Positions 1 to 42,251 of a stretch of DNA of 42,251 nt are shown here, in pieces. The notes below the pieces were generated by a model that was not told where the DNA came from, did not search any database, and saw nothing but the letters and a program-made list of their open reading frames with translations. The translations under genes and the position numbers were made by a program. Source of the stretch: Mariprofundaceae bacterium. Lineage in GTDB: Bacteria; Pseudomonadota; Zetaproteobacteria; Mariprofundales; Mariprofundaceae. The number at the start of each line of letters is the position of its first letter. Position 1 is the first letter of the stretch. The stretch lies in assembly GCA_030950585.1 (NCBI GenBank), contig JAUZRG010000019.1:1-42251 (forward strand). The letters are read 5' to 3'.

Positions 1-173
1 ATATGTATGAACGCCTTGATAGCAAAGCAGGGGATCGATTTGATACCAAGCTGCATATCAAACACCACCAAAGCGCACAAAGCAGTGGTGAAATTACCGC
101 CATATATTTGCAAGGTTATCGAAATCATAAAACGAATAAAATCATCAAACAATCCATTGTGAAGGTGGGGTAA
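1..173 (+). CDS. C-terminal end of an unidentified protein (truncated by window edge)
   Basis: An open frame runs from the window edge to a TAA at 171-173, one base before the ATG of the Hsp70-like gene. The visible tail is about 57 residues, polar and basic, with several His and Lys residues and no recognisable motif. The one-base gap to the next gene means the two are almost certainly co-transcribed, so the product is probably a partner of the Hsp70-like ATPase. The family cannot be named from this fragment. Confidence 0.6.
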   Translation, partial: MYERLDSKAGDRFDTKLHIKHHQSAQSSGEITAIYLQGYRNHKTNKIIKQSIVKVG

Positions 174-174
174 C

Positions 175-2931
175 ATGGAAAACAAGCACACAGAAGCAAC
201 ACCTGCATCAGCCTTTCAGGCCAAGACCAAACTGATAGACACGGTATGTCTGGATCAACAAACACCTCTGCTGGCTTGGCAAGATTTTTTAAGTGGCGAT
301 TCCACGACCTTTCTGGAGTCGACGTTTCAAAAAGTACAGGCTTTGTTGAATCACGACCGATGGGTGGTGATGAAAAACGACTTGGTTTATGACCATAAAA
401 TCAAGGCTTGCTGGCTGGGTTTGATGCGGAGTAGAGAGGATTTCTATTATTGTTTGAGGTCAGGCGAGTCACTGGAAGAAGTAAGGCAGATGATTCAGAA
501 AAAATATGCACAAGAGCACTTAGATCTTTCAACAAAAACAGAATTAACAATATCATTAACAGGTATTACAGCGGCTCCTTTTGCTATACATAAAGGAAGA
601 CCAGCATATTCCAAGGACCACCTATACAAAAAAGATAATAAGGTTCAAGGCTATAATTGCGACGATAGCTGTTTAAAGGATGCTACCACTGGTTATGCCG
701 TGCCGCTTGTCAGGCTAACAAAAAACAATGCTTTTATACTTTCACATCGAGAAGTTTTTTTGAGGTGGGTGGTGTTGGGATTGATACCACAGGCATTGAA
801 AGATGATCCAGTGTATGCATCGCTGGTGCATGGCTATGACTATGAGGTGGAAGATTTTTTTGAGATCAACCATATAACCATAAAAAATCCACAAGACCTG
901 ACATTCCCAGCTCAGTATCTCACAAATAAGCTTTTACTGGAAGATAAAGAACGCGCTGACCTCAAACCATACAATGAAAAAATACTTGAAGATATTGAGC
1001 AAGGGCATTGGTCTTTATGGCAAGCCGATGTGCCAAAAAACAATGATGATCTAGTCATTCTATTAACAGAAAAATTGGTGGCAAGAGATCCCAGTGTCGA
1101 TATCAATAATGGTGTGATTGGTATTGATTTTGGCACGAAAAGCACGGTGGTCATGTATCAGAACGATAGTGTTGCTATTCACCCTATGCGGGTAGGTACG
1201 GGTGAATTGGATAAAAAAGTGGAAGCCTACCACTATGAAAATCCAACCATTATGGCATTTAACGATCTTAAAAGGTTTATGCATGATTATGATGCCCAAG
1301 CCTTGAAACCACAGACCCAGTGGAGCGACATCAATATCTCACATACGGCAGGTAATGCGCTGCTTGGCAGTGCTTCTATAACATTCAATACTTTTTTAGA
1401 TGAGTTAAAACAATGGGCAGGTGATAAAAACAGACAGCTAAAATTGATTGATAAGAATGGTTTTAGCAAAGATTTACCACCTTTTTTACATCTTGTTGAT
1501 GAATTTAACCCCATTGAGATTTATGCTTATTATTTGGGTCTTTATATCAACAATATGTACCATGGTATTTACCTGAATTATATTCTTTCTTTTCCTGTGA
1601 CCTATGAAAAAGCGATTAGAAATAAGATTCTACAAAGCTTTGAGCATGGCATCAAAAAATCACTACCACCTCAACTGAGCAATAGCGATGTTGAAAAACT
1701 CAAAGTGGAAGCTGGGGCGAGTGAGCCAGCGGCCTATGCAGTGACAGCCCTTGAAGCGTTTGGCTTTGAACCAGAAGGTGAGGAAAGGGTTTTTTATGGT
1801 GTGTTTGATTTTGGTGGTGGTACGACTGATTTCGACTTTGGTATCTACAGAGAAGCCAATGGGGCAAAAGAGCGCAGGTATGATTATGCTATTGAGCATT
1901 TTGGGGCGGGTGGTGATCGTTATCTTGGCGGTGAAAACCTACTTGAGCTTTTGGCCTTTGAAATGTTTAAGCAAAACAAAGATGCACTGTTAGAAGCCTC
2001 TATACAGTTTGAAAAACACCCTGAAAAAGATAGTTTTTCAGGCAGTGAAACACTGTTAAGCCATTCCAGCGAAGCCAGAATGAATACCAAAACATTGATG
2101 GAGGCGTTAAGGGGGTTTTGGGAAAATCATGAGGATAAAGAAGGTAGTTATGATAATGGAACGCTTAGTATCAATCTGACGAATATCGAGGGTGTACAAA
2201 ATGCAGGGTTTGAGATAACCGTGGATAAGGATGTGTTGGATAGCATTTTATATCAACGGATACAAAAAGGTGTGATTGCTTTTTTTGAACAACTAAGGCT
2301 CGCCTTTAACAACCCAGACATTGACTTAAAGGATATAGAAAAAATCAATATCTTTTTGGCAGGTAATTCCAGTAAATCATCCATACTCAAAGGTATTTTT
2401 GATGAAGAAATCCAACAACAACAAGAACTGATCAAAAAAAATACCCATAAAGAAGACGTGTACAAACTGTTTGAACCCCTCAAGGGTAACGATGAAAACC
2501 TTGAAAAACCAACAGGAAAGACAGGCGTTGCTTTCGGTCTAATTCGCAGCCGGAAAGGCGGTAAAATACGGGTCATCGATCATAATATGGAAGATGATAT
2601 ACAGTTTAAATTTTACCTTGGTTACAGCAAGAAGGGAAAGTTCCAATTTGTCATTGATAGAGATGTTAAATACCAAACATGGGTTGAGTTTATTGATGCC
2701 ACCGTTGATCAATTTGAGATTTTTTATACTTCCAGCGCAATGGCAAGCACCAATAAACTTCCAATTGAGGCTGAAGATATTCATAAACATTTGATACACT
2801 TAGAAAAAACAGATGATGAGGCGATGGTTTATATCCGAGTGGTATCACCGACAGAGATTGAATATGTGGTATCTAAAGATATAGAAAGTGAAACGTATCT
2901 ACAAAAAACGAAGAAAATTTCTTTAAATTAG
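175..2931 (+). CDS. Atypical Hsp70/actin-fold ATPase, 918 aa
   Basis: Sequence: about 310 N-terminal residues match nothing I recognise. An actin/Hsp70-type ATPase core follows. The phosphate-1 loop GIDFGTKST lies near residue 315, the phosphate-2 loop DFGGGTTD near 544, and an adenosine-like motif (IFLAGNSSKSS) near 727. There is no signal peptide or clear membrane segment, so it is probably cytoplasmic. Family knowledge: DnaK is about 640 aa with the ATPase at the extreme N-terminus. Here the ATPase is central, with a long N-terminal extension and no obvious DnaK-type substrate-binding domain. Proteins of this layout include SrfB-like Hsp70 relatives, and I cannot tell whether it belongs there. 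It starts one base after the upstream gene, so the two form an operon. The substrate is unknown. The nucleotide-binding fold is well supported; the function is not. Confidence 0.8.
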   Translation: MENKHTEATPASAFQAKTKLIDTVCLDQQTPLLAWQDFLSGDSTTFLESTFQKVQALLNHDRWVVMKNDLVYDHKIKACWLGLMRSREDFYYCLRSGESLEEVRQMIQKKYAQEHLDLSTKTELTISLTGITAAPFAIHKGRPAYSKDHLYKKDNKVQGYNCDDSCLKDATTGYAVPLVRLTKNNAFILSHREVFLRWVVLGLIPQALKDDPVYASLVHGYDYEVEDFFEINHITIKNPQDLTFPAQYLTNKLLLEDKERADLKPYNEKILEDIEQGHWSLWQADVPKNNDDLVILLTEKLVARDPSVDINNGVIGIDFGTKSTVVMYQNDSVAIHPMRVGTGELDKKVEAYHYENPTIMAFNDLKRFMHDYDAQALKPQTQWSDINISHTAGNALLGSASITFNTFLDELKQWAGDKNRQLKLIDKNGFSKDLPPFLHLVDEFNPIEIYAYYLGLYINNMYHGIYLNYILSFPVTYEKAIRNKILQSFEHGIKKSLPPQLSNSDVEKLKVEAGASEPAAYAVTALEAFGFEPEGEERVFYGVFDFGGGTTDFDFGIYREANGAKERRYDYAIEHFGAGGDRYLGGENLLELLAFEMFKQNKDALLEASIQFEKHPEKDSFSGSETLLSHSSEARMNTKTLMEALRGFWENHEDKEGSYDNGTLSINLTNIEGVQNAGFEITVDKDVLDSILYQRIQKGVIAFFEQLRLAFNNPDIDLKDIEKINIFLAGNSSKSSILKGIFDEEIQQQQELIKKNTHKEDVYKLFEPLKGNDENLEKPTGKTGVAFGLIRSRKGGKIRVIDHNMEDDIQFKFYLGYSKKGKFQFVIDRDVKYQTWVEFIDATVDQFEIFYTSSAMASTNKLPIEAEDIHKHLIHLEKTDDEAMVYIRVVSPTEIEYVVSKDIESETYLQKTKKISLN

Positions 2932-3192
2932 AAGTTACTTGGTGCTATTGAATGCTTGTCTGGTTTTTCTCCTTTGCGGATAATATGGTTCTTTTATACT
3001 TGGGATACTGTAGCGGGCAAGCGTTGAAATTGGTGTCAGAAATTGGGAAATAGGTGTCAGGCTTCCTTCCTCTTGTCTTTACTTGTTTTGAGGTAAAAGG
3101 TGGCTTGTATTTAGTGTGTGTTTTTGTTTGCTGCTTTACGTGAGAATGGTGAACTAAAGAATAGTCATATCTTCAATTTATTTAGGAAGTGA

Positions 3193-3606
3193 ATGTTTTA
3201 TGATTTGGAAAAAAATAATAGGATGGATGATCATATGTTTTTTCAGCACAAAGGTTTAAATAATAAATTATCTGAAGTTATCACTGATTATGCTCAGCCT
3301 TTAATCAAACATACAGATATAAATTCTAAAATTATGACGATGTCCATTATCTGTTGGAATGCTTCTTTAATGGAAAAGGAAGAACAACAAGACTATTTAA
3401 ATCAGGCTATAGCGCAATCAGGAAATAACTCTGAAGCATTTAAAAGTGATTTTTATAACATGTTTAATATGATGTATAAAAGAAAGCAAAAACACTTCAA
3501 ATCAGATAATCGTTTGGTTGTTGATTATTCATTGAGTGAAAATGCTGAAAGTCTTCGCTTTAAAATTCTTGCAATTCAATATAAAAAACAACCAGACCAT
3601 CAATAG
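3193..3606 (+). CDS. Small hypothetical protein, 137 aa
   Basis: A clean 137-codon frame preceded by AGGAAG at a suitable distance from the ATG. A second in-frame ATG lies at 3223. The product is AT-rich coded, polar, with Met/Lys/Asn-rich helices and no signal peptide or membrane segment. I do not recognise the family. It is isolated: 260 bp of non-coding sequence precede it and a MITE-like element follows within 40 bp. The setting and base composition suggest accessory DNA. Confidence 0.55.
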   Translation: MFYDLEKNNRMDDHMFFQHKGLNNKLSEVITDYAQPLIKHTDINSKIMTMSIICWNASLMEKEEQQDYLNQAIAQSGNNSEAFKSDFYNMFNMMYKRKQKHFKSDNRLVVDYSLSENAESLRFKILAIQYKKQPDHQ

Positions 3607-3642
3607 ACCCCCCCAGCTTAGCTAAGCCCCTCAGAAATAGTA

Positions 3643-3810
3643 CTAGGAGGCTGTCCGATAATGACAAACCTACTGCGTAAAAGCGGATATTGGTCGGATT
3701 CCCACCCCATTATCGTTAAATAGTCCCTGCTATTCGCCTCAAATGGAGCGAAAATACAACTCAATCTCACTTTCCCTCGCTACGATCTTCATTATCGGAC
3801 AGCCTCCTAG
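3643..3810. mobile_element. MITE-like element with perfect terminal inverted repeats (IS5-type ends)
   Basis: The sequence at 3643-3663 is the exact reverse complement of 3790-3810 (21 bp, ends reading GAGGCTGTCCGATAATG inward). The outermost four bases are CTAG on both sides. CTAG is self-complementary and fits a YTAR-type target duplication, which would leave 17-bp inverted repeats. The interior of about 125 bp has no meaningful open frame. The GAGGCTGTCC start resembles ends of IS5-family elements, which generate short TA-centred duplications. A non-autonomous element mobilised by an IS5-family transposase elsewhere in the genome is therefore inferred. Confidence 0.75.
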
Positions 3811-4164
3811 CTAAGGTACGTGAGTTGGAAGATCTCCTCGCTGAGTGGTCTATATTGCGTTCTGATATTATGCATGAAGTTGCCATTGGTGAGTTATCTA
3901 AAGCAACCTTACTTGCCACAAATGAAGGGCATATTATTTTTTCTCGATCTGAAATTATCACAACATATATTTCAGAATATGCACAGCATAAGGCTAGTTT
4001 TTTTGAAAGGAAATCAAATGATTTCCTGTACGGTTTCTATCGGAATTGTGGCGTATTTAGATCATGCAAGCATTGAATCAATGATTTCAGATGCAGATAC
4101 AGCCCTTTATCATTCAAAAAAAACGGGAAGAAATAAAGTGACGTGCTTTAAAGATATTGCTTAA
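3811..4164 (+). pseudogene. Remnant of a GGDEF (diguanylate cyclase) gene
   Basis: From about 4027 the frame ending at 4164 reads as the C-terminal quarter of a GGDEF domain: a VSIGIV strand, then a SDADTALYHSKKTGRN helix, then a short end. The GG(D/E)EF signature, the RxxD site and the first half of the domain are absent. From 3811 to about 4020 a different frame is open (LEDLLAEW helix onwards), so the two halves are out of frame, with a deletion or shift around 4010-4030. That junction contains an inverted repeat, GGAAATCA-AA-TGATTTCC. The 5' end abuts the MITE-like element, which may have removed the promoter. No activity is expected. Confidence 0.7.
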
Positions 4165-4169
4165 ACTTT

Positions 4170-5942
4170 TTAACAATGATCTTGATACATTTGATCAATG
4201 AGGTCTTGGCAATACGCCAGCACTTTAGCGCGTTTGATTTTCAGCGTGGGGGTTAACAAACCATTGTCCATCGTCCAAGCATCGGGTGAAATGGCCACGG
4301 CTCTAATCTTGGCATAACCTGGAAAATCACGAGTTTGCTCGGCAATACGTTGAAGAAGAGCTTTTTCAATATCATTTGACTGTAACATAGGTGCTGAAAT
4401 TTTAGGGTTAAGAACCACCAAGGCACTCAAAAAAGACTTTCCTTCTCCGACCATGATCACTTGCTCAAACAGAGGATCGCTCGTGATTGCGCCTTCCATA
4501 TCAGAGGGGGGGACTTTTTCACCATTGGATAAGACGATGATTTCTTTTAATCGACCTGTGATGTAAATAAAACCTTTGTCGTCAATACGTGCTTGATCGC
4601 CTGTGTGTAACCAATTTTCAGCGTCAATGCAGTCGTTGGTCGCTTGTTCGTTTTTCCAGTAGCCCAGCATGACGTGATCTCCTTTGGTCAGTAATTCGTC
4701 ATTGACTCCAATTTTGACTTGCTCATTGGGCAAGGCTAGACCAATACTACTGGGTTGATTTTGTTTAAGTCGATTGACTGAAATCACAGGGCTGCTTTCG
4801 GTGAGGCCATAACCTTGTACAATAGGTAAATCTAAGCTGATAAAGGTATGGGCAACGCTTTGGGTTAAGGCTGCACCGCCTGTGATGATCACACGTAAAC
4901 GACCCCCGAGTTTGTTTTTAATTTTACTCGCGACCAACTTATCGCACAGTGGCCATAAGATTAAGCTTGGTGTCCATGCCGTACGCTGTTGTTGGTATTC
5001 AAAGCGTTGCCAGCCTACATGGGTACTGAGTTGAAATAGCTTGCGCACAAAAAAGGATTCACTGGCCATTTTAATTTGCATTTTATTGTAAATTCGCTCG
5101 AAAATACGCGGAACACTAATCATCACGGTGGGTTTTAATTGTTGAATATCTTCAGCCAGTAGGGCGATAGAGCGGTTATAGGCAATTTCAGCTCCCGACA
5201 TCACACATAAATAATAACCAATGCTACGTTCAAGCATGTGAGATAAGGGCAGAAAAGATAAAAACAAATCATTCGGATAAATATCAACGCTTTGCAAGCC
5301 ATTAAAGGCATTGGCAAGCATGTTTTGATGCGACAACATCACACCTTTAGGCCGACCTGTCGTTCCTGACGTATAAACAATACTGGCTAGACTGTTTCCT
5401 TTTGCATCGCTGACTTGAAAGGAAATTTCTTTTTTTGTTAATAGTTCTGAGACAAGTTGTGCTCCCTTGGGAGCTTTTTTACCTTTATTAAGCAAAATGG
5501 GAATATTTTGAAACTGATCATGAACGTCAGCTAAGTCTTGCCATGCCGCTTCATCGCTGAGTAATAATAGTTTCACTTCTGCGTGTTCACAAATATAAGC
5601 TAAGTTATCAGCCCTATCTTTGACGTATAGAGGGACGACAACCAAGCCTAGTCCATGTGCGGCTTGGTCAAAGATAAGCCAGTCAGGGCCATTCTCTAGC
5701 TTAATAGCCACATGATCGCCAGCTTGTAAAGGAAGTTGTTGTAACATGGTTTGCCACTGCCCGACTTGATCGGCTAAGGTTTGCCAAGATATGTTTGCCC
5801 ACATGGCCAGCTTGGATTGGTAATATTGGCATGCTGTTTTGTGGGGTGTGCGTTGTACACGTTGATAGAATAACTGGGATAAATTTTGTGCATTGGAAAT
5901 GATGTCAGTTTTTTGATGAGATGATTGATTAGCTTTGTTCAT
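4170..5942 (-). CDS. Long-chain fatty acid-CoA ligase (AMP-binding, FadD/FAA-like)
   Basis: Activates long-chain fatty acids to acyl-CoA through an acyl-adenylate. The ATP P-loop YTSGTTGRPKG lies near residue 190. The adenylate-forming motif GYGLTESSP, the HTGDQ hinge aspartate region and the C-terminal GRLKEIIVLSNGEKV core follow in the usual order. At 590 aa it has the length of the FAA/AMP-forming synthetase class. The start is set at the ATG preceded by GGAGCTAAAC; a longer frame reaching 5987 lacks a ribosome site. The start overlaps the end of the upstream fadE by 14 bp, so the two genes are probably translated together. It supplies acyl-CoA to the dehydrogenase encoded just upstream. 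The exact chain-length preference is unknown. Confidence 0.92.
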   Translation of the reverse strand: MNKANQSSHQKTDIISNAQNLSQLFYQRVQRTPHKTACQYYQSKLAMWANISWQTLADQVGQWQTMLQQLPLQAGDHVAIKLENGPDWLIFDQAAHGLGLVVVPLYVKDRADNLAYICEHAEVKLLLLSDEAAWQDLADVHDQFQNIPILLNKGKKAPKGAQLVSELLTKKEISFQVSDAKGNSLASIVYTSGTTGRPKGVMLSHQNMLANAFNGLQSVDIYPNDLFLSFLPLSHMLERSIGYYLCVMSGAEIAYNRSIALLAEDIQQLKPTVMISVPRIFERIYNKMQIKMASESFFVRKLFQLSTHVGWQRFEYQQQRTAWTPSLILWPLCDKLVASKIKNKLGGRLRVIITGGAALTQSVAHTFISLDLPIVQGYGLTESSPVISVNRLKQNQPSSIGLALPNEQVKIGVNDELLTKGDHVMLGYWKNEQATNDCIDAENWLHTGDQARIDDKGFIYITGRLKEIIVLSNGEKVPPSDMEGAITSDPLFEQVIMVGEGKSFLSALVVLNPKISAPMLQSNDIEKALLQRIAEQTRDFPGYAKIRAVAISPDAWTMDNGLLTPTLKIKRAKVLAYCQDLIDQMYQDHC

Positions 5943-8358
5943 GTTTAGCTCCATGATTAAATGCATCAACAGCGATAACAGAGGCAAGAAGGTCTCTGGC
6001 TTTGATTAGTTGATCCAGCTCTTTTTGGGTTATTTTGTCTTGTTCTAGCAATAGGTCTAAACCTGCACGGTAATCTAAATTTTGTGGTATTTTCTTTTTC
6101 GCTTGATACAAACGACGTTCAATGGCTTGGGCGAGAATAATGTGGGGTAAGGCATGCTCTAATTTCCCAGTACAGTCCTCTGGATCTTGGTTGATGTACA
6201 TGCCTGAGCTTAGGCGTTCTCGAAAGTCTGATTGGCACAATAAAAGCTCAGCTAACGCGCGGCCTAAGTTGTCATGGGGAGCGCGAAAACGTTTGCCGAG
6301 CGGCATCAAAATCAAACGTAGTACTTTGCCTAGCCAGTGGCTAGGGAAGTGGCGTAAGATTTCATCGAGTGAGTGCTCAATGCGATGTAGGCAATGTTTA
6401 ATGGCCCATTGCATGGCTGGTTTATCTTCTTCGAGGTCAGGGCTGGTTTGATAGTGCTTTAACACAGCACTTCCCAAGTATAGATGGCCTAAGGCATCGG
6501 AAAATCGACCTGATAACTTTTCTTTACGGCGAAAAGAACCACCAAGGGTTAGCAAAGTGAAGTCAGAGCAAACTGCAAAGATAGCGCTCAACATAGAAAG
6601 GTGACGGGCATAGTGGGCGGTAGAAGTGCCATCATGAGGCGCGAGTCTGCCACGGCTTAGGCTATAAACAAAAGCACGCACCATATTGCTAAATACATAG
6701 CCAATATGAGAGAAGAGCAAGGAATCAAACTGTTTAATAGCCTCATGACCACGGTTATTGCGTGCTGCGTTGATTTCAGCTTGCAGGTAGGGATGGCAGC
6801 GAATGGAGCCTTGGCCAAAAATAATCAGGCTACGTGTTAAAATATTGGCACCTTCGACGGTGATGCCGACAGGAATGGCTTGGTAGGCAAAAGAAAGGTA
6901 ATTACTTGGCCCTGCGGAGATGGCGCGACCACCATGAATATCCATCGCATCATTGACTACGTCACGCATGTATTCGGTGAGATAGCATTTAATAATCGCA
7001 GAACTAACCGCCGAATGTTCGCCTGCTGCTAAGCTGGATAGCATGAGTTGACGGCCAGATTCCATGATATAGGTGAAACCAGCAATGCGAGCCAGAACTT
7101 CTTCGACCCCTTCAAAACGGCCAATAGGTAGATGAAACTGCTCACGCATCCGCGCATAAGCACCACCATAGCGACTGCATAACTTGCCACTGGCCACGGA
7201 TAGAGCGGGCAAAGAAATACCTCGGCCTGTTGCAAGGCATTCCATCAACATCATCCAACCATTTCCGAGCTGTGCTTGGCCACCGATGACAAAGTCCATC
7301 GGAATAAAAACATCTTTGCCTTGGGTGGGTCCATTTAAAAAAGCCAGTCCCATGGGTTGATGGCGATGGCCAATTTGCACACCTGTGGTATCGGTGGGAA
7401 TCAGGGCGCAACTCATGCCAATGTGAACGGTATCACCCAGCAAGTGATCAGGGTCTTCTGCTTTGAAGGCCAAGCCCAATAAGGTGGCGATGGGTGCTAG
7501 AGTAATATAACGCTTATCCCAGTTTAGGCGTAGACCCAATACCTCTTCACCTTCAAACATATCTTTGCAGACAATACCCGTATCAGGGATAGAAGCGGCA
7601 TCAGAGCCTGCTGTGGGGGCGGTTAAGGCAAAGCAAGGAATATCTTGGCCTGAAGCAAGGCGGGGTAAATGATGGTCTTTTTGTTCGGTGGTGCCATAAC
7701 GCAGCAATAGTTCAGCAGGCCCAAGTGAGTTGGGAACCATGACTGTGACCGCAGCAGTCACGCTGCGACTGGCAATTTTGACAATGACATGGGAATGAGC
7801 TGTGCTTGAAAAGCCTTTGCCACCATATTCTTTAGGAATATTAAGTGCGAAAAAACCATGTTGCTTTAAGTAATCCCAGACTTCAGGTGGGAGATCGTTC
7901 AGCTCTTGATTGATTTCCCAATCATTGAGCATGCCGCATAGCTGATTAACTTCATGATCTAGAAATTGTTGCTCGTGTTCATCTAAGGTGGCAAGAGGGT
8001 ATTGGTGCAAGGTTTTCCAGTGTGGATTACCTTGAAACAATTCTTTTTCCCAACCTTCACTGCCTGCTTGCAGGGCTTGTTCTTCGGTTTTTGAAATTGG
8101 GGGTAGCATGCGCTGTAAGTGAGCCAAGGCGGGTATACTCAAGCACGCTTTTCGTAAAGGTGTGATGTGTATGAGAAAGGCGGTGAACCAGAGCGTAGTT
8201 AAGCTCACTAGATAGCCATAGCTGAGAATTTGATACCAAAAGCCAGCGCTGAGCATAAAAGCTGTGCTACTGAGCCATGCCCAAAGTGGCATTTGAATGC
8301 GTGCAATCGCGATGAGTAAGATGATCATTAGCGGAATAAATACTTCCCATCCAAACAT
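5929..8358 (-). CDS. fadE: Acyl-CoA dehydrogenase, FadE type (809 aa)
   Basis: Catalyses the first step of beta-oxidation, the FAD-dependent alpha,beta-dehydrogenation of acyl-CoA. The length of 809 aa matches the large FadE class (E. coli FadE about 814 aa) rather than 380-aa dehydrogenases. Two or three hydrophobic segments in the first 70 residues suggest membrane association. The dehydrogenase core (near residues 120-520) includes the conserved TVEGANILTRSLIIFGQG stretch, where the catalytic Glu of this class lies, and a C-terminal DUF1974-like half follows. GGAGG lies 7 bases before the ATG, a strong ribosome site. The downstream acyl-CoA ligase overlaps its end, forming a two-gene fatty-acid degradation unit. 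I saw no FadR-type operator. Confidence 0.93.
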   Translation of the reverse strand: MFGWEVFIPLMIILLIAIARIQMPLWAWLSSTAFMLSAGFWYQILSYGYLVSLTTLWFTAFLIHITPLRKACLSIPALAHLQRMLPPISKTEEQALQAGSEGWEKELFQGNPHWKTLHQYPLATLDEHEQQFLDHEVNQLCGMLNDWEINQELNDLPPEVWDYLKQHGFFALNIPKEYGGKGFSSTAHSHVIVKIASRSVTAAVTVMVPNSLGPAELLLRYGTTEQKDHHLPRLASGQDIPCFALTAPTAGSDAASIPDTGIVCKDMFEGEEVLGLRLNWDKRYITLAPIATLLGLAFKAEDPDHLLGDTVHIGMSCALIPTDTTGVQIGHRHQPMGLAFLNGPTQGKDVFIPMDFVIGGQAQLGNGWMMLMECLATGRGISLPALSVASGKLCSRYGGAYARMREQFHLPIGRFEGVEEVLARIAGFTYIMESGRQLMLSSLAAGEHSAVSSAIIKCYLTEYMRDVVNDAMDIHGGRAISAGPSNYLSFAYQAIPVGITVEGANILTRSLIIFGQGSIRCHPYLQAEINAARNNRGHEAIKQFDSLLFSHIGYVFSNMVRAFVYSLSRGRLAPHDGTSTAHYARHLSMLSAIFAVCSDFTLLTLGGSFRRKEKLSGRFSDALGHLYLGSAVLKHYQTSPDLEEDKPAMQWAIKHCLHRIEHSLDEILRHFPSHWLGKVLRLILMPLGKRFRAPHDNLGRALAELLLCQSDFRERLSSGMYINQDPEDCTGKLEHALPHIILAQAIERRLYQAKKKIPQNLDYRAGLDLLLEQDKITQKELDQLIKARDLLASVIAVDAFNHGAKHEQS

Positions 8359-8449
8359 GCTCTAACCTCCCATATTAATGTGTGATGCTGTGGTTTTTAT
8401 CTTTGTAAGTAGAGCTTAAAAGCGTGCTCTTATTCTGCTTCTTTGTCTA

Positions 8450-9397
8450 TCACTGATAATAATAGTCATATTTTTTCAATATATCTTGTGTGAAATGCCA
8501 TGCGTCCTGATGAGACACTTGAGCATCTTGGGCGAAGATGATTTTGACATATAATTGATCTGCATACTTGTTTTTTAAAGTAGTTAAAGCTTTTTCTAAT
8601 GCGGCTTGAGAGATTGGTGTTTCGTGGCTAAGCTCAGGATGGTTGTAAGATAGAGATTGTTTATGATGTTGTTTCTGATAATAAACTTGGACAACATATT
8701 TATCCGCACTACTGCGCGCAGGACGAATCAGGCGTTGGTATTGCTGCGCCAATAAGCTGTAGTTGTCTTTTAGTTGTGATAAATGCATGCCATCTTTGGC
8801 AGCTTGCAGGAGCCATTGTTGTTCTTTTCCACTGTATTGAATGCCTAGTTGGGTGTATTGACTATAGAGCTGAGTGTGCTTGTTGATGAGCTGACTATAT
8901 TGATCTTGTACTTGATGAAACTGTGCTGCAAAAAAGGCAACGTGAGTGTATTTATCTTGTAACTGGTGATGACTTTGGTAAAGCATGCTGTATTGCTCTT
9001 GCGCTTGTTGCCACTGGCTTTGTGTTTGTCCTAATAGGGTTTGTAAGGAAGCTAACTGTTGTTGTTTAACTTTTAGATGTTGCCCTTGTTCAGCATGAAA
9101 TTGTTGTAATTGGCTATATTGATCTAACCAGTGCTGCTGTTGGATTTGCATGGCGTTCAGGTTTTTTTGTAATTGTTGTTTTTCTTGTTGGGTGAGTTGT
9201 TGTTGTGTGAGGGCTTGTGATTGAACTTGCAGGGATTGTTTGAGTTGCTCGATTAAATCGACATTCCTCATCAGTAGCACCAACATAGCCAATAAAAAAA
9301 TCATCATAATGACAGTCATAATATCCGTAAAGGATGGCCAGAAGCTTTCATCATGATGGCTTGTTTCAGCGGATAAGTCAGGAAACCCCTGATTCAT
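8450..9397 (-). CDS. MotB/ExbD-like membrane protein with long coiled coil
   Basis: The N-terminus reads FWPSFTDIMTVIMMIFLLAM: a short cytoplasmic tail, then one membrane helix with an Asp at its start. This is the proton-binding arrangement of MotB/ExbD/TolR stator subunits. Residues about 50-240 are extremely Gln-rich heptad-like coiled coil. The last 75 residues are folded-looking but lack the usual OmpA peptidoglycan-binding motif. The start ATG overlaps the TGA of the MotA-like gene (ATGA), so the two are translationally coupled. An ion-driven stator-like complex in the inner membrane is inferred. The energised process is unknown, and no flagellar gene is nearby. Confidence 0.8.
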   Translation of the reverse strand: MNQGFPDLSAETSHHDESFWPSFTDIMTVIMMIFLLAMLVLLMRNVDLIEQLKQSLQVQSQALTQQQLTQQEKQQLQKNLNAMQIQQQHWLDQYSQLQQFHAEQGQHLKVKQQQLASLQTLLGQTQSQWQQAQEQYSMLYQSHHQLQDKYTHVAFFAAQFHQVQDQYSQLINKHTQLYSQYTQLGIQYSGKEQQWLLQAAKDGMHLSQLKDNYSLLAQQYQRLIRPARSSADKYVVQVYYQKQHHKQSLSYNHPELSHETPISQAALEKALTTLKNKYADQLYVKIIFAQDAQVSHQDAWHFTQDILKKYDYYYQ

Positions 9398-10443
9398 AAG
9401 GGTGTGTCCGTTAAACGAAAGCCTTGTTGTAAGAGTGATTGTATCTGCTGTAAATTTTGGCTATTTTGTTGCTGAGTATTGCTTTGCAGGATGGTCATTT
9501 GTTCCAAAACTTGATGTAAGTCAGCAAAGCCAATATCCTCATTGTGTTGATGTAGTTTAAGTGCATCAGCAATGGCTTGGCTGTGTTGAGCCAAGGCATT
9601 CATTTGTACCTCCCATTGTTGCATGTGCTCTTGAGATTGGCTGAGTTGTGTTTGTAGCTCGCTACGTGCTTGGTGTTGTTCAGCCACACTGTCTTTGAGG
9701 CTTTGAATGAGCTCAACCAAATGATGATTGACTTGGCTATGATCCGTTTGAAAGACAGGAATGAGATAAAGGCTGGTGATGTTTTCTAGCTGCGCAAAGA
9801 TATGGCTTTGGGCATGTTGAAGCGCATTGAAAAAATAATTAAAAAAAACATAGCATAAAATAGCGGTGATGGTGGTGGATAAAGCGGTGGACATACCATG
9901 AATTACCATACCCATGCCCTCCTCATTGACGCTTGATTGCAATAAACCAGCTGAACCTGTGAGTGCCATTGATAATGAAACCACAGTACCAAAGACACCG
10001 AGCAAAATAAGGGTGTTATTGATAAAACGTGGCACATAAGTTTTGGCCTTTTCTATGGCACTTAAGCTGGCAGCCAGTGCCGCTTGATTAATGCTGCTTT
10101 TTTGTTGATATAAAGATTGCATGATGAGATAACGCTGTGAGATAAAGCTATTGGGTGGCACAGATTCTAAGGGGTCACGTTGGTCGCTATGGGTTTGAAA
10201 AAGGCTTAAAGCCTTTTCTTCATGCATATAACGTGTGAGTAGATAAGCAATATGCAATAAACCAATCACAAAAACCACAACAATTACACTATTGATGATG
10301 ATCCCGATAGGGGTGGCCTGAAACTGCACATAGGTTTGTAAAAACCATGTTTGTACCGCAAAAGCTAAGGTCAAGAGGACAAGAATAGCGATGAGCATTT
10401 GAATCAAAATATTAAAGCTATATCGGTGCGCTGGCATGTGCAT
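9394..10443 (-). CDS. MotA/TolQ/ExbB-type proton-channel protein
   Basis: Hydrophobic segments lie near residues 10-30 and 43-65. The MotA/ExbB core follows, with two long membrane helices near 140-160 and 185-210 and the small-residue-rich stretch TLILLGVFGTVVSLSMALTG between them. After residue 230 the protein becomes a Gln-rich helical cytoplasmic tail. Family members assemble as pentamers around a MotB/ExbD dimer and convert ion flow to rotation. The next gene overlaps by 4 bp and supplies that partner. ZorA of the Zorya phage-defence system has the same fold plus a long tail. Here there is no ZorC, ZorD or ZorE next door, so Zorya is not supported. A perfect 12-bp palindrome (CCTTAGCTAAGG, 10453-10464) lies just upstream of the start. 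Confidence 0.82.
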   Translation of the reverse strand: MHMPAHRYSFNILIQMLIAILVLLTLAFAVQTWFLQTYVQFQATPIGIIINSVIVVVFVIGLLHIAYLLTRYMHEEKALSLFQTHSDQRDPLESVPPNSFISQRYLIMQSLYQQKSSINQAALAASLSAIEKAKTYVPRFINNTLILLGVFGTVVSLSMALTGSAGLLQSSVNEEGMGMVIHGMSTALSTTITAILCYVFFNYFFNALQHAQSHIFAQLENITSLYLIPVFQTDHSQVNHHLVELIQSLKDSVAEQHQARSELQTQLSQSQEHMQQWEVQMNALAQHSQAIADALKLHQHNEDIGFADLHQVLEQMTILQSNTQQQNSQNLQQIQSLLQQGFRLTDTPL

Positions 10444-10651
10444 GGAATGACTCCTTAGCTAAGGTGGTCGGAGTATAGGCAAGTGAGGGTGTCTTTGTCA
10501 GTTAATGGGTGTTGAAAGACATCATGATTTAGGCCATTGTTTTGAGTTGTAGGAATATGTTGAGTAGGGATTAACGTGATCAAAAAAGTTGTAAAAAAAT
10601 GAAGGGTGTCTGACGAAGATCAACACATGCGTATTCATTTGAAGTAAGGCA

Positions 10652-10689
10652 TAAAAAAACCGCTGAACCTTAGGTCCAGCGGTTTTTTT
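10652..10689 (-). terminator. Rho-independent terminator downstream of glycogen phosphorylase
   Basis: A GC-rich hairpin (CCGCTG-A-ACC, loop TTA, GGT-C-CAGCGG) flanked by seven A on the left and seven T on the right. It works on either strand and lies 32 bp past the stop of the phosphorylase gene. The 10444-10720 stretch otherwise holds only the promoter region of the MotA-like gene. Confidence 0.88.
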
Positions 10690-10720
10690 ATGTGCTTTTA
10701 TTCTTTATTCTAAAAAAGTA

Positions 10721-13279
10721 TCAGTCGTGTAACCACTTCAAAAGACCCATAGAGAATGGATGAGCCAAGTTTTTATGGGTTGGATAGATACGGATTTGGT
10801 AATAAATATTACCTGTTATTTCTTGCGCCAACGTGAGGCTATAAACATGATCGCCTGTATGAGTCATTTCAGTCACACCGACGCGCTGATGTGTCGCATT
10901 TGGTGCAGCACGGTAGCTCACAACTTCAATGCGAACATCATCTTCATGTAAGTCATGCAAATAGGCTTTAACGCGAATTTCAAGTGAATCACCTTGGAAG
11001 CGTGTGCCTTCCAGTGTTGCACCTTCATTGCTTAAGCCAACTTTATGCCAGCCGTTAGATACTTTTTCTTTCCAAGCAGCCAATGCTTTCGCTTCAGAGA
11101 ATTGATTAGCAGCCATCAGCTGAGCAGACCTAGATGCTGGCACATAAAAGCGTTGGGCATACTCTGAGACCATGCGGTCTGTATTGAAATGTGGAATACT
11201 GCGAATCATCGCTTGTTTACAGATATGAACCCAAGCATCTGAAAAACCACTGTCGTTGCGTTGGTAATAGGTTGGAATCACATCATAACGCAAGGTATCG
11301 TAAAGCGAAGCAAGATCATCTGCATCACCGATCTCATCATTTTCATGACTATGGGCACCACCAATGACCCAACCATTGTCATCGTGGAAACCTTCAGGCC
11401 ACCAACCATCAAGAATACTAAGGTTTGGTACGCCATTCATGGCTGCCTTCATGCCTGATGTGCCTGAAGCTTCCATAGGACGACGTGGGTTATTCAACCA
11501 AACATCCACACCTGAGGTTAGGTAACGACCCAAGCTCATATCATAACCTTCGACCATCAAGACACGGCCGATGAATTCAGGTTTGCGTGAAATTTCGTGA
11601 ATGCGACGAATCAAAGCTTGACCGGGATGGTCGGCGGGATGTGCTTTACCTGCAAATAGGAATAAAATGGGGTGACCCACATCATCTAAAATCTCAAGTA
11701 ATTTGGCTTCATCTTCAAATAGTAGAGAGGCACGTTTGTAAGTTGCAAAACGACGTGCAAAACCAATGACCAAGGTGCGAACATCGAAATTAGCAGTCAT
11801 GCGACGTGTTAAACGTAAGCTTTCACCATTGCGGGTGGCTTGTTGCTCAAGAATCTCTTCCACATGGTTGAGCAAACGTAGTTTGATGGTTTGGTGAATG
11901 CTCCAGAAAAGAGAATCTGAAATTTGATGAATTTGATTCCAAAAATCAGGTGTTAATAACTGACTGCGCCATTGGTCACCGAATTGTTGATCAAAAAGGT
12001 TGATCCATTCTTGGTTCAACCAAGTGGTTACATGCACACCATTGGTCACTGAAGTGATGGGGTTTTCTTCTGGCTCAATATCTGGCCACATATCTTGGCA
12101 AATGTCAGAAGAGACTTCACCATGTAGTTTGGCAACACCATTTTGATAAGCAGAACCGTGAATGGCTAGGGCTGTTTGGTTAAAACCTTCGCTGCCATGA
12201 CCAAAGTCACCTTTACCCAAGTTGTGTAGTTCATCAATAGAAAGGCCGAGCGCATTGGCATAATGACCCATGTAGTGATCAAATAAATGGATCGGGAAAA
12301 TATCATGACCCGCAGGAACAGGGGTGTGCGTGGTGAAAACAGTGGCAGAGATTGTCATCTCTTTGGCTTGTGCAAATGAAAGTTGATCATTGTGCATGTA
12401 TTCACGAATACGCTCTAAAATAGTGAATGCTGCATGGCCTTCGTTGGCATGCCAAACGGTAGGTGCACGACCTGTGGCTCTTAGGGCGCGAACACCACCC
12501 ACACCGAGACAGATTTCTTGTTTAATACGGTTTTCAATATCACCACCATAAAGTTGTGAGGTGATAGTACGGTCTTCAGTTGAGTTTTGTTCAAGGTCAG
12601 CATCCAATAAAAGCATGCGGATATGGCCTGCGCGGGCTTCCCAAACTTGCAACTGAAGTTCGCGATCAGGCAAAGAAATAGAAATAATCGCATCTTCATC
12701 TTGTAGGTTTTTGGCTTTTGCGACAGATAAGTCACCGAATTTGTTATCGTGATAGGTGGCAATTTGCTTGCCATAACCATCGATAGTTTGGGTGAAGTAG
12801 CCATTGCGATAAAGAAGGCCAACAGCTGTAAAAGGTAAGCCTAAATCACTGGCTGATTTACAATGATCACCAGCAAGAATACCTAAGCCACCAGAGTAAA
12901 TTGGTAGAGATTCATGCAGACCAAATTCAGCTGAAAAGTAAGCAATGCTGTGTTCTTGGGCATCATCAAACGTGGTGGGGAACCATTGGTTATCTTCGGT
13001 TTTATAGGAATCGTAATAGGATAATATACCATTATATGCGGCCAAAAAAGAACGATCTTTTGAGACTTCGTTAAGTCGATCTTGGTTAATACGACGTAAA
13101 AACAATAGCGGGTTATGATCGCATAGTTCCCATAGTTCGGAATCCATGGTGTAAAATAAAGCGCGTGCCTTAGTGTTCCAAGAAAACCATAAGTCGTAAG
13201 CTAGTTCTTCTAAGCGAACGAGGTTAGCTGGAATGGTTGGGCGAATTTGTACAAAATAACGTTTACCGTTGGGATTCAA
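10721..13279 (-). CDS. glgP: Alpha-glucan (glycogen) phosphorylase
   Basis: Releases glucose-1-phosphate from glycogen or maltodextrin, using PLP. The N-terminal DUF3417 domain (LAYDLWFSWNTKARALF) marks the compact alpha-glucan phosphorylase family of about 850 aa (TIGR02094 type). The PLP-lysine motif SGTSGMKAAMNG sits near residue 610, followed by the conserved DGWWPEG. A longer frame begins at a TTG at 13333 without a ribosome site. I prefer the TTG at 13279, because AAGGAG lies 6 bases upstream; this gives 852 aa. The gene is monocistronic, ended by the hairpin downstream. A pyrophosphate-type phosphofructokinase encoded 7 kb away would handle the resulting hexose phosphate. Confidence 0.92.
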   Translation of the reverse strand: MNPNGKRYFVQIRPTIPANLVRLEELAYDLWFSWNTKARALFYTMDSELWELCDHNPLLFLRRINQDRLNEVSKDRSFLAAYNGILSYYDSYKTEDNQWFPTTFDDAQEHSIAYFSAEFGLHESLPIYSGGLGILAGDHCKSASDLGLPFTAVGLLYRNGYFTQTIDGYGKQIATYHDNKFGDLSVAKAKNLQDEDAIISISLPDRELQLQVWEARAGHIRMLLLDADLEQNSTEDRTITSQLYGGDIENRIKQEICLGVGGVRALRATGRAPTVWHANEGHAAFTILERIREYMHNDQLSFAQAKEMTISATVFTTHTPVPAGHDIFPIHLFDHYMGHYANALGLSIDELHNLGKGDFGHGSEGFNQTALAIHGSAYQNGVAKLHGEVSSDICQDMWPDIEPEENPITSVTNGVHVTTWLNQEWINLFDQQFGDQWRSQLLTPDFWNQIHQISDSLFWSIHQTIKLRLLNHVEEILEQQATRNGESLRLTRRMTANFDVRTLVIGFARRFATYKRASLLFEDEAKLLEILDDVGHPILFLFAGKAHPADHPGQALIRRIHEISRKPEFIGRVLMVEGYDMSLGRYLTSGVDVWLNNPRRPMEASGTSGMKAAMNGVPNLSILDGWWPEGFHDDNGWVIGGAHSHENDEIGDADDLASLYDTLRYDVIPTYYQRNDSGFSDAWVHICKQAMIRSIPHFNTDRMVSEYAQRFYVPASRSAQLMAANQFSEAKALAAWKEKVSNGWHKVGLSNEGATLEGTRFQGDSLEIRVKAYLHDLHEDDVRIEVVSYRAAPNATHQRVGVTEMTHTGDHVYSLTLAQEITGNIYYQIRIYPTHKNLAHPFSMGLLKWLHD

Positions 13280-13415
13280 TGATGTCTCCTTGACCAAAAA
13301 GCGAAACCTTGTCGTTGCTTTGTTGAAAGTCAATTCTTAAACATGGGTGTTTTTTAGGATATTTTTCTTGTTTTAGAAGATGTGCTGCTATCATGATGAT
13401 TTATCATGGTTTTTA

Positions 13416-15257
13416 TTATAATGTGAAGATATTTACGCGATTTCGTCCTGAGTTTTTGGCCTCGTATAAAGCTGTGTCGGCAAAGTTGAAAAGCGTATGT
13501 GCATCCTCTTCTTGATGAAGGTATAAAGAGGCAACGCCACCACTAATAGTGATGGGCACACGCTTTCCTTCCACCATAAAGTGAATGTTTTCAATAGCAG
13601 TGCGCATGCGGTCTGCGATGGTATAAGAGCCACGGCTAATGGTATTGGGTAATAGAATAACAAACTCTTCACCACCATAGCGAAAGAGCATATCTTGAGA
13701 GCGATGGACTTCTGATTGTAAGGTTTGTGCGACTTTTTGTAAGCATTGATCACCTGTGTGGTGACCATAATTATCATTAAAGTTTTTAAAATGATCAATA
13801 TCAACGATGATCATGGATAAGATTTCTTTATCTTGAATGGCTTGTTTCACGAGTTGTTTATAGCGCAGGTTGAAGCTATGGCGGTTAAAAACATTGGTTA
13901 AGCTATCGTATTGATTGATACGATTGAGTTCAGCGTTGTCTTTTAGTAATTTTTCAACTTGTGTTTCAAGTTGAATGGTGCGGCCTTGAATGCTTTTTTC
14001 TAAGACTTGTTGTTGTGTCTTTTGCATGGTGGATAATGTCTCTTCAGTTGCAGACCTTTTGCTTTGTTCGGACTGAATATGAAGTTTTAATAAAAAAATG
14101 AGAATGCCTGCTTCTAAAAGGCCTGTGAGTTGAAGTAAAAGGTGGTCAATATTGGATAAAGGAATAAAACCAAGTTTACTACTTACTTCATAGATGATGA
14201 GTAATAAAAAGAGAAGCCAAAAAATAGTGTAGTAATAAATGGATGTGTCGTGTTTGTTGGTAAGCTGAATACCAATACACAGTAAGGACAGTGTGACGAT
14301 GAGCAAAAGACCCACAGCAATGATTAAGTTGACCACATAAGGCAATAAAAAGACAAGCATCATGACCACCACAGAGAAGGTGATAAGCATACTAAGCCAT
14401 GTTGATAATGCATGAGTTAGTTGTTTTTGACGCTTTAAATAAGCCATTTTCAACAAGCAAGCGGATAAGCTTGCCAGCATTAAGAAGATGATAAGTAATG
14501 TGTTGCTGGGTTCTGCATGTTTGGGCCAGATAAATTGAAAACCCAAGCCTGAGGTGATGAGTAATAGGCAAGAAAAACAACAGATATGAATGAAGTAATG
14601 AAAGTATTCTATATAACCAATGGATATAAATAAAATCAAACTATAAAAAACAATAATCAACATGGCTCCGATGAAAAAGCCTTGTAAGATATTATCAATT
14701 TGTTTTGATTTTTGGAATGCTGGTGTCGACCATAGTTTAAGTGGGATTTGCATAATGCCGTTATTTTTTACACGAAAATAGACATGCGTTTCTGTTGTTG
14801 GCGATAAGGTCAGTGGAAATGCAAAGTGTCGGTGTAAAATAGGTCGTTTGGCAAAGGGGTATTCTTGACCTGCATGAAAGCGTTGTAGGAGTTCATTATT
14901 TTGAAAAATATAAAGGCCAATATGATTGAGAAAGGGGTAACGAATTTCTAAAACATGCTCTATTTGTGTGCTTTTAGGTAAGGTGAAGTGAAACCAATAG
15001 GCTGCTTCCTGAAAACCGAAAGATCTTTTTTTAGTCTGCTGCCAAGCAGTGCTGCGACGAGCTTGGTGAATCGTATCTTGAAGGCTAGGGTCAGTTAAGT
15101 ACTCCAGTTGAATCTTGTAAGAAGGACTTAATTGTGTGGTCGCGTTGGCTAGGACATGGCTGGGGATACATAAAGTCAACATCCACAAGGCCACCCATAT
15201 GATTAAAAACATGTGACGTTGTGAATGGGTACTCAGTTGATTTTCAGTTCCCATCAT
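13416..15257 (-). CDS. 7TM-DISM sensor diguanylate cyclase
   Basis: Makes c-di-GMP from two GTP. A signal-peptide-like segment is at residues 15-38. A periplasmic 7TMR-DISM extracellular domain spans about 40-170, seven membrane helices about 185-395, a coiled coil about 400-440, and a GGDEF domain about 445-612. The active-site motif is GGEEF, and RSQD five residues upstream fits the RxxD product-inhibition site, so it should be active and feedback-inhibited. The C-terminus ends in the usual ALYEAKNSGRNRV helix. It overlaps the end of rnfH by 14 bp and closes the yfgM-to-rnfH run. The sensed ligand is unknown. A short 6-bp palindrome follows the gene but has no strong T-run. Confidence 0.9.
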   Translation of the reverse strand: MMGTENQLSTHSQRHMFLIIWVALWMLTLCIPSHVLANATTQLSPSYKIQLEYLTDPSLQDTIHQARRSTAWQQTKKRSFGFQEAAYWFHFTLPKSTQIEHVLEIRYPFLNHIGLYIFQNNELLQRFHAGQEYPFAKRPILHRHFAFPLTLSPTTETHVYFRVKNNGIMQIPLKLWSTPAFQKSKQIDNILQGFFIGAMLIIVFYSLILFISIGYIEYFHYFIHICCFSCLLLITSGLGFQFIWPKHAEPSNTLLIIFLMLASLSACLLKMAYLKRQKQLTHALSTWLSMLITFSVVVMMLVFLLPYVVNLIIAVGLLLIVTLSLLCIGIQLTNKHDTSIYYYTIFWLLFLLLIIYEVSSKLGFIPLSNIDHLLLQLTGLLEAGILIFLLKLHIQSEQSKRSATEETLSTMQKTQQQVLEKSIQGRTIQLETQVEKLLKDNAELNRINQYDSLTNVFNRHSFNLRYKQLVKQAIQDKEILSMIIVDIDHFKNFNDNYGHHTGDQCLQKVAQTLQSEVHRSQDMLFRYGGEEFVILLPNTISRGSYTIADRMRTAIENIHFMVEGKRVPITISGGVASLYLHQEEDAHTLFNFADTALYEAKNSGRNRVNIFTL

Positions 15258-15540
15258 TTTTTAACGGAGTAGCTATTTTTTTCTTCTCTTTTGCATAAGG
15301 ACTACGGCTTTTCTTAGGCAAAGTACGATAAATTTCAATGCGGTCACCGTCATAAACGACAGCATCTAATTTTATTACTTTTGAAAAAACGCCTATTTTA
15401 TTGATCTTCAAATCAACTTCAGGGTGTATTTCAAGAATACGACTTAGCTCTATGGCTTGGCGAGCTGTACTGCCATCAGCAAGTTCGAGTTGCTCTAAAA
15501 TTTGCTTTTCAGGTAAAGCATAGACCACTGTAATCCACAT
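15244..15540 (-). CDS. rnfH: RnfH family ubiquitin-like protein
   Basis: A 98-aa beta-grasp (ubiquitin-fold) protein of the UPF0125/RnfH family. The opening WITVVYALPEKQ and the central SGILEIHPE-like stretch (here RILEIHPEVDLKINKIGVF) and the DRIEIYRTL end are typical. Its molecular role is not established; it is almost always encoded beside ratA, as here (1 bp apart). The C-terminal tail is Lys-rich. It is also called RatB in the RatAB context. Confidence 0.9.
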   Translation of the reverse strand: MWITVVYALPEKQILEQLELADGSTARQAIELSRILEIHPEVDLKINKIGVFSKVIKLDAVVYDGDRIEIYRTLPKKSRSPYAKEKKKIATPLKNDGN

Positions 15541-15541
15541 A

Positions 15542-15979
15542 TTAAGCTGATTTATACAATGTTAAGGCGCGTTTTTCAAATTCACAAACCATCGATTGGC
15601 ATGCTTTATTGAAAATAGGCGATGCCACAAGGCTGAGCATGCGATTATTAAACTCAAAATCAATGGAAAAATGAACGCGGCAACGGTTCTCGCCCAAATC
15701 ATCGAAAGTCCATAAGGATTGTAAAAATTTAAAAGGTCCTTGCAATAAACGAACTTCGATGAGCTTGTGACGCAAAAAACGATCTACCGTTTGGAAGCTT
15801 TGTTGAATACCTGCAAAATCTGCACATAACTCAGCACTTAATTCATCATGGGTGGATGAAAGAATATGTGCTTTGGTGACCCAAGGTAAAAACTCAGGGT
15901 ATTTTTCAATATCAATCACCACATCAAACATCTGTGCTGTGGAGCAGTTAATGACTTGGGTTTTTTCAAAACTTGGCAT
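15542..15979 (-). CDS. ratA: RatA-type START/Coq10-like protein
   Basis: A 145-aa polyketide cyclase/START-fold protein. The opening ends in the conserved YPEFLPWV, and FDDLGENRCRVHFSIDFEF with a final helix covering the lipid pocket complete the family pattern. The E. coli homologue was described as a toxin blocking 70S ribosome formation. Most relatives bind ubiquinone-like lipids (Coq10), so a respiratory or lipid role is equally possible. It is followed after 1 bp by rnfH and preceded after 3 bp by der. Confidence 0.9.
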   Translation of the reverse strand: MPSFEKTQVINCSTAQMFDVVIDIEKYPEFLPWVTKAHILSSTHDELSAELCADFAGIQQSFQTVDRFLRHKLIEVRLLQGPFKFLQSLWTFDDLGENRCRVHFSIDFEFNNRMLSLVASPIFNKACQSMVCEFEKRALTLYKSA

Positions 15980-15982
15980 GGT

Positions 15983-17344
15983 TTATTTTTTTTTGTGGTC
16001 AGGAATATGTTTTTTTGTGGGGTCAGGCATATAAGGATTCGTAGAACCATCAAAAATAAAACGAACAGGCACAGCGGCTAAGTCAAAGTTTTTCTTAAAA
16101 CTTTGCTCAAGATAGCGAACATAGGTTTCTTTGATTTTAGTGGGGCGATTACTAAATATTTTAATGGTAGGCGGGTTGGTTGTGACTTGAGTGGCATATT
16201 TTAAACGAATAACACCCGCTTTGCGATGCGGTACATACTGTTGCTGTTCAGCATATTCTAACCAACGGTTTAGCTCACCTGTACTCAGGGTAAATTGATT
16301 GCGTTTGGCAGCAGCGATGGCTGCTTTGAGTAAAGCTTTGCAACCTTGACCTGTTTGAGCGGAGATATGACATACTTTCAAATCATGTTGAGAGCGCATA
16401 CGGTAGCTGAGACGTTGCTCATAGCGTTCGCTTTCTTGTTCTGTCATCGCATCACTTTTATTCACAGCAATGACCAAGGCAGAGCCTTCATCTTGTGCCA
16501 TTTGAATCAGTCGCATGTCTTGTTCAACAATGGTTTCTTCGCCATCAAGTAATAGCACAGCGGCTTGGGCGCGGTGCAAGGCTTGGCGGCCTTTGACGCG
16601 CGAAACAAATTCAATCACATCATTGATGCGACCTTGTTTGCGTTGGCCTGCGGTATCAATCAAGCGTACTTTGCCTTCGCGATGTGCAATATCAGTGTCG
16701 ATGGCATCACGAGTGGTACCAGCGATAGGGCTAACCACCATGCGATCACGACCTATCCAACGGTTGACCAATGATGATTTTCCAACATTAGGACGACCAA
16801 TGATGGCAATCTTAGCGATAATATCTTCATCATCCTCTTCATTGACCTCTGCTTCTTTGGGAAGAAGGTGAGAAGTAGCGTGAAGGAGTTCTTTGATGCC
16901 TTTGCCATGTACGGCTGAGGTGGGAATCAACTGGGTGATTCCTAGGCGGTGAAATTCCATTTCACTGCCTTCAGCTTCGGCTTTATTGACAACCAAGATG
17001 ATGGGTAAGCCTGTGTGGCGCAGTTTGCGGGCAATACTTTGGTCAACTGTGGTTAAGCCACATTGGCCATCAACCACAAAAAAGACAATGTGTGCGACAT
17101 CTAAAGCTGCTTGTACTTGTTGATCTATGGCATCTTGCATCGTGCCATGAGGTGTTTCACCAATACCACCTGTATCGACAAGAATGGTGGATTGTCCATG
17201 TACGTCCCATACATGCTCAACACGATCAACGGTCACACCAGGGCGATCGCCAACAATGGCTTGGCGACGCTTGAGGAGGCGATTAAAAAGGGAAGATTTA
17301 CCAACGTTGGGGCGACCAACGATGGCAATGGCAGGAATACTCAT
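15983..17344 (-). CDS. der: GTPase Der (EngA), 50S ribosome assembly
   Basis: A tandem double GTPase needed for large-subunit assembly. The first G domain has GRPNVGKSSLFNRL near residue 9, DTGG and NKAE. The second has GRPNVGKSSLVNRW near 183, DTAGQ and NKSD. A KH-like domain follows (about 355-440) and the tail is Lys-rich. The length of 453 aa is normal. The start ATG overlaps the TGA of bamB (ATGA). The order bamB-der is the classic proteobacterial arrangement. Confidence 0.97.
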   Translation of the reverse strand: MSIPAIAIVGRPNVGKSSLFNRLLKRRQAIVGDRPGVTVDRVEHVWDVHGQSTILVDTGGIGETPHGTMQDAIDQQVQAALDVAHIVFFVVDGQCGLTTVDQSIARKLRHTGLPIILVVNKAEAEGSEMEFHRLGITQLIPTSAVHGKGIKELLHATSHLLPKEAEVNEEDDEDIIAKIAIIGRPNVGKSSLVNRWIGRDRMVVSPIAGTTRDAIDTDIAHREGKVRLIDTAGQRKQGRINDVIEFVSRVKGRQALHRAQAAVLLLDGEETIVEQDMRLIQMAQDEGSALVIAVNKSDAMTEQESERYEQRLSYRMRSQHDLKVCHISAQTGQGCKALLKAAIAAAKRNQFTLSTGELNRWLEYAEQQQYVPHRKAGVIRLKYATQVTTNPPTIKIFSNRPTKIKETYVRYLEQSFKKNFDLAAVPVRFIFDGSTNPYMPDPTKKHIPDHKKK

Positions 17345-18429
17345 TGGCTTACCAAGTGCAATACACCACGGTGGTTGCGAATTAAAATGCCATGAGCGGA
17401 GCTGACGGGAGCTCGGTCAATTCTTGCGGGTATACGCATGGTTTGTTGTACCTTTCCTTCTGTGCTTAGTGCGTAGATTTGGCCATTGTGATCGGCGAAC
17501 CATAGCTTTTGATCGTAGAGTGCGGGACCAACAACTTCAGCAGAACTAAGATGCTGCTTCCATTGTGTGACGCCGTCTTTGGGGTTAATCGCGAGGCTAT
17601 CGCCTGTGCTCGTGCTGAAGTAGAGCATGCCTTGGTGGAGCAGAGGGTTTGATTTCAGTGAAAAATGACGTTTCCAAATAATATCACCTGTTTGTAAATT
17701 AAGGGCACGAAGCTCACCTTGGTAAAAGGACACAATTAACATATTACCCGCAATGATAGGATCTGCGACGGGTGCGCGTAATTCACTTAAAACCTGAGCG
17801 AAAGGGTCAATATTTAATTGTTTTTGCCAAATCAAATCACCATTGCTTGCATTGAGTGCGACAGCATCACCATTGTTTAAAATGGCATAAATAGTTTGAC
17901 CCTGAACAACAGGTGAAGAGCCAAAATACATACCTAATCCACCCACACTACCCGCGTAGCTCCACTGTTTTTTACCTTTCGCGTTGAGGCGATAGATGTG
18001 ATTGTCAGCGGTTTGGACGATGATGTCATGCCCAAAAGCCACAGGATGACCCAAAGATGCAGAGCTTAATTTATATCGCCATAAAACACTTTCTTGCTTG
18101 GTATCAACGGCATACAACGTACCTTGGCTGTCAGATAAAATAGCCTGTCCATTTTTAAGGGCAAGGATACCACCTTCGCACGGTGCATCGAGTGCGATGC
18201 GTTGACGCTCCCAGCCATTGGGTGAATAAATATGCAAGCGTGCATCTTGGCCTGCAATCATGATGTTGTCTTGATGCACCGCAGGGATACTATAACCATA
18301 GGCAGAAGCGGATTGACGTTGGTCAACATTTTTCTGCCAGTTGCTATGTAAACCTTGGTTAAACATACAGGCTTGCAGCATGAATAAGCTAAATAAGAGG
18401 AGAAACCTAAAAAGAATCATTGGGTTCAT
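17341..18429 (-). CDS. bamB: Outer membrane assembly lipoprotein BamB
   Basis: A beta-propeller lipoprotein of the BAM complex, which inserts outer-membrane beta-barrels. The N-terminus is a lipoprotein signal peptide ending LLFSLFMLQAC, with the lipidated Cys near 21. The rest is a run of PQQ/YfgL-like blades with repeated ALNASNGDLIWQ and ALNLQTGDIIWK units. The length of 362 aa is normal. It overlaps yfgM (ATGA) upstream and der downstream. Confidence 0.94.
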   Translation of the reverse strand: MNPMILFRFLLLFSLFMLQACMFNQGLHSNWQKNVDQRQSASAYGYSIPAVHQDNIMIAGQDARLHIYSPNGWERQRIALDAPCEGGILALKNGQAILSDSQGTLYAVDTKQESVLWRYKLSSASLGHPVAFGHDIIVQTADNHIYRLNAKGKKQWSYAGSVGGLGMYFGSSPVVQGQTIYAILNNGDAVALNASNGDLIWQKQLNIDPFAQVLSELRAPVADPIIAGNMLIVSFYQGELRALNLQTGDIIWKRHFSLKSNPLLHQGMLYFSTSTGDSLAINPKDGVTQWKQHLSSAEVVGPALYDQKLWFADHNGQIYALSTEGKVQQTMRIPARIDRAPVSSAHGILIRNHRGVLHLVSQ

Positions 18430-19070
18430 GCAGCTGATTTAAGTTTTAATAATAGTTGTTCAATGTGTTTTTGAAGAGCTTTATCATGAGAAATTGCTTC
18501 TTGAGCTTTTTCTAAAAGGTCTCGTTTAGCGTCTGCACCTTGTTCAATTTGAGCAAGTAGGAAGTAGCGCAGTTCAGCATAATCTTCTCCAACTTGATAT
18601 GCCAACTCAGATTTGGCTTTTTCAATATTATTTTCATTGATGTAAATACCTGCAAGATCAAGATGAGCTTGCCATGTCATTTCCAAAGTACATTTGGAAT
18701 GTGCCAATAGCTGTGTCAAATGTTCTTTGCTTTTGCTGCTATCAATCGATGATAAAATCATGAGCGACATTGCTGCATAAGAGCTACCTGAATAGCTTGT
18801 GACAACTTCGTTGAAAAAGTCTTGTCTTTTTTCAGTATCAGCAGTGTCCATCGCTTGGTGAAACAAGGTTGCTGCACCTTCTTGTTGTTTGACAAGTCTT
18901 TCTTTATACATGCCAACACCAACGATGATGATAATAAGCATGATTAGGCCAACAAATAATTGTTGCTGATATTTGTTTACCCATGCATGAATACGAGCGG
19001 ATCGCATATCACGTTGTAACTCTTGCATCTCGTCTTTACTGATTTCAATTGGCGGGGTTTTGTTATCCAC
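18426..19070 (-). CDS. YfgM-like ancillary SecYEG translocon subunit
   Basis: A 214-aa protein with a cytoplasmic N-tail, one membrane helix near residues 38-56 (LFVGLIMLIIIIVGVGMY) and a periplasmic TPR-like helical domain. This is the YfgM layout, and its position immediately before bamB-der matches other proteobacteria. YfgM is thought to link SecYEG with periplasmic chaperones. The start is a GTG with GGAG 10 bases upstream. No hisS is seen ahead of it, unlike in E. coli. Confidence 0.87.
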   Translation of the reverse strand: MDNKTPPIEISKDEMQELQRDMRSARIHAWVNKYQQQLFVGLIMLIIIIVGVGMYKERLVKQQEGAATLFHQAMDTADTEKRQDFFNEVVTSYSGSSYAAMSLMILSSIDSSKSKEHLTQLLAHSKCTLEMTWQAHLDLAGIYINENNIEKAKSELAYQVGEDYAELRYFLLAQIEQGADAKRDLLEKAQEAISHDKALQKHIEQLLLKLKSAA

Positions 19071-19230
19071 GGTATGCGTGCTCCATAGTGACTATCTTTT
19101 CAAACCGACGGAAAACTAGGAGATCGTTTCCAATTTGTCAGCCAAAATGATGAAAATAATGTCCATGATGTATGGTAAGGATGGTTTATTACTTATTTTT
19201 TTACTTGAAAATGGGGCTGTTTTTGCAAAT

Positions 19231-19254
19231 AAAAAACCTATTAAGGGTGAGGTT
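19231..19254 (-). terminator. Weak terminator-like hairpin after suhB
   Basis: Read on the minus strand, AACCT pairs with AGGTT across a 10-base loop and runs into TTTTTATTT. The stem is short. It lies just past the suhB stop and before the yfgM promoter region, where a terminator is expected. Confidence 0.4.
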
Positions 19255-19272
19255 GGCTGTTTTTTCTTAAAA

Positions 19273-20052
19273 TCATTGCTTCTGTATACTTGAAATAAGT
19301 TGCTGATGAATCGCAGGGTTTGCCCCTGCTAAAATAGGGCTTGATAACTGTAGCTGATGAAAAGGATGCTGACTTTTAAAGTCACTGATGACGGCTCCCG
19401 CTTCTTCTGCAATTAATGAACCTGCGGCATAATCCCATAAGTGTTGGCCACCATGTGCGATAAAATGACCACGCCCAGCCGCAAGCCATGCCCATTCTAA
19501 GGCACAAGTACCAATATTGCGTTGACTTCTGTAAAGTTTTTTGGCGCTAAAGCAGCGTGATTGACTTTCATTAAGACGTTTGAAATCAATAAAGCCAATA
19601 GCATTTTGCAGCGTTTTTTCTTGAGAACTATGAATTTTCACTTCATTTAATGTCGCACCGTGACCACGTTGTGCCATAAAACATTCGTCTCGAATGGGAT
19701 CATAAATCCATGCGTAAATGGGTTTTCCCTTTTCAATCATGGCCAAAGAGACGGCAAATAGTGGAATCGTAGCGGCATAGTTTCCTGTGCCATCGAGAGG
19801 GTCTAAGCACCAAAAACGTTTGGAGTCGAGCATGGATAACTGTTGCGCTTGACTCATTTCTTCACCCATGAAACCAATGTCTGGGTAGCTTTCTTGCAAG
19901 GCAAGTCGGATGGATTTTTGTGTGTTTAAATCCACTTCGGTCACCACAGATCCATCATGTTTGAAATTGATGTTAGTGATACGATTCAGAGATGGAAGTA
20001 TGATTTCTTGGGCTGCTTTTTGTATGATGTCGCGGACGATTTGAAGATCCAA
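19273..20052 (-). CDS. suhB: Inositol-1-monophosphatase family protein (SuhB-like)
   Basis: A Mg-dependent, Li-sensitive phosphatase family member acting on inositol-1-phosphate or related sugar phosphates; in enterobacteria SuhB also joins rRNA antitermination complexes. The metal-binding set is present: GEEMS, LDPLDGTGNYA (usually DPIDGT) and WDYAAGSLIAEEAGA. The open frame extends to 20136, but the only well-placed ribosome site (AAAGGA) precedes a TTG at 20052. That start gives a 259-aa protein beginning at DLQIVRD, the normal family length, and leaves a 32-bp gap to the divergent pfp start. Substrate specificity cannot be read from the sequence. Confidence 0.9.
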   Translation of the reverse strand: MDLQIVRDIIQKAAQEIILPSLNRITNINFKHDGSVVTEVDLNTQKSIRLALQESYPDIGFMGEEMSQAQQLSMLDSKRFWCLDPLDGTGNYAATIPLFAVSLAMIEKGKPIYAWIYDPIRDECFMAQRGHGATLNEVKIHSSQEKTLQNAIGFIDFKRLNESQSRCFSAKKLYRSQRNIGTCALEWAWLAAGRGHFIAHGGQHLWDYAAGSLIAEEAGAVISDFKSQHPFHQLQLSSPILAGANPAIHQQLISSIQKQ

Positions 20053-20084
20053 AATAATGTTCCTTTGTTGAGTGGAGAAGTGAG

Positions 20085-21272
20085 ATGAATGCAAAGTTGA
20101 AAGGAAAGATGCTGATAGGTCAATCAGGTGGGCCAACAGCCGTGATTAATCAGTCCTTGATTGGTGCCATTATAGCAGCCAAATCTCAAGAGAATATCAC
20201 AGGTATTCTAGGTGCAAAGCATGGTATTCAGGGTATTATGGATGAAGATTTTATTGATTTAAGTGCTTATGAATTAGCCAAGTTAGAACGCATTGCCATT
20301 ACACCCGCAGCAGCTTTGGGATCAGTGCGCTTAAAACCAGGTAAAGCAGAATGTGTGCGCGTATTTGAGGTTTTTAAAAAACACGATATTCGTTATTTCT
20401 TTTATATTGGGGGCAATGATTCAGCGGAAACAGCACATATTATCTCAGAAATGGCCAAAGAAGCGCAGTATGATTTTTGCACAGTGCATATTCCAAAAAC
20501 CATTGATAATGATTTAAAAGTAACAGATCACTGCCCCGGGTTTGCTTCAGCTGCAAAATTTGTAGCACAGGCCTTTATGGGCGATGATCGTGATAATCGC
20601 GCTTTGAAAGGTATTAAGGTCAATGTGGTGATGGGTCGTCATGCAGGTTTTCTCACGGCTGCATCCGCTCTTGCACGTCAAGGTGATGAAAGTCGTGGGC
20701 CTCATTTGATTTATATGCCTGAACGTGCCTTTGATAGAGCACAGTTTCAGCAAGATGTGCGTCAAGTTCATGCAAAATGGGGTCGTTGTGTGATCGCTGT
20801 GTCAGAAGGTATTTCTGATACAGAAGGAACCCCCATCTTAAGTTCAAATGAAAAAGATAGTCATGGCAATGTTCAACTTTCGGGTACGGGTGCTTTGGGC
20901 GATTATTTATCTGCGCTGATCAAAGATGCTTTTTCAGAGCCGATGCGAGTCAGGGCGGATACCTTTGGTTATCTCCAACGTAGTTTTCCAGGTGTGATTT
21001 CTGAAGTGGATGCGCAAGAAGCGCGCATGGTTGGCACTTATGGTGTTGAGCAAGCCGTTCAACAAGCCAGCAGTGGCTCTGTTGCCATTCGTAGACTCAG
21101 CGATAAACCCTATGAAAGTGACTGTTTTATGACACCGCTATCTTCTGTGGCACGGGAATCGACTGAAATGAAGGATGCATGGATTCATGAAAATGGTCAT
21201 GACATTACCGAAGACTTTTTAACATACTTAACACCTCTTGTGGGTGAATTGCCCATTGTGGATGAATTTTAA
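20085..21272 (+). CDS. pfp: 6-phosphofructokinase, probably pyrophosphate-dependent
   Basis: Phosphorylates fructose-6-phosphate. The opening MLIGQSGGPTAVINQSL, the GGNDS motif near residue 108 where ATP enzymes have GGDGS, and the active-site PKTIDND near 139 are typical of the PPi-type clade. MGRHAGFLTAASALA follows. The enzyme would be reversible, working in glycolysis and gluconeogenesis. GGAG lies 8 bases before the ATG. The start is only about 32 bp from the divergent suhB start, so the promoters must overlap the coding ends. Phosphoryl-donor choice is inferred from these motifs. Confidence 0.88.
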   Translation: MNAKLKGKMLIGQSGGPTAVINQSLIGAIIAAKSQENITGILGAKHGIQGIMDEDFIDLSAYELAKLERIAITPAAALGSVRLKPGKAECVRVFEVFKKHDIRYFFYIGGNDSAETAHIISEMAKEAQYDFCTVHIPKTIDNDLKVTDHCPGFASAAKFVAQAFMGDDRDNRALKGIKVNVVMGRHAGFLTAASALARQGDESRGPHLIYMPERAFDRAQFQQDVRQVHAKWGRCVIAVSEGISDTEGTPILSSNEKDSHGNVQLSGTGALGDYLSALIKDAFSEPMRVRADTFGYLQRSFPGVISEVDAQEARMVGTYGVEQAVQQASSGSVAIRRLSDKPYESDCFMTPLSSVARESTEMKDAWIHENGHDITEDFLTYLTPLVGELPIVDEF

Positions 21273-21308
21273 GTTATCTATTCTATTGAAATAGGTACGA
21301 GGAATACG

Positions 21309-23486
21309 ATGACGAATTATCAAAATGATCAGCCCATTACAGGCATGAGTAATGAGCCTGACCGATTAAACCGTGAAAGCTTTGCTCAACGTGTCGCTGA
21401 TATTCTCATGCTTGAGCCAGATGATGAATGTTTGACCATTTCTCTTGAGGCAGAGTGGGGGTATGGTAAAACATCCGTGATCAACCTTGTGGAGAAGTCC
21501 GCTTCAAACCGTGGAAACAAACCCATTATTGTTGAATACAACCCTTGGTTGGCGGGAAAAGCAGATGCTTTGATTCAAGATTTCTTGATTCAGTTTTCAT
21601 CCCAGCTGGATGTGGCCAAGAATCCCAAAGAAGGCCTGCGAGCAGCCAAGGAAATATTGGCATATTCACAATTGTTTAATGCCATGAAGTTCATGCCAAA
21701 TGTCGAACCTTGGGCCTCAACATTGAATAGCCTTTCAGGTGTGATTGGTGATGCCTCTAAAAAAATGGCTAAACTCAAAGATGTCGATGTTTTTCATCGT
21801 AAGAGCAATGTTAGAAGCGCATTAAATGACTTGGATCAGCCTATCATTGTTATTATTGATGATATTGATCGTTTGACACCCGATGAAGCTTTCCAAGTGA
21901 TTCGCTTGGTGAAAGTTGTGGCTGATTTTCCCGGTGTTTCTTTTCTATTGTCTTTTGACCCTGAGTATTTAGCAGGAGCTTTGGCGAATTATGGTATTAA
22001 AAAGGCAGAGCAGTATATTGATAAGGTTGTTCAATTGCGGATTCCATTGCCTGTGATTGCACCCAAAGACATGCAAAAACTCGCGAATATTGAATTGGCT
22101 AGCTTATCTGAAGACTCGTTGACTGATTTCTTTGCTGAAGATCAAAAGCGTTTAAGTTATGTTTATCATAAGCACCTGAAGTATTTGGTGCGCAGTCCGC
22201 GTGAGCTAAAGCGTATTTTTAATCATTTACGCTTTGTTTTATCTCGCATTGAAGGTGAAGTTTGCTTTACTGATTTATATTGTTTGGCGGTATTGGCAAT
22301 CAAAGCACAAGGTATTTATAAATCATTGAAAGAAGCCCCTGAAATGTATGTGGGGCGGAAATTTGATGAAAAAATGGTCTTTGAAAAAAGAGAAGAAGTG
22401 ATTAAACGCTATCGTGACACACGTGAAGCCATGCTTGAGAAGGTTGATAGAAGAAACCAAGAGCATGTGCGTTGCATTGTGTATGATTTATTTCCTCTGG
22501 TGGATAGTCAATTTTCGGCGGTTTATAGTGAAGACTATGATCGTTGCGGGCGTGTGGCATGTGAAAAACGTTTGTATACGGCATTGCATTATCAGGTGCC
22601 ATTGGGTTTTGCTTCAGATGTTGATATTATTTCTTTTATTAATGGTGAAACAGACCGAGAAGATTATTTACAAAGAGCCATTGACGAAGACTTTGTGGAG
22701 CGATTGCTGGAGCTTCTTCAGCAAAATTTGAATAAAATAAAAGCTTCGCATGTGATTAGTCTTTTAAATGCTGTGTATGAAGTATTCTTAGATTCTGAAT
22801 ACCTTGAATCCTTCGTTGGGGCTGTACAAGGACCCTTTGACTTTGATCCATTTAGGCAAATTGTGTGGCTAAGTGTGGGTTTAGTCGCCAAGCAAGATTA
22901 TAAAAAAGATGTCCTTTTTAAGCTGATTGAAAATCCAAAAAGCCTTGCTGTGAGTGCTGAACTCATTAAAATGCTGATGATTCAAAATGACGCTATTGCC
23001 ACAGATGACCCCAGTTTGAAAAAAGAAGTTTGGTTGTATGGCAAGGATTACAGTGACTTGGTTGATCAGTGGTGTACGTTGATGGTCAAGCATTTGCAAC
23101 ATCATGATTTAATTCATTTTTATGATGTTGCTGCGATCTATACAGTGTTGGTACAAGCAAGCCCTAAACGGGTTAAAAAATTATTTAATAGCTGGAGCAC
23201 AAGCCCAGAAGGTTTAAGCTGTATCGCAACATTGATTGCGCATAGTGGCGATGACAAAGAAGGGGCATATGCTCATATTCAAGCGGACGAGCTATCCGCC
23301 TTGATGACGTTCTCCCGTTTAAAATCATTTGCCGACAGCCAGTTAAGCCAAGAAGATGATCTCTCTCCGATGCTCAAAGCCGTTTATCTCAGTATAAGCA
23401 CAGGAAAAGCCTATTATCTTAGTGATGCTCGCTTGGTGATGCAGCAGACTATTGAGTCGGTGATCGAGCCGATGATTGAAGTTTAA
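21309..23486 (+). CDS. KAP family P-loop NTPase, 725 aa
   Basis: Sequence: Walker A EWGYGKTS near residue 48, an YNPWL motif near 77 typical of KAP NTPases, and Walker B IIVIIDDIDRL near 178. SFLLSFDPEYLAGAL follows near 215, and RSPRELKRIFN near 300 is sensor-like. The last 350 residues are helical and unrecognised. No clear membrane insertion is visible, so it looks soluble. Family knowledge: KAP NTPases are patchily distributed, often on mobile elements, and several act in phage defence. Context: it starts 36 bp after pfp with its own ACGAGG ribosome site and opens the accessory island; a DUF3024 gene follows on the same strand. Confidence 0.88.
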   Translation: MTNYQNDQPITGMSNEPDRLNRESFAQRVADILMLEPDDECLTISLEAEWGYGKTSVINLVEKSASNRGNKPIIVEYNPWLAGKADALIQDFLIQFSSQLDVAKNPKEGLRAAKEILAYSQLFNAMKFMPNVEPWASTLNSLSGVIGDASKKMAKLKDVDVFHRKSNVRSALNDLDQPIIVIIDDIDRLTPDEAFQVIRLVKVVADFPGVSFLLSFDPEYLAGALANYGIKKAEQYIDKVVQLRIPLPVIAPKDMQKLANIELASLSEDSLTDFFAEDQKRLSYVYHKHLKYLVRSPRELKRIFNHLRFVLSRIEGEVCFTDLYCLAVLAIKAQGIYKSLKEAPEMYVGRKFDEKMVFEKREEVIKRYRDTREAMLEKVDRRNQEHVRCIVYDLFPLVDSQFSAVYSEDYDRCGRVACEKRLYTALHYQVPLGFASDVDIISFINGETDREDYLQRAIDEDFVERLLELLQQNLNKIKASHVISLLNAVYEVFLDSEYLESFVGAVQGPFDFDPFRQIVWLSVGLVAKQDYKKDVLFKLIENPKSLAVSAELIKMLMIQNDAIATDDPSLKKEVWLYGKDYSDLVDQWCTLMVKHLQHHDLIHFYDVAAIYTVLVQASPKRVKKLFNSWSTSPEGLSCIATLIAHSGDDKEGAYAHIQADELSALMTFSRLKSFADSQLSQEDDLSPMLKAVYLSISTGKAYYLSDARLVMQQTIESVIEPMIEV

Positions 23487-23557
23487 GTGATAAAACAAGA
23501 TCAAAAAACACATAAAAATGATGACGGCGTGGGTTTCACGCATATGAAAGGAATAGT

Positions 23558-23905
23558 ATGGCATTTAGTGAATTTGAAATAAAACGATACGAAAAGATGA
23601 CAAGACTTTTTGTTGAGACACGCCGTCCACCTGTCGAGATAAGGGACAAAGTGGACATCAGTTTTCGCTTAAAAAATCAAAGTATATCTATATTTGAAAT
23701 GATCTTTGAAGACTTTAAGACAAAGAAAGGAATCGAAGTCCCCATAGCAAAAGCAACTTTTGTGAAGTCTCAACAATGCTGGAAGTTGTACTGGGTACGC
23801 GCAGACCTGAAGTGGTATGCTTATTCACCGATGCCAAAAGTGAAGACCTTAGAAGCGTTTTTGGCACTTGTGGATACGGATGAGCATAGTATTTTTTGGG
23901 TTTGA
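23558..23905 (+). CDS. DUF3024 domain protein, 115 aa
   Basis: Begins MAFSEFEIKR and has the alternating acidic and aromatic strands and closing WKLYWVRADLKW stretch of the DUF3024 family, which has no known function. AAAGGA precedes the ATG. It follows the KAP gene by 70 bp on the same strand, so the two may share a transcript. The protein is small and soluble and may be an accessory factor. Confidence 0.75.
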   Translation: MAFSEFEIKRYEKMTRLFVETRRPPVEIRDKVDISFRLKNQSISIFEMIFEDFKTKKGIEVPIAKATFVKSQQCWKLYWVRADLKWYAYSPMPKVKTLEAFLALVDTDEHSIFWV

Positions 23906-24286
23906 ACCTTGATGAAGGTGAGCTGACTGCTTGTTTCAAGGGTCAATACACCTTCAATCTTCATTACTGGTTAATGAAAAGACCTGTAAAAATTTCTGAA
24001 CTGAGGGTTACACCCACACTGATACCGTGATGATACTTTTGGGTTAATCAGAAAAATTCCAATGTTTATTGGTATAAAGCCATAATACTTAAATGGTTTT
24101 TTCTCCTAACCTTTTGAAAAACAAAGAGTTTTTTAAATAAGTAAAATGATGTTTGGCATGCGGAATGTCGGTTAAAAGTATTTTATATTTCATATTTAGC
24201 TCCTGCGGCATGATATGTTTTGTGATTAATACTGTAAAAAATGAATGACTTACCATTACCCCCATATGAAGGCCTTATCCCAGTTT
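23906..24286. other. AT-rich intergenic stretch between convergent accessory genes
   Basis: This 380-bp stretch separates the plus-strand DUF3024 gene from the minus-strand nuclease gene. I see no strong terminator, no repeat and no known RNA. Its only candidate is a 34-codon minus-strand frame listed separately. It looks like eroded accessory DNA. Confidence 0.5.
24089..24193 (-). CDS. Possible small ORF, 34 aa
   Basis: A 34-codon minus-strand frame whose ATG is preceded by GCAGGAG with a 6-base spacer, an unusually good ribosome site. The product starts MKYKILLTDIPHAK, is basic and ends LGEKTI. It could be a real micro-protein or the intact 5' end of a decayed gene. It lies downstream of the nuclease gene on the same strand. 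Confidence 0.35.
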   Translation of the reverse strand: MKYKILLTDIPHAKHHFTYLKNSLFFKRLGEKTI

Positions 24287-25150
24287 TTAGAGGTTTTTTG
24301 TGATGTATCTTTGATTCAACCATTCTTTCCATTCTTCAAATTTCGATGAGCCTTTAATTGAGGAAATGAACTTTTCAAATGTGCATCCGATAACATTTGG
24401 CTTTGCCTCATCTGTCAGTTTAGAAATATACTCAGGAATGACATGGTGAAAATGGTTGTTTCCATTTGGGAACAGAGTGATGGAGTAAAACTCATCAACA
24501 ACCTTTTCTTGGATCATTTTCAATCCGAGCAGGTGATTTCTCCAAACCTGACGAAATTCATCCGTTCCGAAAATTTCATCATCTGGATTTTTGAAAACCC
24601 CAGATTCTCTTGCTGTTTCCCAGTACAAAGAATTGTGGTTTTTAACATTGATCGATTCTTTTTTCCCAATGGGGTAGGACTGTTCTGTATATTTTACTTC
24701 GATGCCAATGCCGCATGATCTTCCATTTTTAAGAATGACTTTGATATAGGTGTCAAAGGCTGTCCCATCATTCAAATATTTTTCTTTTGGTGCATATTCT
24801 ATTTCAATTAACTTGATTTCAGCGCAATCAATTTTCCAAACATCGGAAATAATCTTGGTCGCTACTTCACGGTTGGTATTTAAAGGCGCTAATAAATTAA
24901 AGGGTATGTGTTCGCTTCTTAATAAATCTGCATCACGTGTTCTTGAATATTTGGGATAGCGTTGCCTAAGAGATTCTCTTGAGTTGAGTTTGTCATAATA
25001 ATTCAACATCGCTTCTGCATCAGGATCGGTTAAACGATTTCCATAATCTTGAAAATCAACTTCCAAAACTTCAGCTCGATATTTTGACTGAAAGAGTCTG
25101 GCTTGTGCTTTGAATTCACCGTCTGGTTTATATTGTGTGCCGATATTCAT
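24287..25150 (-). CDS. PGN_0703-like putative PD-(D/E)XK restriction endonuclease
   Basis: A 287-aa protein. Residues about 60-75 carry the EHIPFNLLAPL motif typical of PGN_0703-family proteins. FDTYIKV near 140 and GIGIEVKYTEQSYP near 155 supply the D...ExK triad of a PD-(D/E)XK nuclease fold. The start is the ATG at 25150, with GGAG 8 bases upstream; the frame is open to a TTG at 25165, which has no such site. No methyltransferase gene is adjacent, so a classical restriction pair is not supported. The gene is AT-rich compared with the housekeeping genes, consistent with transfer. Its target is unknown. Confidence 0.75.
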   Translation of the reverse strand: MNIGTQYKPDGEFKAQARLFQSKYRAEVLEVDFQDYGNRLTDPDAEAMLNYYDKLNSRESLRQRYPKYSRTRDADLLRSEHIPFNLLAPLNTNREVATKIISDVWKIDCAEIKLIEIEYAPKEKYLNDGTAFDTYIKVILKNGRSCGIGIEVKYTEQSYPIGKKESINVKNHNSLYWETARESGVFKNPDDEIFGTDEFRQVWRNHLLGLKMIQEKVVDEFYSITLFPNGNNHFHHVIPEYISKLTDEAKPNVIGCTFEKFISSIKGSSKFEEWKEWLNQRYITKNL

Positions 25151-25286
25151 TTTTTCTATCTCCAACTAATTATTATACGGAACAATCCCCTAATTAACAG
25201 AGTTGTAACTTGCTAAAGTTGAGTGAGTTTATGCGTTTGTGTCAAGCTCAATAGGGATAAGTTTGCACTCCGAAAGGCTGCAGCAT

Positions 25287-26297
25287 TCAAAGCGGCCAAA
25301 TCGAAACCTTATTATGCTCATTACATCGCGCCCAAACCATACGCTCATCGGAACTAAACCCAAATTGATCAATTTTACCATTGTGCTCAAACTGCGCATG
25401 GGTCTGACCACCGCTCAGATCGTGCAAGCTAAGCATATTCGGCTTACTCAGTAACAAAACAAGAGAGCTGTTAGCGCAGAACGTCGGTGCCGAAGGGCAT
25501 AAAGACTCCTGAGGGTCATGAGGCAGTACACAACGTTTTTCACCAGAATCACGCTCCCAAATGGTCGCCTCAGCATCATAAGAGCTACAGGTAGCAACCC
25601 ACTTGCTATCAGGGCTAAACACCGCTTGGTTGATTTTGTCCAAGCCTTGGTATTTAAATGCGCCAACTCGCTCACCACTATGGGTAGACCACATAACGGC
25701 TTCATCACCGCAATTGGCCAGCATATGTTGCCAATCCCGACTAACAGAGGCCTGCCACAGTTGTTTAGTGTGCGTAATACAATAGAGGGGCTTGCCACTG
25801 AGCGCGTCCCACATGCAGGCCTCTTTATTGCCGTTTATGGTAAAAACCTGCTTTTCATCAGGGCTGAAAACAGCAACTTCTAAGCCTCCAAACGTTTCAG
25901 GTTTAAAGGTTTGCAGTTTACTTTCGTCCTTTGTTGACCATATGACAGCGCTACCATCACCAGAGGCGGTAAGTACCCGTTTACCGTCTTGGCTAAACGC
26001 GGCAGAATTCACTGCCCCCAAACGACCGAAGTGCCTGAAATAACATTGTGAATCGAAGGTTTCAAAATCGCTCAGTAAGGCCGTGCGATAAGCAACAGAC
26101 CATAGAAGAATATTCTTACCATCTGGACTGAAGCGTGCGTGGTGAAAGTGGTCGCTTGTTGCATGGCGTTTTTGTTCTTTGCCAGTATTGCAGTCCCAGA
26201 GCACCGTTGCACCGTCGAAGGAGGAGGTGACAAGTGTTTGGCTGTCGGGGGTGAAGGTAACCAAGCTGATGCTGTTGTTGTGCTCAATAGTAATCAT
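25287..26297 (-). CDS. WD40-repeat protein, 336 aa
   Basis: Six to seven beta-propeller repeats are visible as recurring units of the type ARFSPDGKNILLWS, AAFSQDGKRVLTASGDG, AVFSPDEKQVFTING and AVFSPDSKWVATCSS, each ending in a W-containing strand (VLWDC, VIWST, CMWDA, VMWST, TIWER). The repeats fill the whole length. There is no signal peptide and no fused effector domain, unlike the large WD40-NTPase or WD40-kinase proteins. A protein-protein scaffold in the cytoplasm is inferred. It sits between the PGN_0703-like nuclease and the Septu-like pair, transcribed with the former and away from the latter. Confidence 0.85.
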   Translation of the reverse strand: MITIEHNNSISLVTFTPDSQTLVTSSFDGATVLWDCNTGKEQKRHATSDHFHHARFSPDGKNILLWSVAYRTALLSDFETFDSQCYFRHFGRLGAVNSAAFSQDGKRVLTASGDGSAVIWSTKDESKLQTFKPETFGGLEVAVFSPDEKQVFTINGNKEACMWDALSGKPLYCITHTKQLWQASVSRDWQHMLANCGDEAVMWSTHSGERVGAFKYQGLDKINQAVFSPDSKWVATCSSYDAEATIWERDSGEKRCVLPHDPQESLCPSAPTFCANSSLVLLLSKPNMLSLHDLSGGQTHAQFEHNGKIDQFGFSSDERMVWARCNEHNKVSIWPL

Positions 26298-26419
26298 AGT
26301 AGAAAATCCATTATTAAACCCTGATTTTATGCAGTTTGATTATAACCGTCGATATGATACTTGATTTCTTTTTATTTTTTGACCCTTTTTTTGTGCAGAC
26401 GAGGGTGTTGGCCGTGTAG

Positions 26420-26445
26420 GCCGTAAGAGCGAAGCGTCATACGGC
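26420..26445 (+). repeat. REP-like palindrome A1
   Basis: Stem GCCGTA / TACGGC closes on the 14-base core AGAGCGAAGCGTCA. The reverse complement of the same core recurs at 26523-26536 with a different, but self-complementary, stem. Conserved core plus compensating stems is the signature of REP/RAYT-type palindromes. Confidence 0.7.
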
Positions 26446-26516
26446 ACACAAAGTGAGAAAGGTGTAAACAAAAAGTGATTAAGATGATGGTTGTGGATTG
26501 GATTGGCGGGGTTAGT

Positions 26517-26542
26517 GGTGGATGACGCTTCGCTCTTCCACC
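26517..26542 (-). repeat. REP-like palindrome A2 (inverted relative to A1)
   Basis: Stem GGTGGA / TCCACC around TGACGCTTCGCTCT, the exact reverse complement of the A1 core. The two copies are about 70 bp apart, making an inverted pair like a BIME. Confidence 0.7.
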
Positions 26543-26625
26543 TTACATATGCGACTTATGTGTTAATCTCCGCCGCCGTCACGGGTAAAATAGATGTTAG
26601 ACATCAGGCTGGTGGATGAAGCAGT

Positions 26626-26733
26626 ATGGTGTTGTTGAAAAAAGGTATGATCATTGCGATGGTTGATGCCCGCATGCTTAATCGAAGTTTGAATATCTTA
26701 AATCGTAAAGGTGAATCACGCTCATGGAAGTAA
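26626..26733 (+). CDS. Possible 35-aa leader ORF overlapping the PtuA-like gene
   Basis: An ATG-started frame (opening MVLLKKGMIIAMVDAR, basic end) closes 10 bases inside the PtuA-like gene, so that the start of that gene (ATGGAAGTAA) contains this stop. Its ribosome site is weak. It could be a translational leader, the last part of a lost upstream gene, or chance. Confidence 0.25.
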   Translation: MVLLKKGMIIAMVDARMLNRSLNILNRKGESRSWK

Positions 26734-28079
26734 AAAAGTTTCGTTTATCGAACGTTGGACGGTTTTCAGATCTTGAAATCCCGCTTGCACCCACGAAAGA
26801 CAAGACATCCAACATGACTGTTTTGGTCGGCAATAATGGTTCGGGGAAAACAACCTTGCTCCATGCTCTAGCAACATCGTTAAGCTGGTTTGTCGGCAGA
26901 GTCCGCTATGAGAAAGGTAGTGGAAGCCCTATTTCTGAAGATGTGATTAACAACCAAGCATCAACGGCAGTGATCGATATTGACGTATGGGATAAACGGG
27001 CACGTTTAGACGACTCCTTGTTTTCTTGGCATATCGCCAAGACGATAAAAGGCCATCAAAGCGAGGGTCGTAGTGCGTTAAGCGAGCTATCCGAGTTAGC
27101 AAATCACTACAAAGCTCAGATGTCGGCCAATGATGCGTCGTCCTTGCCTTTGCTGGCTTTTTACCCTGTGGAACGAAGCGTGATCGACATTCCGTTGAAG
27201 ATAAATAACCGCCATTCTTTTCAACAGATTGATGGTTATGATGACTCTCTGAATCGTGGTGTTGATTTTCGCCGTTTCTTTGAATGGTTTCGAGAACGAG
27301 AAGATACGGAAAACGAACAAGGTATTTCAAATGAAGTATTTGACATATTCAAAGAAAGGCTAGGAAATAATAATAAGGATATTTGGGAAATACTATCCAA
27401 GGTAAAAGATTCGTCCCTCGACCGCCAGTTAACCGCCGTCCGAACAGCCATTAGCACCTTTATGCCGGGATTTAACAACTTGCGTATTCGCAGGAAACCG
27501 CGTTTGCACATGTCCATTGATAAGCAGGGTGAAAGACTCAATGTGGCGCAGCTCTCACAGGGTGAAAAGTCATTGCTTGCACTTGTCGGTGATATTGCCA
27601 AACGCTTGGCGATGATGAATCCAGCCCTCGAAAACCCATTGCACGGCGATGGTATTGTGATGATTGATGAAGTGGATTTGCACTTACACCCCCAATGGCA
27701 GCGCACCTTGCTGGCGCGACTGAGCAACACCTTTCCTAACTGCCAGTTTGTGCTAACAACACACTCTCCGCTGGTCATTAGCGAGGCAAAAGATGTGCTG
27801 TGTTATGTGCTTAACGATGGTGAACTTTCAGTCATGGATGACACCTTTGGTTTGGATGCCAATCAGGTCTTGTCACAGGTGATGAATACGGATGTGCGCA
27901 ACACTGAAATCCAAACCCAATTGGATGATCTCATGGACGCGATGCAAGACAGAAACCTTCAGCATGCGAGAGAACTACTGTCACAGCTTAGGGAGTCTTT
28001 GCCTTCAGGCAATATCGAAATAACAAAAGCAGAGTTGCTGCTAAGACGCTTGGAGTTGCGCCTTGAGAAAAATCAGTAA
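26724..28079 (+). CDS. ABC-type ATPase, Septu PtuA-like
   Basis: Sequence: a soluble 451-aa ABC/SMC-class ATPase. Walker A VGNNGSGKTT lies near residue 35, the signature LSQGEKSLLAL near 275, Walker B GIVMIDEVDLHLHP near 309 and the H-loop LTTHSPLV near 342. An insertion of about 170 residues between Walker A and signature and a helical C-terminus complete it. Family knowledge: this layout occurs in AAA_15/AAA_21 ATPases such as PtuA, OLD and the retron-associated ATPases. Context: the next gene overlaps it by 17 bp and encodes an HNH protein of the PtuB/TIGR02646 type, the two-gene composition of the Septu phage-defence system. No reverse transcriptase gene is adjacent, so it is not a retron. 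The start has AAAGG about 12 bases upstream, slightly far. Confidence 0.85.
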   Translation: MEVKKFRLSNVGRFSDLEIPLAPTKDKTSNMTVLVGNNGSGKTTLLHALATSLSWFVGRVRYEKGSGSPISEDVINNQASTAVIDIDVWDKRARLDDSLFSWHIAKTIKGHQSEGRSALSELSELANHYKAQMSANDASSLPLLAFYPVERSVIDIPLKINNRHSFQQIDGYDDSLNRGVDFRRFFEWFREREDTENEQGISNEVFDIFKERLGNNNKDIWEILSKVKDSSLDRQLTAVRTAISTFMPGFNNLRIRRKPRLHMSIDKQGERLNVAQLSQGEKSLLALVGDIAKRLAMMNPALENPLHGDGIVMIDEVDLHLHPQWQRTLLARLSNTFPNCQFVLTTHSPLVISEAKDVLCYVLNDGELSVMDDTFGLDANQVLSQVMNTDVRNTEIQTQLDDLMDAMQDRNLQHARELLSQLRESLPSGNIEITKAELLLRRLELRLEKNQ

Positions 28080-28707
28080 AGGCTCTGAGCCAAAGCTCCT
28101 GACTGCTTGGAAAAAGGCAAACCCAACAGGAACCTATCAAGAGCTTTCTCACCAAGTCAGAAAACACGTGAGGCAAGTGAACATCGACGAACAATTTGGT
28201 CTCTGTGCCTATTGCTGCCAGCGCATTGATGCTTCTAATAGTATGAATGAGCACGTTGAAGCAAAAGCCATTGCACCCAATCGAGGCTTGGACTTTTCCA
28301 ATATCGTCGCTTCTTGTACCACACCCAATCAATGTGATAGGGCGCATCAATCCAAACCGCTTCCACTCACACCATTGATGGATGCATGTGAAACAGAACT
28401 CAAATTTTACCTTGCGGGTCGCGTCAAAGGTCTATCACCTCGTGCTTCAACATCCATCGACGTGCTGAACCTCAATAGTAAAAGACTTATAAACTGTAGG
28501 GAGCAAGCCGTGGATGCGTTGCTATACGGTGGTGGTTCAAATCCAGAAGAGATTGAGCTACTTGAAGATGAGCTGATTGAGATTTTATTAGAAGACTTCA
28601 AAGAGGTAGGCAAAGATCATCTTTTGGCTCCATATAGCCCAGTGTTGGTGAGTATTTTAGGTGGTATTAGAAAAAAATTAACTCCCGATAAAAAGCTACA
28701 GGAGTGA
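28063..28707 (+). CDS. HNH endonuclease, Septu PtuB-like
   Basis: A 214-aa protein with the retron/Septu-type HNH arrangement (TIGR02646-like). CAYCCQRI near residue 47 forms a zinc knuckle, NEHVEAKA near 61 holds the catalytic His, DFSNIVASC near 77 carries the Asn, and a further Cys in NQCDRAHQ follows. It begins at a TTG with GGAG 7 bases upstream and starts 17 bp before the stop of the PtuA-like gene, so translation is coupled. In Septu the ATPase and nuclease form one complex that cuts DNA during infection. The C-terminal half is acidic and helical. No homology search was possible, so the subtype is inferred. Confidence 0.83.
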   Translation: MRKISKGSEPKLLTAWKKANPTGTYQELSHQVRKHVRQVNIDEQFGLCAYCCQRIDASNSMNEHVEAKAIAPNRGLDFSNIVASCTTPNQCDRAHQSKPLPLTPLMDACETELKFYLAGRVKGLSPRASTSIDVLNLNSKRLINCREQAVDALLYGGGSNPEEIELLEDELIEILLEDFKEVGKDHLLAPYSPVLVSILGGIRKKLTPDKKLQE

Positions 28708-28719
28708 CGGTATTTGACC

Positions 28720-28737
28720 GACAAGGCATGCCTTGTC
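28720..28737. repeat. 18-bp perfect palindrome
   Basis: GACAAGGCATGCCTTGTC is fully self-complementary and lies 13 bp past the PtuB-like stop. It may be a dispersed palindromic repeat or act as a weak transcription barrier. There is no T-run. Confidence 0.6.
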
Positions 28738-28924
28738 TCTACAGAGTTGGCAGATATAAAAACAGAACACACAACCACAATACCTTCGCCAAAAAGTAGC
28801 AGGCTCTAGGCCATTTCTTTAGTGTTGATTTTGGACAAAAAGAACCGAAGGAAGATCCAGAGCCCATGTACGATATTCCACAAGTACTATCCTCGTTACG
28901 CAATGAACGAGTAACCTGTAGTAG

Positions 28925-28951
28925 GGTGTAATAACTGAAAGGCATTACACC
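28925..28951 (+). repeat. REP-like palindrome B1
   Basis: Stem GGTGTAAT / ATTACACC (8 bp) with the 11-base loop AACTGAAAGGC, preceded by GTA. It resembles the GTAGGGTGCAATAACC... class of proteobacterial REP elements. Confidence 0.7.
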
Positions 28952-28999
28952 AAAATTTATCAGCTAAAATAAAGTCATTTGGTATCGTGGAATTCATAC

Positions 29000-29026
29000 G
29001 GTGCAATGCCCGTTGGTTATTGCACC
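29000..29026 (-). repeat. REP-like palindrome B2 (inverted relative to B1)
   Basis: On the minus strand: stem GGTGCAAT / ATTGCACC with loop AACCAACGGGC. The stem differs from B1 by a compensated base pair, and the loop matches at 7 of 11 positions, in the opposite orientation 48 bp away. Confidence 0.7.
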
Positions 29027-29075
29027 CTGCATTTTCAGGTTACTTGGCCCAGGGTCAGGCATGAAAAATTAGGTA

Positions 29076-29579
29076 TTATTCACCCTTCCTTCCATGCTTA
29101 GTTTTCCACTTAGCCCATGGGTCAACGTCTTTGTTTGGTCGCTCAGTTGGTCGCTCAGTTGGTCGTTCTGTTGATCGCTCTGCGGGTCGATGCTTTGACT
29201 TTTGATTCCATTCATCGAATTTCGCTTCACGTTGTGCGCGCAAATGTTCCGCGTTCTCAAAGCTTAGCTTTGCAGGCATACCTGTTAACTCCCCTTCTGG
29301 AATGATGCGTTCCCTAGGGGGTAATAAGAATTGTTCAGCAGAGGCTTTGGGTAAGTTTTTAAAACTATACAAATAGAACGCTTCGACTTTCTCGCGTGCC
29401 CAGTCTGTCTTTTTAAGAAACTTGATGCTGGAATCAATGCTTGCGTTGATTTTAAAACAGTTAATATTTAAATAGGCAAAGAGCATTTCAAAACCATACT
29501 CATCAACGATTTTAGTTAAGATCTCTTTTAAGCCAACACCGTGTAATGGGTTGTTCTTGTAATGAATGTCATTGTCCAT
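29076..29579 (-). CDS. VF530-family DNA-binding protein with repetitive tail
   Basis: The first about 75 residues are a VF530 (DUF2132) domain: [16 protein letters not shown], then [24 protein letters not shown], the family hallmarks. VF530 proteins are small DNA-binding proteins of unknown role. The remaining about 90 residues are a disordered extension with tandem (S/T)ERP repeats and a closing [12 protein letters not shown] tail. AGG precedes the ATG by 8 bases. The tail is longer than in the minimal family member of about 80 aa. Confidence 0.85.
29137..29184 (-). repeat. Tandem 12-bp repeat inside the VF530 gene
   Basis: Four 12-bp units (GGTCGCTCAGTT twice exactly, then two diverged copies) encode the (S/T)ERP tetrapeptide repeats near residues 132-147. 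Copy number is likely to vary among strains. Confidence 0.75.
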
Positions 29580-29676
29580 GTTTATACCTGTCGTGGCTCA
29601 TATTTATTCTTTTATGCTTTGGCACTTTATGATGCAAGATTGAAACGTTGATGCGTCATAAAGTGCCAAGCGTTTT

Positions 29677-30990
29677 TTATTGGCTTTGTTCTTCCCATGC
29701 TTTTAAAAAGGCTGTGAGAAAAAAGTTGTAAAAAATGCCATCTACTTTGATCATCATAAAACGCGCGATGAGTTTTCCGTGTTGGTCGATGCAATGCAGT
29801 GCGTAGTGCCGACTGTCGCATTGGCATAGGTAGCTCACGCTTATTTTTGAACAATCAATATGTAAGTGGAAATAATCGTTGCTAACATTTAGCCACTCAT
29901 GCTTTTGTTGTAGCTGTCTACCATAGACAAAACACTCTGTCGTCGCACCTGTTTCACTGCGTACCACAGCACGTATTTCACCCCATTTAATCATTGATTC
30001 TAAAATGTTATCGAAGTTTTGAATGGCAAGGCTTTGGAAACCTTCGCTGTGAGGGTTATGGCTGACAGCTTCTAAAATGCTGCCTAGTGGCATGTCAAAG
30101 TGCTTGGCTGCCCCATCAAGAGAAGCTTCAGGGTTTTGTTGCATCCAGTCACACACGCATTGCATCCAGCCATCTAAGCCCATGCTTAAAGATCGCCCTG
30201 CTTTTTCACCTTCGCGTGCTTGGCCTGTGAGATCCTCATACTTGTTCGCATAGCCACGCGGGGTAAGCATGATCCCTTCTTTGATGATGGTACTGCTATT
30301 GCCGATTAATACGGTGGTAAGCATACCAATATCACAGTCTGCCATATCTTTTAAGGTGGTCATTTCAACCTTTTGACGTTTGCGATAAGCGGACTTTACA
30401 ACAGCGACAGGGGTTTGAGGGTCACGGTGTCGCAATAGAATCTTTTGTGCTTCGACAATTTGCTGGGTGCGACGGCCACTTTTAGGGTTATAAAGGGCAA
30501 TGACAAAATCACTGCTTGCAGCCGCTTCGATGCGACGGTAAATCTTTGGCCAAGGTGTGAGTAAGTCTGAGAGTGACACAGCACAAAAGTCATGGGTGAG
30601 GGGCGCGCCAACCAAGGCCGCTGCCGCATTCAGTGCAGTGGTGCCGGGTACAACCTCAACTTTGATGGCATGTTCTGGTGTCCAACCATGCTGAAAAAGA
30701 ACTTCATAGGTGGGGCCTGCCATGCCATAGATACCCGCATCGCCTGAAGAAATAAGCGCGACCGTTTTACCTTGCTTAGCATGTTCCCATGCCTCCAGGC
30801 AGCGATCGACTTCTTCAGTCATGCCTTTGCGGATTATTTCTTTGTCGTCCAATAGGTGTTGCACGAGTTTGATGTAGGTTGAATAACCAATGACAGTATC
30901 GGCTGCTTCAATGGCTTCTAAGGCACGTAGACTCATGTGTTCGTGCGCACCTGGGCCAAAGCCGACGAGAAAAATTTTACCTTGTTGCAT
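29677..30990 (-). CDS. cobJ: Precorrin-3B C17-methyltransferase with HutX/ChuX-like C-terminal domain
   Basis: Residues 1 to about 255 are a cobalamin-pathway SAM methyltransferase. GPGAHEHMSLRA is at the start, SSGDAGIYGMAG near 80, VPGTTALNAAAALVGAPLTHDF near 115, and ALYNPKSGRR near 170 is diagnostic of CobJ/CbiH. The enzyme methylates C17 and contracts the corrin ring. From about 265 to the end is a second domain starting with a short helical segment, then WGEIRAVV and YFHLHIDCSKIS. This pattern resembles the heme-binding HutX/ChuX fold. Normal CobJ is about 250 aa, so this is a fusion. AAAGGA precedes the ATG at 30990; a GTG six bases earlier is less likely. No riboswitch is visible upstream. 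Confidence 0.9.
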   Translation of the reverse strand: MQQGKIFLVGFGPGAHEHMSLRALEAIEAADTVIGYSTYIKLVQHLLDDKEIIRKGMTEEVDRCLEAWEHAKQGKTVALISSGDAGIYGMAGPTYEVLFQHGWTPEHAIKVEVVPGTTALNAAAALVGAPLTHDFCAVSLSDLLTPWPKIYRRIEAAASSDFVIALYNPKSGRRTQQIVEAQKILLRHRDPQTPVAVVKSAYRKRQKVEMTTLKDMADCDIGMLTTVLIGNSSTIIKEGIMLTPRGYANKYEDLTGQAREGEKAGRSLSMGLDGWMQCVCDWMQQNPEASLDGAAKHFDMPLGSILEAVSHNPHSEGFQSLAIQNFDNILESMIKWGEIRAVVRSETGATTECFVYGRQLQQKHEWLNVSNDYFHLHIDCSKISVSYLCQCDSRHYALHCIDQHGKLIARFMMIKVDGIFYNFFLTAFLKAWEEQSQ

Positions 30991-31095
30991 AGTCACTATC
31001 CTTTTATTGATTACAGGTTGCGGTTGGATTGGGTTGAGCTAATATGAAAAAAACCTATTTAGGATGATTTCATGCGTGAAGAATGGGGTTAAATG

Positions 31096-31162
31096 GCATC
31101 AGCGACTCGGGGGCCTGATGCGCATGGTGATCACAAGCTAACGATGAGGCACCAGCATCGTT
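31096..31162 (-). other. Two small hairpins between rnr and cobJ
   Basis: Directly after the rnr stop, AACGATG pairs with CATCGTT (31140-31162, 9-base loop). Then GCATCAG pairs with CTGATGC (31096-31121, 12-base loop). Neither is followed by a T-run on the minus strand. They may end or stabilise the rnr transcript. Confidence 0.35.
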
Positions 31163-33061
31163 TCACACAGGTGTGCCTTCGATATAACCTCGCATCACAT
31201 CAATGCTTGCAATATTGGCTTGGCTTTCATCACCTAAGCCCAAGCGGTATTGACCTTGGTTATCGACTAAACATTGTCGTTGTTTATCAATTTTACAGCC
31301 TGCAAAATGACGAGACATATCAAGACGCATTTCAGCACCTGAGCTGATAAGGAGTGCAAACACATGGCGATCATTCATGCCTGTGATGCGAATATTAAAT
31401 TCTTTGCCAATATCTTTGAGGTGATAACGCGCTGATAGAACGGCAAATGCATCCCATTCAAGACGGTTTTGCTTTTGTTCTTGTTCGTTGATGTGAACCG
31501 CTGTTTTTTCAAGGTCTTTGATGAGAGGGTTCTTTTTCACCAAGTAAGCACGCAGCTGACGGTGAATAATGAGATCAGCATAGCGGCGAATAGGGCTAGT
31601 GAAGTGACCATAGACATCATAAGCAAGGGCAAAGTGGCCATCATGATCCGTGGTATAGATTGCTTTTTGCATGGCACGCAAAATCAGTTTTTGAGCCACG
31701 ACTGAAATAGGCATGTTTTTGAGTTGAGCCAACAGTTGCGCAATATCTTGGGCTTGCACGGATTCATTGTCGCTATCACCAATATGAATGCCAAAGGGTT
31801 TAAGGAAGTCATTGAGGTTGCTAATGTCTTTGGCTTGGGGTTGGGGATGAGCGCGATAAAGGGTCTCTTTTCCTGATTTATGGAGAACTTCAAGAATCGC
31901 TGTGTTGGCAGCAAGCATAAGCTCTTCGATGAGTTGGTGTGCCAATAAACGATCTTCACAAGCCATACCTTTGATTTCATCTTTTTCTAAAATAACACGA
32001 TGTTTTTTGATGTCTAAATCAAAACCACCACGCTTGCGACGTTGGCCATGTAGTTGACGCAATAAAGATTGGGCATCAAGTAACATATCGCGCACTTGAT
32101 CATGCTCAATATTGTGTTCTTTTTGACGTAAAAATTGATCGACTTCTTGGTAGGTCAGGCGAGCATGCGAATGAATGATCGCTTGCATTGGCTTGATGTT
32201 GGTGCGCTTGCCTGTTTTGTCAAAAGTCATTTCCACAGCCATCACAAGACGGTCTTCGTTAGGGCAAAGTGAACATAAGCCATTACTTAAAACTTCAGGA
32301 AGCATCGGAAGCACGCGGTCGGGAAAGTAAAAGCTATTGCCGCGCAAAGAAGCTTCTTTATCTAGTGCTGATTTTGGATGTACAAAATAGGATACATCGG
32401 CAATGGCCACAATGGCTGAAAAGCCTGTTTTATGACGCTTGACCCAAATCGCATCATCAAAATCTTTGGCATCTTCGCCGTCGATGGTGGCAAAAGGCAG
32501 TTGGCGTAGATCTTCTCTGCCTTCAAGAGCCGCCGTCATGTCTACGTGCTCAGAAATATGCTTCGCTTCTTTCTTGGCTTCTTCGCTAAAGCCACGGCGA
32601 ATACCCATTTCGTGAATCAGCATACTCACAAGAGCAGAAGGCTTGGGTGGCATCTCCAGAACTTTCTTGGCTTTGACATAGCCTGAGTCTTCAAGCTCGC
32701 CTTGTACCCAGTCACCATCGTTTAATTCAAGGTTGTTTTTATTAAATGGAAAGCTGGGTAGGCGTTCATTTCTTGGTTTCAAAATGCCTTGATCAGCGAT
32801 ATATTGACCGTAAACAACATCAATATTGCGTTTTAAAACACGGATGACTTGAGCGGTGGTGCGGCCACGGCGTTCGACTTCTTCGATTAAAATCTGGTCT
32901 TGGTGTAGCAAGCCTTGGATTTGGTCAGGCGGCATAAATAAATCTTCACCACCATCGTCAGGTTTAAAAAAACCAAATTCACGCCTTGTGCTTAAAAAGA
33001 CACCTTCGCGCGTGTTTTTTTTCTTTGTTGATTTTGTCTTCCATTCAAACTTTTTTTTCAT
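31163..33061 (-). CDS. rnr: Ribonuclease R (RNB family 3'-5' exoribonuclease)
   Basis: Degrades RNA processively from the 3' end, including structured RNA. A cold-shock/OB domain (EGVFLSTRREFGFFKP, about 20-110) precedes the RNB catalytic domain (about 195-520), with DAKDFDDAIWV supplying the metal-binding Asp residues and HSHARLTYQEV and YAHFTSPIRRYADL-like (here YGHFTSPIRRYADL) motifs. A degenerate S1-like end follows. At 632 aa it is shorter than E. coli RNase R (about 813), lacking its N-terminal helix-turn-helix and basic tail. The ATG at 33061 overlaps the recR stop as ATGA, so I prefer it over a TTG nine bases upstream. Confidence 0.92.
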   Translation of the reverse strand: MKKKFEWKTKSTKKKNTREGVFLSTRREFGFFKPDDGGEDLFMPPDQIQGLLHQDQILIEEVERRGRTTAQVIRVLKRNIDVVYGQYIADQGILKPRNERLPSFPFNKNNLELNDGDWVQGELEDSGYVKAKKVLEMPPKPSALVSMLIHEMGIRRGFSEEAKKEAKHISEHVDMTAALEGREDLRQLPFATIDGEDAKDFDDAIWVKRHKTGFSAIVAIADVSYFVHPKSALDKEASLRGNSFYFPDRVLPMLPEVLSNGLCSLCPNEDRLVMAVEMTFDKTGKRTNIKPMQAIIHSHARLTYQEVDQFLRQKEHNIEHDQVRDMLLDAQSLLRQLHGQRRKRGGFDLDIKKHRVILEKDEIKGMACEDRLLAHQLIEELMLAANTAILEVLHKSGKETLYRAHPQPQAKDISNLNDFLKPFGIHIGDSDNESVQAQDIAQLLAQLKNMPISVVAQKLILRAMQKAIYTTDHDGHFALAYDVYGHFTSPIRRYADLIIHRQLRAYLVKKNPLIKDLEKTAVHINEQEQKQNRLEWDAFAVLSARYHLKDIGKEFNIRITGMNDRHVFALLISSGAEMRLDMSRHFAGCKIDKQRQCLVDNQGQYRLGLGDESQANIASIDVMRGYIEGTPV

Positions 33062-33660
33062 GATTCCCAACGTATGCGCTGTTGTAAAGCGCGGCTTAGA
33101 GTGTGTTCATCGAGGTATTCTAATTCACCACCTTCTGGCACACCTCGGGCAATGCGTGAAACTTGTAAAGGTTTGCTTTGGTAACGTCGTGCGAGCCAGT
33201 GGGCTGTGGCTTCGCCATCTACGGTGGCACTGGTGGCCAAGATGATTTCTTGGATGCTACCTTGTTCGATCTGTTGGTCTAAGCTTTTTAGCCATAAATC
33301 ACTGGCGTGAATACCATCCACAGGTGAAAGGCGGCCATGTAAGACTTGGTAGCGACCTTGAAAATGATTGCCACGCTCCATCATCAACACATCAACAGCT
33401 TGTTCCACAATGCAAACAGTTTGTTGATCACGTTTTGGGTTGGCACAAATACGACATAGGGTTTGTTCTGAAAAGCCGCCGCATTGCTCACAAAAGCGCA
33501 TTTTTTGGTGTAAATTGGCGATGGATTTAGCAAGCTCTTGCACCTCTTGGGGTGGACGGCTTAAAAGGTGAACAGCTAAACGCAAACCTGATTTTGGACC
33601 AATACTGGGTAAGCTACTTAGCTGCTCAATGACTGCTGCAAGTGGCAGCGGCATGTGCAT
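33058..33660 (-). CDS. recR: Recombination mediator RecR
   Basis: Works with RecF/RecO in loading RecA on gapped DNA. It has an N-terminal helix-hairpin-helix (LSSLPSIGPKSGLRLAVHLL), a C4 zinc finger (CEQCGGFSEQTLCRIC near 57), a Toprim domain (VCIVEQAVDVLMMER near 80) and a C-terminal Walker-like GVPEGGELEYLD. The length of 200 aa is typical. The TGATG junction with ybaB shows translational coupling. Confidence 0.96.
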   Translation of the reverse strand: MHMPLPLAAVIEQLSSLPSIGPKSGLRLAVHLLSRPPQEVQELAKSIANLHQKMRFCEQCGGFSEQTLCRICANPKRDQQTVCIVEQAVDVLMMERGNHFQGRYQVLHGRLSPVDGIHASDLWLKSLDQQIEQGSIQEIILATSATVDGEATAHWLARRYQSKPLQVSRIARGVPEGGELEYLDEHTLSRALQQRIRWES

Positions 33661-33974
33661 CAAAGGGTAAAGCCGGGTGGTAAAGGTAAACCAGATAACA
33701 ATTCTTTTTTCTTTTCTTCTGATTTTTCGTTGACCTGTGCCACAGCGTGATTCACGGCTGCAACGGTCAAGTCTTCAATCAAACTTTTATCTTGATCTGC
33801 CCATAAGCTAGGGTCAATACTGATTTGGCGTAATGAGCGATCTCCACCCATGCGAACGCGAATCATGCCGCCACCTGCTTCACCAAAGACTTCGACTTCA
33901 GCCATTTTGGCTTGGATGTTTTTCATTTCTTCTTGCATTTCTTTGGCTTTTTGCATCATTTTCATGATGTTCAT
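33660..33974 (-). CDS. YbaB/EbfC family nucleoid-associated protein
   Basis: A 104-aa dimeric DNA-binding protein. The Met-rich opening helix (MNIMKMMQKAKEMQEEMKNI), the strand stretch VEVFGEAGGGMIRVRMGG and the closing LPLPPGF are diagnostic. AGGAG precedes the ATG by 6 bases. It lies between dnaX and recR, the standard order. Confidence 0.95.
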   Translation of the reverse strand: MNIMKMMQKAKEMQEEMKNIQAKMAEVEVFGEAGGGMIRVRMGGDRSLRQISIDPSLWADQDKSLIEDLTVAAVNHAVAQVNEKSEEKKKELLSGLPLPPGFTL

Positions 33975-35669
33975 TTAGATCTCCTGTCCGGGAGGGTGCA
34001 CAGCGATAATACGTCCTCCCAATTTCTGAGTTATTTTTTTAATATGAGGGTTTTCTTCTGCATCACGGTAGCGTTTTTCTTCTTCTTGTTGTTGACGTTT
34101 TTGGCGTTGAACAGAAACGCTATCTACTTTTTTTTGATGTTGCGCTTGCCACTGAAGTGGACGTTGAAACCATGCTTCAAAATTTTTGCGTTCTTCTGAA
34201 CCGATCATACGCTGTAAGTGGCCGCTAAGAGCCAAGTGAATGCTTGTGCCATCATCATCATAAGCCACTTGCTCAAGTTGTGCCGCAAGACCCGGTTTGA
34301 TTCGGCTGTAGGCTTGCAAAGCTTCTTCCCAATTGTGAGGGGCTTTGATGTCTTCTGCTTGGAGTTGTTGAGGCTTGGTTATGGTTTGCGTGCTTGGGGG
34401 TGAAAGATCTAAAGTAATCGCGGGTGATGGTTCTTTTTTTGTGATGGCTTCTTTGGTTGGTGTGACGGTTTTAGCCACGACCTCTTGAGGGTGGACTTGT
34501 GGGGATTGTTGGCTTGGTGTGGTTATTTTAGTCGCGGTTTTGTGTGTGGGAATGTCTTGTTCTATGGGGCTTTGGCTTGCATCAAGAAGTTGTAAACCAG
34601 CCAAGCGGATGACAAGCATTTCAGCGCCACAACGTTCATCCATGAGGTGCAGGTCAGCAAAACCACGGATAAGCACTTGATAGCGCATATCAAGCTGTGG
34701 GTGTGTCCAGCAACCTTGCCATTTTGTGAGCCAAGTGCGGGTTTGAGAATCAACTTCTCTCTCAACCAAGTTTGGGCTAATCATGGTGCAAGCTAGCTGA
34801 TGCCATAGTTCTGATAATGATTGTAAGCTGGTGTGTAAGCTATGGCCTTGGTTGGCAATGTCGCGCAGGCAAAGAATCGCTTTTTCCGATTGACCTTGAA
34901 AAATATGATCGGATAAACGGCAACGGTAAATGTCAGCCAGTAAACCAATGCTTTGTTGCACATCCTTGAGGTGAACATGGCCTGCAAATGCCATGACTCT
35001 TTCGGTTAGTGAAAGGGCATCACGCACACTGCCTTGTGCGGCACGGGCTATCTCAAATAAGGCTTGATCTTGTGCATCAATGTTTTCTGTGTGCAATACT
35101 TTTTTAAGGTAAGCCTGTATTTCTTCAATGCTTAAACAACGCAAATCAAAACGTTGGCAGCGAGAACGCACTGTGACGGGTAGTTTTTCCGCTTCTGTGG
35201 TGGCAAGAATAAACACAATATGTTCAGGCGGCTCTTCCAAGGTTTTTAATAAGGCATTGAAAGCTGATTTAGACAGCATATGTGCTTCATCAATAATATA
35301 GACTTTATTGCGAAGGTTGACGGGTGGATAACGTACATTATCCATGAGTTCGCGAATATCATCCACACCTGTGTGACTGGCTGCATCCATCTCTAAAATA
35401 TCAAGTGTTGAACCTTCTGTAATGGCATGGCAGCTGGCACATGAACCGCAAGGTTCTGCTTTTTTTTTGCTTTGCTCGCAATTTAAAGCCATCGACATGA
35501 GGCGGGCTAATGTTGTTTTACCAACACCGCGAATACCGCAAAATAAGTAAGCATGACCTGTTTTCTTTTGTTGTAAGGCATTTTGAAGGGTTTGTACCAC
35601 GACATCTTGCCCGATGAGGTCATTAAAACGTTGGGGTCGCCAGCGTCGAGCCAGCACTTTATAAGACAT
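33975..35669 (-). CDS. dnaX: DNA polymerase III tau (and possibly gamma) subunit
   Basis: Clamp-loader ATPase of the replisome. The start is the ATG opening MSYKVLARRWRPQRF, the classic DnaX N-terminus; a TTG three codons upstream is not needed. Walker A GIRGVGKTTLARLM is near residue 43, a C4 zinc module (CEQSKKKAEPCGSCASC) near 64, Walker B IIDEAHMLSKSAFNALLKTLEEPP near 125, and the SRC sensor (TVRSRCQRFDLR) near 167. Domain III follows to about 365. A Pro/Thr/Gln-rich linker then leads to the tau-specific C-terminus. The 564-aa length is that of tau. The linker contains an A7 run that could generate a gamma-length product (see separate entry). Confidence 0.96.
   Translation of the reverse strand: MSYKVLARRWRPQRFNDLIGQDVVVQTLQNALQQKKTGHAYLFCGIRGVGKTTLARLMSMALNCEQSKKKAEPCGSCASCHAITEGSTLDILEMDAASHTGVDDIRELMDNVRYPPVNLRNKVYIIDEAHMLSKSAFNALLKTLEEPPEHIVFILATTEAEKLPVTVRSRCQRFDLRCLSIEEIQAYLKKVLHTENIDAQDQALFEIARAAQGSVRDALSLTERVMAFAGHVHLKDVQQSIGLLADIYRCRLSDHIFQGQSEKAILCLRDIANQGHSLHTSLQSLSELWHQLACTMISPNLVEREVDSQTRTWLTKWQGCWTHPQLDMRYQVLIRGFADLHLMDERCGAEMLVIRLAGLQLLDASQSPIEQDIPTHKTATKITTPSQQSPQVHPQEVVAKTVTPTKEAITKKEPSPAITLDLSPPSTQTITKPQQLQAEDIKAPHNWEEALQAYSRIKPGLAAQLEQVAYDDDGTSIHLALSGHLQRMIGSEERKNFEAWFQRPLQWQAQHQKKVDSVSVQRQKRQQQEEEKRYRDAEENPHIKKITQKLGGRIIAVHPPGQEI
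34434..34440 (-). promoter_or_regulatory. Candidate frameshift or slippage site in dnaX
   Basis: On the coding strand ACA AAA AAA GAA gives seven A followed by G, near codon 410, in the linker after domain III. Loss of one A (or a +1 shift) meets TAG after about eight codons, giving a product of about 420 aa, close to E. coli gamma (431 aa). A -1 shift runs on for some 57 codons. Slippery A-runs here make gamma in several bacteria. Confidence 0.4.
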
Positions 35670-35743
35670 GGCGCGCAATCTATCGCCAGATGTGGTTGGT
35701 GTCAGTGAAGAAAGTGAAAATAAGTTGCTTGGGTTGTTGCGAT

Positions 35744-37747
35744 TTAGAGATCACCCACGATGAGTTCATCAGGATCTTGAAAGCTATCAGCGATGGCTTT
35801 GATGTCATCTTCGATTTCAAAAAAAGCATCTAAAATGATAGGGTCAAAATGTTTATCACGTCCTTCTTTTAGAATACGACATGCTTTCTCATGTGAAAAA
35901 GCTGGTTTATAACAACGCTTGCTAATGAGTGCATCATAAACGTCTGCAACTGCCATAATTCTTCCAGATAAAGGGATGTTTTCGCCTGCTAAACCTTCGG
36001 GATAACCTGAGCCATTCCATTTTTCATGATGTGATGCTGCAATTTCACCTGCTAAGAGTAGGAAGTTATTACCCTCAATTTTTTCAGCTGTGCTAAAAAT
36101 GATTCTTTTACCAAATTCAGCATGTTTTTTCATTTCGACGAACTCTTCATCAGTGAGCTTACCGGGTTTCATTAAAATATGATCAGGTACGCCGACTTTT
36201 CCAATATCGTGTAGGGGAGCTGACGAATAAAGAAGGTCGATGTATTGGGGAACGAGAGTATCGATGAAATGCTTTGTTTTGACCAAATGTTGCGCGATCA
36301 CTTTCACATAGTGCTGGGTACGTTTGATGTGCGCACCCGTTTCAGGGTCACGAGATTCTGCAACAGCAGCCATTGATTCCATCGTGACCTGTCGTGCATT
36401 TTCAAGTTGTTTTAACCATTTAACTGCATGTCTTCTTTCAATCACAAAGCGGGTTGTGGCAAAAAAACTAAATAAGGCAATAGCCGTTAAAATGGCACTC
36501 GCTGGCGAAAGAAAAACGCCCTCGCTTTGAAAAAAATAAAGGCTAAAGCCAAGTATCAAAAGACTCCAAAGCATCGAACCTATTGAAAAAAGACTCACAA
36601 CATTCAATGTGGTAAATAAACAAGAAATAATAATGGCGGTTGCAAAAACAGATACAATCACTGCTTTTGTAGACCATGTTGGTGTTATAATAAAGGTCTG
36701 GGATAAAATATTCTCAACCACCACGGAATGGGTTTTAACACCGGGGAATTGGGAATCAAACGTGGTATGGTACAGGTCTTTTAAGCCGGTAGCGGATGAG
36801 CCGATAAAAATAGTTTTTCCTTTTATTTCAGAGGGTTTAACGATTCCGTTTAAAATATCCATTGCAGAGATTGAAGCGTAAAGGCTAGGAACGCCATTAA
36901 AACGCAAAAAAGCAAAGCCTTTGGGTGTGATGGGAATGCGATATTTACCCACATGAATCACAGGGCCGTAAGTGCTCGATTCGATACTTGCTGTATGTAG
37001 GTTTTGTGAGCGCATAAAAACAGCCAGTGATAAATGAGGATGAATCACGCCTTTGTATTGAATGAGTAAAGGTAGTTTCCTCAACATACCATCGTTATCA
37101 GGTTGGCTATTAAGAAAGCCTGTGAATTTTAATTGTGAGAATATTTTATAGGTGTTATTCAACACACCAGGGGCATCATGTAGATCAAGCATGTCTTTTG
37201 TTTGATCATCAATTTTAAAGGCAGGGGCTTTGATCACATCAATAATGTTTTGATGATCAAAAAAGAAATACTTGGCTCCCACAACGCGAGGGTCTGATAA
37301 AACGTAGCCTAAGTAACCATCGTTATCGGTGAGTGCTTTTGGTATCCCACTAAACTCAACCTTAAGACCAAAGTCTTGCTGAAGGGTTCGCTGTATGTGA
37401 ATGATGGCAGTGCGGTCAGGTTCTGAAAATAAAATATCAAGGCCAACGCTAGATGGATTCATCGCAAGTATATCTTTAACGAGGGAAGCTGTTCTATAGC
37501 GAGGCCAAGGCCATTGACCGACTGCGGTAAGGCTCACATCATCAATATCAATGGTGAGTGTGTTTTTGGCTTTTTCGCCAGAAGCTGTTTGTTGAATAAA
37601 TTGATCAAGAAAGATGTTATCTAACTTTTCAAGTAAACCAACGTTGCTATAGGATAAAAGGCTAATAAAGCTTGCGACACATAACCCAATAAAAAAGATA
37701 AGGTTAATCCATTTCAAGGAGAGTTGGTTAGAGGATGAAAAGTTCAA
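35744..37747 (-). CDS. CHASE2-domain HD-GYP phosphodiesterase
   Basis: Probable membrane sensor that hydrolyses c-di-GMP. After an N-terminal membrane helix comes a periplasmic CHASE2 domain (about 45-340, with VGLDILFSEPDRT and IFIGSSATGLKDLYHTTF), then three membrane helices (about 350-430). A cytoplasmic HD-GYP domain (about 455-650) follows with HDIGKVGVPDHILMKPG, HHEKWNGSGYPEGL and ADVYDAL, all metal and GYP residues present. The start is a TTG with a GGTGGG-like site; no better choice exists in frame. It starts 13 bp after the OmpA-like gene and is the last member of the FecR-OmpA-HD-GYP unit. Confidence 0.9.
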   Translation of the reverse strand: MNFSSSNQLSLKWINLIFFIGLCVASFISLLSYSNVGLLEKLDNIFLDQFIQQTASGEKAKNTLTIDIDDVSLTAVGQWPWPRYRTASLVKDILAMNPSSVGLDILFSEPDRTAIIHIQRTLQQDFGLKVEFSGIPKALTDNDGYLGYVLSDPRVVGAKYFFFDHQNIIDVIKAPAFKIDDQTKDMLDLHDAPGVLNNTYKIFSQLKFTGFLNSQPDNDGMLRKLPLLIQYKGVIHPHLSLAVFMRSQNLHTASIESSTYGPVIHVGKYRIPITPKGFAFLRFNGVPSLYASISAMDILNGIVKPSEIKGKTIFIGSSATGLKDLYHTTFDSQFPGVKTHSVVVENILSQTFIITPTWSTKAVIVSVFATAIIISCLFTTLNVVSLFSIGSMLWSLLILGFSLYFFQSEGVFLSPASAILTAIALFSFFATTRFVIERRHAVKWLKQLENARQVTMESMAAVAESRDPETGAHIKRTQHYVKVIAQHLVKTKHFIDTLVPQYIDLLYSSAPLHDIGKVGVPDHILMKPGKLTDEEFVEMKKHAEFGKRIIFSTAEKIEGNNFLLLAGEIAASHHEKWNGSGYPEGLAGENIPLSGRIMAVADVYDALISKRCYKPAFSHEKACRILKEGRDKHFDPIILDAFFEIEDDIKAIADSFQDPDELIVGDL

Positions 37748-37760
37748 AGAAACCCACCGT

Positions 37761-38675
37761 TTAGTAAATCATGATTTCAACACGACGGTTCTTGGGCTCA
37801 TTGATGTCATTTTTTGTTGAAACTGCTAATTGGTTTTCACCATAAAACTTTAAATGAATGCGGTGTATTTTAATGCCTGTATCGTGTAAGAAAGTAGCTA
37901 TATGCTGTGCGCGTTTCTTAGATAGTGTTAGGTTAAATTGTTGAGAAGCCATGGTGTCAGCGTGGCCATCGACATGAATCACAGCAGGGATACGTGCATT
38001 AAGTGCTGGAATCAGGGTTGGTAATGTTTGTTTGGATGCTGGTGTAAGCTCGGTACTTCCTGTTGTAAATAAAAATGTAAAATGTGCTGGCTTTAAAGGT
38101 TGAGAATTAATAATTTGTTCAAATTTTTTGTCAATATATATTTTATCACCTTTTGCCATGTCGGTTAAGGTGTCTTCTTCTCGAATCACAGATGAGAAAT
38201 GATAAGCTTTGTTGATGAGTAGTTCTTTGTTTTTGGTTTTTACAATAATAGCTCCAACTTTACCATCTTCATCAGGCAGTAAGATAACGGTTGTTCTCGG
38301 TACGGAACAATTGTGCACGGCTTTTTCTTTGGCTTGTTGTGCATAGGCTTCGGCTTCGCGAAATAGGGCATCGGTTTCTGCAGCCTCGGCACCATTTTCA
38401 TCCAGCTCATGGGCTGCCCAGTATAAAAGAGAAACAGCAGAGGCCAAGGTTTGGGGTGCGCAATCTTCAGCATCGGCATTTTTGGCATCTTGAATCATCT
38501 TCTTAATTTCGGTGAGTTGTGGGTAATTGGTATGAACAGGAACGGTGGTGCAAGATGGTAACAATATAACGAAAACAATCCAAAATATAAGAGCTATTGT
38601 AAACCTAGTGGTTGTTATAGCCTCAACTGTATACCTAAGTCGTCGATAGCGACTTAGGTGTTTTAAGCTATGCAT
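37761..38675 (-). CDS. OmpA-family outer-membrane lipoprotein
   Basis: An N-terminal signal segment ends with a lipobox (VILLPSC, Cys near 42), so the protein is lipidated. An about 90-residue helical domain rich in Ala follows (QDAKNADAEDC to AKEKAVHNC). The C-terminal OmpA-type peptidoglycan-binding domain (about 190-304) has FLFTTGSTELTP, VDGHADTMASQQFNLTLSKKRA and NRRVEIMIY. GGGGAG precedes the ATG by 9 bases. Its n-region before the hydrophobic segment is unusually long (about 25 residues) and overlaps an RNA hairpin. Confidence 0.88.
   Translation of the reverse strand: MHSLKHLSRYRRLRYTVEAITTTRFTIALIFWIVFVILLPSCTTVPVHTNYPQLTEIKKMIQDAKNADAEDCAPQTLASAVSLLYWAAHELDENGAEAAETDALFREAEAYAQQAKEKAVHNCSVPRTTVILLPDEDGKVGAIIVKTKNKELLINKAYHFSSVIREEDTLTDMAKGDKIYIDKKFEQIINSQPLKPAHFTFLFTTGSTELTPASKQTLPTLIPALNARIPAVIHVDGHADTMASQQFNLTLSKKRAQHIATFLHDTGIKIHRIHLKFYGENQLAVSTKNDINEPKNRRVEIMIY
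38633..38659 (-). promoter_or_regulatory. Perfect 10-bp hairpin inside the 5' end of the OmpA-like gene
   Basis: On the coding strand ACCTAAGTCG, a 7-base loop, then CGACTTAGGT, all within codons 6-15. An exact stem this soon after a start codon can affect translation or transcription. No T-run follows. Confidence 0.5.
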
Positions 38676-38712
38676 GATCGTTATCTCCCCTATTGAACAT
38701 CACTTCTTCTAA

Positions 38713-38748
38713 AAGCCACATGGTTCTAGTGTTTAAGCCATGTGGCTT
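38713..38748 (-). terminator. Hairpin between the FecR-domain and OmpA-like genes
   Basis: An 11-bp perfect stem (AAGCCACATGG / CCATGTGGCTT) with a 14-base loop, followed by a short T-rich TTAGAAG on the minus strand. It lies 12 bp past the stop of the FecR-domain gene. The short T-tract suggests a partial terminator or mRNA-stabilising element that lets some reads continue into the OmpA-like gene. Confidence 0.6.
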
Positions 38749-38760
38749 GAAGTCGTCGTT

Positions 38761-39201
38761 TTAGTCAACTTTAACGATAAAGCGTGTTCCACGTACGCCC
38801 ACAACAGCTCTAGGTGTACGAATATCAACAGATTCAGGTGATAGTTTACCAATTTTACCTGAAGAATAAATAGCCTGCCCTTTATTAACGTTCAGGTCAA
38901 AGGCATATTTTTGTACTTCTGGTTTAAACACATACAGATTAATTTCAATATCAGTAGACTCACCTAAGGTAAGTAGTGTTCCATCGTTGAAAACGATACC
39001 AGCAGAAGATTCTTCATAAGAATGAATCTTGTCAGATTGTAACAATTGCATGCCTGATGTTGCTTGCAGTGTTTCATTACCGCGTAGGACTTCAATGCTA
39101 CCTGTGATATCTTTAAAAATAGCCACATGCTTTTCTTGAGCCATGGCTGGAAGAGTGAATAAAACCATTGTCAATATGATTGCTAATAGTAAGTTTTTCA
39201 A
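38761..39201 (-). CDS. FecR-domain periplasmic protein, 146 aa
   Basis: Signal peptide MKNLLLAIILTMVLFTLPAMA, then a single FecR domain: ITGSIEVLRGNETL, LGESTDIEINLY and RTPRAVVGVRGTRFIVKV at the end. No membrane anchor is visible after cleavage. The frame reaches an ATG at 39213, but the strong GGAGG lies within those first codons, 5 bases before a TTG at 39201, so I take the TTG. It is not linked to a TonB receptor or sigma factor. Instead it precedes an OmpA-like lipoprotein and a CHASE2 sensor, a recurring envelope-signalling combination. Confidence 0.85.
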   Translation of the reverse strand: MKNLLLAIILTMVLFTLPAMAQEKHVAIFKDITGSIEVLRGNETLQATSGMQLLQSDKIHSYEESSAGIVFNDGTLLTLGESTDIEINLYVFKPEVQKYAFDLNVNKGQAIYSSGKIGKLSPESVDIRTPRAVVGVRGTRFIVKVD

Positions 39202-39293
39202 TTTGACCTCCATATAAATTAAATTTTAATCAGGCATAGTAAACAATGTCAAATTAACGGTCAACACCTTACACTTGTGGTTTATTCTTTTGC

Positions 39294-39309
39294 TATGACC
39301 TAGATCACA
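39294..39309 (-). promoter_or_regulatory. Near-consensus CRP-type binding site
   Basis: The minus strand reads TGTGATCTAGGTCATA, matching the CRP consensus TGTGATCTAGATCACA at 14 of 16 positions. It lies about 95 bp upstream of the FecR-domain start, in the expected activation range. Confidence 0.55.
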
Positions 39310-39337
39310 CTTGAGTTTGATTCATCTGCGTATTTTT

Positions 39338-40087
39338 CTATCTTAAGACTAAAGTTAATCCGATGCTAATTGTGATGACTTCGTAACATATTTTGATTAA
39401 TTTATTTCCTTTAACAATAGCGAGGTGGCTACCGATATAACCACCAAGAAAAGAACCAAGCAGAAGTGCAATCATCCAATTCCATTGTATATTAGACAGT
39501 AATCCAACGGCGATGGCACCTGTGCCGTTCCAGAAAACACCCACGATGACTAAGGTATAGGCCACTGCATGTTTGTAGTCGAGACCAAACCAGCGTACCA
39601 GAAACATGGTTGCAAATAGTCCTGTTCCAGAGGTTAGTGAGCCATTGATGAAACCAATAAAAGAAAGACCAAAAGCACCAAGGATCATGCCTTTCGTATG
39701 CATGTTTTTTGGCTGGTTTGAATTGCCTAAGTTCGGGTTTAGAGCAGAGTAAATACCCAGCCCTATGGTCAGTATGCCAAGGGATACTGTGGCGATATGG
39801 TCAGGAATGCGTACAATAAGAAGGCCACCAAGCACCACACTGGGTAAGCCTGAAAACAGCATTAATAAAGCAAGGCGACGCTGTAATAGGTCTTCTTTGA
39901 AATAACGGACACAAGCGCCTAAACCAAGGGCAACACTTGCAACTTTGTGTGTGGCTAGGGCAATGCTGAAGGGTAGGCCAAGCATCAATAAGGCAGGTAA
40001 TTGAATTAAGCCAGCGCCGCCACCCGCTAAGGAAGAGAATGTATTGGCGGTGAGAGAAATAAAAAAGAGCAAGAGTTGTTCAAACAT
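39338..40087 (-). CDS. TauE/SafE-family sulfite/organosulfonate exporter-like permease
   Basis: A 249-aa membrane protein with about seven or eight hydrophobic segments in two repeats. The first has SSLAGGGAGLIQLPALLMLG, the second NGSLTSGTGLFATMFLVRWFGLDYKHAVA. The Gly-rich loops and length fit TauE/SafE (DUF81). Substrates in the family include sulfite, sulfoacetate and sulfonates; specificity here cannot be read. It is monocistronic and ends 44 bp before the CRP-type site. Confidence 0.88.
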   Translation of the reverse strand: MFEQLLLFFISLTANTFSSLAGGGAGLIQLPALLMLGLPFSIALATHKVASVALGLGACVRYFKEDLLQRRLALLMLFSGLPSVVLGGLLIVRIPDHIATVSLGILTIGLGIYSALNPNLGNSNQPKNMHTKGMILGAFGLSFIGFINGSLTSGTGLFATMFLVRWFGLDYKHAVAYTLVIVGVFWNGTGAIAVGLLSNIQWNWMIALLLGSFLGGYIGSHLAIVKGNKLIKICYEVITISIGLTLVLR

Positions 40088-40149
40088 GATGGCGATGGTG
40101 CGTAATCCAAGATGTTAAAGCAATGTCGCTTGCTTGCGTGTGTGGCAGT

Positions 40150-40335
40150 GGTTACCTTGCGCCTTCACTTTGGGTGTACGGGAAGTTTGGTGAAAGTCCA
40201 ACACAGCCCCCGCTACTGTAAATCAGATGTGATGTTTCAAATGCCTTAAACAGCATGACCACTGCCAATAGGTGGGAAGGTTCAAACATCGACAGTTGAA
40301 GATAAGTCAGGAGACCGCCCCAATACTGATAAAAT
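40150..40335 (+). promoter_or_regulatory. Cobalamin riboswitch
   Basis: The leader has the ordered hallmarks: TTGGTGAAAGTCC, then GCCCCCGCTACTGTA, and a B12-box AAGTCAGGAGACCGCC at 40304-40319. It ends about 25 bp before the cobB start. Adenosylcobalamin binding should shut off the downstream cob genes. Confidence 0.9.
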
Positions 40336-40359
40336 TCCATGACCTCGGGGTGAGGGTTG

Positions 40360-41619
40360 ATGCCTATGCAATATAATTTTATGCTAGCTGGTACACAGTC
40401 TGGCTGTGGTAAGACCAGTGTATGCTTTGCTTTGCTGCAACAGCTGATGGGTTCGGGCTGTGATGTTCGGGCTTTCAAAGCAGGACCTGATTTTTTGGAT
40501 CCGATGTGGCATCAAGTGGCGACACAAAAAACATCTTACAATCTTGATACGCGCATGATGGGTGAAGCGATGGTGCAACATACCTTTGCTTTTCATGCTG
40601 CCAAGTGGAACATCATTGAAGGTGTGATGGGTTTATTCGATGGTGCCAAAGGGGTTGGTCAAGAAGGTTCAAGCTTAGACTTGGCACGTGTCTTATCCAT
40701 TCCCGTTCTTTTGGTGGTGGATGCGAAGGGCATGAGTGGTTCGATTGTCGCACTGGTCGCTGGTTTTTGTGCTTATGCAGCTCAGTCGGGTGTGATGATT
40801 CACGGCATTATTGCCAACCGTGTGGGTAGTATGCGCCATGTTGAGCTTTTATCCGAGATGCTCAATCAGCATGATTTGCCACCACTGGTGGGTTGGATGA
40901 AGAAGAATGCGCCGACATTGCCTGAACGGCATTTAGGTTTGCAACGCCCAGAAGAAGTGAGTATTCCCGATTTTTCAGATCATTTTTATATAGACCAAGC
41001 ACAGCTTATCAGCCAAGGCCGAGCGATGAGGTTAATGCCTGAACGTGCTCCTGATCAACATGTTCAAAAAACCATTGCGATTGCGCGTGATGCGGCCTTT
41101 TGTTTTATTTACCAAGCCAATTTGGACTGGTTGCAACAGCAAGGGTGGCAATTAAGTTTTTTCTCGCCTTTGGCAGGTGAAGCTGTGCCCGCTTCAGATA
41201 TGCTTTGGTTGCCCGGTGGTTACCCTGAGCTTTATGCCCAAACGTTATCCGAGTCTGCCACATGGGAATCTGTCTGTGAGGTGATTGAGGCTGATCAAGT
41301 CGTTTTGGCAGAATGCGGCGGCATGATGGTGTTGGGTCAAAGCTTACGCGACCAAGCAGGGCAAGTTTGGCCCATGGCGGGGTTGCTTCCTTTTGATGTT
41401 GAGATGCAAGATCGCTTGGTTTCTTTAGGTTATCGGCAACAAGCTAAGGGTGTGAAAGGGCATGAGTTTCATCATTCCAAACGGTTGATGGAAGTGGGTA
41501 TCCCACAGGCTTTTGCTTTAGAAGGAAGAGGAGATACTGGCTTGCGTTACCGATGTTTACGTGCATCGTATGTGCACTGGTATTTCCCAAGTACAGACAA
41601 TTTGGATTGGTTATTATGA
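40360..41619 (+). CDS. cobB: Cobyrinate a,c-diamide synthase (CobB/CbiA)
   Basis: Amidates the a and c side chains of the corrin ring using ATP and glutamine. The P-loop is GTQSGCGKTSV near residue 12, then FKAGPDFLDPMWHQ and the EGVMGLFDG motif near 85. A glutamine amidotransferase domain carries LPGGYPELYA and the catalytic Cys in AECGGMM near 325, with HEFHHS later. The 419-aa length is slightly shorter than usual (about 450) but motif-complete. The start is the ATG 6 bases after a GGTGA site; another ATG lies two codons on. The stop overlaps the cobO start (ATGA). Confidence 0.94.
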   Translation: MPMQYNFMLAGTQSGCGKTSVCFALLQQLMGSGCDVRAFKAGPDFLDPMWHQVATQKTSYNLDTRMMGEAMVQHTFAFHAAKWNIIEGVMGLFDGAKGVGQEGSSLDLARVLSIPVLLVVDAKGMSGSIVALVAGFCAYAAQSGVMIHGIIANRVGSMRHVELLSEMLNQHDLPPLVGWMKKNAPTLPERHLGLQRPEEVSIPDFSDHFYIDQAQLISQGRAMRLMPERAPDQHVQKTIAIARDAAFCFIYQANLDWLQQQGWQLSFFSPLAGEAVPASDMLWLPGGYPELYAQTLSESATWESVCEVIEADQVVLAECGGMMVLGQSLRDQAGQVWPMAGLLPFDVEMQDRLVSLGYRQQAKGVKGHEFHHSKRLMEVGIPQAFALEGRGDTGLRYRCLRASYVHWYFPSTDNLDWLL

Positions 41620-42155
41620 AAAAAAGAGAAAATAGACAAGGTGTGACCTTGGTTCATACTGGCGATGGCAAAGGCAAATCATCTTCGGCTTTTGGGGTGG
41701 TGTTTCGTGCTGCCGCTTGGGGCATGAAGGTATGCGTGATTCAATTTATCAAAGGTAAATGGAAAACGGGTGAGCAAAAAGCTGCGCAATCATTTGAAAA
41801 TATTGAATGGCATACGCTCGGCGATGGTTTTACGTGGGATACCAAAAATCCCGAACAAGATATTAAAACGAGCCGTGCTATCTGGGATCTGTGTAAAGAA
41901 AAAGTTCGTTCTCATGACTATGATGTGCTGGTTTTTGACGAAATTAATTATTGCAGTGGTTATGGCTGGATTTCTGGTGCAGAAATTGCCCAATTTATTG
42001 CTGAAGAAAAACCAAGCTGGATGCACCTGATTCTCACAGGCCGCAATGCTGCGCCAGAAGTGATTGATGTTGCCGATACGGTGACCGAGATGAAAATGAT
42101 CAAACATGCCTACAAAGAAAAGGGCATCAAGGCTCAACAAGGTATTGAATTTTAA
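41616..42155 (+). CDS. cobO: Cob(I)alamin/corrinoid adenosyltransferase (CobO/BtuR)
   Basis: Transfers the 5'-deoxyadenosyl group from ATP to reduced corrinoid cobalt. P-loop TGDGKGKSSSAFG near residue 15, then VCVIQFIKGKWKTGE and VLVFDEINYCSGYGW, with the closing TEMKMIKHAYKEKGIKAQQG. The length of 179 aa matches the CobO class. The ATG overlaps the TGA of cobB, so the frame extending upstream is not the real start. Confidence 0.95.
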   Translation: MKKRENRQGVTLVHTGDGKGKSSSAFGVVFRAAAWGMKVCVIQFIKGKWKTGEQKAAQSFENIEWHTLGDGFTWDTKNPEQDIKTSRAIWDLCKEKVRSHDYDVLVFDEINYCSGYGWISGAEIAQFIAEEKPSWMHLILTGRNAAPEVIDVADTVTEMKMIKHAYKEKGIKAQQGIEF

Positions 42156-42195
42156 AGTTAACGATTTAAACAGCATAAACAAAAGGAGAATAATT

Positions 42196-42251
42196 ATGCA
42201 TATAGAACCAGGGTTTGTTGCACCTGCAAAGGTCATGATGGCGAATGCTGC
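42196..42251 (+). CDS. CbiM-like cobalt transporter permease, 5' end only
   Basis: The start opens MHIEPGFVAPAKVMMANAA, the typical N-terminus of CbiM-type energy-coupling factor permeases for cobalt, where the His-2 amino end binds the metal. AAAGGAG precedes the ATG. The window ends after 18 codons. Its place behind cobB-cobO under a cobalamin riboswitch supports cobalt uptake. Confidence 0.65.
   Translation, partial: MHIEPGFVAPAKVMMANA

Follow-up and report, generated by a model that had tools for sequence, protein, structure and literature searches.

The window analysed here, a 42,251-nucleotide stretch that makes up contig C101 of a 2.5-Mb Mariprofundaceae genome, holds two adjoining genes, called A and B below, that resemble the two subunits of an ion-driven motor, and the question raised by this locus is whether they belong to one of the known motor systems of the bacterial envelope or form a motor that stands alone. 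A first-pass annotation had proposed a channel subunit and a one-helix partner overlapping by ATGA, and both open reading frames and the overlap were confirmed (ATGA on the coding strand, where plus-strand positions 9394–9397 read tcat):

9394 to 10443, minus strand: gene A, a MotA/TolQ/ExbB-like four-helix channel subunit of 349 amino acids (ORF, PF01618 match, AF2 model)
8450 to 9397, minus strand: gene B, the partner with one membrane helix, 315 amino acids (ORF, ZorB1 model match)

A pattern scan of named genomes gave 276 places with relatives of B, and in a profile search of the best 80 of these, B was adjoined by A at 79; at the single exception, the stored contig ends where B begins. 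The two genes overlap by 4 bases in 37 of the 73 rows in which both were called (with up to five contigs counted twice), and values such as −107 and −62 are artefacts of mechanically assigned start codons. Seven of the 80 contigs repeat loci already sampled and were dropped from the rod, tail and residue-conservation counts, and only two of these seven were dropped from the neighbour and overlap count of 73 rows. ORF picking overlooked genes lying beneath longer antisense ORFs and returned both genes in those 73 rows, versus recovery of A and B at 79 of the 80 named loci by a plus-strand profile search. Across Mariprofundaceae, the head of B was present in all 24 genomes with a strong A, and one further genome (G030) has B, on a short contig that starts with it, without a strong A. 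In three genomes, full-length B is on a different contig from A: for G072 and G080 the A site and the B site are each bordered by other genes on both sides, and for G210 A is so bordered and B lies 267 bases from a contig end. As both genes are kept in these three genomes despite being unlinked, the proteins are retained together without adjacency; in G072, A is also adjoined by a 245-residue copy of B that has the helix and the coil, with the head absent. By these sequence comparisons, A and B are conserved as a unit, a MotA/TolQ-class channel subunit beside a one-helix subunit.

Gene A scored 24.8 bits against the Pfam family MotA_ExbB (PF01618), above the cut-off of 22.9, and its AF2 model had a mean pLDDT of 87. 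Hydropathy placed membrane helices at about residues 12–30, 48–66 and 145–163, with a fourth within the AF2 helix 174–231 and a small interval between helices 2 and 3. Three regions of the protein matter most:

10357 to 10422, minus strand: helix 1 of A (residues 8–29), an additional membrane helix relative to ExbB/TolQ (hydropathy, AF2 helix 8–29)
9829 to 10026, minus strand: pore helices 3 and 4 of A (about residues 140–205), with Thr153, Thr190 and Thr191 (each invariant, 74 of 74 rows)
9412 to 9423, minus strand: GFRL motif of A (residues 341–344), at the tip of its helical cytoplasmic tail, which is otherwise variable (conservation)

The three threonines are accompanied by Gly149 and Gly152, likewise invariant in 74 of 74 rows, and by the positions of their counterparts in known members we infer that the threonines line the pore. 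In the structure comparison, alignments of ExbB and TolQ to A begin only at residue 29–44, and these chains ranked first (Z 13.8–11.8), above ZorA (Z 11.4–10.9) and MotA (Z 9.8 and below); an unrelated designed helical protein (9fed, Z 10.6) fell between ZorA and MotA, so a share of the Z-score of A reflects mere helix packing. Foldseek assigned a probability near 1 to many ExbB, TolQ and ZorA chains with a best E-value of 0.002, and returned no match at E ≤ 0.001 for A or for the head of B. By profile comparison, A came closest, at 93% probability, to the A subunit of a second family of gene pairs that these genomes carry, with TolQ at 53% and ExbB, MotA and ZorA at only 0.3–3.7%, and an A profile search of PDB sequences gave chance or coiled-coil matches only. 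In all 74 rows, and at all 79 named loci with A, the tail terminates in GFR[LIMV] (GFRL in 74 of 74 in the conservation count), and because an invariant short motif here ends an otherwise variable tail, the sequence suggests a docking site.

Gene B can be divided into a membrane helix, a rod and a head:

9269 to 9343, minus strand: FWPSFTD motif and sole membrane helix of B (residues 19–43; hydropathy peak at 25–43, ZorB sequence matches)
9323 to 9325, minus strand: Asp25 of B, the presumed ion-binding residue (conservation)
8732 to 9265, minus strand: predicted coiled-coil rod of B (about residues 45–222), proline-free (row statistics, coiled-coil protein matches)
8453 to 8722, minus strand: C-terminal head of B (residues 226–315), with a predicted TolR/ExbD-like fold (AF2 model, structure comparison)
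8456 to 8470, minus strand: YDYYY end motif of B (residues 310–314; conservation)

Asp25 was found in 74 of 75 B rows, the remaining row being truncated with a gap at that position, and the match of B to MotB_plug was below threshold (16.2 bits against a cut-off of 24). Together with the MotA_ExbB match and the invariant threonines of A, the invariant aspartate upholds the MotA/MotB-like ion-motor architecture proposed at first pass. The sequence of the helix region matched the ZorB chains 8vvn, 8qyd and 8vvi, and PADLOC ZorB models covered the first 81–126 residues of B, the best being ZorB1 with 35 bits over residues 16–115; the two also share the motif FW.SF.D.M, which reads FWISFADLMT or FWISFSDLMT in ZorB rows. 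ZorB continues into an OmpA-type domain. In B, the ZorB models reach residue 126 at most, and what follows is a long rod with a TolR/ExbD-like head; the OmpA-type domain of ZorB was sought in B with Pfam and PADLOC and not found, and the Pfam scan of B gave no OmpA or vWA match and none to the ExbD/TolR family PF02472 at E ≤ 1, so the earlier description of a non-OmpA end holds at the sequence level.

The likeness of the B helix to ZorB gives weight to an alternative in which the pair would be a Zorya-like phage-defence sensor that detects a disturbed envelope and summons a cytoplasmic effector through the tail of A. Consistent with this, A is tailed as ZorA is, its helical cytoplasmic tail has an invariant tip and there is a weak PADLOC ZorA2 match (Zorya match of 26.7 bits); a search with B reaches the ZorB gene of genome G054 (E 5e-4); presence in the family is patchy (24 strong among 74 genomes); and at the related locus L048 an OmpA-type gene lying 524 bases downstream of the pair matches ZorB models at up to 68.8 bits. 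However, B has no OmpA head, the profile match of A to ZorA is poor, and PADLOC gave no Zorya match among seven window neighbours, as the first-pass annotation had stated, and no match to a ZorC/D/E-type effector among the nine genes scanned (seven in the window and two of relatives). The inheritance of the pair, described below, also bears on this alternative.

Between helix and head, the linker of B measures 153–230 residues (median 188). None of the 73 rows has a proline in it, its periodicity peaks at 2.34 residues, the heptad harmonic 7/3 (0.53 versus 0.23 after shuffling, the control being one shuffle for each sequence), and the B profile matched the coils of crescentin, SMC, myosin and tropomyosin. 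The linker in the window is 181 residues long and 29% Gln, the top value of the 73 rows, compared with a median of 12%; the Gln-rich coiled coil noted at first pass is therefore family-wide as a coil, while its Gln-richness is a peculiarity of this genome. The helices of a coiled coil rise by 0.148 nm per residue, and the rod would be about 27 nm long if it forms one continuous coil. The peptidoglycan is placed about 9 nm away in the parts of the TolR study drawn on here (PMC4646322), and by that figure a 27-nm rod would be long enough to pass the wall.

For the head, an AF2 model built from 60 rows (mean pLDDT 84) has the order helix, strand, strand, strand, helix, strand, helix. When this model was compared with 993 solved chains, a Foldseek pre-selection whose own E-values were poor, VIA-align ranked TolR 5BY4 (Z 7.9) and the ExbD entries 8VGD (6.7), 8P9R (6.6) and 8VGC (6.2) as the top four, ahead of the best unrelated entry at 5.6, although a Z below 8 can reflect merely a common arrangement. 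In Foldseek itself, 5BY4 ranked 29 by E-value (0.58) but first, among the 50 matches listed, both by probability (0.82) and by query TM-score (0.49). The predicted core is beta-beta-beta-alpha-beta-alpha, as in TolR/ExbD (Z 6.2–7.9); the alignment ends at residue 135 of TolR and residues 129–130 of ExbD, the final ExbD/TolR strand is missing, and the coil of B stands where TolR has its swapped first strand. Ranked by score among 58 profiles against the head, ExbD came 3rd, ExbD plus TolR 5th and TolR 37th, all within the decoy range (the ExbD profile set was built from 23 of 30 loci), and a small periplasmic-only profile, whose narrow pattern admitted just 4 of 28 sequences, came 48th of the 58; hmmsearch of PDB sequences with the head profile found no ExbD/TolR, only chance or coiled-coil matches. 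Since the likeness is structural only and sequence proves no homology, we propose a TolR/ExbD-like fold for the head with moderate confidence and claim no membership of the ExbD/TolR family. At the extreme C-terminus, Y310, D311, Y312 and Y313 were each found in 74 of 75 rows, with a gap in the other, and position 314 is Y in 42 rows and otherwise F, H, S or A.

What the head might bind is suggested by its reduced form: according to PMC4646322, TolR(60–133), with its ends removed, binds peptidoglycan whereas the whole domain does not, and TolR and MotB are proposed to unfold swapped ends for reaching the wall. The head of B, which has no swapped N- or C-terminal strands, is comparable to this trimmed core, and by analogy its likeliest ligand would be peptidoglycan or a nearby outer-membrane component.

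A hidden ExbD-like domain that places the pair in a known transport system had been named at first pass as the result that would refute the reading; a TolR/ExbD-like fold is indeed predicted at the end of B, yet the pair is not placed in such a system, since the source genome has three further ExbB/ExbD-type pairs at other places and no scanned neighbour is a Ton or Tol gene. Nevertheless, A and B could be a divergent ExbBD or TolQR set driving a TonB- or TolA-like protein encoded elsewhere, with the rod only setting the head further out, an arrangement that agrees with the fold of the A core, which is most like ExbB/TolQ, with its profile, which favours TolQ over ExbB, MotA and ZorA, and with the resemblance of the head to ExbD, the binder of the TonB D-box peptide according to the entry titles of 8VGD and 8P9R. 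By comparison with TolQR/ExbBD, which have the single Asp-bearing membrane helix of B in common with the pair, A has an extra N-terminal membrane helix and a cytoplasmic tail, B has a coiled coil of about 180 residues and lacks the last strand, the head has no sequence-profile match, and no TolA or TonB gene adjoins the pair. No TonB, TolA, TolB or Pal gene was found among the 20 window proteins or the 20 scanned neighbours of relatives, and with three ExbB/ExbD-type pairs already in the genome we consider a divergent set of this kind unlikely.

The surroundings of the pair are varied. In the window, a phosphorylase gene lies upstream and an acyl-CoA dehydrogenase gene downstream, none of the 20 other window ORFs matched a flagellar, Tol or Ton family (Pfam, E ≤ 1e-8), in agreement with the first-pass annotation, and one OmpA-domain gene (37761–38675) lies 27 kb off. 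One window gene also matches Cas12 models weakly in PADLOC. Pfam families were obtained for 18 of the 20 scanned neighbours of relatives, the other two giving none: Slp lipoprotein, DUF455, DUF302, HlyD, HDOD, PPIC-type, ferrochelatase, ferredoxin, EthD, cobW, GGDEF, aminotransferase, MFS, cytochrome c, response regulator, SDF, DnaB and MlaC. Among these scanned neighbours, the genes adjoining A/B vary by lineage and come from unrelated families, none recurring across lineages. A conserved third gene was considered and rejected, as the commonest neighbours were just an upstream gene on the opposite strand (family F5, perhaps a glycerate kinase; 19 of 73 rows) and, in 11 of 73, a downstream gene for the Slp lipoprotein in the same orientation as the pair. 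Both occurred on Sedimenticola/Thiodiazotropha/Chromatiales-type and symbiont contigs, and the remainder varied. Envelope proteins are represented among the relatives' neighbours (Slp, PPIC-type, MlaC, HlyD), which makes a lineage-specific partner possible. The comparison of gene neighbourhoods proposed at first pass thus shows A staying beside B (79 of the best 80 of 276 places) as the genes around them change.

The helices of A and B are of the MotA/MotB class, and MotAB/PomAB stators likewise combine a four-helix A with a one-helix, Asp-bearing B, so that a variant flagellar stator has to be weighed. The pair differs from these stators in having no OmpA domain in B, a small cytoplasmic region in A and no flagellar link. 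Among the 41 genomes searched, A/B occur without MotB_plug in the source genome, G005 and G013, and MotB_plug occurs without A/B elsewhere, as in G001, G006, G007 and G012; we rejected a flagellar stator because the source genome has no MotB_plug match, and regard it as extremely improbable. Since the adjacent genes differ by lineage and the genome has three ExbB/ExbD-type pairs besides A/B but nothing that matches MotB_plug, the best reading of these sequences is that the A/B pair stands alone.

The pair is no isolated oddity of this window, its family extending over Zeta- and Gammaproteobacteria and two Desulfuromonadales bins. In a set of 61 genomes, A was matched in 18 and B in 15, weak paralogue matches included and one B match (the G054 gene mentioned above) falling on ZorB; 13 of the 61 had a strong A (E below 1e-48). 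Of 74 Mariprofundaceae genomes, 28 had a match to A, strong in 24 (at least 316 bits) and at 29–42 bits in the others, and the head of B was found in 28 of 398 sampled genomes of the phylum, all 28 from the window's own order. The best 80 of 276 places belong to Zetaproteobacteria, Sedimenticola/Thiodiazotropha and other Chromatiales-like bacteria, Thiotrichaceae, Arenicellales, a Methylococcales bin, tube-worm and clam symbionts and the two Desulfuromonadales bins, carriers whose lifestyles we take to include iron oxidation and sulfur oxidation. Mariprofundus ferrooxydans PV-1 (locus L090) is a carrier that can be cultured. When 74 A rows were placed in a tree, a 100/100 branch set the 16 Zetaproteobacterial rows apart from the rest, suggesting that inheritance has been mostly vertical, with loss; both Desulfuromonadales rows fell among those of Gammaproteobacteria. 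The row of the window has a long branch in this tree, and some of the joins could be false. A plasmid-borne trait was rejected, as neither A nor B matched any of 72,556 plasmid records (tblastn, E ≤ 0.01). For a Zorya-like defence sensor, this distribution is unfavourable: the neighbours vary and are of unrelated families, the plasmid records gave no match and the 100/100 branch shows no sign of frequent shuttling, and we judge a defence role to be somewhat less likely even than a divergent ExbBD/TolQR set.

Three described groups of motors offer further parallels. According to the sections of Williams-Jones et al. 2025 (PMC12204202) drawn on here, TPH-vWA motor pairs are likewise two-gene units whose inner-helix subunit itself bears the periplasmic part, that part being a von Willebrand A domain and not a TolR domain, in contrast to the TolR/ExbD-like head of B. 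The second two-gene family, represented by the Mariprofundales pair L294–L300 whose A subunit was nearest to A by profile, resembles the TPH-vWA pairs, although a Pfam scan of its partner found no vWA model. As outlined in PMC12505986, MotAB relatives split into flagellar and generic ion transporters (GIT), and the B subunits of the generic group have a more compact fold in place of an OmpA-type domain; like A/B, the generic transporters are non-flagellar pairs, and, compared by description, the portion of that account considered here mentions no coiled-coil rod, Mariprofundus or Zetaproteobacteria. GldLM, of type IX secretion and gliding, is similar in that the inner subunit forms a long periplasmic shaft, put at 18 nm for GldM in the text consulted (PMC9389320), though the GldM shaft consists of four folded domains and that of B of a coiled coil, a likeness by description only. 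Searches of open-access literature listed no account of a pair with a coiled-coil rod and a TolR/ExbD head, which may nevertheless be in print. A/B is a variation on the 5:2 motor and no new kind of machine.

Overall, the pair is probably an ion-driven 5:2 motor of the envelope that stands alone and unites a helix like that of ZorB/MotB, a rod built into B and a head of TolR/ExbD type. If it works as the known members of its class do, five A subunits would surround two B subunits in the inner membrane, protons (or Na+) would move between Asp25 of B and the ring of threonines in A, and this passage would turn A and B relative to each other. The B dimer would extend as a proline-free coiled-coil rod of about 180–190 residues followed by the head, which the rod would carry through the peptidoglycan towards the outer membrane, so that B alone might provide the wall or outer membrane with force or with a point of anchorage. 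B would then do the work that is split between TolR and TolA or between ExbD and TonB, and no separate force-transducing protein would be needed. On the cytoplasmic side, the variable, GFRL-tipped tail of A probably docks onto an anchor or regulator. The same parts could instead act as a static envelope brace or a gated ion leak, the head being held at a fixed distance with no useful torque; no moving partner was identified and rod length stays within limits (153–230 residues), in line with a brace, while the invariant Asp and Thr, at positions that are inferred to be those driving known members, would then be needless, and we rate a brace or leak as doubtful, on a par with a defence sensor or slightly below it.

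How TonB and TolA transmit force is still debated, and the pair touches the open question of how a 5:2 motor passes its motion on to the wall and outer membrane. PMC4646322 proposes that TolR remodels itself so that it can reach the peptidoglycan; with two genes, a shaft of readable length and a minimal TolR-like head, A/B would make the transfer of rotation across the periplasm directly testable. The family also joins the vWA motors (PMC12204202, as far as the material used here describes them) among motors without a known task. It is a real possibility, if one we hold at a little under even, that these pairs are undescribed self-contained trans-envelope motors, with axle, periplasm-spanning shaft and TolR/ExbD-type end-effector in one protein and no need of TonB or TolA, a reading that would extend to Zetaproteobacteria and many Gammaproteobacteria, animal symbionts included. 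If true, torque or pull from the inner membrane would reach the wall or outer membrane in these bacteria without TonB or TolA.

The A/B pair, consisting of the MotA/TolQ/ExbB-like channel subunit (A) and its one-helix partner (B), shares the window with the following features:

175-2931: ORF of 918 aa, scanned with Pfam and PADLOC
21309-28707: defence-like gene cluster comprising a KAP NTPase, a PD-(D/E)XK nuclease (PDDEXK_13), a WD40 protein and an AAA_21 ATPase
37761-38675: OmpA-domain protein of 304 aa, 27 kb from the A/B pair

For the 918-aa ORF, Pfam returned no match at 1e-8 and PADLOC gave only weak Cas12-type matches (best 22.9 bits). Within the defence-like cluster, the ORF downstream of the AAA_21 ATPase overlaps the AAA_21 gene. 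We saw no sign of a link between the OmpA-domain gene and the A/B pair.

Turning to other genomes, the B copy adjoining A at L311:5210-5947 retains the helix and coil and lacks the head; its frame is open (245 aa), and a full B lies at a separate place in the same genome (L312:4713-5711). In one relative, A/B is followed 524 bases further downstream by a gene (L048:240-1130) that fits the later part of the PADLOC ZorB models, with a best score of 68.8 bits. At loci L251-L280, the PADLOC ZorB1 model scored 270-355 bits in some genomes and about 205-232 bits in a second group from others.

Mariprofundales genomes also harbor a second two-gene motor-like pair (L294-L300; for example, L295:508-2328), whose A-type subunit matches MotA_ExbB at 33.3 bits and whose partner has one helix, a coil and a DATGSMHG motif, which we read as vWA-like although the Pfam scan of this partner found no vWA model. 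The pair resembles the TPH-vWA motors described in PMC12204202. Among the profiles compared, that of this pair's A subunit lies closest to the window's A.

Follow-up and report, generated by a model that had tools for sequence, protein, structure and literature searches.

The cobJ/cbiH gene in a 42,251-nucleotide stretch of Mariprofundaceae DNA (hereafter the window; contig C101 of a 2.5 Mb source genome, that of a zetaproteobacterium of iron-oxidising type) encodes a protein which continues for about 190 residues past its CobJ/CbiH part. This locus raises the question of what the additional residues are, and what they may contribute to the ring-contracting enzyme that carries them. The initial annotation had estimated the surplus at about 170 residues and compared it with the heme-carrier HutX/ChuX fold. 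It had also suggested that such a domain could hold an unstable precorrin, or could link heme status to cobalamin synthesis.

Architecture of the fusion gene

The protein is read from a single frame (Table 1) starting with an ATG at 30990, with AAGGA 5' to it, and terminating at 29677-29679. TIGR01466 aligns over residues 6-248 (profile positions 1-239) with 327.9 bits against a cut-off of 246.35, which places this part of the protein within the CobJ/CbiH family; the best PDB match of the methyltransferase domain is Thermus CobJ 2zvb (E 6.8e-82). The large C-terminal surplus of the initial annotation is thus borne out by an intact frame, and the motifs WGEI (residues 336-339) and HLHID (residues 375-379) are found where they had been noted. 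An annotation or frameshift artefact is ruled out by the intact fusion in tens of independent genomes and by the low dN/dS; the fusion of CobJ to the tail is real.

Directly 3' of the cobJ stop, at 29590-29680 on the minus strand, lies a strong hairpin (-26.6 kcal/mol, z -5.6). It has no clear T tract and is a possible transcript end.

Table 1. Features of the cobJ/cbiH fusion gene and of the riboswitch-linked genes in the window
Feature	Position	Strand	Remarks
cobJ/cbiH fusion gene	29677..30990	(-)	single open frame, 437 aa + stop
C17-methyltransferase domain (precorrin-3B / cobalt-factor III; ring contraction), residues 1-242	30265..30990	(-)	TIGR01466 E 3.6e-98; PF00590 E 5e-38
Conserved linker TPRGYANKY..TG....GE..GRSLSMG, residues 243-271	30178..30264	(-)	near-invariant in zeta and gamma copies; also in 2zvb
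Helical segment, residues 272-311	30058..30177	(-)	predicted helices 272-285, 291-298, 302-310; counterpart of HutX N-terminal helices
ChuX/HutX/HemS-like beta domain and C-terminal helix, residues 316-437	29680..30045	(-)	PF05171/PF06228; Foldseek ChuX 6u9j E 1.9e-10
Trp-Leu-Asn, residues 366-368	29887..29895	(-)	aligned with HutX Tyr-Tyr-Asn, HemS Trp-Ile-Asn
Phe-His-Leu-His, residues 374-377	29860..29871	(-)	His377 aligned with conserved GH histidine of ChuX/HutX
Cobalamin riboswitch	40156-40337	(+)	RF00174, 74.4 bits
CobB/CbiA	40357-41619		just 3' of riboswitch
BtuR/CobO	41553-42155		after CobB/CbiA, behind riboswitch

Fold of the C-terminal tail

The Pfam scores of the single protein are marginal by themselves. 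In the full protein, PF05171 (HemS) matches residues 317-411 with 25.6 bits, above its cut-off of 24, and PF06228 (ChuX_HutX) matches residues 316-411 with 24.5 bits, 0.5 bit below its cut-off of 25; both profiles exceed their cut-offs in the isolated tail, where PF06228 reaches 26.4 bits. Four further fold tests were run, using the relatives, a reverse search, a profile-profile alignment and a structural model. All 18 zetaproteobacterial tails compared with PF06228 match it (best E 8.5e-12), and a profile of six tails retrieves stand-alone HutX and HemS genes from distant genomes with E values of 1e-6 to 1e-3. Profile-profile alignment of the fused tails against three HutX sequences extends over 148 columns (E 9e-8). 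The AlphaFold2 model of the tail alone (pLDDT 85.4, pTM 0.79) has ChuX 6u9j as its top PDB match in Foldseek (TM 0.76-0.79 for ChuX by target length), and ChuX, HutX, AGR_C_4470, PhuS, HemS and ChuS are among the next 26 PDB matches (E < 1e-3).

The fold proposed in the initial annotation is upheld by the sequence profiles, by their comparison with HutX profiles and by the predicted structure, and the assignment of the predicted tail structure to the ChuX/HutX fold is considered secure. The tail stands outside the HutX equivalog TIGR04108, scoring 20.5 bits against a curated cut-off of 110. No Pfam or NCBIfam match to a nitrite/sulfite-reductase-like Fe-S domain, which the initial annotation had named as a contrary outcome, was obtained in the tail, and a CbiH60-like Fe-S tail is thereby ruled out. 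The pTM of the full-length model (0.50) is too low to fix the relative orientation of the two domains.

Candidate ligand site

Gly337, Arg340, Arg344, Glu352, Leu367, Phe374, His375 and His377 are each present in at least 37 of 39 zeta- and gammaproteobacterial tails, with His377 retained in 38 and His375 in 37. Counting from the alignment, His377 corresponds to position 98 of 2ovi; in ChuX, His65 and His98 are reportedly the positions at which mutants were made to study heme binding, and His65 aligns with Arg344. The alignment also reveals that the TDVHQF histidine-ligand segment of HemS/PhuS is absent from the fused tail, and that Trp-Leu-Asn occupies the position of the HutX GYYN motif, the Tyr of which presumably ligates heme in HutX. 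With neither the histidine ligand of HemS nor the tyrosine motif of HutX in place, the label of heme carrier has not been adopted. The pattern of conservation makes a ligand pocket with altered chemistry likely in the main group of tails. The two tails from genomes G033 and G039 have neither of these histidines and are also without Arg344 and the last helix, while retaining most strands, and one gammaproteobacterial copy (L186) is also missing both histidines; the histidine loss in the G033/G039 side branch calls for caution against over-reading the pocket.

Distribution, phylogeny and selection

Profile searches for the tail, covering Pseudomonadota only, detected it in 21 of 399 genomes, of which 19 are Zetaproteobacteria and two (G033 and G039, with degenerate copies) belong to another family, and in 20 of 369 sampled Gammaproteobacteria from 15 genera. 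Among Zetaproteobacteria, all CobJ proteins whose end is intact carry the fusion. The relatives of the source genome are named Mariprofundaceae, Ghiorsea and Zetaproteobacteria. This survey of CobJ in relatives establishes that the fusion recurs and is not a one-off. A fusion confined to Zetaproteobacteria is ruled out by the gammaproteobacterial copies and by a copy on a plasmid of Methylomonas sp. LL1. In a pattern scan of genome contigs only zetaproteobacterial or unclassified proteobacterial records were found among the matches listed, and no match to the fused domain was obtained in viral contigs.

Several betaproteobacterial CobJs (Ideonella, Methylibium) and those of G226 and G293 end with the linker and a helical stub, and no barrel was found by Pfam scan in the CobJ of Ideonella and Methylibium. 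A quick tree of the CobJ core, in which many inner forks are weak, unites 31 barrel-bearing and four stub proteins in a single clade (support 100) and places the stubs inside it (95). In this tree the fusion thus has one origin, and the topology fits one gain and one loss of the barrel, the loss having likely occurred once in betaproteobacteria. The fused domains likewise group together, to the exclusion of HutX and HemS (support 96).

The dN/dS ratio is about 0.07-0.18 for the tail and 0.03-0.14 for the CobJ part, values that indicate purifying selection on the tail. The tail in the window is unusually diverged, with about 33% identity to relatives vs 74% for the CobJ part, and its motif residues are intact. 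Two deviating copies were also recorded. The copy in G217 (C309:3910-4425) has one internal TAA within the fused domain, and may be a pseudogene or an assembly error. In genome G725, a single frame of 704 aa (L175) joins CobJ and the ChuX-like tail to a nitroreductase/BluB-like domain, the last recognised by eye.

Pathway and genomic context

SUMT, CbiX, CbiF, CbiL, CbiET, CbiG and CbiD are present on other contigs of the source genome, where CbiC, identified by reading the sequence only, adjoins CbiD. All CobG matches in this genome are below the cut-off and lie in long frames resembling nitrite/sulfite reductases, and no CobF was recognised among its PF00590 matches (the L005 match being left out). 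With CbiD, CbiG and CbiX present, no CobG above the cut-off and no CobF recognised, the gene set is that of the cobalt-early (anaerobic) cobalamin pathway (PMC7242693). As the set is of the CbiD/CbiG/CbiX type without CobG above the cut-off, the fusion enzyme should function as CbiH and act on cobalt-factor III.

The gene order in relatives, partly read from sequence, is cbiF-cbiX-cbiC-cbiD-cbiET-cbiL-cbiG(N)-cbiG(C)/cobE-cobJ-ferredoxin. The last gene encodes a thioredoxin-like 2Fe-2S ferredoxin, which lies 3' of cobJ in most fusion loci and also where the barrel is absent; its counterpart in the source genome is on contig C8. Whereas relatives have their B12 genes in one operon, the source genome (G000) has them spread over at least six contigs (C8, C40, C75, C101, C172 and C180). 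No cobalamin riboswitch was found at cobJ.

CbiJ/CobK (PF02571 above the cut-off) was detected in none of the 41 fusion genomes (0/21 and 0/20), the source genome included. It is also missing from about 28 CobJ-bearing genomes without the tail, as counted from lists, stub-only ones among them. Since unfused and stub-only relatives share the gap, it is a property of the operon type. The barrel as a simple substitute for CbiJ is unsupported as a rule by these same relatives, and a connection between the missing CbiJ and the barrel is rated as possible from gene content. CbiJ/CobK, the enzyme that would reduce cobalt-precorrin-6A, is missing altogether from a large group of cobalt-early B12 operons in proteobacteria.

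No second ChuX/HutX gene was found with PF06228 in the source genome or in the other zetaproteobacterial genomes searched, hence no heme-uptake context is seen. A heme-uptake role alongside a resident HutX is ruled out for the source genome, which has no other PF06228 gene.

Elsewhere in the window, PtuA (E 7.5e-164) and PtuB (E 2.2e-78), which make up an anti-phage pair of Septu-like type, are encoded by overlapping frames on the plus strand (26724-28707). A KAP-type P-loop protein, recognised by eye, is encoded at 21309-23486 (+) and has PifA as its best PADLOC match (E 3e-69).

Proposed function of the tail

The tail may serve as an in-cis module that holds a cobalt-corrinoid for anaerobic ring contraction, a tentative reading at somewhat less than even chance, which draws upon the sequence, the model and an analogy with the Fe-S tail of CbiH60. 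The ligand of the tail would be cobalt-factor III, on which the enzyme acts, or cobalt-precorrin-4, which it makes; the basic pair Arg340/Arg344 would face the acidic side chains of the corrinoid and the pair His375/His377 would face the cobalt. The oxygen-sensitive and scarce intermediate would be kept beside the methyltransferase site and then passed on. The proposal of the initial annotation that a precorrin is held comes close to this explanation in its holding part; as for the substrate, a cobalt-corrinoid of the anaerobic (cobalt-early) pathway is more likely than one of the precorrins made in the oxygen-dependent pathway.

The holding role is favoured by the anaerobic gene set, the single CobJ clade and the separate group of fused domains, the near-invariant His, Arg and Glu352 residues, the lack of a stand-alone PF06228 gene in the source genome and the other zetaproteobacterial genomes searched, the precedent of CbiH60, and the tetrapyrrole-binding fold family, in which ChuX, ChuS and HutX bind heme 1:1 (PMC10404700) and HutX and PhuS hand it over to a partner enzyme (PMC12670364). 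Counting against it, the barrel is dispensable in some hosts, as betaproteobacterial relatives without it show, both histidines are lost in G033/G039 and L186, the HemS and HutX ligand motifs are absent, and the orientation of the two domains is unfixed.

A purely structural tail, i.e. a dimerisation or docking module in which tetrapyrrole binding has been lost, is unlikely. CobJ and ChuX-type proteins both form oligomers, the tail evolves faster than the CobJ part, and the G033/G039 copies have kept most strands yet not the histidines and the last helix, all of which would suit such a module; however, Phe-His-x-His and the basic pair remain near-invariant from Zeta- to Gammaproteobacteria despite strong divergence elsewhere, which is the pattern of a functional site. 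Rather less probable is a redox tail, whereby the domain and the 2Fe-2S ferredoxin encoded just 3' of it in relatives would reduce cobalt-factor III before contraction or replace CbiJ. The absence of CbiJ from every fusion genome, the ferredoxin gene after cobJ in most fusion loci (on another contig in the source genome) and the Fe-S tail that CbiH60 is said to possess are in line with it, as is the NADH-dependent heme degradation reported in vitro for HemS-family proteins (PMC12670364). But stub-only betaproteobacteria and unfused relatives lack CbiJ too, so that its loss goes with the type of operon rather than with the barrel, the ferredoxin follows cobJ even without the barrel, and the domain has neither an Fe-S cysteine motif nor the central His-ligand segment of HemS. 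That the ChuX-fold tail could be a new corrin-ring reductase or electron-delivery domain, one that acts together with the neighbouring ferredoxin during ring contraction or else replaces CbiJ, is very doubtful on this sequence evidence; if true, it would explain how a whole class of B12 operons in proteobacteria manages without precorrin-6A reductase.

Very doubtful, too, is a heme sensor, in which heme bound by the domain would adjust corrin synthesis to the heme level. Relatives of the domain bind heme and some are regulatory, such as PhuS at prrF (PMC12670364), but retention of the known heme-ligand positions is incomplete, no heme-uptake context by PF06228 is seen, and the B12 synthesis genes of the window are already under a cobalamin riboswitch. 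The link between heme status and cobalamin synthesis suggested in the initial annotation is thus unsupported.

The instability of its intermediates has left anaerobic ring contraction poorly characterised. That the ring-contracting enzyme carries a widespread and conserved tail of tetrapyrrole-binding fold suggests a way in which these intermediates may be held in the cell, and the fusion offers a clear test of this as well as a possible engineering handle. Corrinoid binding by the tail, if true, would extend the heme-carrier fold to corrinoids.

Comparison with known systems

No description of the CobJ plus HutX/ChuX architecture was found in the open-access papers searched, and public databases name the fusion proteins simply 'precorrin-3B C(17)-methyltransferase'. 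Thermus thermophilus CobJ (2zvb) has the same methyltransferase domain and the linker TPRGYA.KY..T..A..GE..G.SL; it stops after the linker at 295 residues, the helical segment and the barrel being absent. CbiH60 of Bacillus (Priestia) megaterium is likewise a CbiH of the anaerobic pathway that is extended at its C-terminus by a long domain, also with a tetrapyrrole-protein fold. Its tail, said to have been described by Moore et al. in 2013, is reportedly nitrite/sulfite-reductase-like with a 4Fe-4S centre, whereas the tail of the present fusion is ChuX/HutX-like and has no Fe-S motif. HemS, ChuS and PhuS (PF05171) carry W.NV.D..FHLHL in their C-terminal half, as does the fused domain, but they consist of two repeats with a central His-ligand segment that the fused domain does not have. 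ChuX/HutX proteins (PF06228; 6u9j, 2ovi, 5exv) have in common with the fused domain the fold, which is predicted here, the N-terminal helices, the conserved Asn and the GH histidine. They are, however, free-standing proteins of heme-uptake operons, whereas the fused domain, with 12-16% identity and Trp-Leu in place of the Tyr motif, is linked to CobJ in B12 operons.
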